DNA of 64,000 bases from contig NZ_CP058316.1 of the NCBI RefSeq assembly GCF_013389665.1, positions 992,001-1,056,000 of the forward strand, written 5' to 3'. This document shows, piece after piece, positions 1-64,000 of the stretch. The stretch's first letter is position 1; each line of letters begins with the position of its first letter. This stretch comes from Microbacterium oleivorans (GTDB lineage Bacteria > Actinomycetota > Actinomycetes > Actinomycetales > Microbacteriaceae). Both the position numbers and the translations under genes were made by a program. The notes beneath the pieces were generated by a model. The model was not told the origin of the DNA, did not search any database, and saw only the letters and a list, made by a program, of their open reading frames with translations.

Positions 1-69
1 GTCACTCCTTGATGTGTGCCTGACGCGCCGCGGTGGCGGAGCGCCGGCCTCGACCAGCCCCGGACATGA

Positions 70-98
70 CAAAAGCTCCGGCGCAGAGGCACGGAGCT
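70..98 (-). terminator. Intrinsic terminator or attenuator after the leader ORF
   Basis: On the minus strand AGCTCCG pairs with CGGAGCT around an 11-nt loop and is followed by TTTTGTC. It lies between the 30-aa leader frame and the Shine-Dalgarno at the left edge, so it could act as an attenuator. The stem is only 7 bp, so termination would be modest. Confidence 0.45.
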
Positions 99-123
99 CG
101 GTTCCCGAAGGAGAAGTTCAGTG

Positions 124-216
124 TCACCTGCGCGGGCCCCTGCTGTGCAGAGCTTCGATCACCCGCATGCTTACGCACACGACGATGACCAGCGGTCTTT
201 GGCTTACCCCCACCAT
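124..216 (-). CDS. Putative 30-aa leader peptide, Val/Ile/Leu-rich
   Basis: A 30-codon frame (ATG at 216, TGA at 126-124) lies behind an exceptionally purine-rich Shine-Dalgarno (GGAGGGAGGAGGGGG, ending 1 nt before the ATG). The peptide is rich in branched-chain residues, with the run LVIVVCVSMRVIEAL in its middle (7 Val, 2 Ile and 2 Leu in 30 residues). About 25 nt after its stop comes a stem-loop followed by T's (98-70), and an AAGGAG Shine-Dalgarno on the same strand sits at the very left edge (10-5). This order (leader ORF, terminator, next gene) is that of transcription attenuators of ilv/leu operons. Inference only: the controlled gene lies outside the window, and the peptide is too short for homology calls. 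Confidence 0.45.
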   Translation of the reverse strand: MVGVSQRPLVIVVCVSMRVIEALHSRGPRR

Positions 217-237
217 ACCCCCTCCTCCCTCCTGTCC

Positions 238-460
238 CAAATCCCCTCACCGACCCGCCGCGCGAGTGCACGGCCTACTGCCGAGCGCACGGCCTGCTGC
301 CGAGCGCACGGTCTCCACACGTGCGGTTGCCGTGCACCGGACGCGAAGCCGTGCACTCGCGCCCAGCGGTGCCTCCTCCCCAGGGAAGGCTTGGGGGGTG
401 AGATGGCACCGCGGAGGCGACGCGGCTCGGGGGTGGGGATCGGGCGAGGATGCTGGCCGC
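238..460. other. Gene-free stretch with short GTGCA-type repeats
   Basis: No frame here looks coding. It must carry the promoter of the leader peptide (leftward) and of the AbiEi-like gene (rightward). It contains repeated GAGCGCACGG units and one clear copy of a 19-mer (GCCGTGCACCGGACGCGAA, 329-347) followed by a partial copy. The same 19-mer recurs in tandem after the neighbouring gene. Confidence 0.5.
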
Positions 461-1444
461 ATGCGGACACGGCGAGAACCGGATGCGGTCGAGGCGCTCC
501 TCCTCCGCCGGCGCGATCTCCTCGAAGCGGGCCGGAGCGAGCGAGAGATCGCCGACGGCGTTGGCCGCGGCATCCTCCATCGGGTGCGACGGGGCTGGTT
601 CGTGCTCCGGTCTGAGTACGACCGCCTGTTCGCCGAGGACCGGCATCTGCTGCATGTGCTGGCCGTCTCGCGCGACGTGCGCGGCGGCGGGGTCGTCTCG
701 CACGAGTCCGCGGCCGTGCTGCACGGACTCGACCTCTATCGGCGTCATCCCCGCCGCGTGCACCTGACGACCTCGACGGCGGCTCGCATCTCGAGCAACT
801 CCGACGTGTTCCGCCACTGCACCGACCTCGACGAGGACGACATCACCCACGTGCGCGGCATCCGGTGCACGACACTCGCCCGCACCGTCTTCGACGTCGC
901 GCGGACCCTGCCGCCGGAACCCGCGCTCGTCATCGCCGACGGCGCCGAACGGCAGTCGGCCGGTCGCACCGGGGGTGCGACGCCCCACGACGTCGCGGCG
1001 TGGCGAGACGCGATGGCCGAACGCATCGCGCGCGCCGCGGGCGCCCGCGGCATCCGGCGTGCCCGCTGGGTGACGGCATTCGCCGACGGACTCGCCGAGA
1101 CGACACTCGAGAGCGTGAGCCGCTTCCGCCTGCATCAGATCGGCTTCCGGCGGGTCCGCCTCCAGGTGGCCGTCCCGGCGCCGCGCGGCACCGAGTACCG
1201 CGTCGACTTCGGCCTCGACGACGTCGACGCGTGGGGCGAGTGCGACGGCACCCGCAAGTACGTCGACGCGGGGCTGCGATCGGGCCGGAGCGCCGAGGAC
1301 GTGGTGCTCGACGAGAAGCGGCGCGAGGACTGGATCCGCGGGACGACCGGCCGCCGCCTGGTCCGCTGGGAGGATGCCCACGTGACCGACGCCGCCACCC
1401 TCGCCGCGCGTCTGACCGCGTTCGGCATCCGCCCGCCACGGTGA
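461..1444 (+). CDS. AbiEi/DUF559-like protein
   Basis: 327 aa from ATG 461. The frame is open upstream, but the first 150 codons there read as low-complexity non-protein sequence. The N-terminal third looks like the winged-helix domain of AbiEi-type antitoxins (about residues 5-60, ending in GRGILHRVRRGWFVLR), then a middle region with SHESAAVLHGLDL. The C-terminus carries a small nuclease-like core (YRVDFGLDDVDAWGECDG, then KYVDAG) of the DUF559/Vsr-like kind. In Actinobacteria such proteins are usually solitary with no partner toxin, and none is seen beside this one. It is probably a DNA-binding or nuclease-fold protein of unknown role. No clear Shine-Dalgarno supports the start. Flanked on both sides by related 19-bp repeats. 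Confidence 0.6.
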   Translation: MRTRREPDAVEALLLRRRDLLEAGRSEREIADGVGRGILHRVRRGWFVLRSEYDRLFAEDRHLLHVLAVSRDVRGGGVVSHESAAVLHGLDLYRRHPRRVHLTTSTAARISSNSDVFRHCTDLDEDDITHVRGIRCTTLARTVFDVARTLPPEPALVIADGAERQSAGRTGGATPHDVAAWRDAMAERIARAAGARGIRRARWVTAFADGLAETTLESVSRFRLHQIGFRRVRLQVAVPAPRGTEYRVDFGLDDVDAWGECDGTRKYVDAGLRSGRSAEDVVLDEKRREDWIRGTTGRRLVRWEDAHVTDAATLAARLTAFGIRPPR

Positions 1445-1512
1445 CGCCTCTCTGTCGACGCTCGCCGACCGCACGACTTGGCGTCGAGTGCACGCGAAGA
1501 GCGCGCACGAAA

Positions 1513-1565
1513 GCCGTGCATCCGGCGCGAAACCGTGCATCCGGTGCGAAGCCGTGCGTCGGCGC
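1513..1565 (+). repeat. Tandem 19-bp repeat GCCGTGCATCCGGCGCGAA
   Basis: Two adjacent 19-bp copies (1513-1531 and 1532-1550, differing at two positions) are followed by a degenerate third. The same unit occurs at 329-347 with a partial copy behind it, so the repeat brackets the AbiEi-like gene. Confidence 0.6.
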
Positions 1566-1641
1566 GCGAGCCGGCGGGAGCGGCCGGGCGACACGGCGCG
1601 TTCGACGAAGGATGCCGGAGACCCGGGTTATGGTCGATTGC

Positions 1642-2301
1642 GTGACTCCCGAACTCACCGCTCGCATCGTCGCGGACTCCCGCGACCGCGTGGCCTGGAT
1701 CCGGGCCCGCTCCCGCGGGATCACCGCGACGGACGTCGCCGCCCTCACCAGCCCCAAGGCGATCGCCCGCGCGGCGGACTCCAAGCTCATGGGCTCGGGA
1801 TTCTCGGGCAACGCCTACACCGATCACGGTCGTCGTCGTGAGCCGGAGATCGCCGCGTGGGTCGCTGCGACGCACGGCATCCAGCCGTCGTCCGCGCTCT
1901 TCCACGCCGTGGTCGAGAAGCGGCACCTGGCCACCCCCGACGGCGTGGGCCTCGACGCGGACGGGCGCGTCGTCCTGGCCGAGATCAAGACGACGAACAA
2001 GAGCTGGCGCTCGATCCCCCGCACCTACCTGCGGCAGGTCTGGTGGCAGCAGCATGTGCTCGGCGCCGAGCGCACCCTCGTGGTGTGGGAGCAGCACGAC
2101 GGTTTCGTGCCGATCGACGACGAGCCGCGTTGCGCCTGGGTCGAGCGCGACGAGCGCGAGATCCGGCTCCTCGTGAACCTCGCGACGGAACTCATCGATG
2201 AGCTCTACCGCCGAACCATGCAGCGTCGCGCCGTCGAGATGCCCCGGATGCCGGCGGCGGCACCGCGCGAGCCGTTCCGCGCGCTCGCCCTCGCCGACTG
2301 A
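1642..2301 (+). CDS. YqaJ-like viral recombinase/exonuclease family protein
   Basis: 219 aa from GTG 1642. Its fold is that of lambda-exonuclease/RecB-type nucleases. SRGITATDVAAL near the N-terminus, the tag GHGRRREPEIAAWV-like segment (actually DHGRRREPEIAAWV, about residue 57), DGVGLDADGRVVLAEIKTT (residues 98-117, with the metal-binding Asp and the E-x-K pair) and QVWWQQHVLGAERTLVVW match the YqaJ layout. Such proteins degrade or resect dsDNA ends and are common as stand-alone genes in Microbacteriaceae. Start: TATGGT at 1629-1634 followed by 7 nt to the GTG fits a leaderless transcript. In-frame ATGs at 1612 and 1630 are alternatives. Confidence 0.75.
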   Translation: MTPELTARIVADSRDRVAWIRARSRGITATDVAALTSPKAIARAADSKLMGSGFSGNAYTDHGRRREPEIAAWVAATHGIQPSSALFHAVVEKRHLATPDGVGLDADGRVVLAEIKTTNKSWRSIPRTYLRQVWWQQHVLGAERTLVVWEQHDGFVPIDDEPRCAWVERDEREIRLLVNLATELIDELYRRTMQRRAVEMPRMPAAAPREPFRALALAD

Positions 2302-2365
2302 GCCCGCGACGCGCGGCGACGACCGCCCCCACGGGCGCGCCCCCGGCGTCGTCGAACACCGCGGC

Positions 2366-2878
2366 TCAGCGCAGCGGCGTCACGACCTTCCGCTCCGCGT
2401 CCCAGAGCCGCATGCCGGTGATCTCACCCGCGACGGGCTCGGCGCCCAGCAGCGCGAGGGCACGTCCCACCTGCTCGCCCGTCAAGCGCCGCGCGAGCGT
2501 GAGATGCGGCGTCCAGCCGTCGATCGCCGTCACCGCATAGCGCTCCGGCGGTGGACCGAGGAACCCGACGATCCGCCGGTGGACGGCGAGCAGCTCGGCC
2601 GTGACCACCAGCGGGCGAGCGAGCACGAAACGCTCCCCCGCGGGGAACACCGTCACTCCACCCCAGCTGCACGCGAGCGGCAGGGCCTCGGCAAGACTCC
2701 GCAGGCCGGCGATGGCATCGGCGGGGAGTTCGTCGCACAACGCGACCGTCACGTGCGGCCGGTTCGAATCGGACGGATGCCGCCCGGCGCTGGGCAGACC
2801 GGCCTCGATGAGGGCCGACCAGTCCGCCCGCACCGCGGAGTCGACGCGGTCGTCGGGCACCATCTCGACGCTGAACAT
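2366..2878 (-). CDS. 2'-5' RNA ligase family (2H phosphoesterase) protein
   Basis: 170 aa. Two H-x-T/L-x motifs, HVTVAL (about residue 62) and HLTLARR (about residue 125), place it in the 2H phosphoesterase superfamily. Members hydrolyse or ligate 2'-5' or cyclic phosphate bonds in RNA or nucleotides; which reaction applies here cannot be told. Convergent with the YqaJ-like gene and divergent from the efflux pump, whose operators lie directly upstream of its start. Confidence 0.75.
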   Translation of the reverse strand: MFSVEMVPDDRVDSAVRADWSALIEAGLPSAGRHPSDSNRPHVTVALCDELPADAIAGLRSLAEALPLACSWGGVTVFPAGERFVLARPLVVTAELLAVHRRIVGFLGPPPERYAVTAIDGWTPHLTLARRLTGEQVGRALALLGAEPVAGEITGMRLWDAERKVVTPLR

Positions 2879-2910
2879 GGCTCCATCCTCGTCGATGCGC
2901 GGGTCCGGGA

Positions 2911-2976
2911 ATAGTTGACGAATCTCAACGATTAGACATATAGTTGACCAATCTCAACGGTTGACCAACGTCAATC
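2911..2976. promoter_or_regulatory. Three MarR-type operators GTTGA-N6-TCAAC
   Basis: Three inverted repeats of the form GTTGA-N6-TCAAC lie at 2914-2929, 2943-2958 and 2960-2975 (the last ending TCAAT). They precede the efflux pump, whose operon ends in a MarR regulator, and so are its likely operators. They may also affect the divergent 2H phosphoesterase gene. Confidence 0.7.
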
Positions 2977-3060
2977 AGTTCCCGTCATCGGCTCTCGACG
3001 AGCCGCCACCGACGATTCCGCGCCAGCGCCGCCGCGTCCGTCCGCTTCTCAGGAGGACAC

Positions 3061-4770
3061 ATGTCCGCAGTCTCCCCATCCCCCGCCGCGGCGGGCCAGA
3101 CGATGTCTCGCCGAGGCGTGCTGGAGGCCCTCTCCGGCCTGCTGCTCGGCATGTTCGTGTCGATGCTGGCCTCGACCGTCGTCTCGACCTCACTGCCGGT
3201 CATCATCCACGATCTCGACGGGACGCAGACAGCGTTCACCTGGGTCGTGACGGCCACGCTGCTGACCACGGCGATCTCGACGCCGATCTGGGGCAAGCTC
3301 GCCGACCTCACCAACCGCAAGGTGCTCTACCAGCTCGCGATCGTCATCTTCGTGCTGGCCACTGCGGCCGCCGGGTTCTCGCAGAGTCCCGAGATGCTCA
3401 TCGGGTTCCGCGCGGTGCAGGGCATCGGCGCCGGCGGACTCGCCGCCCTGAGCCAGGTGCTCATGGCCGACATCATCAGCCCGCGTGAGCGCGGCCGCTA
3501 CATGGGTCTGTTCGGCGCCGTCATGGCCGTCGCCACGATCGGCGGTCCGCTGCTCGGCGGCGTCATCACCGACGCCTGGGGCTGGCGCTGGAACTTCTTC
3601 GTCGCCCTGCCGGTCGCCGTCGCCGCACTCGTGATCGTGCAGCGCACGCTGCACCTCCCGGCGCACCCGCGCAAGCAGACGAGCATCGACTACCTGGGCA
3701 TCGTGCTGCTCTCGGTCTCGGTCTCGCTGCTGCTGATCTGGGTCACCCTCGCCGGCGACACGTTCGAGTGGATGAGCATCGAGACGCTCCTCATGGTCGG
3801 CGGTGCCGTCATCGGCGCGGTGCTGTTCGTGATCACCGAGCTCAAGGTGCGCGAGCCCCTCGTGCCCCTCACGCTCTTCCGCAACCTCACCTTCACGCTG
3901 TCGGTCATCGCATCGATCGCGACCGGCATCGCGATGTTCGGCGCGTCGGTGTTCCTGAGCCAGTACATGCAGCTCGCCCGGGGCGCCACCCCGACCGAGG
4001 CCGGCCTGATGACCATCCCCATGATCGGCGGCCTCCTCGTCGCCTCGATCGGCGTCGGCGCGCTCATCACGCGCACCGGCACGTGGAAGCCCTTCCTGAT
4101 CGTCGGGGCGGTGCTGCTCATCGGCGGCTCGTTCATGCTGTCGACCATCCACTACGACACCGACTTCACGCTCGTCTCGATCTACATGGCCATGCTCGGT
4201 GCGGGCATCGGCATGACGATGCAGAACCTCGTGCTGGTCGTCCAGAACACCTCGCGGCCGAGTGAGATCGGCGTCGCGAGCTCGGGCGTCACCTTCTTCC
4301 GCAGCCTCGGCGGAACGATCGGCGTCTCGGTGATGGGTGCTGCCCTCGCCTCTCAGGTCACCTCGCTCGCGAGCGACCGGGCCGCCGACATCCAGGGCGC
4401 CCTGGCGACGCTCGGCGACCAGGCGCCGGTCTGGGCGGCTCAGCTGCAGTCGGGTACGCTCCCCCAGGTCTCGGCCATGCCCGAGGCGCTCCGGATCGTG
4501 TTCGAGGACATCTATGCGACCGGGATCTCGAGCTCGTTCCTGATCGCGGTTCCGTTCGCCGTGCTCAGCCTCATCGCCATCGTGTTCCTGCCCAACAAGC
4601 CGCTGAACACCATGACGACGACCGAGCGCCTCCAGGCGGGCGAAGCGGACTTGGCGACCGTCTCGGTGCCGGAGGGTATGGGCGTGCTCACCGCCACCGG
4701 ATCGGTACCGACCACGACGGCGGATTCCGCCGGCGACAGCACGTCCGAGTCGACACGATCGGCTCGATAG
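3061..4770 (+). CDS. MFS multidrug efflux pump, DHA2 (EmrB/QacA-type, 14 TM)
   Basis: 569 aa, ATG behind a strong AGGAGGACAC Shine-Dalgarno. Hydrophobic segments along residues 20-510 fit 14 helices. The loop after helix 2 reads WGKLADLTNRK (MFS motif A), and GFRAVQGIGAGGLAAL (motif B) and GPLLGGVITDAWGWRWNFF (motif C, typical of antiporters) follow. Proton-driven drug exporters of the DHA2 family have this size and layout. The last 60 residues are a polar Ser/Thr-rich tail. Transcribed with the MarR gene 10 nt downstream; the three upstream palindromes suggest repression relieved by the pump's substrates. Confidence 0.9.
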   Translation: MSAVSPSPAAAGQTMSRRGVLEALSGLLLGMFVSMLASTVVSTSLPVIIHDLDGTQTAFTWVVTATLLTTAISTPIWGKLADLTNRKVLYQLAIVIFVLATAAAGFSQSPEMLIGFRAVQGIGAGGLAALSQVLMADIISPRERGRYMGLFGAVMAVATIGGPLLGGVITDAWGWRWNFFVALPVAVAALVIVQRTLHLPAHPRKQTSIDYLGIVLLSVSVSLLLIWVTLAGDTFEWMSIETLLMVGGAVIGAVLFVITELKVREPLVPLTLFRNLTFTLSVIASIATGIAMFGASVFLSQYMQLARGATPTEAGLMTIPMIGGLLVASIGVGALITRTGTWKPFLIVGAVLLIGGSFMLSTIHYDTDFTLVSIYMAMLGAGIGMTMQNLVLVVQNTSRPSEIGVASSGVTFFRSLGGTIGVSVMGAALASQVTSLASDRAADIQGALATLGDQAPVWAAQLQSGTLPQVSAMPEALRIVFEDIYATGISSSFLIAVPFAVLSLIAIVFLPNKPLNTMTTTERLQAGEADLATVSVPEGMGVLTATGSVPTTTADSAGDSTSESTRSAR

Positions 4771-4780
4771 GGTGATCGGG

Positions 4781-5293
4781 ATGACCGCTGCATCCGCGTC
4801 CGACGGCTCCCGGGGCACCGCCCCCGGGAGCGTCCGGCGGGACGGGGCACCGGACGAGCGGACCGCGGCCGTGCGGGCGCTGGAGCTCGAGTTCGGGGAG
4901 CTGTTCACGCACGTCCGTCGCCTGTTCGCCGAGAACGCCGAACGCCTGAGCCCGGGGATGCTCCCCGGCGCGTACAAGGTGTTCACCACCATCGTCCGGC
5001 GGGGCGAGGTCACCCTGTCTGCTCTCGCCGAGAACCTGCACTCCGACAAGGGGCAGATCAGTCGCGCGGTGCGCGAGCTCGAAGACCTCGGTCTGGTGCA
5101 GCGCACCCCCGACCCCGCCGACGGTCGCTCGAGCCTGCTGTCTGCCACGCCCGCCGGAGTCGAACGACTGCACGCCGTTCGCGCGCCGCGCGAGAACTCG
5201 CTGCTGACCGCACTCGAGGCCTGGCACGTCGACGACATCCGCGAGCTCACGCGCCTGCTGCACGCGCTGTCGTCGTCCGAGACGCCCGGTTGA
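4781..5293 (+). CDS. MarR-family transcriptional regulator
   Basis: 170 aa. Winged-helix core around residues 70-125 (VTLSALAENLHSDKGQISRA, then the wing TPDPADGRSSLLSATPAG). It follows the efflux pump by 10 nt and probably represses it through the three GTTGA-N6-TCAAC sites at 2914-2975. Start: TAGGGT at 4768-4773 plus 7 nt to ATG 4781 also allows independent leaderless expression. GTG 4772 is an in-frame alternative. The first 30 residues are a flexible Gly/Ser-rich extension. Confidence 0.85.
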   Translation: MTAASASDGSRGTAPGSVRRDGAPDERTAAVRALELEFGELFTHVRRLFAENAERLSPGMLPGAYKVFTTIVRRGEVTLSALAENLHSDKGQISRAVRELEDLGLVQRTPDPADGRSSLLSATPAGVERLHAVRAPRENSLLTALEAWHVDDIRELTRLLHALSSSETPG

Positions 5294-5445
5294 CCCGCGC
5301 CCCCGACGAGACGATGGGCCGCGGGGACGACGAGCTTCTCGGCGCGGTGACCGCTCCGTAACACGGTCGAGACAATGTCACGATTGACTGAGGTCGACCG
5401 AGCATCACCGCTGCCGACGTCGGCGGCGTGAGGAAGGAGCGACGG

Positions 5446-6474
5446 ATGAGATTCCGGCCGCTGCGAACAGCAACCGCCCCCCAGCCCGCCGCCCCGGTCG
5501 AGGCTCCGCCCGAGACGATGCGAGCCGTCGTGTTCGACGCCCCCGGCTCACCCGAGGTGTTGCGGGTGACGGACCTCCCGGTCCCGGCGCCGGCGCTCAG
5601 CGAGGTGCTCGTGCGGATCGTGGCGGCGGGGGTCAACCCCATCGATGCGAAGACCCGTTCCGGACGCGGGGTCGCCGGTCTCATCGACCGGTGGCCGAGC
5701 ACCCTGGGATTCGACTTCAGCGGCGTCGTGGTCGCCAGTCCGTACGAGACGCACGAGCTCCAGCCCGGTACCGAGGTCTTCGGGATGCTGCCCTTCCCCC
5801 GGTCCGGCGGAAGCTACGCCGAGTACGCCGTCGTGCCGTCGCTGTCGGTCACGCGCAAGCCCGCGAGCCTCTCCCACGTGGAGGCGGCGGGCGTGCCTCT
5901 GGCCGCCCTGACGGCGTGGGGCCTCGTCGTCGAGACCGCCCATGCGCACGAGGGGCAGCGGATGCTGATCCACGCCGGCTCGGGCGGGGTCGGGCACTTC
6001 GCCGTCCAGCTCGCGGCCTACTTCGGCGCCCAGGTCACCGCGACCGGCTCCGAGCGCAATCTGCCGTGGCTGCGCGAGCTCGGCGCTTCCGTCGCGATCG
6101 ACTACGCCACGACCCGGTTCGAGGATGTCGTCGGCGAGATGGACGTCGTCATCGACCTCGTCGGGAATGTCCACGACGACACCGGCTCGCGCTCGCTCGG
6201 CGTCATCCGACCGGGCGGGCTGTACGTCATGGTGCCCACCGGCGGCTGGCCCGAGTACGCCGACGAAGCCGCCTCCGCGGGGGTCCGGGCCACCGGCTAC
6301 AAGGTGATCCCCGACGGCAGCGTGCTCGCGACCCTCGCGCGCCTGCTCGACTCCGGCGCGATCCAGGTCTTCGTCGACGGCGTCCACGACCTCGCCGACG
6401 CCGCCGCCGCGCACGCCGAGGTCGAGCGCGGCCACGCTCGGGGCAAGGTCGTCCTCACGGTCTCGGAGAGCTGA
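5446..6474 (+). CDS. NAD(P)-dependent quinone/alcohol oxidoreductase (MDR superfamily)
   Basis: 342 aa from ATG 5446, preceded by AGGAAGGAG at 5431-5439. Medium-chain dehydrogenase/reductase fold: GroES-like half with GVNPIDAKTRSG and TLGFDFSGVV, then the Rossmann half with HAGSGGVGHFAVQLA (about residue 180). The zinc-binding cysteine cluster of true alcohol dehydrogenases is absent, so a quinone- or enone-reductase role is likelier. It lies 150 bp after the MarR gene and is probably a separate transcript. Confidence 0.85.
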   Translation: MRFRPLRTATAPQPAAPVEAPPETMRAVVFDAPGSPEVLRVTDLPVPAPALSEVLVRIVAAGVNPIDAKTRSGRGVAGLIDRWPSTLGFDFSGVVVASPYETHELQPGTEVFGMLPFPRSGGSYAEYAVVPSLSVTRKPASLSHVEAAGVPLAALTAWGLVVETAHAHEGQRMLIHAGSGGVGHFAVQLAAYFGAQVTATGSERNLPWLRELGASVAIDYATTRFEDVVGEMDVVIDLVGNVHDDTGSRSLGVIRPGGLYVMVPTGGWPEYADEAASAGVRATGYKVIPDGSVLATLARLLDSGAIQVFVDGVHDLADAAAAHAEVERGHARGKVVLTVSES

Positions 6475-6501
6475 GGCACGCTCGCCGCCGCGTGATCGGA
6501 C

Positions 6502-7383
6502 TCACACGACGGGTTCGAGCACGCGCCGCGCCTCCGCCACGATCTCGTCGGCGACCTCATCGAGAAGCGGCGAGCGGAGGTTCCACTGCTGCCAGAACAG
6601 CGGGACCACGACGTCGTCCCCGCCGAGCGTGACGAGCTCGCCGCGGGCGAGGTGCGGAGCCGACTGCAGGGTCGGCAGCAGCGCCCACCCGAGACCGAGC
6701 AGCACGGCCGCGGCGAAGTCCTGCGACGCCGGCACGCGGTGACGCGGCGGCAGGCCCGCATCGACCCCCCGACCGCGCAGCCAGCGCGTCTGCAGCTCGT
6801 CTCGGCGGTCGAAGTCGACGACGGGCGCCGGTGCGAGCGCCGCCGCATCGACGCCGCCGGCGAACCATCGGGCGGCGAAGCCCGGGGCGGCCACGGCCTC
6901 GTAGCGCAGGGCGCCGAGCACACTCGCACGGCACCCGGCCACCGGCGTCTCACGCGAAGTGACGGCGCCCATCACGGTGCCGCTCTCGAGGAGGCCGGCG
7001 GTGAAGTCCTGATCGTCGCGGTGCAGGTCGAACACGACCTCGTGGGCCGCGCTCAGGCGCGCGAGCGGCGAGAGGAACCACGTCGCGAGGGAGTCGGCGT
7101 TGACGGCGAGGGGAACGCTGACGACCGCCTGGTCGAGGCCGACGAGCGCGTCGCGCTCGAGCAGCGCGAGCTGCCGGGCGTACCGCACGAACGGATGCGC
7201 GGCCTCGGTGGCGCGCACCGGTTTGGACCGTACGAGAAGCACCTGACCGGCGATCCGTTCGAGCGCTCGGACACGCTGGCTGATCGCGGACGGCGTGACG
7301 TGCAAGCGCCGCGCGGCGGCATCCAGGCTTCCTTCGTCGAGGACGACCACGAGGGTCTCGACGAGCTCGTGCGGCACGCGCAC
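6502..7383 (-). CDS. lysG: LysR-family regulator, LysG/ArgP type
   Basis: 293 aa from GTG 7383. N-terminal LysR helix-turn-helix (LDAAARRLHVTPSAISQRV, residues 19-37) and an effector-binding domain with the ArgP/LysG signature (RALERIAGQVLLVRSKP). Divergently transcribed from the LysE exporter 70 bp away, the standard arrangement in which LysG activates lysE when lysine or arginine (or histidine) accumulates. The assignment rests on that pairing plus family features; the effector is not provable from sequence. Confidence 0.85.
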   Translation of the reverse strand: MRVPHELVETLVVVLDEGSLDAAARRLHVTPSAISQRVRALERIAGQVLLVRSKPVRATEAAHPFVRYARQLALLERDALVGLDQAVVSVPLAVNADSLATWFLSPLARLSAAHEVVFDLHRDDQDFTAGLLESGTVMGAVTSRETPVAGCRASVLGALRYEAVAAPGFAARWFAGGVDAAALAPAPVVDFDRRDELQTRWLRGRGVDAGLPPRHRVPASQDFAAAVLLGLGWALLPTLQSAPHLARGELVTLGGDDVVVPLFWQQWNLRSPLLDEVADEIVAEARRVLEPVV

Positions 7384-7453
7384 GTCAGTCGTGCTTACGC
7401 AGGTGAAGTTCCATGATCTGGACTGTACGTGACGCCGCCCCTACCGTCGACAT

Positions 7454-8071
7454 GTGCTCACCGCCTCTCTCGCCGGCTTCGGCCTCGGCCTCTCGCTCAT
7501 CGTCGCCATCGGCGCGCAGAACCTGTTCGTGCTGCGCCAGGGTATCCGTCGCGAGCACGTCCTGCTGGTCGCGACCATCTGCGCCGTCTCCGACGCCGCG
7601 CTGATCATCGCCGGGGTCGCGGGTCTGGGGCTGGTGCTGCAGAGCATTCCCTGGCTCGTGCCGGTGGTGCGGTGGGCGGGTGCGGTCTTCCTCCTCGTCT
7701 ACGGGCTGCTCGCCGCGCGGCGGGCCTGGCGTCCCAGCGGAGAGGTGCTCGACGCGCGTCCGGCCGACGGACGGCGGACACCGGCGGGCGCCGCGGCGGT
7801 CGCCCTCACCTGCCTCGCGCTGACCTGGCTGAACCCGCACGTGTACCTCGACACCGTGTTCCTGCTCGGCAGCATCGCGGGCACGCACGGCGAGGACCGC
7901 GGCTGGTTCGCCGTCGGCGCGGTCGCCGCGAGCATCGTGTGGTTCTTCTCGCTCGCCTTCGGCGCCCGCCTGCTCGGCCGCGTGCTGGCGACGCCGCGCG
8001 CCTGGCGCGTCCTCGACGCCGTCGTGGCGGTGGTGATGATCGCGATCGCGGTGAGCCTCGTCTGGCCGTGA
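7454..8071 (+). CDS. lysE: LysE/ArgO-family basic amino acid exporter
   Basis: 205 aa, six hydrophobic helices. The N-terminal GLSLIVAIGAQNLFVLRQG is characteristic of LysE/ArgO, and LTWLNPHVYLDTVFLLG (about residue 120) of the second half. Exports L-lysine and/or L-arginine, protecting against accumulation from peptide uptake. Divergent from its putative activator lysG. Start GTG 7454: TACCGT at 7441-7446 plus 6 nt, consistent with a leaderless mRNA. Confidence 0.9.
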   Translation: MLTASLAGFGLGLSLIVAIGAQNLFVLRQGIRREHVLLVATICAVSDAALIIAGVAGLGLVLQSIPWLVPVVRWAGAVFLLVYGLLAARRAWRPSGEVLDARPADGRRTPAGAAAVALTCLALTWLNPHVYLDTVFLLGSIAGTHGEDRGWFAVGAVAASIVWFFSLAFGARLLGRVLATPRAWRVLDAVVAVVMIAIAVSLVWP

Positions 8072-8085
8072 GAGAGGATGACAGC

Positions 8086-8361
8086 ATGCGAAGCGTTCAT
8101 GTGATCGTCGACGGCGGTGTCCAGGGAGTGGGTTACCGGTACAGCCTGCGGCTCGAGGCTGACCGCGCCGGGGTGGCCGGCTGGGTGCGCAACCGCTCCG
8201 AGGGCACGGTCGAGGCTGTGCTGGAGGGGACGGATGTCGCCGTCGATGACGTCCTCGCGTGGATGGCGGAGGGCCCACCCGGGGCCCGCGTCCGTCGCGC
8301 TCGTGTGACCGAGATCGACCCCGAAAGTTCCACCTCGTTCGAGGTGCGCGACACCGCCTGA
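8086..8361 (+). CDS. acyP: Acylphosphatase
   Basis: 91 aa, the usual family length. GGVQGVGYRYSLRLEADRAG (residues 8-27) holds the acylphosphatase signature with the catalytic Arg of the GVGYR loop, and VAGWVRNRSEGTVEAVLEG holds the catalytic Asn. Hydrolyses acyl phosphates such as acetyl phosphate or carbamoyl phosphate in the cytosol. 14 nt behind lysE with its own GAGAGGATG-type Shine-Dalgarno, so probably co-transcribed. Confidence 0.93.
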   Translation: MRSVHVIVDGGVQGVGYRYSLRLEADRAGVAGWVRNRSEGTVEAVLEGTDVAVDDVLAWMAEGPPGARVRRARVTEIDPESSTSFEVRDTA

Positions 8362-8414
8362 CCCGGGATGCGCGGACGACCCGCGGGGCGGTGGCCACGT
8401 CCATCCGGTGCGGA

Positions 8415-9458
8415 TCAGCGCGAGGGCAGACCGGCCGCGAGGTCGGCGAGCACCTCGTCAGCGTCCTCGCGTCTGGCCAGCGCCGCGGCCTGCCCCGCCC
8501 ACAGCGACGAGAGCTCCGGCTCGCCGCCCGCGGCGGTGCGGAAGACGCCGGTGAGCCAGTTCTGAGCGGGGAACGGTGCGATCAGGCCGCTCGCCTCGAT
8601 ATCGCGCGTCGCCCGGTTGGGGATGCCGCGGGCGAGGCGACCGCTCATCGCCCGGGTGAGGACGGTATCGGTGTCGGCAGCCGCCGCGATGGCGGTACGG
8701 TGGCCCGCCGAGGCCGCCGATTGCCGTGTGCGCAGGAAGGCTGTTCCGACCTGCACGCCGGAGGCTCCGAGCGCCAACGCTGCGGCGACGCCCCGGTGAT
8801 CGGCGATGCCGCCGGCCGCGATGACCGGGATGTCGACCGCGTCGACGACCTGCGGCACCAGGGCGAACGTGCCGACCAGCGAGCGCTCGGGGGCGGCGAG
8901 GAACGACACCCGGTGACCGGCGGCTTCCGCGCCACTCGCGACGACGGCATCCACCCCTCCCCGTTCCAGCGCGACCGCCTCCGCGACCGAGGTCGCGGTT
9001 CCGATGACCCGGATGCCGCGCCGATGCGCCTCGGTGATGACGTCCGCCGCAGGGACGCCGTAGACGACGCTGAGCACCGCCGGCGCGGCATCCCACACGG
9101 CCGCGAGCTGCTCCTCGAGGGACGGCAGGAACCGTTCGGGGTCGTGTGGCACGGCCGCGCCGGCAGCGGCGTAGAGCGGGCGCAGCGCGTCACGGAACGG
9201 CGTGATGTCCATCGTTCCGGGCGCGACCTCGTCGCCCAGGGGAAGCCAGAGGTTGAACGCGAAGGGGCGCGCGGTGAGCGCTCGGAGTTGGCCGGCCGTC
9301 TCGCGGATCCGCGGGCCGTCGTAGCCGTACAGACCGTAGGACCCGAGCCCGCCGCCCTCGCTCACCGCGGAGGTGAGCGCGGACGACGACAAGCCGCCGA
9401 AGGGCCCCAGCACGATGGGGAGGTCGATGCCGAGCATGTCGACGAGGTCGCGCGTCAT
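8415..9458 (-). CDS. Nitronate monooxygenase (NPD family flavoprotein)
   Basis: 347 aa, FMN-dependent TIM barrel. GPFGGLSSSALTSAVSEGGG (residues 18-37), ASGAEAAGHRVS with the conserved His, and AAGGIADHRGVAAALALGAS for the phosphate-binding loops match the 2-nitropropane dioxygenase-like family. Oxidises propionate 3-nitronate or related nitronates; some members are enoyl reductases (FabK) or quinone reductases, so substrate is uncertain. Single gene. Leaderless start likely (TACCGT, 6 nt, ATG). Confidence 0.87.
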   Translation of the reverse strand: MTRDLVDMLGIDLPIVLGPFGGLSSSALTSAVSEGGGLGSYGLYGYDGPRIRETAGQLRALTARPFAFNLWLPLGDEVAPGTMDITPFRDALRPLYAAAGAAVPHDPERFLPSLEEQLAAVWDAAPAVLSVVYGVPAADVITEAHRRGIRVIGTATSVAEAVALERGGVDAVVASGAEAAGHRVSFLAAPERSLVGTFALVPQVVDAVDIPVIAAGGIADHRGVAAALALGASGVQVGTAFLRTRQSAASAGHRTAIAAAADTDTVLTRAMSGRLARGIPNRATRDIEASGLIAPFPAQNWLTGVFRTAAGGEPELSSLWAGQAAALARREDADEVLADLAAGLPSR

Positions 9459-9504
9459 GATCCGACGGTACCGCGGGGTGTACGCCTACGTCCGAAGACG
9501 ACGA

Positions 9505-9533
9505 ACGGGGCCCGCCCGAAGGCGAGACCCCGT
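9505..9533 (-). terminator. Terminator of the rplK-rplA operon
   Basis: GC-rich stem with a stable TTCG tetraloop (minus strand ACGGGGTCTCGCC / GGCGGGCCCCGT, one bulge), followed by a T/C-rich stretch. It lies 14 nt after the rplA stop. Confidence 0.7.
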
Positions 9534-9546
9534 CCGTTCGACGCGA

Positions 9547-10236
9547 TCAGGCGAAAGCGTTGACGTCCAGCGGGATGCCGGGGCCGAACGTGGTCGACAC
9601 GGCGCCCTTCTGGATGTAGCGGCCCTTGGCGCTCGACGGCTTCAGACGCACGATCTCCTCGACCGCGGTGTTGAAGTTCTCCTCGAGCTGCTCGGCCGAG
9701 AACGAGGCCTTGCCGACGACGAAGTGCACGTTCGCGTGCTTGTCGACGCGGAACTCGATCTTTCCGCCCTTGATCTCCTCGACGGCCTTGGCCGGGTTGG
9801 GGGTCACGGTGCCGGTCTTGGGGTTGGGCATGAGGCCACGGGGGCCCAGCACCTTGCCGAGACGACCGACCTGGCCCATGAGCTCGGGCGTCGAGACGGC
9901 CGAGTCGAAAGCGGTCCAGCCGCCGGCGACCTTCTCGATGAGCTCGGCGCCGCCGACCTCATCGGCACCCGCGGCGATGGCGGCCTCGGCGGCCGGTCCG
10001 GTCGCGAACACGATGACGCGGGCGGTCTTGCCGGTGCCGTGGGGCAGGATGACCGTGCCGCGGACCATCTGGTCCGCCTTGCGCGGGTCGACGGCGAGCT
10101 TCAGCGCGACCTCGACGGTCGAGTCGAACTTCTTCGAACCGGTGTCCTTCGCCAGCGCGACGGCCTCGGTGGAGCTGTAGAACTTGTCGCGGTCGATCTT
10201 CGCCGCGGCTGCTTCGTAAACCTTGGACTTAGCCAT
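9547..10236 (-). CDS. rplA: 50S ribosomal protein L1
   Basis: 229 aa, normal length. [14 protein letters not shown] at the start and the ribosomal L1 signature [20 protein letters not shown] (about residue 125) are clear. Binds 23S rRNA at the L1 stalk and assists tRNA release from the E site; in many bacteria it also represses its own operon through an mRNA leader that mimics the rRNA site. 13 nt behind rplK, same transcript, ended by the hairpin at 9505-9533. Confidence 0.98.
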
Positions 10237-10249
10237 TGTCGTCTCCCCC

Positions 10250-10681
10250 TCAGCTCTCGACCGTGATGCCCATGGAACGGGCGGTGCCAGCGATGATCAG
10301 CGAGGCGGCCTCGATGTCGTTGGCGTTCAGGTCGGGCATCTTGGCCTCGGCGATCTCGCGGACCTGGTCCTTGGTGAGCTTCGCGACCTTGGTCGTGTGC
10401 GGCGTCGCCGATCCCTTGGGAACGCCGGCAGCCTTCTTGATGAGCTCCGCGGCGGGCGGGGTCTTCAGGACGAAGGTGAAGCTGCGGTCCTCGTAGACGG
10501 TGATCTCCACGGGGATGACGTTGCCGCGCTGCGACTCGGTCGCGGCGTTGTACGCCTTGCAGAACTCCATGATGTTGACGCCATGCTGACCGAGCGCGGG
10601 GCCGATCGGCGGCGCCGGGTTGGCGGCTCCGGCGTTGATCTGAAGCTTGATCAGGCCGGTCACCTTCTTCTTCGGTGCCAT
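10250..10681 (-). CDS. rplK: 50S ribosomal protein L11
   Basis: 143 aa. [20 protein letters not shown] and the downstream [19 protein letters not shown], then [14 protein letters not shown], are typical L11. Forms the GTPase-associated centre with 23S rRNA helices 43-44, contacts elongation factors, and is needed for RelA sensing of uncharged tRNA. First gene of rplK-rplA. A terminator after nusG implies that its promoter lies in 10682-10838. Confidence 0.98.
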
Positions 10682-10838
10682 TCGTTTTCCTTTCGTCGAG
10701 CGGATGCCGGCGGCATCCCTCTCCCGCGCGTCCGGCGGTTCCGGGCGACGGTGTGATGTGCGGGCGCGCGAACGCCCGCAAACTCCCCAAGTCTAGCGCA
10801 TCCGGTCACCGGGTCGCTCGGCCGAGGGACCGGGACGA

Positions 10839-10875
10839 CGAAGCGCCCCGACCGGCGGACCGGCGGAGCGCTTCG
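10839..10875 (-). terminator. Stem-loop terminator after nusG
   Basis: CGAAGCGC pairs with GCGCTTCG (8 bp) around a GC-rich interior that can pair further. It lies 15 nt beyond the nusG stop and separates secE-nusG from rplK-rplA. Confidence 0.6.
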
Positions 10876-10890
10876 AACGACGCGGACGCG

Positions 10891-11952
10891 TTACTGCTTG
10901 GTGACCTGATCGAACGAGAGCTCGACCGGGGTCTCGCGCTCGAAGAGCGACACGAGCACCGTGAGCTTGCCGCTCTCGGGCTTGATCTCGCTGATCGACC
11001 CCGGAAGCCCCGCGAACGAGCCCTCCTTGATCGTGATGGTCTCGCCGACCTCGAAGTCGACCTCGGTGACGAGGCTGCGGGTCGGAGCGGCGACACCCTT
11101 GGCGGCGCCCGCCTTGGCCGGCGCGGCCTCCTTGACCTCGACGAGCGACTTCAGCATGTTGAACGCCTCGTCGAAGCGCAGCGGAGTCGGGTTGTGGGCG
11201 TTGCCGACGAAGCCGGTGACGCCGGGCGTGTGACGCACGACCGACCAGGTGTCTTCGGTCAGCTCCATGCGAACGAGCACGTAGCCGGGGATCCGGACGC
11301 GCGTGACCATCTTGCGCTGACCGTTCTTGATCTCGACGACGTCCTCCATGGGGACCTCGACCTGATAGATGTCTTCCTCGACCTCGAGCGTCGACTTGCG
11401 CTGCTCGATGTTGGCCTTCACCTTGCGCTCGAAACCAGCGTAGGAGTGGATGACGTACCACTTGCCCGGGAGCATGCGCAGCTCGGTGCGGAACGCGTCG
11501 TACGGGTCCTCGTCGTCGCCCACCGAGATCTCGATACCGGCGGCGGCCTCGAACTCGGAGAGGTAGTCGACCGTCTCGTCGGAGGCCTCGAGCTCGGGCT
11601 CCGGTCCGTCGTAGGGCTCGACCTCGTCCGCGGCCTCGGCGGCCTGCTCGGCAAGCTCCTCCTCGAGCGAGTCGGTGAGCACCTCGGCGGCGGCCTCGGC
11701 CTCGGCGGTCTCGTCGATCTCGAGAGCGTCGTTGACGACGGCGTCTGCGTCGGGGTCGTCGATCTCGACGCCGTCGAGGTCGGTGCCGTCCTCGACAGCG
11801 TCGTCTTCCACCACGTGGACGGCGACGTGCTCGGCGGCGTCGGAGGCCTGCTCCTGCCCGGCGAGAACGTTGCCCTCCTGGGCTTCGTCGTCCTCGCTGG
11901 ACTGCTCGGCGGCCGTGGCCCAGTCGACGTCGTCGGGGATGCGTTCTGACAC
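10891..11952 (-). CDS. nusG: Transcription antitermination factor NusG, with long acidic N-terminus
   Basis: 353 aa from GTG 11952. Residues 1-160 are an acidic, low-complexity extension (repeated EDD/EAAAE stretches), usual for actinobacterial NusG. Then comes the NGN domain ([20 protein letters not shown]) and the C-terminal KOW domain ([20 protein letters not shown]). Binds RNA polymerase and, through KOW, S10 or Rho, coupling transcription to translation or termination. Start chosen because GGAAGAG lies 6 nt upstream of the GTG; ATG 11967 is 5 codons earlier in frame. Downstream of secE, the classic order. Confidence 0.95.
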
Positions 11953-11978
11953 TGCGTTCTCTTCCATCGATTGTCGGG

Positions 11979-11997
11979 ATGCCTGCTCAGCAGGCAT
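11979..11997. other. Near-perfect short hairpin between secE and nusG
   Basis: ATGCCTGCT-C-AGCAGGCAT: 9-nt arms separated by one base, in the 74-bp gap between secE and nusG, ending 26 nt before the nusG start. The tight loop means only the inner bases would open in RNA. Function unknown; it could be a partial terminator or RNase processing site. Confidence 0.4.
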
Positions 11998-12026
11998 TCG
12001 CGGGTCGTGCGGGCTGGGCCCGTCGA

Positions 12027-12284
12027 TCAGCCCGGGACGCCGAACACGACGGTCGTGATCCAGACGAACAGGACGTCCAGGCCGTACACGAGCGCCATCA
12101 TCACGACGACGAAGCCGAGGACCACTGCCGTGAACTTCACGAGCTCCTGGCGAGTCGGGGTGACGACCTTGCGGAGTTCGGCGAACACCTGGCGGATGAA
12201 GATGATGATCCGCGCGAAGACGTTGGGCTTCTTCTCGCGGGGCGCGCCACCTGCGGCGACGACTTCGCCACCCTCTTGGACCAT
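12027..12284 (-). CDS. secE: Preprotein translocase subunit SecE
   Basis: 85 aa from ATG 12284 (the frame is open further upstream but runs into the tRNA-Trp gene). A soluble N-terminus with [13 protein letters not shown] leads into the conserved amphipathic stretch [20 protein letters not shown] and one transmembrane helix (about residues 53-78). Clamps SecY in the SecYEG channel. Sits between tRNA-Trp and nusG as in most Actinobacteria. Confidence 0.95.
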
Positions 12285-12328
12285 CGAACCCACCTGATAC
12301 CTTCCGTGTGCCGGCTGACGCCGACGCG

Positions 12329-12401
<73 letters not shown>

Positions 12402-12705
12402 AGAGATCCTGCGGACCTCGGGGTCTACACCCGCATCCCATCACCATTCGTCACGTCGTCGACGCTTGGGCATGGCGAAAGAATGCAGATTTCGACTGCA
12501 CCTCCCAGTGTACGTCATGCGCGCGATGGTCGCGAACGAGCATGCGGGGACGAGACGACGGCCGGTGGGGCATTCGCAGGTGCACGACGGCTAGCGTTCG
12601 CGAGCGTTCAGCGTGGCTTCCTCCACAGAGAGGGCGATTGTGGAGGCATTCCCGGGCGTACGTATGTTCTCACAGCGTGTCGGTGGGGGCTGCAAAGATG
12701 GGAAC
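12402..12705. other. Intergenic region between tRNA-Trp and HNH gene
   Basis: About 300 bp without a plausible gene. It must hold the promoters of tRNA-Trp/secE (leftward) and of the HNH gene (rightward). Frames into the HNH gene are open from 12613, but the sequence does not look like protein before ATG 12706. Confidence 0.5.
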
Positions 12706-14091
12706 ATGCAAGCGAACGGCGGCAGAGGCGACGAGGTGGCAGGCGGGGCGCCGCACGCGGCGGCGTTCGTGGAGTTCGCCCACGCGTTGACACTCGCGCA
12801 CGCCGGTGAGATCGCGTCCGTGCGAGCCTTGGCGAAGCTGGGACGGTCGGCGTTGCACGAGGCACGCCGCGATGGCGTGCGGGGTATGGCCTCTGACATG
12901 GAGCTGCGGTCGGTCGCCGCGGAGGCGGCGGGGATGGCGCGGCGGGGTGACCGGCGGGTGCAGTGGGAGATCGACCACGCGATGACGGTGGTGGATGAGT
13001 ACCCGGCGATGTTCGCGGCGTGGGAGCAGCGCCTCGTCACCCGCGAGCACGTCGATGTGGTGGTGAAGGTCGGGCGGGTGGTGCCGGAGGAGGTACGACC
13101 GGAGTTCGACGCCGCCGCAGTGGCCGTGTGCCAGCGGGATATCGCGACGCGTGTGGCCGGGGCGTTGCAGAACCTGGCGGAGCGGATGCACCCGCGATCG
13201 TTCTCGGAGCGTCACCGGGAGGCCGCCGCCGGGCGGTGCGTGCGGTTATCGCCGGGGCAGGACGGGATGGCCGACCTCTCCGCGACGGTGCCGATGGTGA
13301 TCGCCGCGGGGATCTACGACCGGTTGACGCAGATGGCGCAAACCGTGAAGGACGCCCGGGCGGATGCCGTGGCGGTGGATGCCGCGGGCGCGGTGGGTGG
13401 CGCGGGCGGTGCCGCTGCGCCCGATGCTCGGACGATGGATCAGCTCCGTGCCGACGTGCTGTCCGACCTCGTCCTCGGCGGCGCACCCGTCATCGACCCC
13501 ACCACCGGCACCGACGGGCGCGGGACGCTCGGTGCGATCCGGGCGAAAGTGCAGGTCGTGATCACCTCAGACACCCTCACAGGGAAGGACGAACACCCCG
13601 CCGAAGCGAACGGCACCGGACTCATCGACGCCGACACCGTCCGGGAACTCGCCTCACAGACGGGGACGTGGGACCGGATGTTCATCGACCCGATCACCCG
13701 CACCCCGGTCGAGACCGACGCCTACCGGCCATTGCCCGCGATGCGGCGACTGCTGCAGACCCGCGACCAGCACTGCCGGTTCCCCGGCTGCCGCAGAGCC
13801 GCGATCCGATGCGAGATCGACCACACCATCGACCACGCCACAGGCGGCCACACCCACATCTACAACCTCGCCCACCTCTGCCAACGACACCACTCCATGA
13901 AGCAATTCACGAAATGGCAGGTCCGGCAGGCCGGCGGCGGAGTGCTCGTGTGGACCTCACCCCTCGGGCGGGTCTACCGCGAAGACGTCCCCATCCCCAC
14001 CGTCTGCTTCACACCAGAACTCGCCACACCACCACCCGCACCGCCCGGCCGAGGCGCCGGTGCGCCACCCGGCGCGCCACCACCCTTCTGA
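12706..14091 (+). CDS. DUF222 and HNH endonuclease domain protein (13E12-repeat type)
   Basis: 461 aa from ATG 12706. The long helical DUF222 region (residues 20-300, with HRRVQWEIDHAM-like and VITREHVDVV-like segments) is followed by a C-terminal HNH nuclease: CRFPGCRRAAIRCEIDHTID, then HIYNLAHLCQRHHSMK, with zinc-binding Cys pairs and catalytic His residues intact. These genes occur in many copies in Microbacteriaceae and mycobacteria (13E12 family) and behave like selfish or repetitive elements; biological role not settled. The last 25 residues are Pro/Gly-rich. Single gene, no partner. Confidence 0.88.
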   Translation: MQANGGRGDEVAGGAPHAAAFVEFAHALTLAHAGEIASVRALAKLGRSALHEARRDGVRGMASDMELRSVAAEAAGMARRGDRRVQWEIDHAMTVVDEYPAMFAAWEQRLVTREHVDVVVKVGRVVPEEVRPEFDAAAVAVCQRDIATRVAGALQNLAERMHPRSFSERHREAAAGRCVRLSPGQDGMADLSATVPMVIAAGIYDRLTQMAQTVKDARADAVAVDAAGAVGGAGGAAAPDARTMDQLRADVLSDLVLGGAPVIDPTTGTDGRGTLGAIRAKVQVVITSDTLTGKDEHPAEANGTGLIDADTVRELASQTGTWDRMFIDPITRTPVETDAYRPLPAMRRLLQTRDQHCRFPGCRRAAIRCEIDHTIDHATGGHTHIYNLAHLCQRHHSMKQFTKWQVRQAGGGVLVWTSPLGRVYREDVPIPTVCFTPELATPPPAPPGRGAGAPPGAPPPF

Positions 14092-14203
14092 CGCTTCCGA
14101 CGTTCAGGTCCGAGCAACACGGCCTCGGTTCGAGCGCGCGCTGTTGGCCCGCTGCCGACGACGTCGGACAGCGACGTCGGACAGCGAGCCGAGCACCGAC
14201 CGG

Positions 14204-15571
14204 TCACGCGCCCGTGCGGATGAGCTTCTTGTTGACGAACTCGTCTGCGGCGAGCAGCCCCAGTTCACGCGAAGTGCCGCTGCGCTTGACCCCGCCGAAC
14301 GGCAGGCCCGCCTCGTCGGCGAGGACCACGTTGACGTAGACCATCCCCGCGTCGATGGCGTCCGCCACGCGCGCGGCCTGGTCCGGGTCGGTGGTGAACA
14401 CGTACGAGCCCAGTCCGAACGGCGTGTCGTTCGCGACCTCGACGGCCTCTGCCTCGTCCGCGACGCGATAGACGACGCCGACGGGCCCGAAGAACTCCTC
14501 GCGGTAGGCGTCCATCTCGGGGGTGACCCCGGTCAGCACGGTCCCGGGGTAGAAGGCGCCGTCGCGCTCTCCGCCGGTCACGAGGGTCGCACCCTGGGCG
14601 ACCGCGCGATCGACCTGCTCCGCCAGACGCTCGGCGGCCGTCAGCGACGAGAGCGGCCCCAGCACGGTGTCCTCCTCGAACGGATCGCCCACCTTCGCGT
14701 CTCGAAGCGCGGCGGCGAACTTCTCCACGAAGGCGTCGTACAGCCCGTCGACGATGATGAAGCGCTTGGCGCCGTTGCAGGATTGCCCCACGTTGTCGAG
14801 CCGTGCCTCGGCGGCCGCGGCGACGGCGGCATCCAGGTCGTCGGTCGACAGCAGGATGAACGGGTCGGACCCGCCGAGCTCCAGCGCCACCTTCTTCAGG
14901 TGTCGACCTGCGACCTCCGCCACCGCCGACCCCGCACGCTCGGAGCCCGTCACCGACACTCCCTGCACCCGCCGATCGGCGATGATCGTGGCCGCCTGCT
15001 CGTTGCTGGCGTAGAGGTTGGTGTACACGCCCTCCGGGAAGCCGGCATCCCGATAGATCGCCTCGATGGCCGCCGCCGACTCCGGGCACTGCGGTGCGTG
15101 CTTCAGCACGATCGTGTTGCCCACCGCGATGTTCGGAGCGGCGAAGCGCGCCACCTGGTAGTAGGGGAAGTTCCACGGCATGATCCCCAGCAGCACCCCG
15201 AGCGGGCTCCGCCGGATCACGGCGGCGCCCTCGCCCTCGATGGGGATCGGCGAATCGCCGGTGATCTCATCGATGTGGTCGGCGTAGTAGGCGGTGATAT
15301 CGGCCGCGAAGTCGACCTCGCCCTCGGCCGCGGCCAGCGGCTTGCCCATCTCGCGCACGATGATCGCGGCCAGTTCGGCACGGCGCTCACGGTGCAGCTC
15401 GGCGACGCGGCGAAGCAGGTCGGCTCGCTCCGCGGGCGCGGCCGGGCGCGCCCACGACCGGTAGGCGGCGTCCGCGGTGGCGAGCGCATCCTCGACGTCG
15501 GCGTCGGTGGCGGGCTCATACGTCGCCAGGGTCTCGCCCGTCGCGGGATTGGTCACGGCATACGTGCTCAT
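14204..15571 (-). CDS. NAD(P)-dependent succinate-semialdehyde (or aminobutyraldehyde) dehydrogenase
   Basis: 455 aa aldehyde dehydrogenase. Catalytic Cys in NVGQSCNGAKRF (about residue 260), general-base Glu in VALELGGSDPFIL, and NAD-site region PWNFPYYQ. The short N-terminus and ALDH core resemble the Sad/YneI group of succinate-semialdehyde dehydrogenases. Last gene of the putrescine/GABA operon, 19 nt after gabD. A second enzyme of this class beside gabD suggests that one copy oxidises 4-aminobutanal to GABA and the other succinate semialdehyde; which does which is an inference. Confidence 0.85.
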   Translation of the reverse strand: MSTYAVTNPATGETLATYEPATDADVEDALATADAAYRSWARPAAPAERADLLRRVAELHRERRAELAAIIVREMGKPLAAAEGEVDFAADITAYYADHIDEITGDSPIPIEGEGAAVIRRSPLGVLLGIMPWNFPYYQVARFAAPNIAVGNTIVLKHAPQCPESAAAIEAIYRDAGFPEGVYTNLYASNEQAATIIADRRVQGVSVTGSERAGSAVAEVAGRHLKKVALELGGSDPFILLSTDDLDAAVAAAAEARLDNVGQSCNGAKRFIIVDGLYDAFVEKFAAALRDAKVGDPFEEDTVLGPLSSLTAAERLAEQVDRAVAQGATLVTGGERDGAFYPGTVLTGVTPEMDAYREEFFGPVGVVYRVADEAEAVEVANDTPFGLGSYVFTTDPDQAARVADAIDAGMVYVNVVLADEAGLPFGGVKRSGTSRELGLLAADEFVNKKLIRTGA

Positions 15572-15590
15572 CGGTTCTCCTCCGTCGGCC

Positions 15591-17057
15591 TCAGTCGGCC
15601 GGGATCAGGGTGTACTTGGTCGACAGGTACTCATGGATGCCCTCGAGGCCGCCCTCGCGGCCCACACCGGACTGCTTGACACCGCCGAACGGCGCGGCGG
15701 CGTTCGAGACGACGCCGACGTTGAGGCCCATCATGCCCGTCTCGAGCCGGTCGATCATCCGGTGGCCGCGCGCGAGGTCCTGCGTGAACACGTACGAGAC
15801 CAGCCCGTACTCCGTGTCGTTGGCGAGCCGGATCGCCTCATCCTCGTCGGCGAACGTCGCGATCGCGAGCACCGGGCCGAAGATCTCTTCGCGCAGGATG
15901 TCGCTGCCGGCGACGACCTCGGTGACGACCGTGGGCTCGAAGAAGCTCCCCTCCCCCGCGATGGCAGACCCGCCGGTGCGCACCGTGGCTCCCCGGGCGA
16001 CGGCATCCTCGACGAGCGCGCCCGTCTTGGCGACTGCCCTGTCGTCGATGAGAGGTCCGATCTGCACGTTCTCCTCGGTGCCGCGGCCGATCTTCATCGC
16101 CGCGACACGCTCGGTCAGCCGGTCGGCGAAGGCGTCGACGACCGATTCGTGCACGATGAAGCGATTGGCCGCCGTGCACGCCTGCCCGATGTTGCGGAAC
16201 TTCGCGAGCATCGCGCCCTCCACCGCCTTGTCGAGATCGGCGTCCTCGAACACGATGAACGGCGCATTGCCGCCGAGCTCCATCGACACCCGCAGGACGC
16301 CCTCGGACGCCTGCGCGATGAGCTTCTTGCCCACCGGCGTGGAACCGGTGAACGACAGTTTGCGCAGCCGGGGATCGGCGATGATCGGCGCCGCGACCTC
16401 GCTCGAGCGCGTCGCGTTGACCACGTTCACCACCCCCGCCGGCAGGCCGGCCTCTTCGAGGATCTGCACGAACAGGGTCGTGGTCAGCGGGGTGAGCGCC
16501 GCCGGCTTGACGACGACGGTGCACCCGGCGGCGAGCGCGGGCGCGATCTTGCGCGTGGCCATCGCCAGCGGGAAGTTCCACGGCGTGATGAAGAACGAGG
16601 GGCCCACGGGCCGTTGCGAGACGACCATCCGTCCGGTGCCCTCGGGGTTCAGACCGTACCGGCCCGTGATGCGCACGGCCTCCTCGCTGAACCACCGCAG
16701 GAACTCGCCGCCGTACCCGACCTCGCCTCGAGCCTCGGCAAGGGGCTTGCCCATCTCGAGCGTCATCAGCAGCGCGAGGTCCTCCTTGCGCTGCTGGACG
16801 AGATCGAAGGCGCGGCGGAGGATGTCGCTGCGCACCCGCGGCGCCGTGCCGGCCCACCCCTCCTGGGCGGCCACGGCCGCGTCGAGGGCGCGGATGCCGT
16901 CCGCCGGCGACGCGTCGGCGATCTCGATCAGCGTGCGGCCGGTCGCGGGATCGGCGACGGCGAAGGTCGCGCCGCCCTCGGCGTCCACCCACTCCCCGCC
17001 GATGAACAGTCCGCGCTGCAGCCCGGCCAGCAGTCGTGTCTCGCTCTCGTGCGTCAT
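15591..17057 (-). CDS. gabD: NAD(P)-dependent succinate-semialdehyde dehydrogenase GabD
   Basis: 488 aa from ATG 17057, which overlaps the permease stop by 4 nt (ATGA), fixing the start. Full-length ALDH: IGGEWVDAEGG near the N-terminus, FFITPWNFPLAMATRKIAPA (cofactor site), MELGGNAPFIVF (catalytic Glu) and NIGQACTAANRF (catalytic Cys). Closest in layout to GabD, oxidising succinate semialdehyde to succinate after the GABA transaminase in the same operon. All key residues are present. Confidence 0.92.
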   Translation of the reverse strand: MTHESETRLLAGLQRGLFIGGEWVDAEGGATFAVADPATGRTLIEIADASPADGIRALDAAVAAQEGWAGTAPRVRSDILRRAFDLVQQRKEDLALLMTLEMGKPLAEARGEVGYGGEFLRWFSEEAVRITGRYGLNPEGTGRMVVSQRPVGPSFFITPWNFPLAMATRKIAPALAAGCTVVVKPAALTPLTTTLFVQILEEAGLPAGVVNVVNATRSSEVAAPIIADPRLRKLSFTGSTPVGKKLIAQASEGVLRVSMELGGNAPFIVFEDADLDKAVEGAMLAKFRNIGQACTAANRFIVHESVVDAFADRLTERVAAMKIGRGTEENVQIGPLIDDRAVAKTGALVEDAVARGATVRTGGSAIAGEGSFFEPTVVTEVVAGSDILREEIFGPVLAIATFADEDEAIRLANDTEYGLVSYVFTQDLARGHRMIDRLETGMMGLNVGVVSNAAAPFGGVKQSGVGREGGLEGIHEYLSTKYTLIPAD

Positions 17058-18613
17058 CGCGCAGCTCCTCTCGCGCGCCGGCTCGCCGGCGCATCCTTGG
17101 TCAAGGTCTCGCCCCGGAAGAACGCGGGGCGCTTCACGGCCTGCCACACCATCACGACGACGCCGACGAGGATGACTCCCACGCCGAGGATGAAGACCAG
17201 GCCCACGCCGCCGATCTGCGACCCGCTGCCGTACGCCGGATCCATGGTGTCGATGAGGGTCGTCACGAACAGCACCGCGAGGATCAGGCCGCCCACGAGA
17301 GGGAAGAGCAGGGTGAAGAACACGTTCCGCACCGAGTCGAACCACTGCTTCCGGAAATACCACACGCACGCGAACGCGGTCAGGCCGTAGTAGAAGCAGA
17401 TCATCATGCCGAGCGCGAGGATCGTGTCCCACAGGACGTTCTCGCTGACGATGCGCATCACGACGTAGAAGCCGGAGGCGACGATGGCCGAGACGACCGT
17501 GGCGTAGCCGGGCGTGAAGAAGCGCGGGCTGACCTTCGCGAAGCTCTCCGGCAGGGCGCCGTAGTGCCCCATCGCGAGCAGCGTCCGCGCCGGGCCGACG
17601 AAGGTCGACTGCAGCGACGAGGCCGAGCTGGTGAGGACGGCGAGTGAGACGAGGAACGCCAGCGGACCGAGGATGGGTCCCGACAGGTGGAAGAAGACGT
17701 TCTCCTGGATGTCGGCGTTGCCGAGCCCGAGATCGCCCGAGCCGACGCCGGCGAACATGATCATCGCGACGGCGAGCAACAGGTAGAGGGCCACGATCAT
17801 CACGACCGTGATCGTCGCGGCGCGGCCGGGCGTGCGTTCGGGGTCCTTGGTCTCCTCGTTCATCGTGAGGGTGACGTCCCACCCCCAGAAGATGAAGATC
17901 GACAGCGACAGGCCCGCGGCGAACGCGCTGAACGAGGGCACGGCGAACGGGTTGAACCATGACCAGTCGAAGGGCGTCGCGTCGAAGGCGTTGCCCGACG
18001 ACGCCTCGACGATGGCGGCGCCTGCGAACAGCACGAGCACGACCACCTGGAACGCGACGAGGCCGTACTGCAGCTTCTGCGTGGTCTGCATGTCGCGATA
18101 CGACACGAAGGTCGCAGCCGCCACGAAGACGACGCACACGAGCACGTTGATCCAGGTGATGCCGGCCAGATCCGCGACCGATTCCTGACCGGTCAGCTGC
18201 GCGATCAGCAGGAAGAGGAAGTCGACGGCGACCCCCGCGAGATTCGAGAGCACGAGGATCGTCGCGGCGACGAGTCCCCACCCCGCCATCCAGCCCACCC
18301 AGGGGCCGAAGGCGCGAGCGGCCCAGGTGAAGCTCGTGCCGGAGTCGGGCATCCGGCTGTTGAGCTCGCGGTAGCCGAAGGCGACGAGCAGCATCGGGAT
18401 GAAACCGACCAGCACGATCGCCGGCACCTGTGTGCCGACCTCGGATGCCGTCGGACCCACCGCCGCCGTGAACGTGTAGGCCGGCGCGATGCACGAGATG
18501 CCGATGACGACGGCCCCGAGGAGCCCGACGGTGCCCGCGCTCAGCCCCTTGCGGGAGATCCCCCCGGTGACGGGGTCGGCCGCCGGCGACCCGGCCTGCT
18601 CTGCTCTGGTCAT
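17054..18613 (-). CDS. APC-family amino acid/polyamine permease
   Basis: 519 aa from ATG 18613 (4-nt overlap with the Usp gene). About 12 hydrophobic helices. The first holds GAVVIGISCIAPAYTFTAAV, followed by YRELNSRMPDSGTSFTWAARAFGPWVG split around the conserved SGTSF of APC transporters. Such permeases import putrescine, GABA or other amines with protons or cations. Operon position between the amine oxidase and the semialdehyde dehydrogenases makes putrescine or GABA the probable cargo. The C-terminus is short and basic. Confidence 0.88.
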   Translation of the reverse strand: MTRAEQAGSPAADPVTGGISRKGLSAGTVGLLGAVVIGISCIAPAYTFTAAVGPTASEVGTQVPAIVLVGFIPMLLVAFGYRELNSRMPDSGTSFTWAARAFGPWVGWMAGWGLVAATILVLSNLAGVAVDFLFLLIAQLTGQESVADLAGITWINVLVCVVFVAAATFVSYRDMQTTQKLQYGLVAFQVVVLVLFAGAAIVEASSGNAFDATPFDWSWFNPFAVPSFSAFAAGLSLSIFIFWGWDVTLTMNEETKDPERTPGRAATITVVMIVALYLLLAVAMIMFAGVGSGDLGLGNADIQENVFFHLSGPILGPLAFLVSLAVLTSSASSLQSTFVGPARTLLAMGHYGALPESFAKVSPRFFTPGYATVVSAIVASGFYVVMRIVSENVLWDTILALGMMICFYYGLTAFACVWYFRKQWFDSVRNVFFTLLFPLVGGLILAVLFVTTLIDTMDPAYGSGSQIGGVGLVFILGVGVILVGVVVMVWQAVKRPAFFRGETLTKDAPASRRARGAAR

Positions 18614-19512
18614 GCGCTCGCTCCTTCTCGCTCGCTGCGGGTGCGGGGCACCACGATCATCGGGACGGTCACCACGCGCAGCATCCTCGCCGCGGTCGAG
18701 CCGAGGAACAGGCGCCGCGGCTGCGCCAGCCGGCTCGACCCGACGAGCACGATCTCTCCGGCCTCCCACTCGAGGTGGGAGGCGGCGTCCTCGATGCCGT
18801 CACCGGTGGCGACGACCGCGGCGACGTCGGCGTCGGCGGGAAGCGCCGCCCGCACCTCGGCCAGCACGTCCTGCGCATGGGTGTCGCCCACCGTGCGGAT
18901 GGCGCCCGTGTCGAGCCCGGCGGGCAGATCGAGCGCCACCAGCGAGAGCAGGCGTACCGGCACGCCCGTCGCGGCCGCCAGTCGGATGGTCTGGTCGACC
19001 AGCAACTCGGTGCCTTCGCGTTCACCCACTGCTGCGGTGAGGCGGGTGACGCCGGTCTCGGCCGGAACCCGCCGCGCACCCCGGGGCACGAGTGCCACCG
19101 GGACATCCGACGAATGCACGAGCTCGGTCGTCGTCGTCCCCAGCCGGTGCCGACCGCGGTTGCCGCCATCGGCCGCTCCGACGACGATCAGGGACGCACC
19201 CAGCTCATCGGCCGCATCGACCAGCCCCGCGGCGACCGACTCGCCGTACCGGACGTGGGCCCGATGGGCGATGCCGTCCGGCACCTCGGCGGCACCATCG
19301 CGCAGCCAGCCGGCCGCCTGCTCGCGCACCAGACGCTCGTAGCCGGCGTCGGGCGGGACGATGCCCGGCTTCTGCGCCGGGAGCACGAGCACCAGATGCA
19401 GCCCGGCACCCGATGCGGCGGCGAGGCGGCTCGCGAAAGCGACGGCATCCCGTCCCGCCTTCGTCGCGGTGTAGCCGACGACGATGCGGTCGGTCGGGGT
19501 CGGCGTGCTCAC
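18610..19512 (-). CDS. Tandem-domain universal stress protein
   Basis: 300 aa from GTG 19512, overlapping the amine-oxidase stop by 4 nt (GTGA). Two UspA-like domains: residues 1-143 (RIVVGYTATKAGRDAV, then IVVGAADGGNRGRHRLG) and 147-300 (ending EIVLVGSSRLAQPRRLFLG). The second has the ATP-site like G-2x-G-9x-G spacing in degenerate form. Usp proteins usually bind nucleotides and respond to starvation. Sitting inside a catabolic operon, translationally coupled to a permease, it may tune the transporter rather than serve general stress. Confidence 0.85.
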   Translation of the reverse strand: MSTPTPTDRIVVGYTATKAGRDAVAFASRLAAASGAGLHLVLVLPAQKPGIVPPDAGYERLVREQAAGWLRDGAAEVPDGIAHRAHVRYGESVAAGLVDAADELGASLIVVGAADGGNRGRHRLGTTTTELVHSSDVPVALVPRGARRVPAETGVTRLTAAVGEREGTELLVDQTIRLAAATGVPVRLLSLVALDLPAGLDTGAIRTVGDTHAQDVLAEVRAALPADADVAAVVATGDGIEDAASHLEWEAGEIVLVGSSRLAQPRRLFLGSTAARMLRVVTVPMIVVPRTRSEREGASA

Positions 19513-20867
19513 GACCGGTCCGCTTCGAGGATCTCCTCGGCGACGCGGTGTCCCATCCGGATCGCGCCGTCGACGTGCTGGTACCCGAGCCCGGCCAGAT
19601 CGCTGCAGGCGACGTGGAGCGGGCTGACGAGCTCGAGCTGCTCGGCGCCGTAGCGCGTCAGGCCGCCGAGGTCGAAACTGGCGGCGTACGCGCCCCGGGT
19701 CCACTCCTCGCTGCCCCAGTCGCTCTCGTAGTACACGACGGGGTCCTTCGCCTCGGGCCCGTAATAGTGCGACAGCGACTCCAGAATCCGCTCGCGGCGT
19801 TCGTCGGCGCCGAGTCGGAAGAGATCGTCGGCGGTGCGGTCCGAGACGAAGCCGACGAGGGTGCCGCGCTGATCGGCGTGGTTGGTGTTGTCATAGGCCT
19901 CGTGCACCAGCTGGTACGGGCTGAAGGCCGTGCCCGACAGACCCTGCTCGCGCCAGAATGGCCGGTCGTAGACCGCGTGCACCTTGATGACGAACCCCAT
20001 CGAGAAATGCTGGTGCATCTGGTGCTTCAGACGCGGCAGCGGCGGGACGAACGAGATCCGGTTGTAGAGCACGGGGGCCAGGGCGAGCACGACGCGACGG
20101 GCACGAACGGTGACCGCGTCGGTGCGCACCACTGCGCCACCGTCGGTGTACTCGACGGTGCGCACCGGCTGGTCGAGCACGACGTCGTCCCCCAAGCGCT
20201 CCGCCAGCCGGAGCGGAACCTGCTGCAGGCCGCCCACGACGCGTTTGTCGAGGATGAAGTCGGCATCGACGAGGTGCGAGTACGACCCTGCCGAGGCGGC
20301 CATCTGCAGCGACTGGAGCAGCGAGAAGGTGTGGGTCGGCTTGGTCAGCATCGCCGAGCCGGTCGCGAAGGCGAGGTTGCGCACCGCCTCGTCGTCGTCG
20401 GTCTGCTGGCGCAGCCACGCATCCCACGAGATGCGGTCCCACTCGGCGGCCTTCTCATGGGCCCAGGGGCGGTCGGGGTCGATCTCGGCGACCATCGCGT
20501 CGAGGCGTGCGGTGATCTCGTCGATCACGCGCTCGGTCTCGGGTGCCACCGGGAACATCTCCCCCGTGAAGCGGCGAGCCTCGCCGTCGGCTCCGACATA
20601 CACGCTCTCGCCCTCGCGGTAGCGGGCATAGGTCTCGAGCCCCAGGTCGGCCAGCGTCTCGATGAGCGCGTGCTGGTCGGGCGAGACCCACTGCCCGCCG
20701 AGCTCGAGCATGGCCCCGTCGATCTCATCGGTCCACAGGCGCCCTCCCACGCGACTGCGCGCCTCGAGCACGACGACCGACAGCCCCGCCTTCTTCAGGT
20801 CGTTGGCCGCGGTCAGGCCGGCCGCTCCGGCGCCGATGATCGCGACGTCTCGGGTGATCTCAGTCAT
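19509..20867 (-). CDS. Flavin-dependent amine oxidase, putrescine oxidase-like
   Basis: 452 aa from ATG 20867. N-terminal FAD-binding fold VAIIGAGAAGLTAANDLKKA with EARSRVGGRLWT, then GGQWVSP. The C-terminal stretch YYESDWGSEEWTRGAYAASF, with the FAD-contacting segment that follows, closely resembles Micrococcus/Rhodococcus putrescine oxidases. Converts putrescine, O2 and water to 4-aminobutanal, NH3 and H2O2. Overlaps gabT (8 nt) and the Usp gene (4 nt). Tyramine/monoamine oxidase is the main alternative. Confidence 0.85.
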   Translation of the reverse strand: MTEITRDVAIIGAGAAGLTAANDLKKAGLSVVVLEARSRVGGRLWTDEIDGAMLELGGQWVSPDQHALIETLADLGLETYARYREGESVYVGADGEARRFTGEMFPVAPETERVIDEITARLDAMVAEIDPDRPWAHEKAAEWDRISWDAWLRQQTDDDEAVRNLAFATGSAMLTKPTHTFSLLQSLQMAASAGSYSHLVDADFILDKRVVGGLQQVPLRLAERLGDDVVLDQPVRTVEYTDGGAVVRTDAVTVRARRVVLALAPVLYNRISFVPPLPRLKHQMHQHFSMGFVIKVHAVYDRPFWREQGLSGTAFSPYQLVHEAYDNTNHADQRGTLVGFVSDRTADDLFRLGADERRERILESLSHYYGPEAKDPVVYYESDWGSEEWTRGAYAASFDLGGLTRYGAEQLELVSPLHVACSDLAGLGYQHVDGAIRMGHRVAEEILEADRS

Positions 20868-22245
20868 GTGCGACTCCTTCGTTCTGGGGCTGGGCGGCGA
20901 GCGCCGCTGCGATGACGTCGAGGCCCTCGTCGAGCAGGTCGTCGCCGATCGACAGCGGGGGCAGGAAACGGATGACGTTGCCGTAGGTACCGCACGTGAG
21001 CACGATGACACCCTCGGCGATGCACGCCTTCGCGACGGCGGAGGTGAGCGCGGCATCCGGATCGCCGGTCTCCGGATCGACGAACTCCGCGGCGACCATG
21101 GCTCCGAGACCGCGGACGTCGCCGACGCGCGGGTCGGTTCCGCGCAGCCGGTTCAGGCGTGCCGTGAGCCGGGCGCCGATCTGCTGGGCGCGCTCGATGA
21201 GCCCGTCGTTCTCGAAGGCGTCGATCGACGCGAGCGCAGCGGCGCAGGCGATCGGGTTGCCGCCGTACGTGCCGCCCAGCCCGCCCGGGTGCGAGGCGTC
21301 CATCAGGTCGGCGCGTCCCGTGACCGCCGCCAGCGGCAGGCCTGCGGCGATGCCCTTGGCGGTCGTGATCAGATCGGGCACGATCCCGAAGTGCTCGCTG
21401 GCGAACATCGCGCCGGTCCGCGCGAAGCCGGTCTGCACCTCGTCCGCGATGAACACGACGCCGTTCTCGCGGCACCAGTCGGCGATCGCCGGCAGGAAAC
21501 CGGCGGCGGGGACGATGAAGCCGCCCTCGCCCTGGATGGGCTCGATGATGACGGCGGCGAGGTTGTCGGCGCCGACCTGCTTCTCGATCTGCGAGATGGC
21601 TCGGGCCGCGGCGTCCGGGCCCGACAGACCGTCGCGGAACGGGTACGACAGCGGCGCGCGGTAGACCTCGGGGGCGAACGGACCGAACCCGCTCTTGTAG
21701 GGCATCGACTTCGCCGTCAGCGCCATCGTCAGGTTGGTGCGGCCGTGGTAGCCGTGATCGAAGGCGACGACGGCCTGGCGACCGGTCGCCTTGCGTGCGA
21801 TCTTGACGGCGTTCTCGACCGCCTCGGCGCCGGAGTTGAACAGCGCCGTCTTCTTCTCGTGATCGCCCGGCGTCAGCCGGTTCAGCGCCTCGGCCACCGC
21901 GACGTACGACTCGTAGGGAGAGATCATGAAGCAGGTGTGGGTGAACTGCGCCACCTGGGCCTGCACTGCGGCGACGACCGCCGGGTGCGCGTTGCCGACC
22001 GAGGTGACGGCGATGCCCGAGCCCAGGTCGATGAGCGAGTTGCCGTCCGCGTCGACGACGACCCCGCCGCCGGCGGCTACGGCGTGGATCGGCGCGGTGT
22101 GTCCGACTCCGGCCGGCACCGCCGCGGCCTTGCGCGCCAGCAGCTCGGCCGAGCGCGGTCCGGGGATGGCGGTGACGACGCGGCGCTCCTGCGGGAGGGT
22201 CGGGCCGCCGAGGGGGATGGTCGGCGTCGGGGTCGAGGTGCTCAT
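20860..22245 (-). CDS. gabT: 4-aminobutyrate--2-oxoglutarate transaminase
   Basis: 461 aa, class III PLP aminotransferase. Signature VVFIADEVQTGFARTGAMFA, PLP lysine in LITTAKGIAAGLPL (about residue 290), and FDHGYHGRTNLTMALTAKS typical of GABA transaminases. Transfers the amino group of GABA to 2-oxoglutarate, giving succinate semialdehyde. First gene of the leftward six-gene operon, divergent from the PucR regulator with an 84-bp gap containing GTGTACAGTG and GTGTACAGG repeats. Confidence 0.93.
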   Translation of the reverse strand: MSTSTPTPTIPLGGPTLPQERRVVTAIPGPRSAELLARKAAAVPAGVGHTAPIHAVAAGGGVVVDADGNSLIDLGSGIAVTSVGNAHPAVVAAVQAQVAQFTHTCFMISPYESYVAVAEALNRLTPGDHEKKTALFNSGAEAVENAVKIARKATGRQAVVAFDHGYHGRTNLTMALTAKSMPYKSGFGPFAPEVYRAPLSYPFRDGLSGPDAAARAISQIEKQVGADNLAAVIIEPIQGEGGFIVPAAGFLPAIADWCRENGVVFIADEVQTGFARTGAMFASEHFGIVPDLITTAKGIAAGLPLAAVTGRADLMDASHPGGLGGTYGGNPIACAAALASIDAFENDGLIERAQQIGARLTARLNRLRGTDPRVGDVRGLGAMVAAEFVDPETGDPDAALTSAVAKACIAEGVIVLTCGTYGNVIRFLPPLSIGDDLLDEGLDVIAAALAAQPQNEGVAHD

Positions 22246-22329
22246 CCCGCGACACTAGGACTCGGGCCGGCACACCCGCACTCGCCGCCGTGTACAGTGA
22301 GCGCACGTCTTATCGCCGAGGTGTACAGG

Positions 22330-23883
22330 ATGCCGTCGACTGCCGCCACGCCCCCCGCGCCCACCGTGCGGGCGCTGCTGTCCCGTCGTGAGCTGCGGCT
22401 GCGGCTGGCGACGCCGTCGGGCGACGCCGCCCTCGATGCCCCTGTGCGCTGGGTCCACAGCTCGGATCTGACCGACCCGACCCCTTTCCTCACCGAGGAC
22501 GTCGTGCTGCTGACCACGGGAACCCAGCTCACCGTCGGCGACACCCGGGAGGCCGAGGCCTACGTGGGCCGGCTGCGGGCGCGCGGCGTGCGCGGCCTCG
22601 GCTTCGGCACGGAGGTCGTGCGCGACGGCATCCCCGACCCGCTGCGAGCCGCGTGCGAGCGAGACGGGATGCCGCTGTTCGAGGTGCCCTACCGCACCCC
22701 CTTCATCGCCGTGGCCCGCGCCGCAGCCGAAGCGATCGCCGCCCGGGCGTACGCGCGACGCAGCTGGGCTCTGGACGCGCAGCGCGCTCTGGCACTGGCC
22801 GCCTTGAGACCCGACGGTTTCGACGCCACGATCGCCGAACTCGCTCGACAGCTCGGCGGGTGGGTCGGCCTCTACGACGCCTCGGGCGCCCTGACTTACG
22901 CGCACGCGGCGCCGGGCGCCGGTGCCGGTGCCGGGACGCCCGATTCGACCGAGGGCGACGACGGGGAGCTGCGGCGTGCCGTCGACGCCGAGGTCGTCGC
23001 GCTGCTGCGGCGCGGCGGCGGCACGGGGGCGGCGATGCCGCTCCTCGGACGCCCGGTCACCCTGCAGACGCTGGGGGCGGGCGGTCAGCGCGGGGTCCTG
23101 GCCACCGCGGGCATCGAGCTCGACACCGATGCGCGCGCCGTCGTGACCGCGGTCGTCGCGACCACCGGTCTCGCGCTCGAGCAGCGCCGGATGACGGCGG
23201 GGGCATGGAGCCGGCTGCGCGCGGCGCTCGTCGACCTCCTCGTCGACGGTCGGCTCGATCTCGCCCGGGCGGTCGCCACCGATGCGTGGGGCGCCTTCCC
23301 CGCCGCGCCGTTCGTGGTCGCCATGGCCGATCCCGCCGCCCCGACGGGCGCCCGCGAGCTGCTGGACCATCACGCCGCGACGGGCCGCCTGTTCTACGGA
23401 CGTGACCGAGATGGCGTTCTGCTCATCGCCGCGGCGTCCGATCGGCACCTCCTCGACGAGATCGCCGAGCACCTGACCTGGCGCCTCGGCGTCGCGCCGG
23501 CCCCGACCGACGCCGAGGTGCCGGCGGCACGCGAGCGCGCCCGCCTCGCGCGCGACCGAGGACGTGCCGGCACCGCGACGGATGTCGCCGATGCCCCGGG
23601 GGACCTCCTGGACGACCTGGCCACCGTCGCCGCCCGCGCCCGCGCGGGGGCCGAGCTGGCCGCTCTGCGCAGCCACGACGCGCGCCACGGCACCACCCTC
23701 GAATCCACCCTGACGGCGTGGCTCGAGCACGACGGCGCGCACGAGGGCACCGCTCGCGCCCTCGGCGTGCACCGCCACACCATTCGCGCCCGCATCGCTC
23801 TCGCGCAGCGCCTGCTGGGCCGGGATCTGGCCTCCTTCGCCGACCGCGCAGCCGTGTGGACCGCCCTCCGCCTCTCGTCCTGA
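22330..23883 (+). CDS. PucR-family transcriptional regulator
   Basis: 517 aa. N-terminal PucR/purine-catabolism-like domain (residues 12-125, FLTEDVVLLTTGTQL), GGDEF-like middle domain, and a C-terminal PucR HTH (ARALGVHRHTIRARIALAQR, about residues 475-494). Proteins of this kind commonly activate the divergent catabolic operon in response to its amine or amino-acid substrate. Being head-to-head with gabT makes control of the putrescine/GABA genes likely. GTG 22321 is an alternative start 3 codons upstream. Confidence 0.85.
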   Translation: MPSTAATPPAPTVRALLSRRELRLRLATPSGDAALDAPVRWVHSSDLTDPTPFLTEDVVLLTTGTQLTVGDTREAEAYVGRLRARGVRGLGFGTEVVRDGIPDPLRAACERDGMPLFEVPYRTPFIAVARAAAEAIAARAYARRSWALDAQRALALAALRPDGFDATIAELARQLGGWVGLYDASGALTYAHAAPGAGAGAGTPDSTEGDDGELRRAVDAEVVALLRRGGGTGAAMPLLGRPVTLQTLGAGGQRGVLATAGIELDTDARAVVTAVVATTGLALEQRRMTAGAWSRLRAALVDLLVDGRLDLARAVATDAWGAFPAAPFVVAMADPAAPTGARELLDHHAATGRLFYGRDRDGVLLIAAASDRHLLDEIAEHLTWRLGVAPAPTDAEVPAARERARLARDRGRAGTATDVADAPGDLLDDLATVAARARAGAELAALRSHDARHGTTLESTLTAWLEHDGAHEGTARALGVHRHTIRARIALAQRLLGRDLASFADRAAVWTALRLSS

Positions 23884-23910
23884 CCCGGGGTCGCCGCGGC
23901 GCCGGGAGCG

Positions 23911-24474
23911 TCAGGCCGTGATGTTGAAGCGCACGAGGCGGGCCCGCTCCGCGGCGGGAGGCGCGTCGAGGACGGTCAGGCTCGGAGCGGCGACGGGTTC
24001 GATCCGGTCCGCCGTCAACCCGACGAAGTGCGCGAGCGCCGCCCGGATCACCCCGCCGTGCGTGACGACGAGGACGGGGCCGGGATGGGCGGCCGCCACG
24101 TGCGCGGCCGCCGCGACCCGCTCCTGCACCGATGCGAGGCGCTCACCACCCGGGGGCACGATGGCCCCCGCCCGCCACCGGGCGTAGTCGGCGCCGAGCA
24201 CCTCGGGCACCGCCCCCTCCCAGGAGCCGAGTCCCGCCTCGGCCCACCGTTCGTCGACGATGGGGGTGAGCCCGCTCAGCAGCGACACCGTCGACCGGGC
24301 GCGCGACAGCGGCGACACGACGGCGGTCTGCGGCATCCACTCGTCGATCAGGACGCGCAGCCGCAGCGCCGCGCTCCGACCGGTCTCGGAGAGGTCGATG
24401 TCGGTGCGCCCCTGCAGGCGACGCTCGGCCGTCCAGGGCGTCGGACCGTGCCGGACCAGCAGCAGCGCCGTCAT
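23911..24474 (-). other. Histidine phosphatase (phosphoglycerate mutase-like) part of the fused frame
   Basis: 187 aa if started at ATG 24474. [20 protein letters not shown] (phosphohistidine site), [10 protein letters not shown], and [15 protein letters not shown] near the C-terminus are all present. Typical family length, so it could function alone. Substrate unknown (phosphosugar, phosphoserine or nucleotide phosphates are possibilities). Confidence 0.75.
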
Positions 24475-25197
24475 CGGGCCACGACCGTCAGCCGCGCCCC
24501 CGAGGCGTGGAACAGCTCGCAACTCGGCGGGGGTGCCGTCGGCGACGATCCGGCCGCGATCGATGATGCAGACCCGATCGGCCTCCTCCGTCTCCTCCAG
24601 ATAGTGGGTCGTGAGGAAGACGGTGAGCCCGTCGCGCTCGCGCAGTTCGTGGATGGTCGCCCACACCATCTGCCGGCTCGCCGGGTCGAGTCCGGTCGTC
24701 GGCTCGTCGAGGAAGACGATCTCGGGGTCGTGCAGCAGCGCACGGGCGATGTCGGCGCGACGCCGCTGCCCACCCGAGAGGCGGCTGTATCGCCGGTCGA
24801 TGAACTCGCCGAGGTCGATGATGCGCTCGAGCCGGTTGATCCGCTCCCGGATCGCCGCCGCGGTGCCGAGGTAGGGCCGCGCCCGCACCGTGAGGTTCTC
24901 GCGTACCGTGAGCGCTCCGTCCAAGAGGGAGTCCTGGAAGACGACGCCGATCGCACGGCGCACCGCGTCGCCGTCTGTGCGGATGTCGTGGCCGGCCACC
25001 TGGAGCGACCCGGCATCGGGCTGGATCACCGTCGTCAGCGCGCCGATCGTCGTCGACTTCCCCGCCCCGTTGGTGCCGAGGAACGCGAACACCCCGCCCG
25101 CCGGCACCTCGAAGCTCACGTCGTCGACGGCCGTGACATCGCCGTATCTCTTCGTCAGGCCGCGCACGAGCGTCGGTGCGGTGGGTCGGGTCGTCAT
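23911..25197 (-). CDS. ABC ATPase fused in frame to a histidine phosphatase (probable frameshift)
   Basis: 428 aa. Residues 1-235 are a DrrA-type ABC ATPase: Walker [12 protein letters not shown], signature [11 protein letters not shown], Walker [15 protein letters not shown]-loop LTTHYLEE. From residue 242 ([14 protein letters not shown]) a complete histidine phosphatase follows (catalytic RHG; second His in [10 protein letters not shown]). The joint [14 protein letters not shown] fits neither family. In another frame the ATPase tail would read [15 protein letters not shown] and stop at 24473-24471, overlapping the phosphatase ATG (24474) as ATGA. So an ancestral two-gene pair probably lost or gained bases near 24510-24520. 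No ABC permease is adjacent. Confidence 0.8.
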
Positions 25198-25324
25198 GTA
25201 CCCACCGTGCCCGGCGCCGCCCCGGCGCGACAGCCCCTATTCGGTCGAACCGGGTCCACCGTTCGGTGGAGGCGCGCTCGCGTGCGGCATCCCATTCGCG
25301 CGGCCGCGCCGCTACGCTCGGAGG

Positions 25325-26524
25325 GTGACCGAACGCGCCCCGCTGTCCCGCAAGCTCTCCGCCATCGCCGAGTCGGCGACCCTCAAGGTCGACGCGAAGG
25401 CGAAGGCTCTGCAGGCCGCCGGGCGCCCCGTCATCTCGTACGCGGCGGGCGAGCCCGACTTCTCGACGCCGGCGTTCATCGTCGAGGCCGCGCAGCACGC
25501 CCTCGCCGACCCGTCGAACTACCGCTACACGCCCGCCGCCGGTCTCCCGGTGCTGCGCGAGGCGATCGCCGCGAAGACCTTCCGCGACTCGGGCCTCGAG
25601 GTGCAGCCTTCGCAGGTCATCGTGACCAACGGCGGCAAGCAGTCGGTGTACCAGGCCTTCCAGACCGTGGTGAACCCCGGTGACGAGGTGCTGCTGCCGG
25701 CTCCGTACTGGACGACCTACCCCGAGGCGATCGCCCTCGCCGACGGCATCCCGGTCGAGGTCTTCGCCGGCGCCGACCAGGAGTACAAGGTGACCGTCGA
25801 GCAGCTCGAGGCCGCCCGCACCGAGCGCACCACGGTGCTCGTCTTCGTGTCGCCCTCGAACCCGACCGGTGCCGTCTACACCCCCGAGGAGACCGCCGCG
25901 ATCGGCGCGTGGGCCCTCGAGCACGGCATCTGGGTCATCAGCGACGAGATCTACCAGAACCTCGTCTACGACGGTGCGCGCGCGGTCTCGATCGTCGAGG
26001 CGGTTCCCGACCTCGCCGGGCAGACCATCCTCGTCAACGGCGTGGCGAAGACGTATGCGATGACCGGCTGGCGCGTGGGCTGGATGGTGGGCCCCTCCGA
26101 CGCCATGAAGCTGGCCGGCAACCTCCAGTCCCACCTGAGCTCGAACGTCAACAACGTCGCGCAGCGCGCCGCCCTGGCGGCGCTGACGGGGCCGCAGGAC
26201 GAGGCCGAGCAGATGCGCCTGGCCTTCGACCGTCGGCGCCGCCTGATCGTGGCGGAGCTGGCGAAGATCCCCGGCGTCGAGGTACCGAACCCGCTCGGCG
26301 CGTTCTACGTCTACCCCGACGTCACCGGGCTGCTGGGCCGCACGTGGGCCGGCGTCGAGGTCACGACCTCGCTCGAGCTCGCGGACCTGATCCTCGAGCA
26401 GGCGGAGGTCGCCGTCGTTCCCGGCGAGGCCTTCGGTCCCTCGGGATACCTGCGGCTTTCGTACGCCCTCGGCGACGACCAGCTGCTCGAAGGCATCCAG
26501 CGCCTGCAGCGCCTGTTCGCCTGA
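25325..26524 (+). CDS. aspB: Class I/II pyridoxal-phosphate aminotransferase (aspartate aminotransferase-like)
   Basis: 399 aa from GTG 25325 (TACGCT, 6 nt, GTG, with an overlapping CGGAGG). Fold-type I signatures: [65 protein letters not shown], and PLP lysine in [16 protein letters not shown]. Most like the aspartate/prephenate aminotransferase group (1b); interconverts aspartate or related amino acids with 2-oxoglutarate. Convergent with murB. Confidence 0.9.
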
Positions 26525-26536
26525 CCCGGGCCGGGG

Positions 26537-27679
26537 TCAGAGCTCGACGCCGACGAGGACCGGTTCGGGCTGCAGGATGAGCCCGAACTCCGCCTGCACG
26601 CGCTGCTGCACGAAGCGCGCCAACGCGGCGAGCTGGTCGGCGGTGGCGCCGCCGCGGTTGGTCAGCGCCAGAGCATGCTTGGTCGACAGCCCGGCACGCG
26701 ATCCGGGAAGCGCGAACCCCTTGCCGATGCCGGCGTGCTCGATGAGCCAGGCGGCGCTGACCTTGACGTCGGGCTCCGCGCTGCTCGCGGTCGGCGAGAC
26801 GCCGTAGTACTCGTTCAGCGGGATGACCCGGTCGGCCACGGGGTCCGGGGCGACCGGCCAACGCGGGCAGGCGTCCGGCAACGTGCGGGCGAACGCGGCG
26901 CTGACGATCGCGTTCTGGAAGAAGGACCCGGCGCTCCAGGTGTCGGGATCGGCGTCGTCGAGCACCATGCCCTTGCTCGCCCGGACCGCCAGGACGGTGT
27001 CGCGGACCCAGCGCAGCGAGACCGCCGCCTCGGGATCGAGCCCGAGCGCACCGCGGAGCTGGGGGCCGCGGATCACGAACTCCCCGTGTCCGACCTCGGC
27101 GAGCTCGAGAGTGATGGAGAGGATGACCGCGGACCGCTCGGGCACCGACCCGTGATGCTGCTTGAGCACCGAGGTGCGGAAGCCGAGACCGAGATCGGAT
27201 GCCGGGACCACGGAGACATCGCCCGTGGACTCGTCGATCAGCTCGACCTCGACGAGGGTCTGGACGACTTCCTGACCGTAGGCGCCGATGTTCTGCACCG
27301 GTGCGGCGCCGGCGGTGCCCGGGATGCCCGACATCGCCGCGATCCCGCTCAGCCCCGCCGACACGGCGTGTTCGACCAGGGCATCCCATGAGTGTCCGGC
27401 CTGCACCTTGAGGCGTACATGACCGGGAAGCGGCGAAGGAAGCTGCTCGATGCCGTCCGTCCGCACGACCACCACCGTCCCGTCGAAGGGCTCGTCACCG
27501 ACGAGCAGGTTCGAGCCGCCGCCCACGACGAGCCAGGGTTCGCGATCGGCCCAGAGGTCACGCAGCGTCGCGACGAGTTCATCGGTCGTGCGCGCCTCGA
27601 TCATCCGCGCCGGCACGGCGCCCGCCCGCAGCGTCGTCAGCTCGGCGAGGGGGCGGGGGGTGATCTCGACCACGATCAC
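26537..27679 (-). CDS. murB: UDP-N-acetylenolpyruvoylglucosamine reductase
   Basis: 380 aa from GTG 27679, which overlaps the preceding MaoC stop as GTGA. FAD-binding WLVVGGGSNLLVGDEPFDG, SGIPGTAGAAPVQNIGAYGQ, active-site Ser in SAGSFFQNAIVS, and a C-terminal Glu in QPEPVLVG. Reduces UDP-GlcNAc-enolpyruvate to UDP-MurNAc with NADPH, the second committed step of peptidoglycan synthesis. Long type I form with the YGVSP insert. Apparently co-transcribed with the two MaoC genes, a common Actinobacteria arrangement. Confidence 0.95.
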   Translation of the reverse strand: MIVVEITPRPLAELTTLRAGAVPARMIEARTTDELVATLRDLWADREPWLVVGGGSNLLVGDEPFDGTVVVVRTDGIEQLPSPLPGHVRLKVQAGHSWDALVEHAVSAGLSGIAAMSGIPGTAGAAPVQNIGAYGQEVVQTLVEVELIDESTGDVSVVPASDLGLGFRTSVLKQHHGSVPERSAVILSITLELAEVGHGEFVIRGPQLRGALGLDPEAAVSLRWVRDTVLAVRASKGMVLDDADPDTWSAGSFFQNAIVSAAFARTLPDACPRWPVAPDPVADRVIPLNEYYGVSPTASSAEPDVKVSAAWLIEHAGIGKGFALPGSRAGLSTKHALALTNRGGATADQLAALARFVQQRVQAEFGLILQPEPVLVGVEL

Positions 27680-28083
27680 GCGGCGGTGCGCACGCGCACC
27701 TGCGCCTTGCCCAGCACCACCGTGTCGCCGTAGCTCACGGTGAGGTCGATGCGCGTGGTGTCGTCGTCGGCCGCGCCGACCTTCGCGACGACGGTGACCG
27801 TGGCACCCGTCTCGGCGTCGACGACGACGGGGCGGGTGAATCGCACCCCGTACTCGACGATGCGGCCGCTGTCGCCGAGCCACTCGACGATGGTCTCGAC
27901 GGCGAGCCCCATCGTGAGCATGCCGTGGGCGAGGACGCCGGGGAGCCCGACGCGCGTCGCGACGTCGTCGCGGTAGTGGATGGGATTGAAGTCTCCCGAT
28001 GCTCCGGCGTAGCGCACGAGCGATTCGCGCGTGAGTTCGACCGTGCGCTGGGCGACGACCGTTCCGATCTCGATCGCGCTCAT
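27676..28083 (-). CDS. MaoC-type hot-dog dehydratase subunit (HadB-like)
   Basis: 135 aa hot-dog protein. SGDFNPIHYRDDVATRVG holds the catalytic Asp-x5-His (hydratase 2 motif), and GVLAHGMLTMGLAVETI follows. Pairs with the preceding FAS1-like subunit (4-nt ATGA overlap), as HadA/HadB do in mycobacteria, to form an (R)-hydratase/dehydratase acting on 3-hydroxyacyl thioesters. In non-mycolate actinomycetes the pathway is uncertain. Confidence 0.85.
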   Translation of the reverse strand: MSAIEIGTVVAQRTVELTRESLVRYAGASGDFNPIHYRDDVATRVGLPGVLAHGMLTMGLAVETIVEWLGDSGRIVEYGVRFTRPVVVDAETGATVTVVAKVGAADDDTTRIDLTVSYGDTVVLGKAQVRVRTAA

Positions 28084-28529
28084 GCGTCCTCCCCTCCGAC
28101 CAGCAGAACCGAGATGGCCGTGACGACGTGCGCCCCGTCGGCGTCGGTGATGTCCGCCTCGCTGGTGACCATGGCTCCCTTGCCGAAGGCTCGGACGCCG
28201 GTCACCGTCAGCGTCGCCGACAGCTCGTCTCCGGCGACGATCGGGCGGGTGTAGCGGAAGCGCTGTTCGGCGTGCACGGTGCGTTCGAGCACGATGCCCG
28301 AGTCGGGCTCGGCGAGCAGCTGCTGCAGCGTGAGGTCTTGGATCACCATCGCGAAGGTGGGCGGGGCGACCACGTCGGCGTAGCCCAGCGCACGCGCCGC
28401 CTCGGGGTCGGTGTGCTGCGGATCGGTCGCGAAGACGGCGCGCGCGAAGTCGCGCACCTTCTCGCGGCCCACGAGGTAGGGGGCGGTGGGCGCGAAGGCG
28501 CGCTCGACCAGCTCAGGGTTCACGGACAC
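28080..28529 (-). CDS. FAS1-like dehydratase domain protein (HadA-like, UPF0336 type)
   Basis: 149 aa. LVGREKVRDFARAVFATDPQ at the N-terminus and YADVVAPPTFAMVI are diagnostic of the non-catalytic, substrate-binding hot-dog partner of HadB-like dehydratases. Likely a heterodimer with the next gene. Start GTG 28529 is supported by TAGAAT plus 6 nt, a leaderless promoter; it would be the first gene of the HadA-HadB-murB transcript. Confidence 0.85.
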   Translation of the reverse strand: MSVNPELVERAFAPTAPYLVGREKVRDFARAVFATDPQHTDPEAARALGYADVVAPPTFAMVIQDLTLQQLLAEPDSGIVLERTVHAEQRFRYTRPIVAGDELSATLTVTGVRAFGKGAMVTSEADITDADGAHVVTAISVLLVGGEDA

Positions 28530-28538
28530 CGTCCGATT

Positions 28539-29384
28539 CTACCGGCGACCCCGCTGCGGCTTCGGCGCACGGGTCGCCGCCCGCTCGGCGCGCTGCGCGC
28601 GGTGCACCCGGATCGCCCGGAACGCCATCTGCCCGCCGATGAATGTGAGGAAGACGGCGAAGAGGATGTTGGCGGTGAGCGGATTCAGCAGCGTCGCGAT
28701 CCACGCACCGAGCGCGGTGGTCGTGCACGCGGCGAGCCCGACCACGAGCGCAGCGAGGAGGTCGACGTTGCGCCGCCGCGCGTTGCCGATCGTGCCCGAG
28801 ATGGCGGTGGGGATCATCATGAGCAGCGACGTCCCCTTCGCGACGAGGTCGCTCGTTCCGAAGAGGAACATCAATGCCGGTACGACGATGACCCCGCCGC
28901 CGACGCCGAGCAGACCCGCCATGATGCCGGTGAACAGTCCGAGGCCACCCAGTCCGATGCCCACCGGCCAGCTGAGCTCGAGCGCCGCATCCCGCGACGG
29001 CACGACGATGAACAGCATGACCACCACGACCAGGAGGAAGCCGACGAACCCCCAGCGGAGAGCGTTCTGCGGGATCTTCGCGAGCAGCCAGCTGCCGATC
29101 TGCGCGCCGATGACGGCGCCGACGGCCAGGATGACGGCGGGGATCCACGCCACCGATCCCGTCATCGCATAGGAGATGACGCCGACGGATGCCGTGGGCA
29201 CGATGGCGGCGAGCGACGTGCCCGCGGCGAGCCGCTGGTCGAAGCCGAGCAGCAGTACCAGCATCGGCACGATGACGGTGCCGCCACCGACCCCGAACAG
29301 CCCCGAGAGCAGACCGGCGCCGAGGCCGATCGCGGCGCAGGCGAGGTAGAAGCGGGGAGTGCGTCGCACCCTTTCGGCGTGCAT
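28539..29384 (-). CDS. TauE/SafE-family sulfite/anion exporter
   Basis: 281 aa integral membrane protein with about eight helices built as a duplication: GLFGVGGGTVIVPML (first half) and GLLGVGGGVIVVPAL (second half) are the paired signature loops. Family members export sulfite, sulfoacetate or other anions, or supply sulfur-containing substrates; which applies is unknown. ATG 29384 shares one base with the stop of the upstream DUF2510 gene (TGATG), so translation is coupled. Confidence 0.87.
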   Translation of the reverse strand: MHAERVRRTPRFYLACAAIGLGAGLLSGLFGVGGGTVIVPMLVLLLGFDQRLAAGTSLAAIVPTASVGVISYAMTGSVAWIPAVILAVGAVIGAQIGSWLLAKIPQNALRWGFVGFLLVVVVMLFIVVPSRDAALELSWPVGIGLGGLGLFTGIMAGLLGVGGGVIVVPALMFLFGTSDLVAKGTSLLMMIPTAISGTIGNARRRNVDLLAALVVGLAACTTTALGAWIATLLNPLTANILFAVFLTFIGGQMAFRAIRVHRAQRAERAATRAPKPQRGRR

Positions 29385-30220
29385 CACTGCGGCGACTCGA
29401 CGAAGTCGTCGATGAGCCAGCCCGAACCGCCGGGAACGAGCGTGTAGGAGTAGGAGAAGCTGCCGGGCACCGGGTTCTCGAGCGGCAGGCCCGACTCGTC
29501 GCGCACCTGCACGAAGCTCTCGACCGTGTCGACGGTGATCGTGTCGCCGTCGCGAGAGGTCGAGACGATCGCGACCTCGTACTCGTCGACCGTCTCGTTG
29601 AACGCCGTGGCCTCGCGGTCGAAATCGGCGCAGTCGGTGTAGCCGTAGGTGGTGAGGTACTCCGGTGTGAGCGTCGACTGGTAGGCCGCGCAGTCGATGT
29701 CGTCCCACGCGTCGTCGTAGGCGTCGACGACGTCCTCGGCGGCGCGGGCGTCCGCATCCTGCGACGTGCCCGCGTCCGGACGTCCGCCGGTCGGGTCGAG
29801 CAGGCCCACGACGAACCGCGGGATGAAGACCGCGGCGAGGATGATCAGTCCGACGATCACCGCGCCCAGGGCGACGAACAGGATCCACAGCTTCGACTTC
29901 TTGCGCGGCGCCTCGCTCGGAGCATCACCGCCGTGCTGCCAGGGTGCGGTGTTCGAGGGCACGGGGATCTGCGGGACGGCGTTGGTCGGGGTAGCGGTGT
30001 CGGTCGACGCGGCGAACTGCCGGCTCTCGGCGATCGACGCCGCCGTGGGCTCGGGCACCGCAGGCTGCTCGGGCACCGCAGGCTGCTCGGGCACCGCAGG
30101 CTGCTCGGGCACATGGGTGTGCTCGGTCCACTGGGCACCGTCCCACCAGCGGAGTGCGCCGTGACCGTCGTCGTACCACCCGGGGGGCGTCGAAGTGCTC
30201 AACTCTTCCTCATTCCGCAT
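29384..30220 (-). CDS. DUF2510 membrane-anchored protein
   Basis: 278 aa. The N-terminal DUF2510 motif (PPGWYDDGHGALRWWDGAQW) is followed by a linker with three VPEQPA repeats, one transmembrane helix (about residues 110-133), and an extracytoplasmic domain of about 140 residues with a Cys pair (DIDCAAYQ, YTDCADFD), resembling a DUF4878/lumazine-like NTF2-type fold. In Actinobacteria such proteins are common but uncharacterised. Function unknown. Confidence 0.7.
   Translation of the reverse strand: MRNEEELSTSTPPGWYDDGHGALRWWDGAQWTEHTHVPEQPAVPEQPAVPEQPAVPEPTAASIAESRQFAASTDTATPTNAVPQIPVPSNTAPWQHGGDAPSEAPRKKSKLWILFVALGAVIVGLIILAAVFIPRFVVGLLDPTGGRPDAGTSQDADARAAEDVVDAYDDAWDDIDCAAYQSTLTPEYLTTYGYTDCADFDREATAFNETVDEYEVAIVSTSRDGDTITVDTVESFVQVRDESGLPLENPVPGSFSYSYTLVPGGSGWLIDDFVESPQ
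30050..30112 (+). repeat. 18-bp tandem repeat coding for VPEQPA units
   Basis: CTCGGGCACCGCAGGCTG occurs three times without change (30050-30103) plus half a copy. The copies are identical at third codon positions, implying recent slippage and probable length variation between strains. Confidence 0.85.
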
Positions 30221-30246
30221 CGGGCGGGCTGCCGCCGCACATCACC

Positions 30247-32298
30247 CTATCCGTCGGTCGCGAGAGCATCGGTGGAGGTCGCCGATGCTGATGCATCGTC
30301 CCCCGCGTCATCGCCGGCTGCGCGTTCGAACTGCGAGCGGTACAAGCGCCAGTACGCACCGCGTGCGCCGATGAGCTCGTCGTGCGATCCCTTCTCGACG
30401 ATGTCGCCGTGCTCCATCACCAGGATGAGGTCGGCGTCTCGGATCGTCGAGAGCCGGTGCGCGATCACGAACGACGTCCGCCCTTCGCGCAGCGCCGACA
30501 TCGCCTGCTGCAGCAGCAGCTCCGTGCGGGTGTCGACCGAGCTGGTCGCCTCGTCGAGGATCAGGACGGCGGGCTGTGCGACGAAGGCCCGTGCGATCGT
30601 GATGAGCTGCTTCTCGCCCGCCGAGACGTTCGCGGCATCCTCGTCGAGCACGGTGTCGTAGCCCTCGGGCAGGGAGTGCACGAAGCGGTCGACCCGGGTG
30701 GCGACGGCGGCGTCGACGATCTCTTGATCGGTGGCGCTCTGGCGGCCGTACCGGATGTTCTCGCGGATCGTTCCCGCGAACAGCCACGGGTCCTGCAGCA
30801 CCATGCCGGTGCGCGATCGCACGTCGTCGCGGGAGAGGGCGGCGATGTCCTGCCCATCGAGCAGGATGCGTCCGCCGTCGAGCTCGTAGAACCGCATCAG
30901 CAGGTTGACGAGCGTCGTCTTGCCCGCGCCGGTCGGGCCGACGATGGCCACCGTCTGACCCGGTTCGACGCGGAACGACAGATCCCGGATCAGAGGCTTG
31001 TCGGACGAGTAGGCGAAGCGCACGTGTTCGAACTCGATGACGCCCCGACCGTCGGTCGTCGCTCGCGCGTCGGGGTCGTCGGGATCCTGCTCGTTCTCGT
31101 CGAGCAGCTCGAAGACCCGCTCGGCCGATGCGGTGCCCGACTGCACGACGGCGGCCATGCCGCCCAGCTCCGAGAGCGGCTGGGTGAACTGCTGCGAGTA
31201 CTGGATGAACGCCTGCACGTCACCGAGTCGGAGCTGACCGGAGGCGACCATGAGACCGCCGAGCACGGCGATGCCGACGTAGGTGAGGTTTCCGATGAAC
31301 ATCATCCCGGGCATGATGAGGCCCGACAGGAACTGGGCCTTGAACGCGGCCTCGAACAGCTCGTCGTTCTCGGCCTCGAACTTTTCGCGTGCGTCGCGCT
31401 CGCGGCCGTAGACGCGCACGAGAGCATGACCCGAGAACGACTCCTCGACGCGGGCGTTCAGCCGGCCGACCTTGCGCCATTGCAGGGCGAAGGCCTTCTG
31501 CGAGCGCGGCCCGATGACGCCGAAGATGACGGCCATGAGCGGCAGCGAGACGAGGGCCACGAGCGCGAGCTGCCACGAGATCGAGAACATCATGAACAGC
31601 ACGCCGACGACCGTGAGCACGCTCGTCAGGGCGGTCGAGAGCGACTGCTGCATCGTCTGGGTGATGTTGTCGATGTCGTTCGTCACGCGCGAGATCAGCT
31701 CGCCGCGCTGCACGCGGTCGAAGTACGACAGCGGCAGGCGGTTGATCTTCGCCTCGACCGACTCGCGCAGGCGCCACATCGTGCGCACCATGATGATGTT
31801 GATCACGAAGCCCTGCAGCCAGGTGAGGATCGCCGAGCCGACGTAGATCGCGAGCACGGTCACGACGACCCACTTGAGCCGGTCGAAGTCGACGCCGGCG
31901 CCGACCTGGAAGTTCTGCATCGCGCCGACGATGTTGGCGATGTCCGTCTGGCCCGCGGCGTTGAGCGCGGCGACGACGTCCTCCTGGCTCGTGCCGGCCG
32001 GGAACTGCCCGGCCAGGTTCGCCGACACGATCCCCTCGAAGATGAGGTTCGTCGCGTCGCCGAGGACGCGCGGGGCGAGCACGGCGAGCAGGACTCCCAC
32101 CGCGCCGAGCACCGTCATGAGCGCGAACACGGCGGCGTACGGGCGGAGCAGGCCGATCATGCGCACGAAGCTCGGTCCGAACTTCGCGGCCTTGCCGGGG
32201 GCGACGCTGTCCCAATCGCCCGAATTCTGGCGCGCCTGCTCGGCGAGCTCGAGTTCGAGCCGCTCGTCGTCGGTCAGGTTCTTCTCGGAGCCGCTCAT
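30247..32298 (-). CDS. ABC exporter half-transporter, subunit with consensus Walker B
   Basis: 683 aa: six-helix ABC exporter domain (residues 55-385) with an unusually long extracytoplasmic loop, then NBD (about 410-650). Walker A GPTGAGKTTL, signature NVSAGEKQLIT (SAGEK instead of LSGGQ), Walker B VLILDEATSSVD with catalytic Glu. Overlaps the next subunit by 4 nt (32295-32298). Together they look like a TM287/288-type heterodimeric exporter. Substrate unknown. The C-terminus carries a polar Asp/Ser tail. Confidence 0.9.
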   Translation of the reverse strand: MSGSEKNLTDDERLELELAEQARQNSGDWDSVAPGKAAKFGPSFVRMIGLLRPYAAVFALMTVLGAVGVLLAVLAPRVLGDATNLIFEGIVSANLAGQFPAGTSQEDVVAALNAAGQTDIANIVGAMQNFQVGAGVDFDRLKWVVVTVLAIYVGSAILTWLQGFVINIIMVRTMWRLRESVEAKINRLPLSYFDRVQRGELISRVTNDIDNITQTMQQSLSTALTSVLTVVGVLFMMFSISWQLALVALVSLPLMAVIFGVIGPRSQKAFALQWRKVGRLNARVEESFSGHALVRVYGRERDAREKFEAENDELFEAAFKAQFLSGLIMPGMMFIGNLTYVGIAVLGGLMVASGQLRLGDVQAFIQYSQQFTQPLSELGGMAAVVQSGTASAERVFELLDENEQDPDDPDARATTDGRGVIEFEHVRFAYSSDKPLIRDLSFRVEPGQTVAIVGPTGAGKTTLVNLLMRFYELDGGRILLDGQDIAALSRDDVRSRTGMVLQDPWLFAGTIRENIRYGRQSATDQEIVDAAVATRVDRFVHSLPEGYDTVLDEDAANVSAGEKQLITIARAFVAQPAVLILDEATSSVDTRTELLLQQAMSALREGRTSFVIAHRLSTIRDADLILVMEHGDIVEKGSHDELIGARGAYWRLYRSQFERAAGDDAGDDASASATSTDALATDG

Positions 32299-34022
32299 GC
32301 GTCCACCCCCAACTGCGACTCGACGATCTCGCGATAGGTCGTGTTCGTTGCCAGCAGTTCGTCGTGCGTGCCGAGCCCGGCCACCCGGCCGTCGTCGAGG
32401 ACGAGGATGCGGTCGGCGCCGGTCACGGTGGAGATGCGTTGCGCGACGACGATCTTCGTGACGTCGGGCAGCTCTCGCCAGAGCGCCTCGCGAAGCCGCG
32501 CGTCCGTGGACAGGTCGAGCGCCGAGAACGAGTCGTCGAAGACGAGCACGTCGGGCCGCCGCACGATCGCGCGCGCGATCGCGAGCCGTTGCCGCTGACC
32601 GCCGGAGACGTTCGTCCCGCCCTGCGCGATGCGCGCCTCGAGCCCGCCCTCCATCTCTGAGACGAAATCGCGGCCCTGGGCGATCTCCAATGCCCGCCAC
32701 AGCTCGTCGTCGGTGGCGTCCTCGCGACCGAACCTGAGATTGGAGGCGACCGTCCCGGTGAACAGGAACGCCCGCTGCGGCACGTAGCCGATACCCGCCC
32801 ACAGCAGATCCAGGTCCGCCTGCCGGACGTCTACACCGGCGACGCGGACGGAACCTCCGGTGACGTCGAACAGCCGCGGCACCAGCGAGACCAGCGTCGT
32901 CTTCCCCGACCCGGTCGACCCGACCACGGCGACCGTCTCACCGGGGGCGGCACGGAACGAGATGCCCTCGAGCACCGGCGAGTCGGCCCCCGGATAGGTG
33001 AACGACACGTCGTCGAACTCGACGGCACCGGGCTCGGGGAACGTCTCCACCGGAGCGGCCGGGCGCTCGAGCGCGTCGTGCGACGCCAGCACCTCGCCGA
33101 TGCGATCGGCCGACACGGCGGCGCGCGGGATCATGATCGTCATGAAGGTCGCCATGAGCACGCCCATGAGGATCTGGCCGACGTACTGCATGAAGGCGAA
33201 GAGCGTGCCGATCTGCACACTGCCCTGATCGACCTGGATGCCGCCGAACCAGATGACACCGACCACGGTGACGTTCAGCACGAGCATCGCGAGCGGGAAC
33301 ATCAGCACGAAGAGCGAGCCGACCTTGCGCCCGACGATCATGATGTCGGTGTTCGCGCCGCGGAAGCGCTCCTCCTCGATGCGCTCGCGCACGAACGCGC
33401 GGACCACCCGCACGCCCGTCAGCTGCTCGCGCATGATGCGGTTGACGTTGTCGAGCCGTGTCTGGAAGATGCGGAAGAGCGGAACCATGCGGCTGATGAT
33501 GATGCCGGCGATCACGAGCAGCAGCGGCACGGCCACGCCGATGAGCCAGCTCAGCCCGACGTCCTGCTGCAGCGCCATGATGATGCCGCCGATCGCCAGC
33601 ATCGGGGCGGTGACGAGCATCGTCGCCCCCATCATCGCCAGCATCTGCACCTGCTGCACGTCGTTGGTGTTGCGCGTGATCAGGGTTCCGGGACCGAAGC
33701 GCGAGACCTCGCGCTCGGAGAAGCCGCTCACCTTCTCGAAGACGTCGCGGCGGATGTCGCGTCCCGCGGCCATCGCGGCGCGGGCGGCGCACAGTGTGGC
33801 GATGACGGCCGCGATGATCTGGCCGAGCGCGATGAGCAGCATGACCCCGCCGCGCGACCAGATGTAGGCGGTATCGCCCTGGGCGACGCCGTTGTCGATG
33901 ATGTCGGCGTTCAGGCGGGGAAGGTAGAGCGAGGCCATCGCCGAGGCGAACTGGAACACCAGAACACCCAGGAGCAGCCACCGGTAGGTGCGCAGATAGC
34001 GGATCAGGAGCTTGCCGAGCAT
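32295..34022 (-). CDS. ABC exporter half-transporter, subunit with degenerate Walker B
   Basis: 575 aa: six helices (residues 10-310) and an NBD with Walker A GSTGSGKTTLV, signature NVSGGQRQRLA, and Walker B DVLVFDDSFSALD, where Asp replaces the catalytic Glu. Since the partner carries Glu and a deviant signature, the two NBDs would pair into one consensus and one degenerate ATP site, as in heterodimeric multidrug exporters. ATG 34022; divergent from the alarmone synthetase. Confidence 0.9.
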   Translation of the reverse strand: MLGKLLIRYLRTYRWLLLGVLVFQFASAMASLYLPRLNADIIDNGVAQGDTAYIWSRGGVMLLIALGQIIAAVIATLCAARAAMAAGRDIRRDVFEKVSGFSEREVSRFGPGTLITRNTNDVQQVQMLAMMGATMLVTAPMLAIGGIIMALQQDVGLSWLIGVAVPLLLVIAGIIISRMVPLFRIFQTRLDNVNRIMREQLTGVRVVRAFVRERIEEERFRGANTDIMIVGRKVGSLFVLMFPLAMLVLNVTVVGVIWFGGIQVDQGSVQIGTLFAFMQYVGQILMGVLMATFMTIMIPRAAVSADRIGEVLASHDALERPAAPVETFPEPGAVEFDDVSFTYPGADSPVLEGISFRAAPGETVAVVGSTGSGKTTLVSLVPRLFDVTGGSVRVAGVDVRQADLDLLWAGIGYVPQRAFLFTGTVASNLRFGREDATDDELWRALEIAQGRDFVSEMEGGLEARIAQGGTNVSGGQRQRLAIARAIVRRPDVLVFDDSFSALDLSTDARLREALWRELPDVTKIVVAQRISTVTGADRILVLDDGRVAGLGTHDELLATNTTYREIVESQLGVDA

Positions 34023-34161
34023 GGGTCTCCCTGGGCGAGGCGGACGGACGGTTCATGGTAGCGCCGGGCGCCGACACGCACGCGGCGCGGCCGTTGCGCC
34101 ACCGGCGAACGACCGCCGGGCTCACAGCGCGCGCCGATCAGACCTCGGTACCGTCGAGCTC

Positions 34162-34857
34162 ATGACGACCGGCAGCGCCGTGCCCCCGCTCTCGATCACC
34201 GACGGACTGCAGAACTTCTCGCCGCAGGAGCTGCGGAGCCTCCGCGACGAGTTCCAGCAGTTCCTGCTCGAGTACCGCTTCGGGATGCAGGAGATCGAGA
34301 CGAAGCTGCAGATCCTGCGCGACGAGTTCCAGCAGCTGCACGACTACAACCCCATCGAGCACCTCTCGAGCCGGCTGAAGTCGCCCGACAGCATCGTGGA
34401 GAAGGTGGTGCGCAAGGGTGTGGAACCGGAGTTCCCCGCCATCCGCGAGAGCATCACCGACATCGCGGGCGTGCGCGTGACGTGCAGCTTCGTGCAGGAC
34501 GCCTATCGACTGTTCGACCTGCTCACCGCCCAGGACGACATCCAGGTGCGCCTCGTGAAGGACTACATCGCCGAGCCGAAGCCCAACGGCTACAAGAGCC
34601 TCCACGCGATCGTCGAAGTGCCGGTGTTCCTCTCGACGGGGCGGCTGATGGTGCCCGTCGAGGTGCAGTTCCGCACGATCGCGATGGACTTCTGGGCCAG
34701 CCTCGAGCACAAGATCTATTACAAGTACGCGGCGAACGTGCCGGCCGAGCTGCTCGCGGAACTCAAGGATGCCGCCGACACGGCCTCCGAGCTCGACGCG
34801 AAGATGGAGCGGTTGCACCGCGAGGTCCGCCACCGCCCGCGAGTGGTGCGCATCTGA
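34162..34857 (+). CDS. Small alarmone synthetase (RelQ/YjbM-type GTP pyrophosphokinase)
   Basis: 231 aa with a stand-alone RelA/SpoT synthetase domain: ITDIAGVRVTCSFVQDAYRL, YIAEPKPNGYKSLHAIVEVP, EVQFRTIAMDFWASLEHKIY. These hold the G-loop and catalytic Glu/Gln motif. No HD hydrolase, TGS or ACT domain, so it makes (p)ppGpp and is not ribosome-regulated like RelA. Start at ATG 34162 (TACCGT then 7 nt, leaderless). Its stop codon sits in the loop of a perfect 15-bp hairpin shared with the convergent ohr gene. Confidence 0.92.
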   Translation: MTTGSAVPPLSITDGLQNFSPQELRSLRDEFQQFLLEYRFGMQEIETKLQILRDEFQQLHDYNPIEHLSSRLKSPDSIVEKVVRKGVEPEFPAIRESITDIAGVRVTCSFVQDAYRLFDLLTAQDDIQVRLVKDYIAEPKPNGYKSLHAIVEVPVFLSTGRLMVPVEVQFRTIAMDFWASLEHKIYYKYAANVPAELLAELKDAADTASELDAKMERLHREVRHRPRVVRI

Positions 34858-34872
34858 GCGCACCACTCGCGG
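34837..34872. terminator. Perfect 15-bp hairpin spanning the alarmone synthetase stop codon
   Basis: CCGCGAGTGGTGCGC (34837-34851) pairs exactly with GCGCACCACTCGCGG (34858-34872). The 6-nt loop ATCTGA contains the stop codon. No T tract follows. It lies between convergent genes and probably works as a bidirectional terminator or transcript-end stabiliser. Confidence 0.75.
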
Positions 34873-34884
34873 CGGCGCCGGGGG

Positions 34885-35307
34885 TCAGTCCTCCGAGACG
34901 GTGATCTCCACCGGGATGTTGCCCCGGGTGGCGTTGGAGTACGGGCACACCTGGTGTGCGGCATCCGCCAGCTCCTGTGCGAGCGCGCGCTCGACGCCCG
35001 GCAGCACGACCTCCAGGACCACCGAGAGCGAGAAGCCACCGGCATCCGTGGGGTGGATCTGCACCTGGCCGCCGACGGCGGAGTCGGTCACGTCGACCTT
35101 CTTCGAGCGGGCCACCATCTGCAGGGCGGAGTGGAAGCAGGCGGCGTAGCCGGCGGCGAAGAGCTGCTCGGGGTTGGATCCGTTGCCGGACCCGCCCATC
35201 TCCTTCGGGATCGCCATCTCGAGGTCGACGCGTCCGTCGGTGCTGCGGACGTGGCCGTTGCGGCCCGCTCCGGTCGACAGTGCTTCAGCGGTGTAGAGGG
35301 CGCTCAT
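34885..35307 (-). CDS. ohr: Organic hydroperoxide resistance protein (Ohr)
   Basis: 140 aa, normal Ohr length. GYAACFHSALQMVA and DAAHQVCPYSNATRGNIPV contain the two reactive cysteines of Ohr/OsmC peroxidases; the second motif is the Ohr-specific VCPYSNATRGN. Reduces organic peroxides with lipoyl or thiol donors. Overlaps ohrR by 4 nt (35304-35307), so the regulator gene precedes it on one transcript. Confidence 0.95.
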   Translation of the reverse strand: MSALYTAEALSTGAGRNGHVRSTDGRVDLEMAIPKEMGGSGNGSNPEQLFAAGYAACFHSALQMVARSKKVDVTDSAVGGQVQIHPTDAGGFSLSVVLEVVLPGVERALAQELADAAHQVCPYSNATRGNIPVEITVSED

Positions 35308-35795
35308 GCGTGCTCCTTCTCTCTTTCGGGGGTGGTCGTGTCCGCGGCGGCGGATGCCGACCGCGCACCGGCGGCGGTGTCGCGCATGCCGTCGGCGAGT
35401 TCGGTGAGGGCTGCGATGAGGGCCCGGGCTCCGTCGACGGTCACGCCCATGCCCTGCGCGATGCAGCCGGGGACGTGGGCGAGCTCCGCGCGCAGGTCGC
35501 GGCCGCGCGAGGTCAGCGAGACCGAGACGACCCGTTCGTCCTCTCTCGTCCGCGTGCGCTCGACCAGCCCGTCCCGGGTCATCCGGCGCAGCAGCGGCGA
35601 CAGGGTGCCCGAGTCGAGGTCGAGGGCGTCGCCGAGCTCGCGGACGCTTCGGTCGTCGCGGCTCCACAGCAGCACGAGCACGAGGTACTGCGGATAGGTC
35701 AGCCCGTGCGGCTCGAGCAGCGTGGCGTAGGCCTTCGTCGTCGCGCGCGATGCCGCGTACATCGAGAAGCAGACCATGTGCTCCGTGGGTTCCAT
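35304..35795 (-). CDS. ohrR: MarR-family organic-peroxide regulator OhrR
   Basis: 163 aa from ATG 35795. MVCFSMYAASRA (residues 7-18) holds the reactive Cys at the start of helix 1 that defines OhrR. Winged helix RSVRELGDALDLDSGTLSPL and DGLVERTRTREDERVV follow. Peroxide oxidation of the Cys releases repression of ohr. CACAAC/GTTGTG palindromes directly upstream (35808-35828) are the likely operator. In-frame GTG 35810 lies inside that operator, so the later ATG is preferred. Confidence 0.93.
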   Translation of the reverse strand: MEPTEHMVCFSMYAASRATTKAYATLLEPHGLTYPQYLVLVLLWSRDDRSVRELGDALDLDSGTLSPLLRRMTRDGLVERTRTREDERVVSVSLTSRGRDLRAELAHVPGCIAQGMGVTVDGARALIAALTELADGMRDTAAGARSASAAADTTTPEREKEHA

Positions 35796-35807
35796 GCTTG
35801 CATCGTA

Positions 35808-35828
35808 CACAACCTAGTTGTGCACAAC
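35808..35828. promoter_or_regulatory. OhrR operator: overlapping CACAAC/GTTGTG palindromes
   Basis: CACAAC-cta-GTTGTG (35808-35822) and GTTGTGCACAAC (35817-35828) share the middle half-site, giving three alternating 6-bp half-sites 13 nt before the ohrR ATG. This fits OhrR autoregulation of ohrR-ohr. Confidence 0.75.
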
Positions 35829-35881
35829 CTATCGATCGGGAGAACGGCGCCCGTCGTTGCCGACGGGCGCCGTCCGACGCG

Positions 35882-36778
35882 TCACGGCGTGGGCATGCCG
35901 CCGTTGACGTTGAGGGTCTCCCCCGCGACGTAGCTCGACTCCGCCGACGCGAGGTACACGTAGGCCGGGGCGAGCTCGGCGGGCTGGCCCATGCGTCCGA
36001 GCGGCGTCTGCTCGCCGAAGCTCTCGAGCTTGTCCTGCGGCTGTCCGCCGCTCGGCTGCAGCGGTGTCCAGATCGGGCCGGGTGCGACGGCGTTGACGCG
36101 GATGCCCTTCGGCGCCAGCTGCTGCGCGAGCCCCTTGGTGAACGCGTTGATCGTCGCCTTGGTCGAGGCGTAGTCGACCAGCGTCTCCGACGGCGAGTAC
36201 GCCTGGATCGAGGTCGTGTTGATGATCGTCGCACCGGCGGGCAGGTGCGGCAGTGCCGCCTTGGTGATCCAGAACATCGCGTACACGTTCGTCTTGAACG
36301 TGTCGTCGAACTGCTCGTCCGTGATGTCGGCGAGCGACTCCTGGGCGATCTGCTTGCCGCCGTTGTTGACGAGGATGTCGATGCCGCCGAGCGCCGACAC
36401 CGTGTCGGCGACCAGTGAACGGCAGTACTCGGGGTCGCGCAGATCCCCCGGGAGAGTCGCCACGGTCACGCCGGCGTCCTTCAGGATGCCGGCGATCCGC
36501 TGCGCATCCTGCTCCTCTGCGGGGAGGTACGAGATCGCCACATCCGCACCCTCGCGCGCGAACGCGATAGCGGTGGCCGCGCCGATGCCCGAGTCACCGC
36601 CCGTGATGAGCGCCTTGCGGCCGGTGAGACGCCCGCTGCCGCGGTAGCTCTCCTCGCCGAGGTCCGCCTTGGGCGTCATCTCGGCATCGAGGCCCGGCTC
36701 GTCCATCTCCTGCTTCTCGGGTTCGATGTCCGAGTAGAGCTCGGCGGGGTTGACGAAGGTGTACTGGTCGCGGGACAT
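35882..36778 (-). CDS. SDR family oxidoreductase (YhdF/YghA-like)
   Basis: 298 aa with an N-terminal 45-residue extension, then [19 protein letters not shown] (TGxxxGIG cofactor loop, about residue 58), NNGGKQ, catalytic Ser in [11 protein letters not shown], and YASTK (Tyr-x3-Lys). The extension plus core is that of the stress-induced group of SDRs (general stress protein 39 type) often annotated as glucose/aldehyde dehydrogenases. Substrate unknown. 41 nt behind the SMP-30 gene and probably on its transcript. Confidence 0.88.
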
Positions 36779-36819
36779 GATGTCTCCTTCCGGTCGGTCT
36801 TTCGTGGACGGTCGTGCGG

Positions 36820-37704
36820 TCAGGGGGTGGATGCGACGCCGAAGGTGTGGACGCCGCGTCCGCCGATCGGGTGGTCGAGACGGAAGATGCCGCCCGAGAG
36901 CGGATGCCGCTGCAGCTGCTCCTCGGTGAGGTTCTCCCGGGCCGACCCGACGAGGAGGGTGCGGAGGTCGGGGCCGACGAAGGCCACCGAGGTGATGTTG
37001 GGGGCGGGCATCGCGGTCTCGTCGACGATCTCGCCCGCGGTGTTCCAGTGCGCGACCGCTCCCTCGCCGTACAGCCCGTTCGCGAACGATCCGTCGGCCG
37101 CCATCGTCAGCCCGTCGCTCGCGCGGCCGACGAGGAACGGTTCGAGCTCGCCGAGCTCGCCATCGGGCCCGTAAGGCGCGCGATACACCGTCGAGGTGCC
37201 GGTGTCGGTGAGGTACATGGTGCGGCCGTCGTCGGACCACTCCATCCCGTTGGCGACCGCGAACCCTCCGCTGATCACGCGGACCGCACCGTCGCCGTCG
37301 ACCGACCAGACCGTCGCGTCGGCGTCGTCGGTGGTCAGCTCCATGCCGCCGACGACGAACCGGCCGAAGGGATCGACCTTGCCCTCGTTCAGGCGCATGC
37401 CGTCGTGGCGATGCGGCAGAGTCGCCAGCTCCCGCTCGATGCGGCCGTGCTCGTCGAGGAGCACGACGCGATCCTTCAGAGCCGCGACGTACCCGCCGCC
37501 CGCCGCCGGCTGCACGGCCGACAGGGGCGGGGGCAGCTCGACGATCCGGTCGTCGCTGCCGTCCACGGCGCCGTCGAGCGGTCCGCGGTGCAACAGGCCG
37601 GCGGTGATGTCGACCCAGACCACCTCGTCGCTGCGCGCGTCCCACCAGATGCTCTCGACGAGCACCGCACGGGTGTCGCGGAACACCGTGACCTCACTTG
37701 CCAC
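36820..37704 (-). CDS. SMP-30/gluconolactonase/LRE family protein
   Basis: 294 aa six-bladed propeller. [17 protein letters not shown] (metal Glu), [18 protein letters not shown] (Asn and substrate residues), [20 protein letters not shown] (Asn), and [14 protein letters not shown] (metal Asp). Hydrolyses aldonolactones with a divalent metal. Start GTG 37704 because GAGGAGG lies about 7 nt upstream; it overlaps the GH15 stop by 11 nt. ATG 37728 is an alternative. Confidence 0.88.
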
Positions 37705-39484
37705 GGAGAGCCTCCTCGGGAACGACATCGCGGATGGTGAGCACCGTGGCGATGAAGGCCAGGTGGCTGAGCGCCTGCGGGGTGTTGCCCCACGCGGAGC
37801 CGTCGGCGGCGTCGATCATCTCGGCGTAGATGCCCACGTCGTTGGCGTGGGAGACGAGCTGATCGACGAGGTCGAGCGCCTCGTCGTGGCGTCCGACGCA
37901 GGCGAGGGCCTCGGCGCGCCAGAACGCGCAGGCCACGAAGGTCTTCTCCTCCGCGGCCACACCGCTGTAGCGGTAGAGCAGCGGACCCGCACCCAGCTCG
38001 GCGCTGAGGGCGTCGATCGTCGACGACATGCGTTCCCCCCGGTCGAAACCCGTCGGGGCGTGGAGCAGGACGGAGGCATCGAGCTCCTCCGACCCGGCGA
38101 AGAAGGTGTACGCACGCAGTTCGGGAGACCAGCAGTTCTCCTCGATCCAGAGCCGGATGCGCTCGCGCTCGGCCTTCCACCGGTCGGCGCTGCCGGGGAT
38201 CGCTCCGCTCTCGGCGAGCGCGACCGCGTCGTCGAGAGCCTTCCAGCACCCCATCTTCGACGACGTGTAGTGGCGCTCCTCCGGAAGCTCCCACATGCCC
38301 GAGTCGGGGTTGCGCCACAGGTCGCAGGTGCGATCGGCCACGCCGGCGAGCATGCGCGCCGTGCCGATGTCGAGCACGTTCCCGGCGTCGACATAGGTGC
38401 GGCAGATCGCCATGAGGTCGCCGTAGACGCCCAGCTGGAGCTGCTCGCGGGCCGGGTTCCCGGTCACCACCGGGCCGATGTCGCGCCATCCGGGCACGTG
38501 GTACTCCTGCGCATCGGGAACGAGCTCGCCGCCCAGCGTGTACATGACGTGCAGTTCGGGTCCGTGATCACGGATCGTGCGCAGCATCCACGACAGCGCG
38601 GCGTGCGTCTCCTCACGCAGGCCGAAGCGGACGAGGGCGTGCGCGGTGTAGGCGAGGTCGCGCACCCAGGCGTAGCGGTAGTCCCAGTTCTTGCCGCCCT
38701 CGGGGTTCTCGGGCAACGACGTGGTGGCCGCCGCGGCGATCGCTCCGGTGGGGCTGAAGATGAGGAGCTTGAGGGCGAGGGCGCTGCGCTGCATGCGCTC
38801 GGCCCAGGGACCGTCGTATGAGAAGACCTCCGACCAGTGCCGCCAGTTGCCGATCGTCCGGTCGATGCCGATGTCGACCTTGCGCGGGTCCGGGAGGTGC
38901 AGGGGCTCGTCGTGCGTCGCGGCCAGCGCGATGAGGTGCCGCGAGCCCGGCCGCGTCGTGAACGACCCGGTCAGCCGCGGGCCGCTCGTGCCGTCCGGGT
39001 CGGGCGCGTCGGGGCCGTGCTCGAAGCCGACGACGACCATCGCCGTCTTCCCGCTGCGGATCACGTCGCCGTGCTGGGTCCGCTCGATCCACGGGGCTGC
39101 CGTCCGCAGCGATGTTCCCGGGTGGATGCGCCAGGCCATCGGCACCGTGCCCGCGACCCCGTCGATGCGGCGGGCGAGCTCTGCCCACGGCATCCGTCCG
39201 GCGACCCCCGACACCATCGCGTCGGTGACCAGGACCGAGCCGGTCGCGGTGGTGAAGGTCGTCTCGAGGACGTTGGTGTCGGGGATGTAGCGCCGTGACG
39301 TCTCGAAGTCGTCGACGGGCGCGAGCTCGAGGCATCCGCCCGTCTCGTCGTCGAGGAGCCGGGCGAAGACCGGCGTGCTCGTCAGGTCGGGAAGCGGCAG
39401 CCAGTCGATGCTGCCGCCGAGCCCGATCAACGCGACCGTGCGACCGTCTCCGATCGGCGCGTACGACTCGATGCCGCCGGTCAC
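37694..39484 (-). CDS. Glycoside hydrolase family 15 (glucoamylase/trehalase-like)
   Basis: 596 aa from GTG 39484 (GTGA overlap with the preceding acidic protein). N-terminal beta domain (GDGRTVALIGLGGSIDWLPL) and a catalytic (alpha/alpha)6 barrel with NWDYRYAWVRDLAYTAHAL (about residue 325) and SADRWKAERERI. No signal peptide, so intracellular. Members cleave maltooligosaccharides, trehalose or isomaltose; trehalase is a good alternative in actinomycetes. With SMP-30 and SDR downstream it may feed a glucose/gluconate route. Confidence 0.88.
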   Translation of the reverse strand: MTGGIESYAPIGDGRTVALIGLGGSIDWLPLPDLTSTPVFARLLDDETGGCLELAPVDDFETSRRYIPDTNVLETTFTTATGSVLVTDAMVSGVAGRMPWAELARRIDGVAGTVPMAWRIHPGTSLRTAAPWIERTQHGDVIRSGKTAMVVVGFEHGPDAPDPDGTSGPRLTGSFTTRPGSRHLIALAATHDEPLHLPDPRKVDIGIDRTIGNWRHWSEVFSYDGPWAERMQRSALALKLLIFSPTGAIAAAATTSLPENPEGGKNWDYRYAWVRDLAYTAHALVRFGLREETHAALSWMLRTIRDHGPELHVMYTLGGELVPDAQEYHVPGWRDIGPVVTGNPAREQLQLGVYGDLMAICRTYVDAGNVLDIGTARMLAGVADRTCDLWRNPDSGMWELPEERHYTSSKMGCWKALDDAVALAESGAIPGSADRWKAERERIRLWIEENCWSPELRAYTFFAGSEELDASVLLHAPTGFDRGERMSSTIDALSAELGAGPLLYRYSGVAAEEKTFVACAFWRAEALACVGRHDEALDLVDQLVSHANDVGIYAEMIDAADGSAWGNTPQALSHLAFIATVLTIRDVVPEEALRGK

Positions 39485-39840
39485 AGCCCCTCGTCGGTGA
39501 TGTCGCCCTCGCCGTCCTCGCCCAGCTCGGCGATGATCGGATCGTCGCCTTGCGTCTCGGGCTGAACGCCGGTGGCAGGCAGATCCTCGACGGGGATCTC
39601 GTCGTCGTTCGAGGGCAGGTGCGCCGGGTCGTCGCTGGTGGCCGTGGCCGTGTCGAGCTCGGCCGGGTCGACGCCCGCGTCGAGCGCATCGTCGATGGCC
39701 TCCGTGCGATCCCACTCCTGCTGCGCGGGGTCGAGCGAGGGGTCCGCTTCGCTCGTCGCGTCTCCGTCGCGGAGAGGCTGGACGCCCACGTCCTCGGCAG
39801 CGGCGGGGCGGGCGAGGTCGTCGTTGAATGCGTTGGACAT
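39481..39840 (-). CDS. Acidic, lysine-free hypothetical protein
   Basis: 119 aa from ATG 39840. Very rich in Asp, Glu, Ala and Pro, with no Lys or Cys and a single Trp; probably disordered. Contains NDDEIPVEDLPATGVQPE and repeated DAG/ADP turns. First gene of the GH15-SMP30-SDR string, with a GTGA overlap to GH15. I do not recognise a family, and no function can be assigned. Confidence 0.65.
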   Translation of the reverse strand: MSNAFNDDLARPAAAEDVGVQPLRDGDATSEADPSLDPAQQEWDRTEAIDDALDAGVDPAELDTATATSDDPAHLPSNDDEIPVEDLPATGVQPETQGDDPIIAELGEDGEGDITDEGL

Positions 39841-40016
39841 GACTCCACGATCGGGGCCGGGACCGAATCCGTCGAGGCACTTGCGACAGGCCGGGACGCG
39901 AGGTAACGCGTGGACGTCGTCTCGTCGCCGGCCGCATCCAGGGGTCGAATCCAGCGGTCGCACCGGAAGCGGCCGGTACCCTGGAGCACTCCGCCCCTTT
40001 CCCTCGGAGGTTCCGC

Positions 40017-40940
40017 GTGCCCGTCACCCGAATGCTGTTCGATGCCGGCCGCGGCGCCTTGATCGGAACCGCGGAGATCATCCCGGGAGTCAGCGGCGGC
40101 ACCGTCGCGTTGATCGTAGGGGTCTACGAGACGCTCATCGCATCGGCCGGCCACCTGGCTCGCGGGATCGCCTACGCGATCGTCGACGGCGTGCGCGGTC
40201 GCGGGATGGCGCGGGCCGGCCGCGAGTTCGCCGCTGTGCGCTGGGCGGTCATCCTGCCCGTGGGCGTCGGGATGGTCGCGGCCGTCGTGGTGGCGTCGGC
40301 GCTGCTCGCGCCCATCGTCGAGGCCGAGCCGGTCGCCTCGCGCGCGCTGTTCTGCGGCCTCATCCTCGCGTCGCTCGTCGTGCCGATCCGCATGGTCGGC
40401 GGGCGCTGGCGGCCCCGCGAGTACGGTCTCGCCGCGCTCGGCGTCGCGGTCGGCTTCGCCCTGACCAGCCTGCCGCAGGTCGATCCTCTCGAACCACCGT
40501 TGCCGGTGGTCGCCCTGGCCGCCGCCTTCGCCGTGTGCGCGCTCGTCGTGCCCGGCGTCTCGGGGTCGTTCCTGCTGCTGGCCGTCGGCATGTACGCCCC
40601 GACGCTGGCGGCGGTCAATGAGCGCGACTTGGTGTATCTCGGCGTGTTCGTCCTCGGCGCGTTGGTGGGCCTGGGGCTGTTCGTCTCGGTGCTGCAGTGG
40701 CTTCTGGCCCACCGGCGCCGCGTCATGCTCGCGACCATGACCGGGCTCATGATCGGGTCCCTGCGGGCGCTCTGGCCGTGGCAGGAGGCCGGCGTCGTGC
40801 AGGCCCCCGGGGCCGATCTGGTGCCCGTCCTGCTGCTCGTCGCACTGGGAGCCGCGGCAGTGGGAGGCGTGCTGCTCATCGAGTCGGCCGTGCTCCGGCG
40901 CGCCGCCCGTCGATTGGATGCCGGCGACGCCGACGGCTAG
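40017..40940 (+). CDS. DUF368 membrane protein
   Basis: 307 aa, about eight hydrophobic helices. GTAEIIPGVSGGTVALIVGV (residues 15-34) and CALVVPGVSGSFLLLAVGMY (about residues 180-199) are the paired PGVSG motifs of DUF368. Recent work links this family to undecaprenyl-phosphate translocation (PopT-type), recycling the lipid carrier. GTG start with TCGGAGG 8 nt upstream. Adjacent to but not overlapping the P450 gene. Confidence 0.87.
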   Translation: MPVTRMLFDAGRGALIGTAEIIPGVSGGTVALIVGVYETLIASAGHLARGIAYAIVDGVRGRGMARAGREFAAVRWAVILPVGVGMVAAVVVASALLAPIVEAEPVASRALFCGLILASLVVPIRMVGGRWRPREYGLAALGVAVGFALTSLPQVDPLEPPLPVVALAAAFAVCALVVPGVSGSFLLLAVGMYAPTLAAVNERDLVYLGVFVLGALVGLGLFVSVLQWLLAHRRRVMLATMTGLMIGSLRALWPWQEAGVVQAPGADLVPVLLLVALGAAAVGGVLLIESAVLRRAARRLDAGDADG

Positions 40941-41002
40941 CACAGCGGCCGGCGATGCGCCTCCCCCTGGGGTCCGCGGGCACGGCGTGTGAGCGTGAGG
41001 GG

Positions 41003-42322
41003 ATGATGGCCTCGATCACCGCCGCCGCCCGGACGCTGCGAGACGACTCGCCCCACCTGCTGCTGCGCGGCTACGGGTTCGGCAAGCGGATCTGGAGGCG
41101 GGTGCCGGCGGGCGCCCGGTCGGCTCCGATGGGGCTGCTCGGCGACCCGACGGTGTTCGTGCGGGGGGCGGAGGGCGTCGAGCTGTTCTACGACGAGAGC
41201 CGCATCCGTCGTCACGGCGCGATGCCGGGGATCGTGCAGGAGACGCTCTTCGGGCACGGGTCCGTGCACAGCCTCGACGGCGAGGAGCACCGCCACCGCA
41301 AGGCGACGTTCCTGACCGTGGCGTACGAAGACGAACAGGTGGAGCGGTTGCGGCCGCTGCTGGCCGCGGAATGGCGGGCGGAGCTCGACGACTGGCTGAG
41401 CGGTGGCGAGCGATCCGCCTACGACGCCGCCGTGGGCGCCTTCGGTCGAGCGGTCATGCGCTGGGCGGGCCTGCCCGGAACCCCCGCGGCGAAGACCCGC
41501 TGGGCCGCACGCCTCGCCCAGATCGTGGACGGATTCGGTGTGCCCTACTCCCCCGAGTACGCACTCGCGTGGCTGAACCGGTCATGGTCGGATCGGCACG
41601 CACAGCGCCTCATCGAAGCGGTGCGCGACGGCGACCTCGATGCCCCCGAGGGAGCGGCGCTGCGCGCGTGGACCTGGCACCGGGACCGGTCGGGCGTGCT
41701 GCTGTCGGCGCGCCTCGCCGGCATCGAGCTGCAGAACAGCATGCGTCCGATGATCGCGGTGGCACGATTCGTCGCATTCGCGGCGAAGGAACTGCACGAG
41801 CGGCCGGAATGGCGCGAGCGCATCGCTGCGGAATCCGCCGACCGCGGCACGCTCGACGGCGGGCCGCTCGCGGTCGCGTTCGCACAGGAGATCCGGCGCA
41901 CGGCCCCGTTCGTGCCCATGCTGCCCGCCCGCGCGGTGGCCGATGTCGAGCTCGACGGCCAGCGCGTGCAGGCGGGTGGTCGCGTGGTGCTCGACATCCT
42001 CGGCACGAACCTCGATGAACGGTCGTGGGAGCGCCCGGACTCGTTCGCCCCCGAGCGCTTCGTCGGCGTCGAGGACTACGAGGCGCTGACGGCCTTCGTG
42101 CCGCACGGCGGCGCGGACGTCGCGACCGGGCACCGCTGCCCGGGCGAGAAGCTCGCGATCGCGGGCCTCGCGACCGCCGTCACGGTCCTGAGCGACCCCG
42201 GCGTGACCATCCTCGGCGACGGGCTCGACGTCGACCTCCGGCGGCTGCCCACCAAGCCCGCTTCCGGCGGCCGCGTGCAGAAGACCGGTGAGGGCGCGCG
42301 CTGCCCGTTCCACCGCCGCTGA
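41003..42322 (+). CDS. Cytochrome P450, CYP152 (fatty-acid peroxygenase)-like
   Basis: 439 aa. Heme Cys loop ADVATGHRCPGEKLAI (about residues 370-385). I-helix QNSMRPMIAVARFVAF has an Arg-Pro pair in place of the usual acid-alcohol pair, the hallmark of CYP152 peroxygenases, which use H2O2 to hydroxylate or decarboxylate fatty acids without redox partners. No ferredoxin or reductase gene is nearby, consistent with that. ATG 41003 or 41006. The C-terminus RCPFHRR is unusual. Terminator at 42437. Confidence 0.88.
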   Translation: MMASITAAARTLRDDSPHLLLRGYGFGKRIWRRVPAGARSAPMGLLGDPTVFVRGAEGVELFYDESRIRRHGAMPGIVQETLFGHGSVHSLDGEEHRHRKATFLTVAYEDEQVERLRPLLAAEWRAELDDWLSGGERSAYDAAVGAFGRAVMRWAGLPGTPAAKTRWAARLAQIVDGFGVPYSPEYALAWLNRSWSDRHAQRLIEAVRDGDLDAPEGAALRAWTWHRDRSGVLLSARLAGIELQNSMRPMIAVARFVAFAAKELHERPEWRERIAAESADRGTLDGGPLAVAFAQEIRRTAPFVPMLPARAVADVELDGQRVQAGGRVVLDILGTNLDERSWERPDSFAPERFVGVEDYEALTAFVPHGGADVATGHRCPGEKLAIAGLATAVTVLSDPGVTILGDGLDVDLRRLPTKPASGGRVQKTGEGARCPFHRR

Positions 42323-42436
42323 TGGTGCGACCCGCCGCCGCGGCGTGCCGCCGTGTCCCCCGAAGAGCCGACTCGACGGCGGCGCCGCCCGGCCGTAGCG
42401 TCGAAGCAGAACGTCGACGGTCTCCCCCGGATCGCA

Positions 42437-42476
42437 GAACGCCCCGCATCCTCGGATGCCGGGGCGTTCTTGTCGT
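42437..42476 (+). terminator. Terminator after the P450 gene
   Basis: GAACGCCCCG-CATCC pairs with GGATGCCGGGGCGTTC (one bulged G, 2-nt loop), followed by TTGT. A stem of 15 bp in a gene-free region 115 nt downstream of the P450 stop. Confidence 0.8.
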
Positions 42477-42891
42477 CGGGTCGCGCACGTCGGGTCTGCG
42501 CGCGTGTCTTCCGGCCGCGCGTCATCCGATCGGATGAAATCTCGAGCCCAAGGTCGTGCTGCGCGGGGCCGGAGACGGTGCTCGGGAGATCTCGTTTACG
42601 CAGCCTGACCGGGGCTTTATCTCGTCCCGCCACCCGAACGCGACCGTGTCGCGCCTGTGCCATGCGCGGCATGATGGTCCCGTCGGGCGCGATCCGGCGC
42701 TGCTGGGGAGCAGGGCGGGCCTGCTCGACCCCACGGCCGCGAGCACAATCCTCGCTCGCGCCCGGCCTGCGCCCGGGGCTCTGGAGGGGCCCCGGGCGCC
42801 CTCCTGGCCTGTGCGAGCTCAGCCCGCGCGTTCTCCGGCGAAAGGCTCGGTGGACCGATCATGGCTCACCGAGGTCGACGATGGGCCGGAC
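42477..42891. other. Gene-free stretch with a strong GC hairpin
   Basis: I see no coding sequence between the P450 terminator and the aldolase gene. Open frames through it read like shadows. An 11-bp hairpin sits at 42769-42799. Confidence 0.5.
42769..42799. terminator. GC-rich hairpin downstream of the aldolase operon
   Basis: GCGCCCGGGGC (42769-42779) and GCCCCGGGCGC (42789-42799) form a perfect 11-bp stem with a 9-nt loop. It sits about 90 nt beyond the stop of the leftward aldolase gene and may end that transcript; no T tract follows. Confidence 0.5.
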
Positions 42892-43791
42892 TCAGCGGCC
42901 GCCCGCCGCGATGGCGTCGGCACCGGCCAGGAGCTGCGACATCGCTGCCGCATCGACATCCCGCGGCTGCCACCGACCACCGAGGCCCCAGCCCAGCCCG
43001 GCACGCTGCTCGACGAGCTCTTTCGCCGAGGCAGGGTAGGTCGGACCCATCGAACGTTCGACGTGATCGAGCGCCGTCTGCAGCTCGCGTGCTCGCGCCG
43101 TCGCACCGTTCTCGACGATCCACTGCACGTGCTCCGGGTAAACGTTGACGATCCAGCCCGAAAGACCCGACACCCCCACCTCGAGCGACTCCACGAGCGA
43201 CTCGATTCCCGCGTTGAACACCTTGAGCGGAGTTCCGTCGGAGGCCGCGACACGTTCGGCCATCGTCGCGATGTCGTGGCTCGTCTCCTTGAAGAACGTG
43301 AAGCGACCCGTGCTCGCCAGCTGCGAGACGGCTGCCGTGCTCAGAATCCGATGGTACGGAAGCGGGCACTCGTACACGCCGAAGCTCACCTCGGGTGCCG
43401 CCGCCAACGCGGCGTCGATCTTGTCCCACAGCGCCGATTCCGGGTCGGATTCGGCGAGGAGCACCGAGGCGATGAGCACGACGACGTCGACGCCGGTCTC
43501 AGCCAGACGTGCGGTAGCGGCCGCCACGGCCTCGGCGTCGCCGAACTCGACGACGGAGGCGAGCACCGGCACACGTCCCGCGGCCCGCTGCACGACCCTA
43601 CGAGCGACATCCAAGCGCTCCGGTTCGGACAGCTCGAACATCTCACCCGAGAGGGCGACGGGGAACAGCCCCGCGGCTCCCCGGTCGATGAGCCAGTCCG
43701 TGAAGCGGTCCAGCCCGTCGACATCCACCACACCGTCATCGGTGAACGGTGTGAGCATGACCGGGTAGGCGCCGTCGGGCAGTGTGGACAT
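42892..43791 (-). CDS. Dihydrodipicolinate synthase-family aldolase/lyase
   Basis: 299 aa from ATG 43791 (an upstream in-frame GTG would add 27 Ser/Thr-rich residues). TIM-barrel DapA superfamily: ALSGEMFELSEPER in place of the usual GTTGE, catalytic Tyr in VYECPLPYHRIL, and Schiff-base Lys in RFTFFKETSHDIA (about residue 160). In a sugar locus it more likely cleaves a 2-keto-3-deoxy sugar acid than makes dihydrodipicolinate. Last gene of the leftward ABC/AKR/MFS string. Confidence 0.85.
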   Translation of the reverse strand: MSTLPDGAYPVMLTPFTDDGVVDVDGLDRFTDWLIDRGAAGLFPVALSGEMFELSEPERLDVARRVVQRAAGRVPVLASVVEFGDAEAVAAATARLAETGVDVVVLIASVLLAESDPESALWDKIDAALAAAPEVSFGVYECPLPYHRILSTAAVSQLASTGRFTFFKETSHDIATMAERVAASDGTPLKVFNAGIESLVESLEVGVSGLSGWIVNVYPEHVQWIVENGATARARELQTALDHVERSMGPTYPASAKELVEQRAGLGWGLGGRWQPRDVDAAAMSQLLAGADAIAAGGR

Positions 43792-43881
43792 GATTCTCCT
43801 ATCGAGTGGTTCGGTTCTCCGGGGCGGATGCCGCGGACGAGAGGTCGACGTCGAGGTGCTGCTGCCAGACAAGCACAGACG

Positions 43882-45129
43882 TCACGCGTGGCGGGGTGGG
43901 GTTGCCGGCCGACCGACGAGGACGAGCGCCAGAACTGCCAGCAGCTCGAACCCGATCATCACCGCGGCGACGGGGACCGCCGAGGTGATTCCGATCAGAC
44001 CGACGAGCGGCGTGGCGAGCGCTCCGACGCCGGTGTTGAGTCCTCCGAGCAGAGACGAAGCGACGCCGGCATGGTGGGTGACGCGGGACATGGCGAGCGT
44101 CTGGACGCAGGGCTTGGCGATGCCGAGCGCGAGGGTGAACAGCCACAGCGGGGGCAGAACCGCCCACAGCCCCCACCCCGTGCCGTGGAGGAGAAGCAGC
44201 GCCACCGGCGCCACGAGCAGGCTGACGGTCGCGAATGCCAGGAGCCGTCGGGCGGGCCACCAGGTGATCGCCAGCGACGCCAGCTGTGAGCCGGCGAGCA
44301 TGAAGACCGCATGACTGGCGAAGGCGAGACCGTACTGCCACTGGCTGAGCCCCAACGTCTGCTGGAACAGGAACGACGACGAGCTCAGGTACGCGTACAT
44401 CCCTCCCCAGGCGAACCCGCCCACCAGGGACAGCCCCATGAACTGCCGATCGAGGGCGACCGCGCGGTAACTCGCGAGGATCGGCGCGAGCCCCGGCTGC
44501 CGCCGGCGACTGGCGGGGAGCGTCTCGGCGAGGGTCGAGGCGGCGAGGATGCCGATGACAGCCGCATAGCCGGCGAGCGAGAAGAACACCCCCCGCCAGT
44601 CCATCACCAGCAACAGCTGCGAGCCGAGGAATGGCCCCACGACGATCGCGGTCCCGTAGATCAGCGCGAGATTGGCGAGCAGGCGCAGCATCTTCGTCCC
44701 GATGAAGAGGTCGCGGACGATCGCGATGGTGACGACGACCGTCGCGGCGGATGCCGCCCCCTGGAGGAACCTCGCCGCGATCAGGATCTCGATGGTCGGG
44801 GCTGTCGCACAAAGGACCGACGCCGCCACGTGGGCGACGCTCGACAGCACGAGCGGCAGTCGTCGTCCCACCCGATCGCTCCATGGTCCGATCGTCAGCT
44901 GGCCGAACATCATCCCGACCATCGCGCCGGTGAAGGTGAACTGCACGACGGCTTGCGACGCGTCGAACTCATCGCCGATGAGCGGGAAGGCGGGCAGATA
45001 GATGTCGACCGTCAGCGTGCCCAGCGTGTGAAGCAAGCCCAGCGTGATGACCAGAAGCGCATATCGCCGGCCGGCGGGTGAGACCGGCGCCCGATCGCGC
45101 TTGGTCACGACCGCGTCGGCAGCGGCCAT
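43882..45129 (-). CDS. MFS transporter, Bcr/CflA-like
   Basis: 415 aa from ATG 45129, overlapping the AKR gene by 25 nt. Twelve hydrophobic helices. TLTVDIYLPAFPLIGDEF in helix 1 and GPWSDRVGRRLPLVLSS in loop 2-3 are typical of the Bcr/CflA drug-efflux group, whose members also export metabolites. Belongs to a sugar catabolic operon, so efflux of an intermediate or product is plausible. A close relative is encoded at 52666-53901 in the mirror-image AKR-MFS pair. Confidence 0.87.
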   Translation of the reverse strand: MAAADAVVTKRDRAPVSPAGRRYALLVITLGLLHTLGTLTVDIYLPAFPLIGDEFDASQAVVQFTFTGAMVGMMFGQLTIGPWSDRVGRRLPLVLSSVAHVAASVLCATAPTIEILIAARFLQGAASAATVVVTIAIVRDLFIGTKMLRLLANLALIYGTAIVVGPFLGSQLLLVMDWRGVFFSLAGYAAVIGILAASTLAETLPASRRRQPGLAPILASYRAVALDRQFMGLSLVGGFAWGGMYAYLSSSSFLFQQTLGLSQWQYGLAFASHAVFMLAGSQLASLAITWWPARRLLAFATVSLLVAPVALLLLHGTGWGLWAVLPPLWLFTLALGIAKPCVQTLAMSRVTHHAGVASSLLGGLNTGVGALATPLVGLIGITSAVPVAAVMIGFELLAVLALVLVGRPATPPRHA

Positions 45130-46109
45130 GGGATCCACTCGGATGCCGGCGGGGTGAGCGCATCGAGCTCCACCCAGACGTCCTCATCGATGGGCACCCG
45201 GCTCAGCTCGAGGGCCGCGTCGATCTGTTCGGCGTAAAGCGCGCCGACGATCGTGGAGGTGACGCGCGGCTCGCGCAGGCTGAACTGCAGAGCGGCAGCG
45301 GCGAGCGGGATGCCGCGAGCCTGGAGGAGCGCCCCCATGCTCTCCGCTGCCGCGAGGATCGCCGGTCGCGCGGGCGCATAGTGGTAGATGTTCGTGATCG
45401 GCGGGTAGGAGGCGAGAAGCCCCCCTCCGTAGGGAGCGCCGTTCAGCACTCCCATCCCGAGCTCGCGCGCACGGTCCAGCACCGGCGCGGCCGATCGATC
45501 CACCAGCGTGTATCGGTTGTGCGTGATGACCGTCGAGAAGATGCCGAGGTCCATGTACTGCAGAAGCATCTCGACGGGCCCCCCCGAGATGCCGAGCGCA
45601 CCGATGAGCCCCTCGTCCAGCATCCGCTTCATCTCATCCACCGGGCCCCCGGGCCCCGTCGCCTCGTCGAAGGTCGTGTTCTCGGGGTCGTGCAGATAGG
45701 CGATCGGCAGGCGGTCGAGCCCGAGTCTCTCGAGGCTCTCCTCGAGAGATCGACGGATGCGACTCCCCGAGAACTCGCCCGTCGTCATGTCGCGGTCGAG
45801 CTTGGTCTGCAGAACGAAGCCGTCCGGCAGCCCGCCGTTGCGCTCGATGACGTGGCCCAGGCGCTGCTCGCTCTCGCCTCCCCCGTAGTTGTTGGACGTG
45901 TCGGCGAAGTTGACCGGTCCGGCGAACAGCCGTTCGGCGGCGAGCTCGGTCTCGTGCAGGGTGGGAGCGGCCGGGCGGAAGCCCGGGACGCTGCTCCAGC
46001 CCGCCGTGCCGATGCACAGGCCCGTCACCTCGGGGCCGCCGGCCCAGAGCGGACGGCGAGCGGCGGAGTCGACGGCGGACGTCGTCGTGGTGGTCTGGTC
46101 GGTAGTCAT
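45105..46109 (-). CDS. Aldo/keto reductase, aldose dehydrogenase-like
   Basis: 334 aa. Catalytic set Asp/Tyr in NFADTSNNYGGGESEQ, Lys in FVLQTKLDRDM, and His in IAYLHDPENTTFDEA. Resembles the D-threo-aldose/L-fucose 1-dehydrogenase group (AKR5/AKR12-like), which oxidise sugars to lactones. ATG 46109 overlaps the upstream permease stop by 4 nt. With the aldolase two genes down, a route of sugar to sugar acid to 2-keto-3-deoxy acid is suggested, but no dehydratase is present. Confidence 0.85.
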   Translation of the reverse strand: MTTDQTTTTTSAVDSAARRPLWAGGPEVTGLCIGTAGWSSVPGFRPAAPTLHETELAAERLFAGPVNFADTSNNYGGGESEQRLGHVIERNGGLPDGFVLQTKLDRDMTTGEFSGSRIRRSLEESLERLGLDRLPIAYLHDPENTTFDEATGPGGPVDEMKRMLDEGLIGALGISGGPVEMLLQYMDLGIFSTVITHNRYTLVDRSAAPVLDRARELGMGVLNGAPYGGGLLASYPPITNIYHYAPARPAILAAAESMGALLQARGIPLAAAALQFSLREPRVTSTIVGALYAEQIDAALELSRVPIDEDVWVELDALTPPASEWIPWPLPTRS

Positions 46110-46996
46110 CCTTTGAGTCCTCCGCTGAGTAGATCGAGTTTCCAGAAGCGCTGCAGCGACCCCATGAGCGCGATGATCGCGAGGATCGAGATCGCCGACC
46201 CGGTGATGACCGCCGAGTACAGAGCCGGCTCCGTCGAGCCGCGGTTCATCATCGTGTAGAAGCCCAGGGTGAGCGGAAAGCGCGAGTCGTCACTGAGCAT
46301 CAGGTACGGGAGCAGGAAGTTGTTCCAGATCCAGATGAACTGGAGGAGGAACACCGTGACCAGGCCCGGCAGCATCATCGGGATGCCGATCGAGCCGAAG
46401 ATTCGGACGTCGCTGGCCCCATCGATGCGCGCGGCCTCGATGGTCTCGTCCGGCACCGACGCGCTGGCGTAGATGCGGGTGAGGTAGATGCCGAACGGGC
46501 TGATGAGCACGGGCAGCAGCACCGAGATGTGCGTGTTCGCGAGCCCCAGCGCCGACATGACGAAGTACTGCGGGATGGCCAGGGTGATGCCGGGGATGAG
46601 CACCCCGGCGAGCAGGATCACGAAGATCGCGTTCTTGCCGCGGAACTCGTACTTCGCCAGCGCATAGCCGGCGAGGGCCGACACGAGCGTGGATCCGAGT
46701 GCACCGCCGCAGGCGTAGAGCAGCGAGTTCGCCGCCCACGCTCCGAAGATGCCCGAGGAGTATCCGAACAGGTCGCCGAGGTTCTGCAGCAGGCCGGTGC
46801 CGGGTTGGAAGGTCGGTGTGGTGAAGAGCTCGGAGCCGGCCTTCGTGGCGGCGATGAGCACCCAGGCGATCGGGATGACGCAGTAGAGCGCTCCGACGGC
46901 GAGGATGACGGTGGGCAGGATCGCCGCGCGCGGACGACGCCGCGCAGGCGATGCCGTCGCCCGGTTGGGCGTGGGACGTGAGGTGAGAGTGGTCAT
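46106..46996 (-). CDS. Carbohydrate ABC transporter permease (MalG/UgpE type)
   Basis: 296 aa, six helices. EAARIDGASDVRIFGSIGIP (residues 198-217) is the EAA loop that docks onto the shared ATPase. Second membrane subunit of the importer encoded by the next two genes; the ATP-binding subunit is not encoded here, usual for actinobacterial CUT1 systems that share MsiK. Confidence 0.92.
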   Translation of the reverse strand: MTTLTSRPTPNRATASPARRRPRAAILPTVILAVGALYCVIPIAWVLIAATKAGSELFTTPTFQPGTGLLQNLGDLFGYSSGIFGAWAANSLLYACGGALGSTLVSALAGYALAKYEFRGKNAIFVILLAGVLIPGITLAIPQYFVMSALGLANTHISVLLPVLISPFGIYLTRIYASASVPDETIEAARIDGASDVRIFGSIGIPMMLPGLVTVFLLQFIWIWNNFLLPYLMLSDDSRFPLTLGFYTMMNRGSTEPALYSAVITGSAISILAIIALMGSLQRFWKLDLLSGGLKG

Positions 46997-47007
46997 GATG
47001 GCTCCGG

Positions 47008-47991
47008 TCACTCGGTGAACGCGCGACGTTGGAAGAACTTCAGGACGAGAAGGGAGACGACGAGCGTGCCGATCGCGAGCACCACGGATGTGGCTGCCGC
47101 GCCATAGACGTTGTCGGTATGGAACGCATCCCGGTAGATCGACATCAGGGGGAAGAACGTCGACGAGATCGAGCTCGTGAGAGTGCGGAGGATCGTCGGC
47201 TCCGAATACACCTGCAGCGTGCCGATGAAGGCGAACAGTCCGGACAGCACCAGCGCCGGAGCGATCAGCGGGATCTTGATCTTCCACGCGATCTGCCACT
47301 CGGAGCACCCGTCGACGCGAGCCGAGTCGTAGATCTCCGCCGGTACCGCGCGGAGGGCCGTGAACATGATGATCATGTTGAAGCCGACGTGACCCCAGAT
47401 CGCGATGTTCGCGAGGGACCCGAAGACCTCGGGGTATCCGAGGAAGTCGGTGGGCGGGATCCCGAAGATGCCAGTGACGGCGTTGAACGGCGTCGTGCTC
47501 GGCAGGTAGAGGAAGCCCCACAGCAGTGAAGCGATGACCCCAGGCACGGCGTAGGGCAGCAGGATCGCGATGCGCGACGGGCTGGCCAACGTCGTCCGCG
47601 GGTGATCGAGCAGCAGCGCGAAGGCGAGCGCGAGCAGCAGGGTGAGCGGCACGACCACGACGCCGTAGACGGCGAGCCGTCCGAACGACGCGAGCAGCTC
47701 GGGGTTCGACAGCGCCGCGGCGTAATTGTCGAGTCCCGCGAACACCTGCTCCCGGCGCCCGTAGGCGGACCCGCCCGCGACCGACCGTGTCTGGAAGGAC
47801 AGGAAGACGGCGTACGCCAGCGGGATGACGAAGAAAGCCACGAACAGGACGATGGCCGGCACCATCATGAGGTAGGGCGTCGCGCGCGCGGACCGGCCGC
47901 GTCCGCGTCCGCCGCGTGGGGTGCGCAAGCGCGGGGGCAGCGGGGTCGGAGCCGCATCCGCGACCGGCGGAGTGGACAGGGTGACGGACAT
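47008..47991 (-). CDS. Carbohydrate ABC transporter permease (MalF/UgpA type)
   Basis: 327 aa. Basic N-terminus (GGRGRGRSAR) then six helices. EAA loop SARVDGCSEWQIAWKIKIP (about residues 224-242). First membrane subunit of the CUT1 importer; 11-nt gap to the second permease. Confidence 0.92.
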   Translation of the reverse strand: MSVTLSTPPVADAAPTPLPPRLRTPRGGRGRGRSARATPYLMMVPAIVLFVAFFVIPLAYAVFLSFQTRSVAGGSAYGRREQVFAGLDNYAAALSNPELLASFGRLAVYGVVVVPLTLLLALAFALLLDHPRTTLASPSRIAILLPYAVPGVIASLLWGFLYLPSTTPFNAVTGIFGIPPTDFLGYPEVFGSLANIAIWGHVGFNMIIMFTALRAVPAEIYDSARVDGCSEWQIAWKIKIPLIAPALVLSGLFAFIGTLQVYSEPTILRTLTSSISSTFFPLMSIYRDAFHTDNVYGAAATSVVLAIGTLVVSLLVLKFFQRRAFTE

Positions 47992-48050
47992 GATTGGCCT
48001 CTCTGCCGGCCCGGCGCGCTGAGGGCCGAGCCGGCGTTGATGAGTGCGGA

Positions 48051-49352
48051 CTAGTTGACGGTGAAGCCGCTGGCTTCGAGGTCGTCGACCGTGGCCTGCT
48101 GAACGGCATCCAGCGCATCGGCGAACGACGATCCGTCTCGCAGCGCGCGGCCGATCTCGTCGCGGTACGCCGTGAAGGTCGCCACGGAGTTCGGCCCGTA
48201 CGTCACGGATGCCGTGTTCTCGAGCACTGTCGCGAGAAGCCCGTAGTACTCCTCCTGGCCTTGGACGATGCTGCCGTCGGGGCCGGGCTCGTCGGCATAT
48301 TCCTCGAGCCCGGCGAGCGACGCGATCGGAGCACCGACGTCGTGGAGCTCGGCGTTGCCCTCAGAAGTGGCACCCAGCCACTTCACGAACTCCGCGGCCT
48401 GCTCGGGGTGCTCGCTCGTCGTCGTGACGACGATGGTCGACGAGCCCATGTACCCGGTCGGGTCGCCCTCGTCCCACACCGGCAGCGGCGCGGCGCGCCA
48501 CAGGCCCGCCTGTTCCGGCCCGATGTTCGTGACGAAGTTCGAGCCGCCCAGCCACGCGCCCGCCGGGAACGACAGCACCTTGCCGTCGGCCACGAGCTTG
48601 TAGAACTCAGGCGTCCACCACGGCTGCGCCGAGACGAGCTCGCTGTCGACGAGGCCCTGCCAGTAATCGGCCACCTTCTTGCTGGCGTCGTCGTTGATGT
48701 CGACGGACCACGTTCCGTCTTCCACGGTCCACCATTCGGCGCCGGCCTGCTGGGCGAGACCGGCGAACTTGCCGGCGTCGATGGGCGAGAACACGTTCAT
48801 GAACACCGACGGGTCCTGCGCCTTGACCGTCTCGGCTGCCGTGCGGTACTCGGCCCACGTCTCGGGGACGTCGATGCCGAACTGCTCGAAGAGGTCCGGC
48901 CGGTAGAACAGCATCATCGGGCCGAGGTCGACAGGCACCCCGTACGTCGTTCCCTCCAGCGTCGTCAGATTCCAGACGGGCTCGGTGAACCGGTCCTCGG
49001 CGTCCGAGACGTACTGCGTGATGTCCTCGGCGATGCCGGACACCACGTACGAAGGCAGAGTCTGATACTCGGCGAGCGCGAGGTCCGGCCCCTCTCCGGC
49101 GCGGACGGCCGCGAGCAGCTTCGCGGTCTGCTCCTCGCCGATGCCGACGTTGCTGACCTTGATCTGGATGTTCGGGTTCTCGGCGTTCCACGCGTCGGCG
49201 TACGCCTCGGCGTTGCCCCACCACGTCCACCAGTCGAGCGTGACGACATCGTCGGTCGATGCGTCCGCGCCGGCATCCCCTCCGGCGCAACCGGCGAGCG
49301 CCAGAGCGATGATTCCAGCCACCGTCGTGGTGGCGAGCTTTCGTGACCGCAC
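48051..49352 (-). CDS. Extracellular sugar-binding lipoprotein
   Basis: 433 aa from GTG 49352 with GAGGAGGTAACT Shine-Dalgarno upstream. Signal peptide with lipobox IALALAGCAGG (Cys about residue 26), then a type 1 solute-binding fold (VTLDWWTWWGNAEAYADAW, GVPVDLGPMMLFYRPDL). Binds an oligosaccharide or aminosugar for the permeases downstream. The palindrome at 49372-49385 just upstream is a likely LacI operator. Confidence 0.92.
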   Translation of the reverse strand: MRSRKLATTTVAGIIALALAGCAGGDAGADASTDDVVTLDWWTWWGNAEAYADAWNAENPNIQIKVSNVGIGEEQTAKLLAAVRAGEGPDLALAEYQTLPSYVVSGIAEDITQYVSDAEDRFTEPVWNLTTLEGTTYGVPVDLGPMMLFYRPDLFEQFGIDVPETWAEYRTAAETVKAQDPSVFMNVFSPIDAGKFAGLAQQAGAEWWTVEDGTWSVDINDDASKKVADYWQGLVDSELVSAQPWWTPEFYKLVADGKVLSFPAGAWLGGSNFVTNIGPEQAGLWRAAPLPVWDEGDPTGYMGSSTIVVTTTSEHPEQAAEFVKWLGATSEGNAELHDVGAPIASLAGLEEYADEPGPDGSIVQGQEEYYGLLATVLENTASVTYGPNSVATFTAYRDEIGRALRDGSSFADALDAVQQATVDDLEASGFTVN

Positions 49353-49371
49353 AGTTACCTCCTCGTAACTA

Positions 49372-49385
49372 TTAAATCGATTTAA
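49372..49385. promoter_or_regulatory. LacI-type operator TTAAATCGATTTAA
   Basis: Perfect 14-bp palindrome 20 nt before the sugar-binding protein start. A shorter copy of the core (AAATCGATTT) occurs at 50094-50103 in the divergent promoter. The lacI-like gene is encoded at 50646-51668. Confidence 0.8.
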
Positions 49386-49425
49386 CTCGATCAGGCACGA
49401 CTGTAAAGCCGACGCCGCAGCCCCG

Positions 49426-50082
49426 TCAAGAGCGAATCCGGATGCGGCTGAGCCACGCCACCTCGCGACGGAACAGCTCGACGCGGCCCGGCGAGTCGTA
49501 CGACTCGACCGCGTGACCGAGTCCGTCGTAGACCGCTCGACGCCCGTCATCCGCTTCCAGTGCCCACGCGAGTTCGTGACGCACGCCGTCCTCGACGTGC
49601 TCGGCGAGGGCCACGCCGGAGTCTCGGGTCAGGCGCGAGTACCGCTCGTCGTAGACAGCGAACGGATCGAGCTCATGCGTGATCTCATGGCCGCGCAACA
49701 CGTGGATCGCGCTCGTTCCGATCTGCGGATGCCCCGAGATGCCCGGCTCCCAGCGACCACCGATGATCTGCCGCCACACAGGCTGATCGGCGAACGCGAT
49801 GGCCGCGGAGTGCAGGGCCAGTACGGGCACGCGCTCGTCGAGGATGCGGTTCAGCCCCCGAGCGGTCCGCGCCTCGCGCGGGTCGGGGTGCGATCCCCTC
49901 CCCGCGATGTTCACCACCAGCAGGTCCGGCGCGGCATCGACGCCCGCCAGCAGATCGTCGGTGAGCTCGGTGTCGAACCCCCACCCCCGCAGCAGCTCCG
50001 AGACGCGCTCCGACGTGGCACCGAGGCCGTGCCACAGATCACGGTACGGCTCCATTCCGGTCAGGATCATCGCACTGGGCAT
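49426..50082 (-). CDS. ThuA-like domain protein
   Basis: 218 aa from ATG 50082 (GGAGG 5 nt upstream). Glutamine amidotransferase-like fold of the ThuA family: DLLVVNIAGRGSHPDPREAR, VLALHSAAIAFADQPVWR, GHEITHELDPFAVYDERYSR. ThuA-type genes accompany uptake loci for trehalose or related sugars, where they help use the transported sugar or keto sugar; reaction undefined. Upstream of the sugar-binding protein on the minus strand; leftward promoter shares the operator at 50094. Confidence 0.8.
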   Translation of the reverse strand: MPSAMILTGMEPYRDLWHGLGATSERVSELLRGWGFDTELTDDLLAGVDAAPDLLVVNIAGRGSHPDPREARTARGLNRILDERVPVLALHSAAIAFADQPVWRQIIGGRWEPGISGHPQIGTSAIHVLRGHEITHELDPFAVYDERYSRLTRDSGVALAEHVEDGVRHELAWALEADDGRRAVYDGLGHAVESYDSPGRVELFRREVAWLSRIRIRS

Positions 50083-50093
50083 CAGTCCTCCAT

Positions 50094-50121
50094 AAATCGA
50101 TTTTTCGAATATACTCGGGCC
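50094..50121 (+). promoter_or_regulatory. Operator AAATCGATTT and TATACT -10 box, leaderless promoter
   Basis: AAATCGATTT (50094-50103) is the core of the palindrome at 49372-49385. TATACT (50110-50115) lies 6 nt before ATG 50122, giving a leaderless transcript. The operator lies between -35 and -10, ideal for repression by the LacI-type protein encoded next. Confidence 0.75.
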
Positions 50122-50649
50122 ATGGCAACGGTGCAGCAGCAAGTCGTCGCCCCCGCGACGGGGGTTCTGTCCTTCGGCGCTCACGACCCGGTCGCCGCCG
50201 TCGCCGTGCACTACGAGACCATCGCGCTCGTCCGAGGGCCCGGCGCGGTCGCTGCCGTCGGCACCCCCTTCGCCGACGCGCACACACATCACGGTGATAC
50301 GGGAAGCCGCCTGGTGTCCGGGTATCTGGGCCTCGAAGCGCCGGCTGGCGCGGACGTCGTCCATGTGACGAGCCACGGTCGCGTCGTGGCATCGGTCGTC
50401 GCCCGCGACGCGACCACGCTCGTCATCGAGCGGACGGGTGACGCGACCTGGAAACAGGGCGGGTTCGCCGTCGTGGGCACGGAGCTCGGCTCGCTGCATC
50501 CCGAGGCCGATCGCGATGTCGTCGTCGGCGAGAATGTCGTCGTGTACCTCGTTCACGGCCCCGCGCCCGAGAAAGTCCTGGCCCGCACTGCGGACCTCCG
50601 CGTCCGCGCACGGCTCGACGGCCGCCCGATGCCTGCGGGGCCGGCATGA
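50122..50649 (+). CDS. Hypothetical protein, first gene of the LacI operon
   Basis: 175 aa. No signal peptide, no helix-turn-helix and no transmembrane segment. Mostly beta by residue pattern (VVHVTSHGRVVASVVARDAT and VVVGENVVVYLVHGPA), with a His-rich spot FADAHTHHGDTG. I do not recognise the family. It overlaps lacI by 4 nt (ATGA) and shares the operator at 50094, so it belongs to the sugar regulon. Confidence 0.65.
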   Translation: MATVQQQVVAPATGVLSFGAHDPVAAVAVHYETIALVRGPGAVAAVGTPFADAHTHHGDTGSRLVSGYLGLEAPAGADVVHVTSHGRVVASVVARDATTLVIERTGDATWKQGGFAVVGTELGSLHPEADRDVVVGENVVVYLVHGPAPEKVLARTADLRVRARLDGRPMPAGPA

Positions 50650-51668
50650 CGTCAGTCGCGCCGGGCCAGCAGGTCAGCGTCCGTGACGTGGCGCGGCTGG
50701 CCGGCGTCTCGCCCGGCACGGTCTCGAACGCCCTGAACCACCCGCAGCGCGTCACCGAGCAGACCCGCGTCCGGGTGGAGCAGGCGATCGACAAGCTCGG
50801 CTTCGTCCGTAACCATGCCGCGCGACAGCTGCGCGTCGGCCGCAGCCGCATGGTCGGCCTCGTGGTGCTGGATATGTCCAACCCCTTCTTCACCGACGTC
50901 GCGCGCGGCGCCGACGACGCGTGCGAGGCCTTCGGAACCGCCGTGCTCGTGGGCAACAGCGACCAGAGCGCGGACCGCGAAGCGCGCTACCTCGACGCGT
51001 TCGAGGAGCAGCGCGTCCGTGGTGTGCTGCTCTCGCCGATGACCGAGGATCTGGCGCGCGTCGAAAGGCTGTCCGCGCAGGGCATCCCCGTCGTCCTCGT
51101 GGACCGTGCGGCACCATCGGGCTCGCACATCCCCTCCGTGTCCGTGGACGACGAACGCGGAGGATGGCTCGCCGCCCAGCACCTGATCGAGTCGGGACGG
51201 CGGCGGATCGCCTTCATCGGCAACTCGAACCCCGCCCTCCACCAGACGCGCGATCGGCTCGCCGGCGTCCGCCGCGCGGTCGCCGGTGCGAGCGGGGTGA
51301 CGCTCGAGACGATCGCACCGCCGGACGCCTCCCTCTCCGCCGGCGTCCGGGCGGCGCGGACCCTCGTGGACCGACCGGAGAGCGAGCGTCCCGACGGCGT
51401 CGTCTGCCCCACCGATGTCATCGCGCTCGGCGTGCTGCACGCGCTCATCATGGCCGGCATCCGCGTGCCGATCGACGTGGCTGTGACCGGCTACGACGAC
51501 ATCGAGACCGCCGAGACCGCCGCGGTCCCCCTGACGACCGTGCGCCAGCCGGCCCGAGAGATGGGCGAGACGGCCATCCGACTGCTCGAGGCGACCTTCA
51601 CCGGGCTCGACGTCGGCGAAAGCCACGTCGTGTTCCAGCCGGAGCTCGTCGTCCGAGGCAGCTCCTGA
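50646..51668 (+). CDS. LacI-family transcriptional regulator
   Basis: 340 aa. HTH VRDVARLAGVSPGTVSNALN (residues 11-30) with hinge AARQLRVGRSRMVGLV, then a periplasmic-binding-like effector domain (VVLVDRAAPSGSHIPSVSVD, VCPTDVIALGVLHALI). Probable local repressor binding TTAAATCGATTTAA at 49372 and AAATCGATTT at 50094; the effector would be a sugar from the ABC importer. Translationally coupled to the unknown gene upstream. Confidence 0.92.
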   Translation: MTSVAPGQQVSVRDVARLAGVSPGTVSNALNHPQRVTEQTRVRVEQAIDKLGFVRNHAARQLRVGRSRMVGLVVLDMSNPFFTDVARGADDACEAFGTAVLVGNSDQSADREARYLDAFEEQRVRGVLLSPMTEDLARVERLSAQGIPVVLVDRAAPSGSHIPSVSVDDERGGWLAAQHLIESGRRRIAFIGNSNPALHQTRDRLAGVRRAVAGASGVTLETIAPPDASLSAGVRAARTLVDRPESERPDGVVCPTDVIALGVLHALIMAGIRVPIDVAVTGYDDIETAETAAVPLTTVRQPAREMGETAIRLLEATFTGLDVGESHVVFQPELVVRGSS

Positions 51669-51707
51669 TCCTCCTGCTTCCCCGTCCGCTCGAAAGGCAG
51701 CACCCGC

Positions 51708-52676
51708 ATGAAGTACACCCGTCTCGGCCGCGCCGGCGCCGTCGTGAGTCGCATCGCATTGGGAACCATGAACATGGGCCCGGTGATCGACGAGGAGGAA
51801 TCCTTCTCGATCTTGGACGAAGCGTTCGAGCGCGGGGTGACGTTCCTCGACACCGCCGACGTCTACGGCGGCTCACCCTGGGGAGACGAGCCCGGTCAGA
51901 CCGAAGCACTCGTCGGGCGGTGGTTCGAGTCTCGCGGTCGCCGCGACGACATGGTCCTCGCCACCAAGGTCTACGGCACGATGGGCGACGGAAGGAACGA
52001 TCGCGGTCTCTCCTCGGTGCACATCCGCGCGGCCGTCGAGAACTCGCTCCGACGGCTGCAGACCGATCGCATAGACCTGTACCAGATGCACCACATCGAC
52101 CGTCACGTGCAGGTCGACGAGGTCCTCGACGCCTTCACGCGCCTGCGCGATCAGGGCAAGATCCTGTACCTCGGGTCGTCGAACTTCGCCGGTTGGCACA
52201 TCGCCCAGTACCGGGAGGTCGCCGCCGCCACCGGGCAGACGCCCCTCGTCACGGAACAGTCCCTCTACAACCTTGCCCAGCGGTCGGTCGAGCTCGAGGT
52301 CGCGCCGGCCGCCGAGTCATACGGGATGGGCCTCCTGCCCTGGTCGCCGCTCGCCGGCGGCGAGCTGGCGGGGATCCTCCGCAAGAGCGACACGTCGCGT
52401 AGCGATGCATCGCGCCTGAGTCCGGAACGAACCGCGCAGATCCGCGAGTACGAACGGTTCGCCGACGAGCGGGGAATCGATCCTGCGACGCTCGGCATCG
52501 CCTGGCTGCTGCACCAGCCCGTCGTCACCGCCCCCATCGTCGGACCGCGGCGACGGGGACACATGCTGAGTGCGCTGGATGCCGTCGACGTCGAGCTCAG
52601 CGGCGACGACCTCGCCGCGCTCGACCGGATGTGGCCGGGCCCCGGAGCGCCCGCGCCGGAGGCGTATGCCTGGTAG
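51708..52676 (+). CDS. Aldo/keto reductase (Tas/YajO-like)
   Basis: 322 aa. Active site Asp/Tyr in FLDTADVYGGSPWGDEPG, Lys in MVLATKVYGTMGD, and His in IDLYQMHHIDRHV. Potassium-channel beta-subunit-like AKR12/Tas group. Own Shine-Dalgarno (CGAAAGGCAG, 39 nt after lacI). Overlaps the second MFS by 11 nt. Distinct in sequence from the AKR at 45105. Confidence 0.88.
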   Translation: MKYTRLGRAGAVVSRIALGTMNMGPVIDEEESFSILDEAFERGVTFLDTADVYGGSPWGDEPGQTEALVGRWFESRGRRDDMVLATKVYGTMGDGRNDRGLSSVHIRAAVENSLRRLQTDRIDLYQMHHIDRHVQVDEVLDAFTRLRDQGKILYLGSSNFAGWHIAQYREVAAATGQTPLVTEQSLYNLAQRSVELEVAPAAESYGMGLLPWSPLAGGELAGILRKSDTSRSDASRLSPERTAQIREYERFADERGIDPATLGIAWLLHQPVVTAPIVGPRRRGHMLSALDAVDVELSGDDLAALDRMWPGPGAPAPEAYAW

Positions 52677-53901
52677 GCCGCAGGCTTCCTCGCTCACGAC
52701 CACCGCGTTCATCGTGCTCGGATTCGTCCAAGCACTGTGGCCGCTCACCATGGACCTCTATCTGCCCTCGTTCCCGATGATCGAGAGCGATCTCGGAGCG
52801 GCCCCGGCGATGGTGTCGCTCACGCTCACCGGCGCTTTCATCGGGATGGCCGCCGGACAGCTCACGGCAGGGCCGCTGTCCGACCGAATCGGTCGGATGC
52901 GTCCGCTGCTGGGTGCGCTGGGGGTCTACGTCGTGGCATCCATCGGCTGCGCCCTGGCGCCGTCTGTCGAGGTCCTCATCGCCTCCCGCGTCGCCCAGGG
53001 CATCGGGTCGTCGGCGGGCGCGGTGATCACCCTCGCGATCGTGCGGGACTGTGCGGCAGGTGCCCGGATGGTGCGGCTGCTCGCGCGACTGCAGCTCATC
53101 AACGGCTCGTTCGTCGTGCTCTCGCCGGCCCTCGGCGCGGTACTGCTTGGCGCGACCGACTGGCGTGGGCTGTTCTGGATCCTGGTCGCCTTCGGCGCAC
53201 TGCTCGTCACCGTGGTCGCGCTCACCGTCGCGCGGAACGAGACGCTGCCGCGGGAACGTCGACGCGCGCGAGACCTGCACCTCCTGGCGACCGACTACCT
53301 CGCGCTTATGCGCGATCGCGCGTACGCCGTCGTCCTGATCGCGAACACGCTGATCTGGGCCGGGATGATGGGCTACATGGCCTCGTCGTCCTTCTTGTTC
53401 CAGGGCGTCTACGGCCTGGACGCGACGACGTACGCGGTGATCTTCGGAGGACACGGTGCGGTGATGATCGCGGCGGCGCAAGCGAGCGCTGTGCTCGCCG
53501 GGCGCTTCGGCCCTGCGCGTGTCGCGAGGGTCGGCGCGGCGTTGGCGGGGATCTCGGCTCTGAGCCTCGTCGTCTCCGTCACGCTCGCTCCCCCGGCGAC
53601 GCTGATCGCCTTCCTCATCCCCCTGTTCGGCTTCACCGGCGCCTTCGGAGTCCTCGGCCCGTGCCTGCAGGCCATCGCGTTGGAATCGCACGCGGAACGC
53701 GCGGGCACGGCGGCCTCGATCCTGGGCGCCGCGAGCATGATCGCGGGCGCGGTCGCGGCGCCGCTGGTGGCAGGGTTCGGGATCGGGTCGGCGATTCCCG
53801 CATCCGCCTTTCTCGCGGCGTGCGCGGTGGCGGCATGCACCGTCGTTCTGATCGGCTACCGGTCGAGCAGGAACCGGCGCGCGGGAGCGGCGACTAGATG
53901 A
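52666..53901 (+). CDS. MFS transporter, Bcr/CflA-like (second copy in locus)
   Basis: 411 aa from ATG 52666 (11 nt inside the AKR end). TMDLYLPSFPMIESDLGAA and GPLSDRIGRMRPLLGAL correspond position by position to the MFS at 43882. Likely proton-driven exporter or importer. Paired with an AKR gene exactly as the other copy is. Confidence 0.87.
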   Translation: MPGRPQASSLTTTAFIVLGFVQALWPLTMDLYLPSFPMIESDLGAAPAMVSLTLTGAFIGMAAGQLTAGPLSDRIGRMRPLLGALGVYVVASIGCALAPSVEVLIASRVAQGIGSSAGAVITLAIVRDCAAGARMVRLLARLQLINGSFVVLSPALGAVLLGATDWRGLFWILVAFGALLVTVVALTVARNETLPRERRRARDLHLLATDYLALMRDRAYAVVLIANTLIWAGMMGYMASSSFLFQGVYGLDATTYAVIFGGHGAVMIAAAQASAVLAGRFGPARVARVGAALAGISALSLVVSVTLAPPATLIAFLIPLFGFTGAFGVLGPCLQAIALESHAERAGTAASILGAASMIAGAVAAPLVAGFGIGSAIPASAFLAACAVAACTVVLIGYRSSRNRRAGAATR

Positions 53902-54865
53902 ACGGGCGCTCGTCGAGGATCGTCACGAGCGAACGTTCTCCGACATCGAGACGATCGGGAAGATGGCGGCTGAGCTCGGCAACGAGACAGACCCGAGCCT
54001 GAAGGACGTGGAGGTCTCCCGCCGCCGCATCGGGGTCCTCGAACGCGACCGCAGCTCGCTCGGCCAGGTCGACGAGGCATTCGGTGACCTCGACGGGTCG
54101 ATGCCCCCCGTCACCGGAGCGAGCGACGGAGTACACCCAGTCGAGCTGGCGGAACCCCCAGTCGGCTCTCTCTCCTCCCACGACGGCCGCGGTGTCTCGG
54201 TACAGCGCCAGACCGGTATCGACGACCCGCGTCGGATACGGCCACGGTCGCCCGAGATGCGTGAGCAGGAAGTGGAGGTGGAAGCTGCAGGCGAGGTTGC
54301 CGAACAGCCCCGGGAAATCGTCGAGATCACCCATCGCGCCCCTGCGCCAGAGCCCTGTCGAGGGGTCGACATTCTCAGCGAGCCAATCCAGATACGCGTC
54401 GAGCCAGAGGCGGCGAGCTCGCGCATCGACGGCCTCGGTCGAGAGGCCGATCGCGAGCACGCCCGCCGCATCGTGAGACGTCAACCACGGGTCGCTCCAG
54501 TCGAGCTGGTCCAGGAAGGGTCGGACCGACTCTGCCCGAAGAAGCGGCGCGACGGCCGACGGCTCCGGCGAGCTGCCTCCGAGAGCGCGCAGCGTCGTCA
54601 GCGCCGTCGCGGCCCGGTGGTGAACCCCGTGGGTCGGGTCGGCGAAGGTCCCGTCCGCCTGGCGGAAGTCGAGGATGCCCGAGCGGAGCGTTGCGGCGAG
54701 CTCACCTTCCGGGCGCTCTCCCAGACCGATCAGGATGCCGACCGCGGCCGCCGTGCCGTAGAGATCGTGGTCGATGCTCTCGGCGAGCCTCGCGTAGCCG
54801 TGGCCACGAGCGCGCCCCTCGAGTGTTCGGCGCGCGGAGCTCAAGAACCGCTCGAACGAGATCAT
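53894..54865 (-). CDS. Unrecognised alpha-helical protein, terpene-cyclase/alpha-alpha toroid-like
   Basis: 323 aa from ATG 54865 (GGGGAGG about 10 nt upstream; GTG 54871 possible). ILDFRQADGTFADPTHGVHH and repeated L-x2-L helices with aromatic ends resemble the helical repeats of terpenoid cyclases or (alpha/alpha)6 glycosidases. No catalytic motif is certain. Convergent with the MFS gene (8-nt overlap). Role unknown; a sugar-active barrel would fit the neighbourhood. Confidence 0.6.
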   Translation of the reverse strand: MISFERFLSSARRTLEGRARGHGYARLAESIDHDLYGTAAAVGILIGLGERPEGELAATLRSGILDFRQADGTFADPTHGVHHRAATALTTLRALGGSSPEPSAVAPLLRAESVRPFLDQLDWSDPWLTSHDAAGVLAIGLSTEAVDARARRLWLDAYLDWLAENVDPSTGLWRRGAMGDLDDFPGLFGNLACSFHLHFLLTHLGRPWPYPTRVVDTGLALYRDTAAVVGGERADWGFRQLDWVYSVARSGDGGHRPVEVTECLVDLAERAAVAFEDPDAAAGDLHVLQARVCLVAELSRHLPDRLDVGERSLVTILDERPFI

Positions 54866-54953
54866 GACCACAGCCTCCCCTCACGTGATCGACAAAGCAA
54901 ACGGGCGCGACGAGCGCGGAGACGGGGCAAGAGGCCTGTCATCGAGGGAGTGT

Positions 54954-54966
54954 AGGAGCGGGGCTT
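54954..54966. repeat. att-like direct repeat, left copy (AGGAGCGGGGCTT)
   Basis: Identical to 62633-62645, which is the 3' T-arm/acceptor side of the tRNA-Met gene, in the same orientation. Together they bracket the region with mobile elements and RHS genes, as an attL/attR pair of an island inserted at a tRNA 3' end would. Confidence 0.5.
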
Positions 54967-54990
54967 CGGAGCCGATCGGCTCACGCCTTC

Positions 54991-55214
54991 GTGATGCGTG
55001 GGTCGATCCCGGCGCAAAATGCGCCGGAGAGCCTTCGGGATCTCGAGAAGCTCGCGAGTCTCAAGGTGGGTTTGGCTGATGCGCTCGGCCAAGAGTTGAC
55101 TCCGCACCGCCTGAGTCGACGGCTGGATGCGTGTGTGGTGGCCGAGATTGTCGCGCGGTACGAAGCAGGCGCCACCACACCCGCGCTCTGCGTGGAGTAC
55201 TCGATGAGTCGGGT
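54991..55214 (+). pseudogene. Remnant of a recombinase-associated helix-turn-helix protein
   Basis: The frame reads RLSRRLDACVVAEIVARYEA, then GATTPALCVEYSMSRV, matching the small HTH seen at the end of actinobacterial resolvases or next to them. It loses sense after 55214, where unrelated sequence begins. Truncated, no functional product expected. Confidence 0.5.
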
Positions 55215-55431
55215 CAGATCGTACGGTCACCGTTCAATCTCGAATCGCCACCTCGGGTTGGCGAATCGTTGCCCCGACCGTCATCGGTTCTGCGCTGGTT
55301 GTAGGACGGGAAGTAGGCTCTGCCGCCACCCACGTCGTAAGCCTGCACGCGGTCGACGAGCGCGTTGCGGTAGAACACATCGATCCATTTGCGCCACCGG
55401 GACTGCTGCACGGATAGGTGACAGTTTCTAG

Positions 55432-56292
55432 TCACGCCGCGAGAGCGGCTGGCGTGTTCATGATGGCTTCGAACTCGACTGGGGTCAAACGGCCCAGGCG
55501 GGGTTGTCGGCGGCGTCGGTGGTAGGTCCGCTCGATCCAGGTCACGACTGCGATCCGCAGCTCTTCGCGGGTGCCCCAGGTGCGGCGGTTGAGGACGTTC
55601 TTCTGCAGCAGCGCGAAGAACGATTCCATCGCGGCGTTGTCGCCGGCGGCACCGACGCGGCCCATGGATCCCACCATCCGGTGGTGGCTGATCTCGCGGA
55701 GGAACTTCCGGCTGCGAAACTGCGATCCTCTGTCGCTGTGGATGACGCAGCCGGCGACGTTCCCGCGCATCGCGACCGCGTTGCGGAGTGCGTTGACCGC
55801 GAGGTGTGACTTCATCCTCGAGTCGATGGAGTAGCCGACGATCTTTCCGGAAAATACGTCCTTGATCGCGCAGAGATAGAGCTTGCCCTCACCGGTCGGG
55901 TGCTCGGTGATGTCGGTCAGCCACAGTTGGTTCGGACCGGTGGCAGTGAAATCCCGCTCGACGAGGTCGTCGTGCACGGGTGGGCCGACCTTGCCGCCCT
56001 TGCCGCGGCGACGTTTCCCGAAGGTGCTCCACCAGCCGTTGCTCGAGGCGATCCGCCACGCGGTGCGATCCGCCATCGCTTCACCCACCTCGCGGGCCTC
56101 ATCGGCGAGCAGCCGGTGCCCGAACTCGGGGTCGTCACGGTGCGCGTCGAACAACGCGTTGGCGCGATACGCCTCGATCACCTCGGCGTCGGTGATGGGG
56201 CCCGCGAGCCACCGGTAGTAGGGCTGGCGGGCGAGCTTGAGAACCCGGCACGTCACCGCGACGGGGATCCCGTCGGCGGCGAGCTCGGTCAC
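55432..56292 (-). CDS. IS3-family transposase OrfB (DDE integrase core)
   Basis: 286 aa as read from GTG 56292; also reachable by -1 frameshift from orfA. DDE triad visible: LTDITEHPTGEG (Asp), VIHSDRGSQFRS (Asp), and AMESFFALLQKNVL (Glu). Intact. HTH_21 region near the start (RQPYYRWLAG). Confidence 0.92.
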   Translation of the reverse strand: MTELAADGIPVAVTCRVLKLARQPYYRWLAGPITDAEVIEAYRANALFDAHRDDPEFGHRLLADEAREVGEAMADRTAWRIASSNGWWSTFGKRRRGKGGKVGPPVHDDLVERDFTATGPNQLWLTDITEHPTGEGKLYLCAIKDVFSGKIVGYSIDSRMKSHLAVNALRNAVAMRGNVAGCVIHSDRGSQFRSRKFLREISHHRMVGSMGRVGAAGDNAAMESFFALLQKNVLNRRTWGTREELRIAVVTWIERTYHRRRRQPRLGRLTPVEFEAIMNTPAALAA

Positions 56293-56597
56293 GAGCGGGT
56301 AGAGCCTTTTCCCGGCAGGTTCGCCTGCGACAGATACGCCGCCGCCCGCCGCAGCACCTCGTTCTCCTGCTCCAGCAACCGGATCCGCTTACGCGCCTCC
56401 CGCAGCTCCGTGGACTCGGTGCGGGTCTGACCGGGCTTGGCACCCTCGTCGATGTTCGCGCGACGCATCCACTTCTGCAGCGTCATCGGGTGAACACCGA
56501 AGTCCTTCGCGATCTGCTCGATCGTCATTCCGGGCTCGCGGTTGCGCGCGACGCGGACCACGTCGCTACGGAACTCGCTCGGGTACGGCTTGGGCAC
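56289..56597 (-). CDS. IS3-family transposase OrfA (helix-turn-helix)
   Basis: 102 aa from GTG 56597 (AAGGA upstream). HTH PGMTIEQIAKDFGVHPMTLQ and a leucine-zipper-like region RKRIRLLEQENEVLRRA. A GGGAAAA slip site in the proper phase (G GGA AAA) lies at 56313-56307; a -1 shift there would give the OrfAB fusion transposase. Confidence 0.9.
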   Translation of the reverse strand: MPKPYPSEFRSDVVRVARNREPGMTIEQIAKDFGVHPMTLQKWMRRANIDEGAKPGQTRTESTELREARKRIRLLEQENEVLRRAAAYLSQANLPGKGSTRS

Positions 56598-56659
56598 GGC
56601 AACATCCTTCCAGGCCGACCCTCCGGGCAAGCCAGATCAGATGTCACCTACTCGTGCAG

Positions 56660-56725
56660 CAGTCCCAACTGTTCGACGTGTCCCGCACCACGATCTACCG
56701 CGAGCTCAGCCGCGCAACGAACTGA
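56660..56725 (+). pseudogene. Resolvase C-terminus fragment
   Basis: A short open stretch reads QLFDVSRTTIYRELSRATN then TGA, the usual C-terminal HTH of serine resolvases. The rest is missing. It abuts the IS right end. Confidence 0.5.
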
Positions 56726-56945
56726 CGCGGATACGCTCGACAGCGCGGATGGTGCGTTGACCGGTTGAGATCACCATCGTTTACGGCGAGGTCCGGTCGG
56801 AACGCCGCTTCGCGGCGCCACGGTCCGTCAGTGTCTTCAGCGCGCCAGCAAAACCGCCTCAGAGAAGAAGCGCGCCGAGATCGGCCACGACGGACCACCG
56901 CTCAGACACCCCAGCCGCCGACAAGCCAAGGTGCGTACCACCGCA
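56726..56945. other. Remnant sequence between resolvase and RHS fragments
   Basis: No convincing gene. Both strands carry short frames only. It is probably debris of mobile elements. Confidence 0.4.
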
Positions 56946-57033
56946 CTACCCCCGCTGGTAGGTGTACCCGGTGCCGCTGATGTCACGGACGATGGCGGTG
57001 AGGTTTCCGAGTCCATCGGAGACGTAGAGGTCA
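56946..57033 (-). pseudogene. Duplicated RHS core fragment
   Basis: The frame reads DDLYVSDGLGNLTAIVRD then ISGTGYTYQRG and a stop. This matches residues of the intact RHS protein (LYVYDGLGNPTAIVRD then TGGTGYTYQ) at about 75% nucleotide identity (57741-57815). It begins exactly where the small membrane gene ends, as orphan RHS tips do, but it is cut short before any toxin domain. Confidence 0.7.
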
Positions 57034-57330
57034 TCACGCTTGGATGGCGTTGATGATCAGCCATACAAGGAACACCGTTGCGCCAAAGTTGATCACTGTC
57101 GCAACCGCCCGGAGAGCCGCTGTCCACGTCGTACGTTCGAGGACACGCCAAAGCAGAGCCGAAGTCAGGATAGCCAGGGCTCCCGCTGACAGCACACGTG
57201 GGAAGAGAGAAGCGCGATCTACCACTCCTACGGCCTGCCCGACGAGCGCCAGCGCACCGACCACGAGCAGGGATGCAGCGACCGTCATGATGAGCCCAGT
57301 CGGTGCCTTCTGATCCCGTTCGTCCGCCAT
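57034..57330 (-). CDS. Small three-helix membrane protein, candidate immunity protein
   Basis: 98 aa, ATG 57330 only 3 nt beyond the RHS stop. Three hydrophobic segments: about residues 13-36 (IMTVAASLLVVGALALVG), 42-61 (LFPRVLSAGALAILTSALLW) and 76-96 (TVINFGATVFLVWLIINAI). Charged residues lie in the short loops. Not similar to anything I know. Position directly after a polymorphic-toxin-type gene is where immunity genes lie; a membrane protein would suit a membrane-acting toxin. Confidence 0.7.
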   Translation of the reverse strand: MADERDQKAPTGLIMTVAASLLVVGALALVGQAVGVVDRASLFPRVLSAGALAILTSALLWRVLERTTWTAALRAVATVINFGATVFLVWLIINAIQA

Positions 57331-57333
57331 CTA

Positions 57334-60300
57334 TCAACACCCCAACTCGGAAATAACAAGCCAGAATACGCTTACTCCAGCGCCGACCAACGCGCCCGGG
57401 AGATTGCCAAAAGCGGCACCCACAGCGAGGCCCCAGGCGAATGAGTGAACAACGCCGGTGACGCCAGCGACGGTACTGCATGTGTTGCGCCCAGTCGGGT
57501 CCGTCTGGTTGATGGGGTCGGCGCCGGCGTAGGCGTAGCGGTTGGCGTTGACCGGGTCGATGGGTGCGTCGAGGGTGTCTTGCTGGGTCCACCGGCCGAT
57601 GGTGGTGTTGTACCAGCGGTTGCCGAAGAGGATCCATCCGGTGGCGCGGTCTTGGATGCCGCCCTTGAACAGGAACGGGTTTTGGGAGGTGCCGGCGCCG
57701 CCGCTGGTGGAGGTGAGGGTGGGGAGCCCGTACGGGTCGTACTGGTAGGTGTATCCGGTGCCGCCGGTGTCTCGGACGATGGCGGTGGGGTTCCCGAGCC
57801 CGTCGTACACGTAGAGGCTGACGGTGCCGGTGGAAGTGCGCAGCATCAGCGGCTGCCCCGTCACCGGGTCGTTCTCCAGGTACGCCGTCACCGACCCGAC
57901 CTGCGCCTGCTCGAGGATGGGCTGGCCGACCTGGTTGGTGCGGCCGTAGGTGAGCTTGCGTGTCGCGGTTTCGTTCTGCTGTTGAAGGATCTCGACCTGG
58001 CTGGTCCCGGCGTACTTATATGTGAAAGATCCGGCAGGGGTGGTGACCCCGGTCATCTGTTCGGCACCGTTGTATGCGTACGTGCCGGAGGGGTCGGCGG
58101 TGAGGTTGCCGGCACCGTCGAAGGTGTGCCCGGTGGTGGTGACCTGGTTGCCGGCGTTGAAGGTGAGAGTCTGCGAGCTCGTCGTGCCGCCAGTGGTGTT
58201 CGCCGTCAGCCGGTTCCCGCGGGCGTCGTACGTGTACGTCCACGACGTCGGGTTCGTGCCCCCGGCCTGAGTGGCGGAGGCCAGGCGTCCCGCGGTGTCG
58301 TAACCGTAGGTGGTCGACTGACCGGTCTTGTTATCGAGCTGCCATTGCAGCTTCGACCGGTCCCCGCTCGTGGCGGTGCCGCAGGTGGGGGCGGCGGTGC
58401 CGGTGTTGTAGCAGTAGGAGATGTCGCTGACGGTGACGGGGTTGCCGGCACTGTTGACGGTCTCCGCGATCGCGCGGGACACCCGCCCGGACTTGTCGTA
58501 CTCCTGCTTGCTGTGCGCCTTCCAGGCGGTGTTGCTGGTGTTGGAGTCCAGCCAGGTGTCGGTGCGTCGGCCCTGATCATCGACGGCGAAGTTCAGCAGG
58601 CCCGTCCCGGAGTCGTCCGGGTAGGTCATCGAGACCGGGATGCCGGAAGCATCGAAGGTGTTCGTGGTGGTGCCGCGGCTGTCGGTGGTGGAGACGAGGT
58701 TGGAGGCCTTGTCGTACCCATAAGTGATGGTGCCGCCGGCGAACGTGTTGACCCGGGAGGTGAGGCGACCCAGCTGGTCGTACCCGTACGTGGTTGTGCC
58801 GTTGCCATCTACGCGGGTCTTCTGACGGCCGTTGTCGTCGTAGGTGTTCGTCACGGTCGCCGTCCCCCCGGTGAACGCGGTCGACAGCAACCGGTCCGCG
58901 TTGTCATACGTGTAGGTCAGGGTCACGCCCTTGCCATCGGTTGCGGTGCGAACCCGGCCGAACGCGTCGTAGGTGAACGCCTTCGCACCCAGCGAGGACC
59001 CGGTGACGGGGGTGAGCGCATTGAGCTGGAAGTCGCTGTTGTAGCCGTAGGTGGTCTTGTTCGACCCGTTCCCCGGAGCGAGCGCTGTCGCGAGCGTGCC
59101 GTTGGTGTTGTAGGTCAGCGTCGACGTCGCCGCCAGAGCGTTCGACGACGTCAGTGCGTTACCGGCACCGTTGTAGGTGTACGTCGTGGTGTTCCCCGAC
59201 CCGTCCGTCGACGAGGACGGAAGATACTTCGTCGACGCCGCCGTGTTCGCATACGCCGCGGACTCGGTGGAGCCAGTCGGAGACTGCAGCGACGTGCGAG
59301 AGTCGCCGTTGTTGGCGTCGTACCCGGCGGTGGTCGTGCCAGCAGTCGCGCCCGACCCTTGGGTTGCTGTCGCGACATCGCCGTTGCCGGTGTAGGTCGC
59401 CGCGCGGGCGCGCCCGAGCTCGTCGGTCGATGCGGTCACCAGCTTCGAAGTCGCGTTGACCGTGTAGGTGATGCGGGGGACGGTGTTCACCGCCGCGGCC
59501 TCGTTCGTGTTCGGCTGCGCCACAAGGGTCTGCGTCGCCGATGGGTACGCGAACCGGGTGACCGAGGTCCCCGGGGAACCAGCCGAGGTGTTCGCGCGGG
59601 AGATGGCGGTGACCTTGCGGGAATTCTGGTTGTCGTACGTGATCGTCATCACACCGCCATCAGGCGCCGTGATCGAAGTCAACGTGTTCGCCGGCCCATA
59701 CCCGAACACGGTGTCCTTACCCGTGAGGTCGGTGATCTTCGTCAGATTCGCGGAACCGTCACGGGTGTACACCATCGACCGCGACAAACCACCGGAGGAC
59801 TGCGACACCGTCGTGGTCGTCGTCGACGTGGTGATCGTCGCCGTCCGCGCAGCTGTCGGGCCGGCGGTGGAGGTGACGGTCATGGTCGACCCGTACGCCA
59901 GGGCGGTGGTGTTGCCGTTGCGATCCGCGATCGACACCGCCCGCCCATCCGCGTTGAATGTCGCCACGACACTGGACTCACGGAACGTGAGCCGGTAATC
60001 CGTGCCGACCTTCACCAGATCCGCCTTCACCCCCGCCGGAGACGCAAACGCTGTCGTCGAACCCGACACCGGGGTGAACGACCAGCGGGTGCCATCAGCT
60101 GCGGTGTACTCCACCACGCCCGACGCCGCACCGGAGTTGAGGCCGCCGATGCCCTGCACCCCGAACGTCCACCGCGACGCCGCCACCGGACTCACCGGAC
60201 CACTCGTCGGGGTGAGAGAGCTGTAGGACTCACTGAACCCCACCTGCTGCGTCACACCCGGGAGGCTGAGCCCGGTGGTCTGAACCCGGAAGTTCCCGGT

Positions 60301-60540
60301 CCCCACGTCCACGAACGCGGTCACCGAATCGGAGACTGGGAACTGAAGCTCTGTCGCGCCCGGACGGTCCCCGCCCGCGCCGACGTCATACCCACCCGCG
60401 GGGAGACCGAAGGTCACCACCAGCGGCACCGCTGACGAAGGCGACACCGCCGTGAACGTCAACGCGGCCGCGAGAAGCGCAACACTGAACCCGATCGACC
60501 TCACCCGAAAAGAACCCCGACGAGACAGCACAAAACCCAC
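57334..60540 (-). CDS. Secreted RHS-repeat protein with C-terminal hydrophobic tip (candidate polymorphic toxin)
   Basis: 1068 aa. Sec signal peptide (residues 1-37, VRSIGFSVALLAAALTFTAV then SPSSA). A long beta-rich region with many YD-type RHS repeats follows (e.g. FTYDAFGRVRTATDGKGVTL, YGYDQLGRLTSRVN). The RHS-associated core GRWTQQDTLDAPIDPVNANR through DPINQTDPTGR closes the shell (about residues 975-1018). The last 50 residues (from NTCSTVAGVTGV) are a separate hydrophobic, glycine-rich tip: GAAFGNLPGALVGAGVSVFW. RHS shells enclose variable C-terminal toxins. No enzyme motif is seen; the tip looks membrane-active. Confidence 0.85.
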   Translation of the reverse strand: MGFVLSRRGSFRVRSIGFSVALLAAALTFTAVSPSSAVPLVVTFGLPAGGYDVGAGGDRPGATELQFPVSDSVTAFVDVGTGNFRVQTTGLSLPGVTQQVGFSESYSSLTPTSGPVSPVAASRWTFGVQGIGGLNSGAASGVVEYTAADGTRWSFTPVSGSTTAFASPAGVKADLVKVGTDYRLTFRESSVVATFNADGRAVSIADRNGNTTALAYGSTMTVTSTAGPTAARTATITTSTTTTTVSQSSGGLSRSMVYTRDGSANLTKITDLTGKDTVFGYGPANTLTSITAPDGGVMTITYDNQNSRKVTAISRANTSAGSPGTSVTRFAYPSATQTLVAQPNTNEAAAVNTVPRITYTVNATSKLVTASTDELGRARAATYTGNGDVATATQGSGATAGTTTAGYDANNGDSRTSLQSPTGSTESAAYANTAASTKYLPSSSTDGSGNTTTYTYNGAGNALTSSNALAATSTLTYNTNGTLATALAPGNGSNKTTYGYNSDFQLNALTPVTGSSLGAKAFTYDAFGRVRTATDGKGVTLTYTYDNADRLLSTAFTGGTATVTNTYDDNGRQKTRVDGNGTTTYGYDQLGRLTSRVNTFAGGTITYGYDKASNLVSTTDSRGTTTNTFDASGIPVSMTYPDDSGTGLLNFAVDDQGRRTDTWLDSNTSNTAWKAHSKQEYDKSGRVSRAIAETVNSAGNPVTVSDISYCYNTGTAAPTCGTATSGDRSKLQWQLDNKTGQSTTYGYDTAGRLASATQAGGTNPTSWTYTYDARGNRLTANTTGGTTSSQTLTFNAGNQVTTTGHTFDGAGNLTADPSGTYAYNGAEQMTGVTTPAGSFTYKYAGTSQVEILQQQNETATRKLTYGRTNQVGQPILEQAQVGSVTAYLENDPVTGQPLMLRTSTGTVSLYVYDGLGNPTAIVRDTGGTGYTYQYDPYGLPTLTSTSGGAGTSQNPFLFKGGIQDRATGWILFGNRWYNTTIGRWTQQDTLDAPIDPVNANRYAYAGADPINQTDPTGRNTCSTVAGVTGVVHSFAWGLAVGAAFGNLPGALVGAGVSVFWLVISELGC

Positions 60541-60784
60541 AACGCCCCCGAACAGTCACAACCCCGATAATGACCACACACCGACCTGCGCGACTCTGCG
60601 TAAGCGGCGGCTCACCGTACCGCGAACACCCAGCCCACGCATAGAAAAACTTTCCACACCCCACTGCTTCGACGAACGACCGGCCGCAAACATCCACCAA
60701 AACCAGGTTCCGGACGCTGTTTCCGGCAGGCCACAGTGAATCGGCCTGACTTTCGTTCCGTTCTTCAAGTAAGGATGGAACACG

Positions 60785-61099
60785 ATGAACAGGAAGTATT
60801 CGCCGGAGATGCGTGAGCGGGCGTTGCGGATGCTCGCGGAGACGCGGCCGTCGCACCCCACGATGATGAGCGCGGTCCGCCATGTGGCCGGGTTGCTGGG
60901 GATGAGTCCGGAGACGCTGCGGTTGTGGCAGCGTCGCTACGAGGTCGACGCTGGTGTGAAGCCCGGCGTCACGACCGAAGCGGCCGCGGAGATCAAGCGG
61001 CTGCAGAAGGAGGTCTCGGAGTTGCGGAAAGCGAACGAGATCCTTAAGGCTGCGAGCATCTTTTTCGCGAAGGAGCTCGACCACCCCTCGACGAGATGA
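60785..61099 (+). CDS. IS3-family transposase OrfA
   Basis: 104 aa. HTH MMSAVRHVAGLLGMSPETLR, then a coiled segment RLQKEVSELRKANEILKAAS ending IFFAKELDHPSTR, usual for this group. Overlaps orfB by 4 nt. A TTTTTC run (in ATC TTT TTC) is a candidate -1 slip site. Confidence 0.9.
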   Translation: MNRKYSPEMRERALRMLAETRPSHPTMMSAVRHVAGLLGMSPETLRLWQRRYEVDAGVKPGVTTEAAAEIKRLQKEVSELRKANEILKAASIFFAKELDHPSTR

Positions 61100-62022
61100 T
61101 CCGGTTCATCAGCGAACACCGGGATCGTTTCGGGGTCGAGCTCATCTGCCAGGTCCTACGACCGGCAGTGAGAGGATTCCTCACCTCACGCGGCTTCCGT
61201 GCCGCGGTGAATCGGACTCCGTCCGCCAGGCGATTGCAGGATGATCTGCTGGTGCCCGAGGTTGCCCGGCTGCACGCGGAGAACTACGGCGTCTATGGGC
61301 GGCGGAAGATGCACGCGCTGCTGAGACGACAGGGGTGGGGTATCGGGCGTGACCAGACCGAACGGCTGATGCGGCTCGCCGGTGTTCGCGGGGTGCGCAA
61401 GTCCAAGCGAGTGTTCACGACGAAGTCCGATCCCGCCCTGCGACGACCGACGGATCTCGTCAATCGCCGATTCACCGCCGACGGTCCCCGCCTGCTCTGG
61501 GTCTGCGACGTCACGTATGTAGCGACTTGGTCTGGGTTCGCGTACGTCGCGTTCGTCACCGACGTCTACTCTCGGCGCATCGTCGGATGGAACGTCGCAG
61601 CCACGCTTCGGGCGGAGATCCTGCCGATGCAGGCGCTCGATATGGCCGCGTGGGACGCCGGTGACGACCTGACAGGGCTGACGCATCACTCGGATCATGG
61701 ATCGAACTACAGGGCGATGGTCTACACCGACCGGATCGTCGAACTCGGCGCCGTTCCCTCGACCGGAACGGTCGGCGACAGTTTCGATAATGCGATGGCA
61801 GAAGCGGTCAACAACCTGTACAAGACCGAGCTCATCCGCCAACGCGGTCCCTGGCGGACCGTTGAGCAGGTCGAGGTGGCGACGCTCGAATGGGTGTGGT
61901 GGTGGAACAACCAGCGCCTCCACGGCGAGCTCGACATGCGCACCCCACTCGAGGTCGAGCAGGCATACTACGCTGACCTGGAATCAGCCCAGCCTGCACC
62001 TGCCGGACAAGGCTCCCGATAG
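61096..62022 (+). CDS. IS3-family transposase OrfB (DDE integrase core)
   Basis: 308 aa. RDRFGVELICQVLRPAVRGF at the start; YGVYGRRKMHALLRRQGWGI; DDE triad in LWVCDVTYVATWSG, THHSDHGSNYRA and NAMAEAVNNLYKTELI. Intact. Its stop falls in the right inverted repeat. Confidence 0.93.
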   Translation: MIRFISEHRDRFGVELICQVLRPAVRGFLTSRGFRAAVNRTPSARRLQDDLLVPEVARLHAENYGVYGRRKMHALLRRQGWGIGRDQTERLMRLAGVRGVRKSKRVFTTKSDPALRRPTDLVNRRFTADGPRLLWVCDVTYVATWSGFAYVAFVTDVYSRRIVGWNVAATLRAEILPMQALDMAAWDAGDDLTGLTHHSDHGSNYRAMVYTDRIVELGAVPSTGTVGDSFDNAMAEAVNNLYKTELIRQRGPWRTVEQVEVATLEWVWWWNNQRLHGELDMRTPLEVEQAYYADLESAQPAPAGQGSR

Positions 62023-62044
62023 GAACAAAAGTCAGGCCGATTCA

Positions 62045-62582
62045 GTACCGCGTCGGGAGCAATCGTCACGCCATCTCGCGGAGTTGCGGTGATGGTGCCA
62101 GCGCCGATGGCTCCGAGCGTGTTCACGCCGGTCTCGAGTTGCGTGTCACCGATGGCGTACGAGAACCGGTCGTCCGGAATCGTGATCGTAAAGGCTTGCT
62201 CGTCGATGGCGGGCCCGTCCGGGCTGGCCGGTTCGGGCGCCGTCGGGTCGGTCGGGTCGACCGGCGGAGTCACGTCGCCGCACTGGACAGTGACGCAGTC
62301 GGCGGCGGTTCGCGCGATAGAGCCTCCGCCGACGGAGCTTGTCACGGTCACGTCATACTCCCCGGTGCTCAACTGCGCGGTGACGGCCGGGTCGATGTAG
62401 GTGGGGATGTCACGGTCTGCAGCGAACACGAAGTCCTGCATCGTGTGGCTCCACGAGACGCCGGGCCCGTCGATGGACACAGTGTTCTCAACGCCACGCC
62501 ATTCCTGGTAGCCGATGATGCTGAACCGGTAGTCCCCGGAAAACGCGCCGGAGAAATCTCCGACGCCTCTGTAGCTGAACCT
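62045..62582 (-). pseudogene. Truncated cell-surface protein
   Basis: Open on the minus strand from after a TAG at 62585 to the IS end. It has no start codon of its own (a GTG at 62480 lies inside the domain), so the 5' end is missing and the 3' end is cut by the IS. Reads FSIIGYQEWRGVENTVSIDG, FAADRDIPTYIDPAVTAQLS, then a Pro/Thr/Asp linker TPPVDPTDPTAPEPASPDGP and a second beta-sandwich FTITIPDDRFSYAIGDTQLE. Looks like repeats of an exported surface protein. Confidence 0.6.
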
Positions 62583-62625
62583 CTAGACCTTTATCTCAAG
62601 GTCATTTGTTCGAGTAAAAATACCT

Positions 62626-62702
62626 TGGTAGCAGGAGCGGGGCTTGAACCCGCGACCTCACGATTATGAGTCGTGCGCTCTCACCAACTGAGCTACCCTG
62701 CC
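62626..62702 (-). tRNA. tRNA-Met (CAT anticodon), CCA encoded
   Basis: Cloverleaf with acceptor GGCAGGG, D-arm TAGCTCAGTTGGTGAGAGC, anticodon loop CTCATAA (CAT), T-arm GGGTTCAAGCCC and encoded CCA. The D-arm and G1 suggest the elongator rather than the initiator. Its 3' end faces the mobile-element region. Confidence 0.93.
62633..62645. repeat. att-like direct repeat, right copy within tRNA-Met
   Basis: AGGAGCGGGGCTT, identical to 54954-54966. It falls on the T-arm/acceptor side of the tRNA, where tyrosine integrases often recombine. Confidence 0.5.
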
Positions 62703-62726
62703 GCAACGCATCCGAAGGATGCTGCG

Positions 62727-62798
62727 AGCCCCGAGTCAGGATTGAACTGACGACCCCTTCCTTACCATGGAAGTGCTCTGCCACTGAGCTATCGGGGC
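62727..62798 (-). tRNA. tRNA-Thr (GGT anticodon)
   Basis: 72-nt cloverleaf with acceptor GCCCCGA/TCGGGGC, D-arm TAGCTCAGTGGCAGAGC, anticodon loop ATGGTAA (GGT), T-arm GTCAGTTCAATCCTGAC. CCA not encoded. 24 nt upstream of tRNA-Met on the same strand. Confidence 0.95.
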
Positions 62799-62861
62799 GT
62801 GCCACCCGCGAGCGGGCAACTAGAAGAGGATACCATCTCGGCGGCCTCGCGCCGAACCGGC

Positions 62862-64000
62862 TCAGCTCTTCGTGTGCTCCTGCAACCACGCCATCGGGTC
62901 GATCTGCGTGGTGCCACCGACGAGCACCTCGAGATGCAGATGCGCGCCGGTGGACTTGCCCGTGCTGCCCACCTTGCCGATGACCTGGCCGGCCTCGACG
63001 GTGTCGCCGACCTCGACCTGGAGCGAGCCGTACTGCATGTGCCCGTAGCGCGTCGAGACGAGCTCACCGTCGATGACGTGGTCGATGACGACGGTGACGC
63101 CGTAGTCCCCTCCGGCCTCGGTGGCGATGCGGACGGTGCCGCCCGCGACGGCGTGGATCTCGGCACCGGCGCCCGGGGTGAGGTCGACGCCGCGGTGCGG
63201 ACGCGAGAACTGCGACAGGTACGACACCGAGCCGAAGGCCGCCGAGATCGGCACGCCGACCGGGAACGGCCACTGGATCGCAGCGTTGGGGTCGTTGACC
63301 CACGTGCCGGCGAAGTTGGTGACGCCGGAGTCGGCTGCGAGCTCAGAGACCGAGGTGACGTCGAAGGTCTCGCTGCGGTCGAAGGTCACCCCGGCCGACG
63401 ACGACGAGACGTAGGCCTGGATCTCTTCGGGCTCGACGGTCGCGACGGGCTGAGCGGCCTCCGCCCGGATGTCGCGGCCGGTGTCGCCCGACGCGAAGAC
63501 CGCCGCAGCGGGGCTCGTCAGGCCGATCGAGAGGAGACCGACGGCCGCGACCGCGGTCATCGACACGGATGCCGCGGCGACACGCTTGCCGACGTGGCGG
63601 AGGCGACGTGCCCGACGCGGGGCGGCCACCTCGCGCGTCTCCTGCTCGACGATGGCATCGGTGGCGACCTGCACGGGCGTCTGCGCGGTGAACGAGAACA
63701 GTCGCGCGGCGAACTCGAACTCGTCGACGTCGTTGCCGTCGCTCGATCCGGTGGCACCGCCGGACTCATCGCCGTGATCGCCCGCGGCGGTCGCGGCAGG
63801 ACCGAACGACTCGCCGGGGGTCGGCGCCGGGGCGACCGTCTCGTCGCGCGCGCGGCGGCGACGAGACGGCATAACGAACTCGGCGCCGGCGTGGGCGTCG
63901 CTGTCGACTACGGTCAGCACGATCTCTTCGTCGGCCGCCACGGGCTGCGCCGATGCATCCCGTTCGGGCGACTCCGACCGAGGAGCCGGATCAGCCGGCT
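62862..64000 (-). CDS. M23-family metallopeptidase, peptidoglycan hydrolase (5' end beyond window)
   Basis: The frame stays open to the right edge; GTG 63941 is the only in-window start in the N-terminal part but need not be real. A disordered acidic N-terminus with RRRRARDE is followed by a basic patch and a transmembrane/signal-anchor helix (AASVSMTAVAAVGLLSIGL). Then comes an M23 domain: FSRPHRGVDLTPG (His, Asp zinc ligands) and STGAHLHLEV (HxH). Zinc ligands complete, so active endopeptidase (cell wall remodelling) is likely. No T-rich terminator is evident between it and the tRNAs. Confidence 0.9.
   Translation of the reverse strand, partial: PADPAPRSESPERDASAQPVAADEEIVLTVVDSDAHAGAEFVMPSRRRRARDETVAPAPTPGESFGPAATAAGDHGDESGGATGSSDGNDVDEFEFAARLFSFTAQTPVQVATDAIVEQETREVAAPRRARRLRHVGKRVAAASVSMTAVAAVGLLSIGLTSPAAAVFASGDTGRDIRAEAAQPVATVEPEEIQAYVSSSSAGVTFDRSETFDVTSVSELAADSGVTNFAGTWVNDPNAAIQWPFPVGVPISAAFGSVSYLSQFSRPHRGVDLTPGAGAEIHAVAGGTVRIATEAGGDYGVTVVIDHVIDGELVSTRYGHMQYGSLQVEVGDTVEAGQVIGKVGSTGKSTGAHLHLEVLVGGTTQIDPMAWLQEHTKS

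Follow-up and report, generated by a model that had tools for sequence, protein, structure and literature searches.

The RHS gene on the minus strand of the window (the whole 64,000-nt stretch of DNA that was analyzed) raises the question of what its last 50 residues do and why a small membrane protein is encoded directly behind them. A first-pass annotation had proposed a toxin-immunity pair. Following the analysis below, we consider it probable (roughly 70%) that the locus encodes a polymorphic RHS toxin with a miniature bacteriocin-like membrane toxin as cargo, against which the small membrane protein next door would confer immunity.

Architecture of the RHS protein

The features of the pair were assigned as follows.

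57334-60540, minus strand: RHS protein ORF (1068 aa, GTG start, stop TGA)
60430..60540, minus strand: putative Sec signal peptide, approximately residues 1-37 of the RHS protein (SSA/VP), from the ORF read by eye
57487..60429, minus strand: RHS shell, residues 38-1018, YD/RHS repeats with a predicted beta-cocoon (PF05593, AF2, Foldseek)
57490..57741, minus strand: RHS-associated core, residues 934-1017, with candidate aspartyl-protease residues D988 and D1014 (DTLD ... DPTG) (TIGR03696)
57337..57486, minus strand: tip, putative membrane toxin, residues 1019-1068, with Cys3 and Cys50 (tip numbering), a five-glycine zipper and a modeled hairpin (H5-25/H29-49), from sequence, model and the homologue P0002
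57034-57330, minus strand: putative immunity protein of 98 aa (ATG start, three hydrophobic segments), from position, size class and codon bias

The elements listed by the first-pass annotation (Sec-type signal, RHS shell, core ending in DPTGR, 50-aa tip, 3-nt gap and 98-aa three-segment protein) were all confirmed in the ORFs. The N-terminus of the RHS protein (RR, a hydrophobic stretch, then SSA/VP) was judged by eye to be signal-like, which argues for Sec export, and sequence comparison placed a similar hydrophobic leader at the start of many homologous shells. Without the putative signal the protein has 1031 aa. Eleven stretches of RHS repeats were matched by PF05593 (E = 4.7e-34), and Pfam returned nothing else apart from a sub-threshold DUF6531; no wall-binding domain was found among these curated families. 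The TIGR03696 core was matched at 62.6 bits (cut-off 32.5). D988 and D1014 were invariant in a 53-sequence alignment, and the pattern of the Asp-pair motif was present in 103/111 homologues.

The full-length AF2 model had a mean pLDDT of 84.7, with residues 60-980 mostly at 85-98 and low values from about residue 990, so that the D988/D1014 protease region was poorly modeled. Using Foldseek, the 14 best structural matches of the shell were solved RHS proteins (E 3e-44 to 4e-35) with modest global TM-scores (0.24-0.53 by query length); teneurins and one bacterial teneurin-like protein (TLP) were also among the matches. With repeats, core, predicted cocoon fold and candidate Asp pair all present, the protein is an RHS/YD-repeat protein.

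The C-terminal tip

The Gly/Ala-rich tail after DPTGR runs from NTC to LGC over 50 aa, holds one charged residue in total and has a calculated average mass of about 4.86 kDa in the reduced state. It contains GAAFGNLPGALVGAGVSVFW; overlapping with this stretch, five glycines stand at an exact G-x3 spacing (tip positions 19, 23, 27, 31 and 35), in agreement with the glycine zipper proposed at first pass. When the residues of the tip were shuffled 200,000 times, 357 shuffles reached such a run. Within the full-length AF2 model the tip was unstructured (pLDDT < 50). Modeled alone and with no alignment, it gave a helix-turn-helix hairpin (mean pLDDT 77, pTM 0.43).

No matches at E ≤ 1 were returned when the tail alone and the 98-aa protein alone were searched against a set of 5.8 billion proteins, a search that is insensitive for such short pieces, since P0002, whose tip is 50% identical, came up afterwards in the search with the core. 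This protein is the one clear case of the homologues behind other shells that had been looked for: 25/50 tip residues are identical, with the Cys pair and the five glycines of the zipper all conserved. Among 299 family genomes the tail matched five (its own included), and the others inspected were composition-driven matches to larger or unrelated proteins. Alignments of the window tip with the tips of L053, L105, L120 and P0044 were suggestive only. Foldseek with the tip gave a single meaningless match (E = 9.1), which VIA-align merely re-scored. Neither the tip nor the 98-aa protein matched any family above cut-off or otherwise strongly in Pfam, NCBIfam or PHROGs; the tip's match to the E492_microcin model (NF051486) was not significant (E = 0.038, 14.5 bits, cut-off 50), and PF10439 was matched at 9.1 bits, short of its cut-off of 27.1.

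Tails of related RHS proteins

Tails of 40-100 aa end 101 of 111 related RHS proteins, in a set from the core search that held only lengths of 0.55-1.75x the query, in which the scored region took in the tail and giant RHS proteins were unsampled; the genome survey described below was free of this length limit. Exactly two Cys were present in 90 of these 101 tails, and Cys content was 3.0% in tips vs 0.28% in shells. GxxxGxxxG occurred in 50/101 tips; over 200 rounds of shuffling the mean was 25 and the highest count 35. Hydrophobicity fell below the TM threshold in 2/24 survey tails (among the best 80 matches) and in 8/27 tails of named loci. Clustering of tips at 40% identity was discarded, with 116 of 149 chained via low complexity. 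Profile searches of 36/43 paired tips (plus P0002) and 41/43 neighbors against Pfam and NCBIfam gave DUF4190, in one neighbor, as the sole strong match (E = 4.7e-12).

Mostly hydrophobic tails on nearly all shells would also suit a C-terminal membrane anchor or a shell plug, in which case the small membrane protein would be a docking or assembly partner and no toxin would be involved. Such a tail is expected to be conserved with its shell, yet near-identical shells carry different tails (of 12 shell pairs with ≥85% identity, 10 had <35% tail identity). The structural plug common to all RHS shells, against which the first-pass annotation had set its own reading, was accordingly not what was found; the Cys pair, moreover, suits a released peptide.

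Membrane-protein neighbors

Apart from the window's own match, the best 80 matches, complete to E = 1.8e-12, were parsed as survey loci, and three with tails <45 aa (L102, L041 and L048) were left out of the comparison of short and long tails. The 29 named loci were reduced to 27 by removing L126 and L135 (interrupted or partial cores). The two sets overlap (e.g., L109 is L035 and L113 is L053), and 43 distinct tip/neighbor pairs were obtained, window included. Downstream ORFs were picked with a start between −45 and +160 nt from the stop, more hydrophobic segments being favored, and controls were picked likewise. TM segments were counted by using a hydropathy script (19-residue window, mean 1.6).

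An ORF of ≤130 aa with at least two hydrophobic segments directly followed 23/24 short-tail (45-100 aa) survey loci vs 3/53 long-tail loci among the best 80 matches (Fisher p = 2.4e-15). Removal of L077, L049 and L033 (<300 nt of DNA beyond the stop) from the long-tail control gave 3/50 (p = 7e-15), and with no size limit the next ORF had at least two hydrophobic segments in 9/53 long-tail loci. In all 27 parsed named loci the RHS gene was directly followed by one for a small protein with two or more such segments, whereas 6/101 background ORFs were of this kind. The pairing expected in homologues was thereby recovered, and the arrangement of RHS gene, tip and membrane ORF exceeds chance because it recurs in relatives.

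These counts also bear on a reading in which truncation or recombination has removed a longer toxin, the tail is only the glycine-rich linker that served its translocation, and the 98-aa ORF has no connection with it. A hydrophobic stretch does stand ahead of further domains in some longer-tailed survey RHS proteins (e.g., L033 and L049), and a core remnant and transposase genes lie close to the window's pair. Independent truncations would not yield similar short ends on so many shells with a membrane ORF behind every named locus, and P0002 stops very close to where the window tip does, with the same C-terminal Cys. By its tail lengths and neighbor counts, the comparison largely refutes the linker, which we hold to be very improbable.

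Cassette exchange and locus surroundings

GC3 of tip and neighbor was below that of the core in 27/27 loci (0.62/0.66 vs 0.87 in the window). Tip similarity correlated with neighbor similarity across the 43 pairs (Mantel r = 0.50, reached in 0/5000 permutations), a value that still includes shared ancestry; similar tips with unrelated neighbors were also seen (L134/L051, L125/L111 and L132/L127). Judged from these sequence data, the variable tip and the candidate immunity gene are exchanged as a cassette. One further feature sits directly downstream of the window's pair.

56919..57035, minus strand: displaced older RHS-core fragment, aligning to residues 907-945 (clear over ~25 residues) with an internal stop, from sequence comparison

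By that alignment the fragment is the remnant of an earlier cassette. Displaced core fragments were also found downstream in 5/27 named loci; these five include two from Leifsonia that are nearly identical. The locus is flanked on both sides by transposase gene pairs, and a decayed second RHS copy is present at another site of the same genome. Both the displaced fragments and the codon bias that tail and neighbor share, distinct from that of the core, speak against the anchor or plug, which we regard as quite improbable.

Comparison with known systems

Class II bacteriocins and the microcins of the E492 group are made as free-standing precursors with their own leader; the window tip instead forms the end of a 1068-aa RHS protein whose N-terminus is of signal type. 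Class II bacteriocins are typically cationic, unlike the window tip with its single charged residue.

Tse5 of Pseudomonas aeruginosa is an RHS pore-forming effector that is cleaved four residues past the second Asp of its pair. An RHS cocoon, two conserved Asp near a C-terminal plug, cleavage at that distance from the second Asp, a membrane-active tip and an immunity gene (the last three putative here) are common to both systems. Asp-Asp spacing is 26 here vs 23 in Tse5, whose tip comprises residues 1169-1317 and is T6SS-delivered, whereas the tip of this actinobacterial protein has 50 aa, a Cys near each end and a Sec-type signal on its shell. BiTLP, the TLP of Bacillus inaquosorum, is likewise a Gram-positive YD shell with a hydrophobic C-terminal end, and this C-terminal domain (CTD) permeabilizes E. 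coli only when exported. Other TLP CTDs studied alongside it were predicted enzymes, Hint or outer-membrane-type proteins, and in the parts of that work consulted, mini-tips with paired Cys and tiny membrane partners are not described as a family. WapA of Bacillus and Streptococcus is likewise a polymorphic RHS toxin from Gram-positives, exported by Sec and encoded beside an immunity gene, as is predicted for the protein here; it exceeds 300 kDa, against 1031 aa here without the putative signal, and has a potential wall-anchoring domain, to which the scan of curated Pfam families found no counterpart in the window's protein.

A helix-turn-helix or Gly-zipper peptide paired with a small three-segment protein is found in microcin E492, whose immunity protein MceB has 95 aa and three predicted membrane segments, and in the glycine-zipper system CdzC/D, with three predicted TM segments in CdzI; the putative immunity protein here has 98 aa. 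Both are free-standing peptides (type I secretion for Cdz, a leader and siderophore modification for E492), whereas the candidate peptide here terminates an RHS shell. As Tde1 illustrates, a glycine zipper can act in translocation rather than in killing (PMC10240207), a point against the toxin reading.

RHS pore-formers are known (Tse5, BiTLP), and the mini-tip class would be a variant of that kind. The first-pass annotation had called the combination unusual, which was overstated, as membrane-active RHS tips were already known and short hydrophobic tips are the rule in this actinobacterial clade of shells (101/111). No description of a Cys-paired RHS mini-tip class was found in the literature searched.

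Proposed mechanism

Following Sec export, the shell would close around the tip, and the aspartyl protease would cut after DPTGR (residue 1018) and free the 50-aa tip. A disulfide between the two tip Cys would probably hold the helix-turn-helix closed. Once the tip is released at a neighboring cell, its glycine zipper would drive insertion into the cytoplasmic membrane, oligomerization and depolarization. In the producer's membrane, the 98-aa protein would block insertion or assembly of its cognate tip.

The same genetic evidence (two-Cys tails, neighbors, polymorphism and codon bias) would arise from a toxin-immunity pair that forms no pore, in which the tip binds and blocks either a particular membrane protein or the lipid cycle of the cell wall, the target being masked by the 98-aa protein. 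This is plausible because microcin E492 docks on ManYZ and the CDI ionophore toxins (CdiA-CT) appear to use integral membrane proteins, and the variety of tips could reflect differing targets. The CDI ionophores are polymorphic toxins that act on the membrane potential, and their immunity proteins are specific and vary greatly; the toxins are five-helix bundles with separate entry domains on CdiA of Gram-negatives, whereas the toxin here would be an RHS tip. Gly-x3 zippers, a helical hairpin and near-absent charge better fit membrane insertion and oligomerization, and a target-blocking tip is considered unlikely, if credible.

For the membrane-inserting tip, a broader generalization also seems somewhat favored on balance: that soil and plant actinobacteria have dedicated RHS shell types delivering only miniature, disulfide-closed, glycine-rich membrane peptides (~50-110 aa), each with a tiny membrane immunity protein. 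These would form a large, fast-evolving bacteriocin class that uses an autocleaving capsule and neither leader nor ABC exporter. If true, Gram-positive RHS capsules would be a packaging route for bacteriocin-sized membrane peptides, beyond the carriage of enzymes, and a role would be explained for many short actinobacterial RHS tails. The loci would then supply many mutually dissimilar membrane peptides, each naturally coupled to its immunity protein, and the pair would be a small test system for cargo release from a Sec-exported RHS shell and for specific immunity via a tiny membrane protein.

The candidate immunity protein

The 98-aa gene begins with ATG 3 nt (TAG) after the RHS stop TGA, and hydropathy gave three hydrophobic maxima in its product. 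Its position, size class and codon bias are those of the neighbors in 27/27 parsed named loci. No convincing homologue was found in the 5.8-billion-protein set or in the 299 family genomes. In the latter 17 genomes were matched (its own included), and the others inspected were composition-driven matches to larger or unrelated proteins; for the tail and the 98-aa protein alike, the matches inspected were those other than L010, L012, L017, L019 and L021. The protein is 23% identical to the L105 neighbor. As a curiosity, a W-x-L-x-[DE]-R-T-x-W stretch is common to the 98-aa protein and a conserved small membrane protein (L007, L008 and L018).

RHS gene, shell and protease core

The features below were read as open reading frames or by core similarity, and positions count within the window.

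57334-60540, minus strand: RHS protein, 1068 aa (ORF reading)
57034-57330, minus strand: small protein, 98 aa (ORF reading)
56919-57035: displaced core fragment, directly past the 98-aa gene

The RHS and 98-aa genes lie back to back, with the TGA stop of the first followed by a single extra TAG and then by ATG. The 1068-aa protein has a signal-type N-terminus and 11 RHS-repeat stretches, its residues 934-1017 form the RHS-associated core, and 50 residues, from NTC to LGC, stand behind DPTGR (the tip, or tail in homologues). The shell was modelled confidently by AF2 (mean pLDDT 84.7, alignment of 53 sequences); confidence drops from about residue 990, the protease region is modelled poorly, and the tail has a pLDDT below 50. 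Foldseek ranked solved RHS cocoons first for the shell and teneurins and Tc-type cocoons next, with modest global TM-scores, and phmmer matched the RHS protein to 27 PDB sequences, chiefly RHS proteins and teneurins.

Core homologues were collected by searching a protein collection with the core region (E ≤ 1e-10, reach limited to 0.55-1.75 times the query length). The catalytic-Asp pattern was present in 103 of these 111 homologues, and both catalytic Asp are invariant across the 53-sequence alignment. Since the cleavage site reported for Tse5 lies four residues past its second Asp, the cut would by comparison be expected after R1018, freeing exactly the 50-aa tip.

Window tip and family of short tails

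Five glycines of the window tip are spaced at exact four-residue steps (positions 19, 23, 27, 31 and 35), a run reached by 357 of 200,000 shuffled tips, and only one of the 50 residues is charged. The first-pass annotation had viewed the tip as a glycine-zipper pore former and called for helix prediction; AF2 without any alignment returned two helices (5-25 and 29-49; mean pLDDT 77, pTM 0.43), in keeping with that view. A hairpin would put the Cys at positions 3 and 50 at the same end, making a disulfide between them plausible. The Wx[ST]IP motif of Tox-WTIP was not seen by eye in the window tip.

A search for homologues of the tip behind other shells had also been proposed there, and its outcome depended on the query. 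The last 53 residues alone gave no match in the protein collection, whereas the core search led to a metagenomic RHS protein (P0002) whose tail is identical to the window tip at 25 of 50 positions (E = 3e-15 for that single comparison), with the two Cys and the five zipper glycines all retained.

Tails of 40-100 aa were found in 101 of the 111 core homologues. Exactly two Cys occur in 90 of them, four in six, none in three, and one and three in a single tail each; 57 of the 101 have two Cys with one at most 12 residues from each end. Compared with the shells, the tails are richer in Cys (3.0% vs 0.28%) and in Gly+Ala (37% vs 22%) and poorer in charged residues (7.7% vs 13.6%). GxxxGxxxG was present in 50 of the 101 tails, against a mean of 25 and a maximum of 35 in 200 rounds of shuffling.

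A second, Gly-rich tip architecture of about 100-111 aa was observed on the same shell kinds, with four Cys in the proteins P0031, P0061, P0074, P0075 and P0083 and at locus L038, and two at locus L130; at both loci the ORF after the tip is small and has two hydrophobic segments. Outside the short-tip family, the tails of two RHS shells (L139 in genome G516 and L143 in G476) are packed with Cys (9 in 71 aa and 8 in 56 aa, respectively) and followed by ORFs without hydrophobic segments; they are possibly a different kind of mini-tip.

Small membrane neighbour and cassette exchange

Among 299 genomes of the same family, an RHS core was found at E ≤ 1e-6 in 90, and the best 80 rows, with the window's own excluded, were parsed. 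A neighbour was defined as a protein encoded directly after the RHS gene that is no longer than 130 aa and has two or more hydrophobic segments. A second set comprised 29 named loci (Microbacterium, Schumannella, Arthrobacter, Leifsonia, Cellulomonas, Subtercola, Cryobacterium, Curtobacterium, Frigoribacterium, Frondihabitans, unnamed Microbacteriaceae and Aeromicrobium), 27 of which were parsed, with the Aeromicrobium locus left out.

The membrane protein that the first-pass annotation expected behind homologous RHS proteins was present, in the best 80 survey rows, at 23 of 24 loci with 45-100-aa tails vs 3 of 53 with longer tails (Fisher p = 2.4e-15; three loci with tails under 45 aa belong to neither class), and at 27 of 27 parsed named loci; of 101 other long ORFs of the same loci, 6 are followed by such a protein. 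Removing three long-tail loci whose DNA ends less than 300 nt past the stop gave 3/50 (p = 7e-15), and with the size limit dropped the next ORF had at least two hydrophobic segments in 9 of 53 long-tail loci. The hydrophobic-segment threshold was missed by the tails themselves at 2 of 24 survey and 8 of 27 named loci. The QQDTLD-type core of the window was found at 15 of 24 short-tail vs 0 of 53 long-tail survey loci; a second type, F[TN]QxDP[ST]GQ, accounts for the remaining nine short-tail loci and was also seen at one long-tail locus (L038, 111-aa four-Cys tail).

Searches with the 98-aa protein gave no convincing homologue, so its role as a putative immunity protein is drawn from where it lies, how large and hydrophobic it is, and the analogy to its counterparts at other loci. 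One counterpart is encoded by a Microbacterium plasmid that carries the same shell kind: a 52-aa protein 17 nt after the tip, with two hydrophobic stretches by eye. This plasmid (pSGAir0570_2 of Microbacterium sp. SGAir0570, locus L136) is typed as mobilizable; its shell is annotated as three successive CDS, its tip is Cys-paired with residues matching the tail of core homologue P0001, and the 52-aa ORF is membrane-like. A W-x-L-x-[DE]-R-T-x-W stretch is common to the 98-aa protein and a small membrane protein conserved in the family (L007, L008, L018), a likeness that may be chance or may mark a distant cellular relative. One of 41 scanned neighbours, by eye that of L051, matched DUF4190 (E = 4.7e-12), and the L038 neighbour, which was outside the 41, resembles it by look; a cellular membrane domain was possibly recruited here as a candidate immunity protein.

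The tail does not behave as a conserved structural plug, an alternative raised in the first-pass annotation: of 12 shell pairs with an identity of 85% or more, 10 had tails less than 35% identical. The final 450 nt of the shell have a mean GC3 of 0.84, against 0.59 for the tip and 0.62 for the neighbour, and the drop is seen at all 27 of the 27 named loci (window: 0.87 to 0.62 and 0.66). In the 43 distinct pairs, tip similarity and neighbour similarity go together (Mantel r = 0.50, 0 of 5000 permutations), a value that still includes shared ancestry, and several similar tips carry dissimilar neighbours.

Proposed mode of action and known systems

The system probably works by export, release and membrane attack, with the neighbour protecting the producer. 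The RHS protein would leave the cell by Sec export and its cocoon would fold, after which aspartyl autoproteolysis may cut behind DPTGR. A disulfide-closed helical hairpin would be freed at the membrane of a neighbour cell, insert, oligomerise by its glycine zipper and depolarise that membrane, and the 98-aa membrane protein would guard producers. Sequence, model or statistics stand behind the export signal, the shell, the protease motif, the hairpin, the zipper and the pairing; cleavage, disulfide, release, toxicity and immunity are inferred.

As membrane-active RHS tips are known, the kind of system is already known. Comparison systems, as far as their sources describe them, are the glycine-zipper system CdzC/D with its partner CdzI (three predicted TM segments), the glycine-zipper toxin TelE, Tse5, and the exported BiTLP CTD, which permeabilises the membrane. 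Under pore-forming toxins, the relevant part of the 2012 polymorphic-toxin catalogue has one entry, Tox-WTIP (Proteobacteria, two membrane helices). Chiefly open-licence literature yielded no description of an Actinomycetota family of RHS tips that are short, glycine-rich and Cys-paired and come with tiny membrane partners; the present tally is 101 such tails from a single protein search and, from DNA, 43 distinct pairs.

Locus history

Of the 27 named loci, 5 have core fragments displaced downstream, and two of the five are near-identical Leifsonia loci. Because the RHS core was found in only two of six genomes of the genus in the survey draw (its own and G258), the locus looks accessory; phylum-wide, the core was matched at E ≤ 1e-20 in 8 of 396 genomes, its own included. 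Two transposase gene pairs (PF01527 + rve), which we take to be IS3-type, bracket the RHS-immunity module and point outward (55432-56630, minus strand; 60785-62022, plus strand). A decayed second RHS copy lies elsewhere in the same genome (G000:C1:572576-573718; L002, L003), where the shell survives as an N-terminal piece of 33 residues and an 89%-identical stretch over residues 833-1035, and the tail as a 20-aa remnant ahead of a presumably MerR-like ORF.
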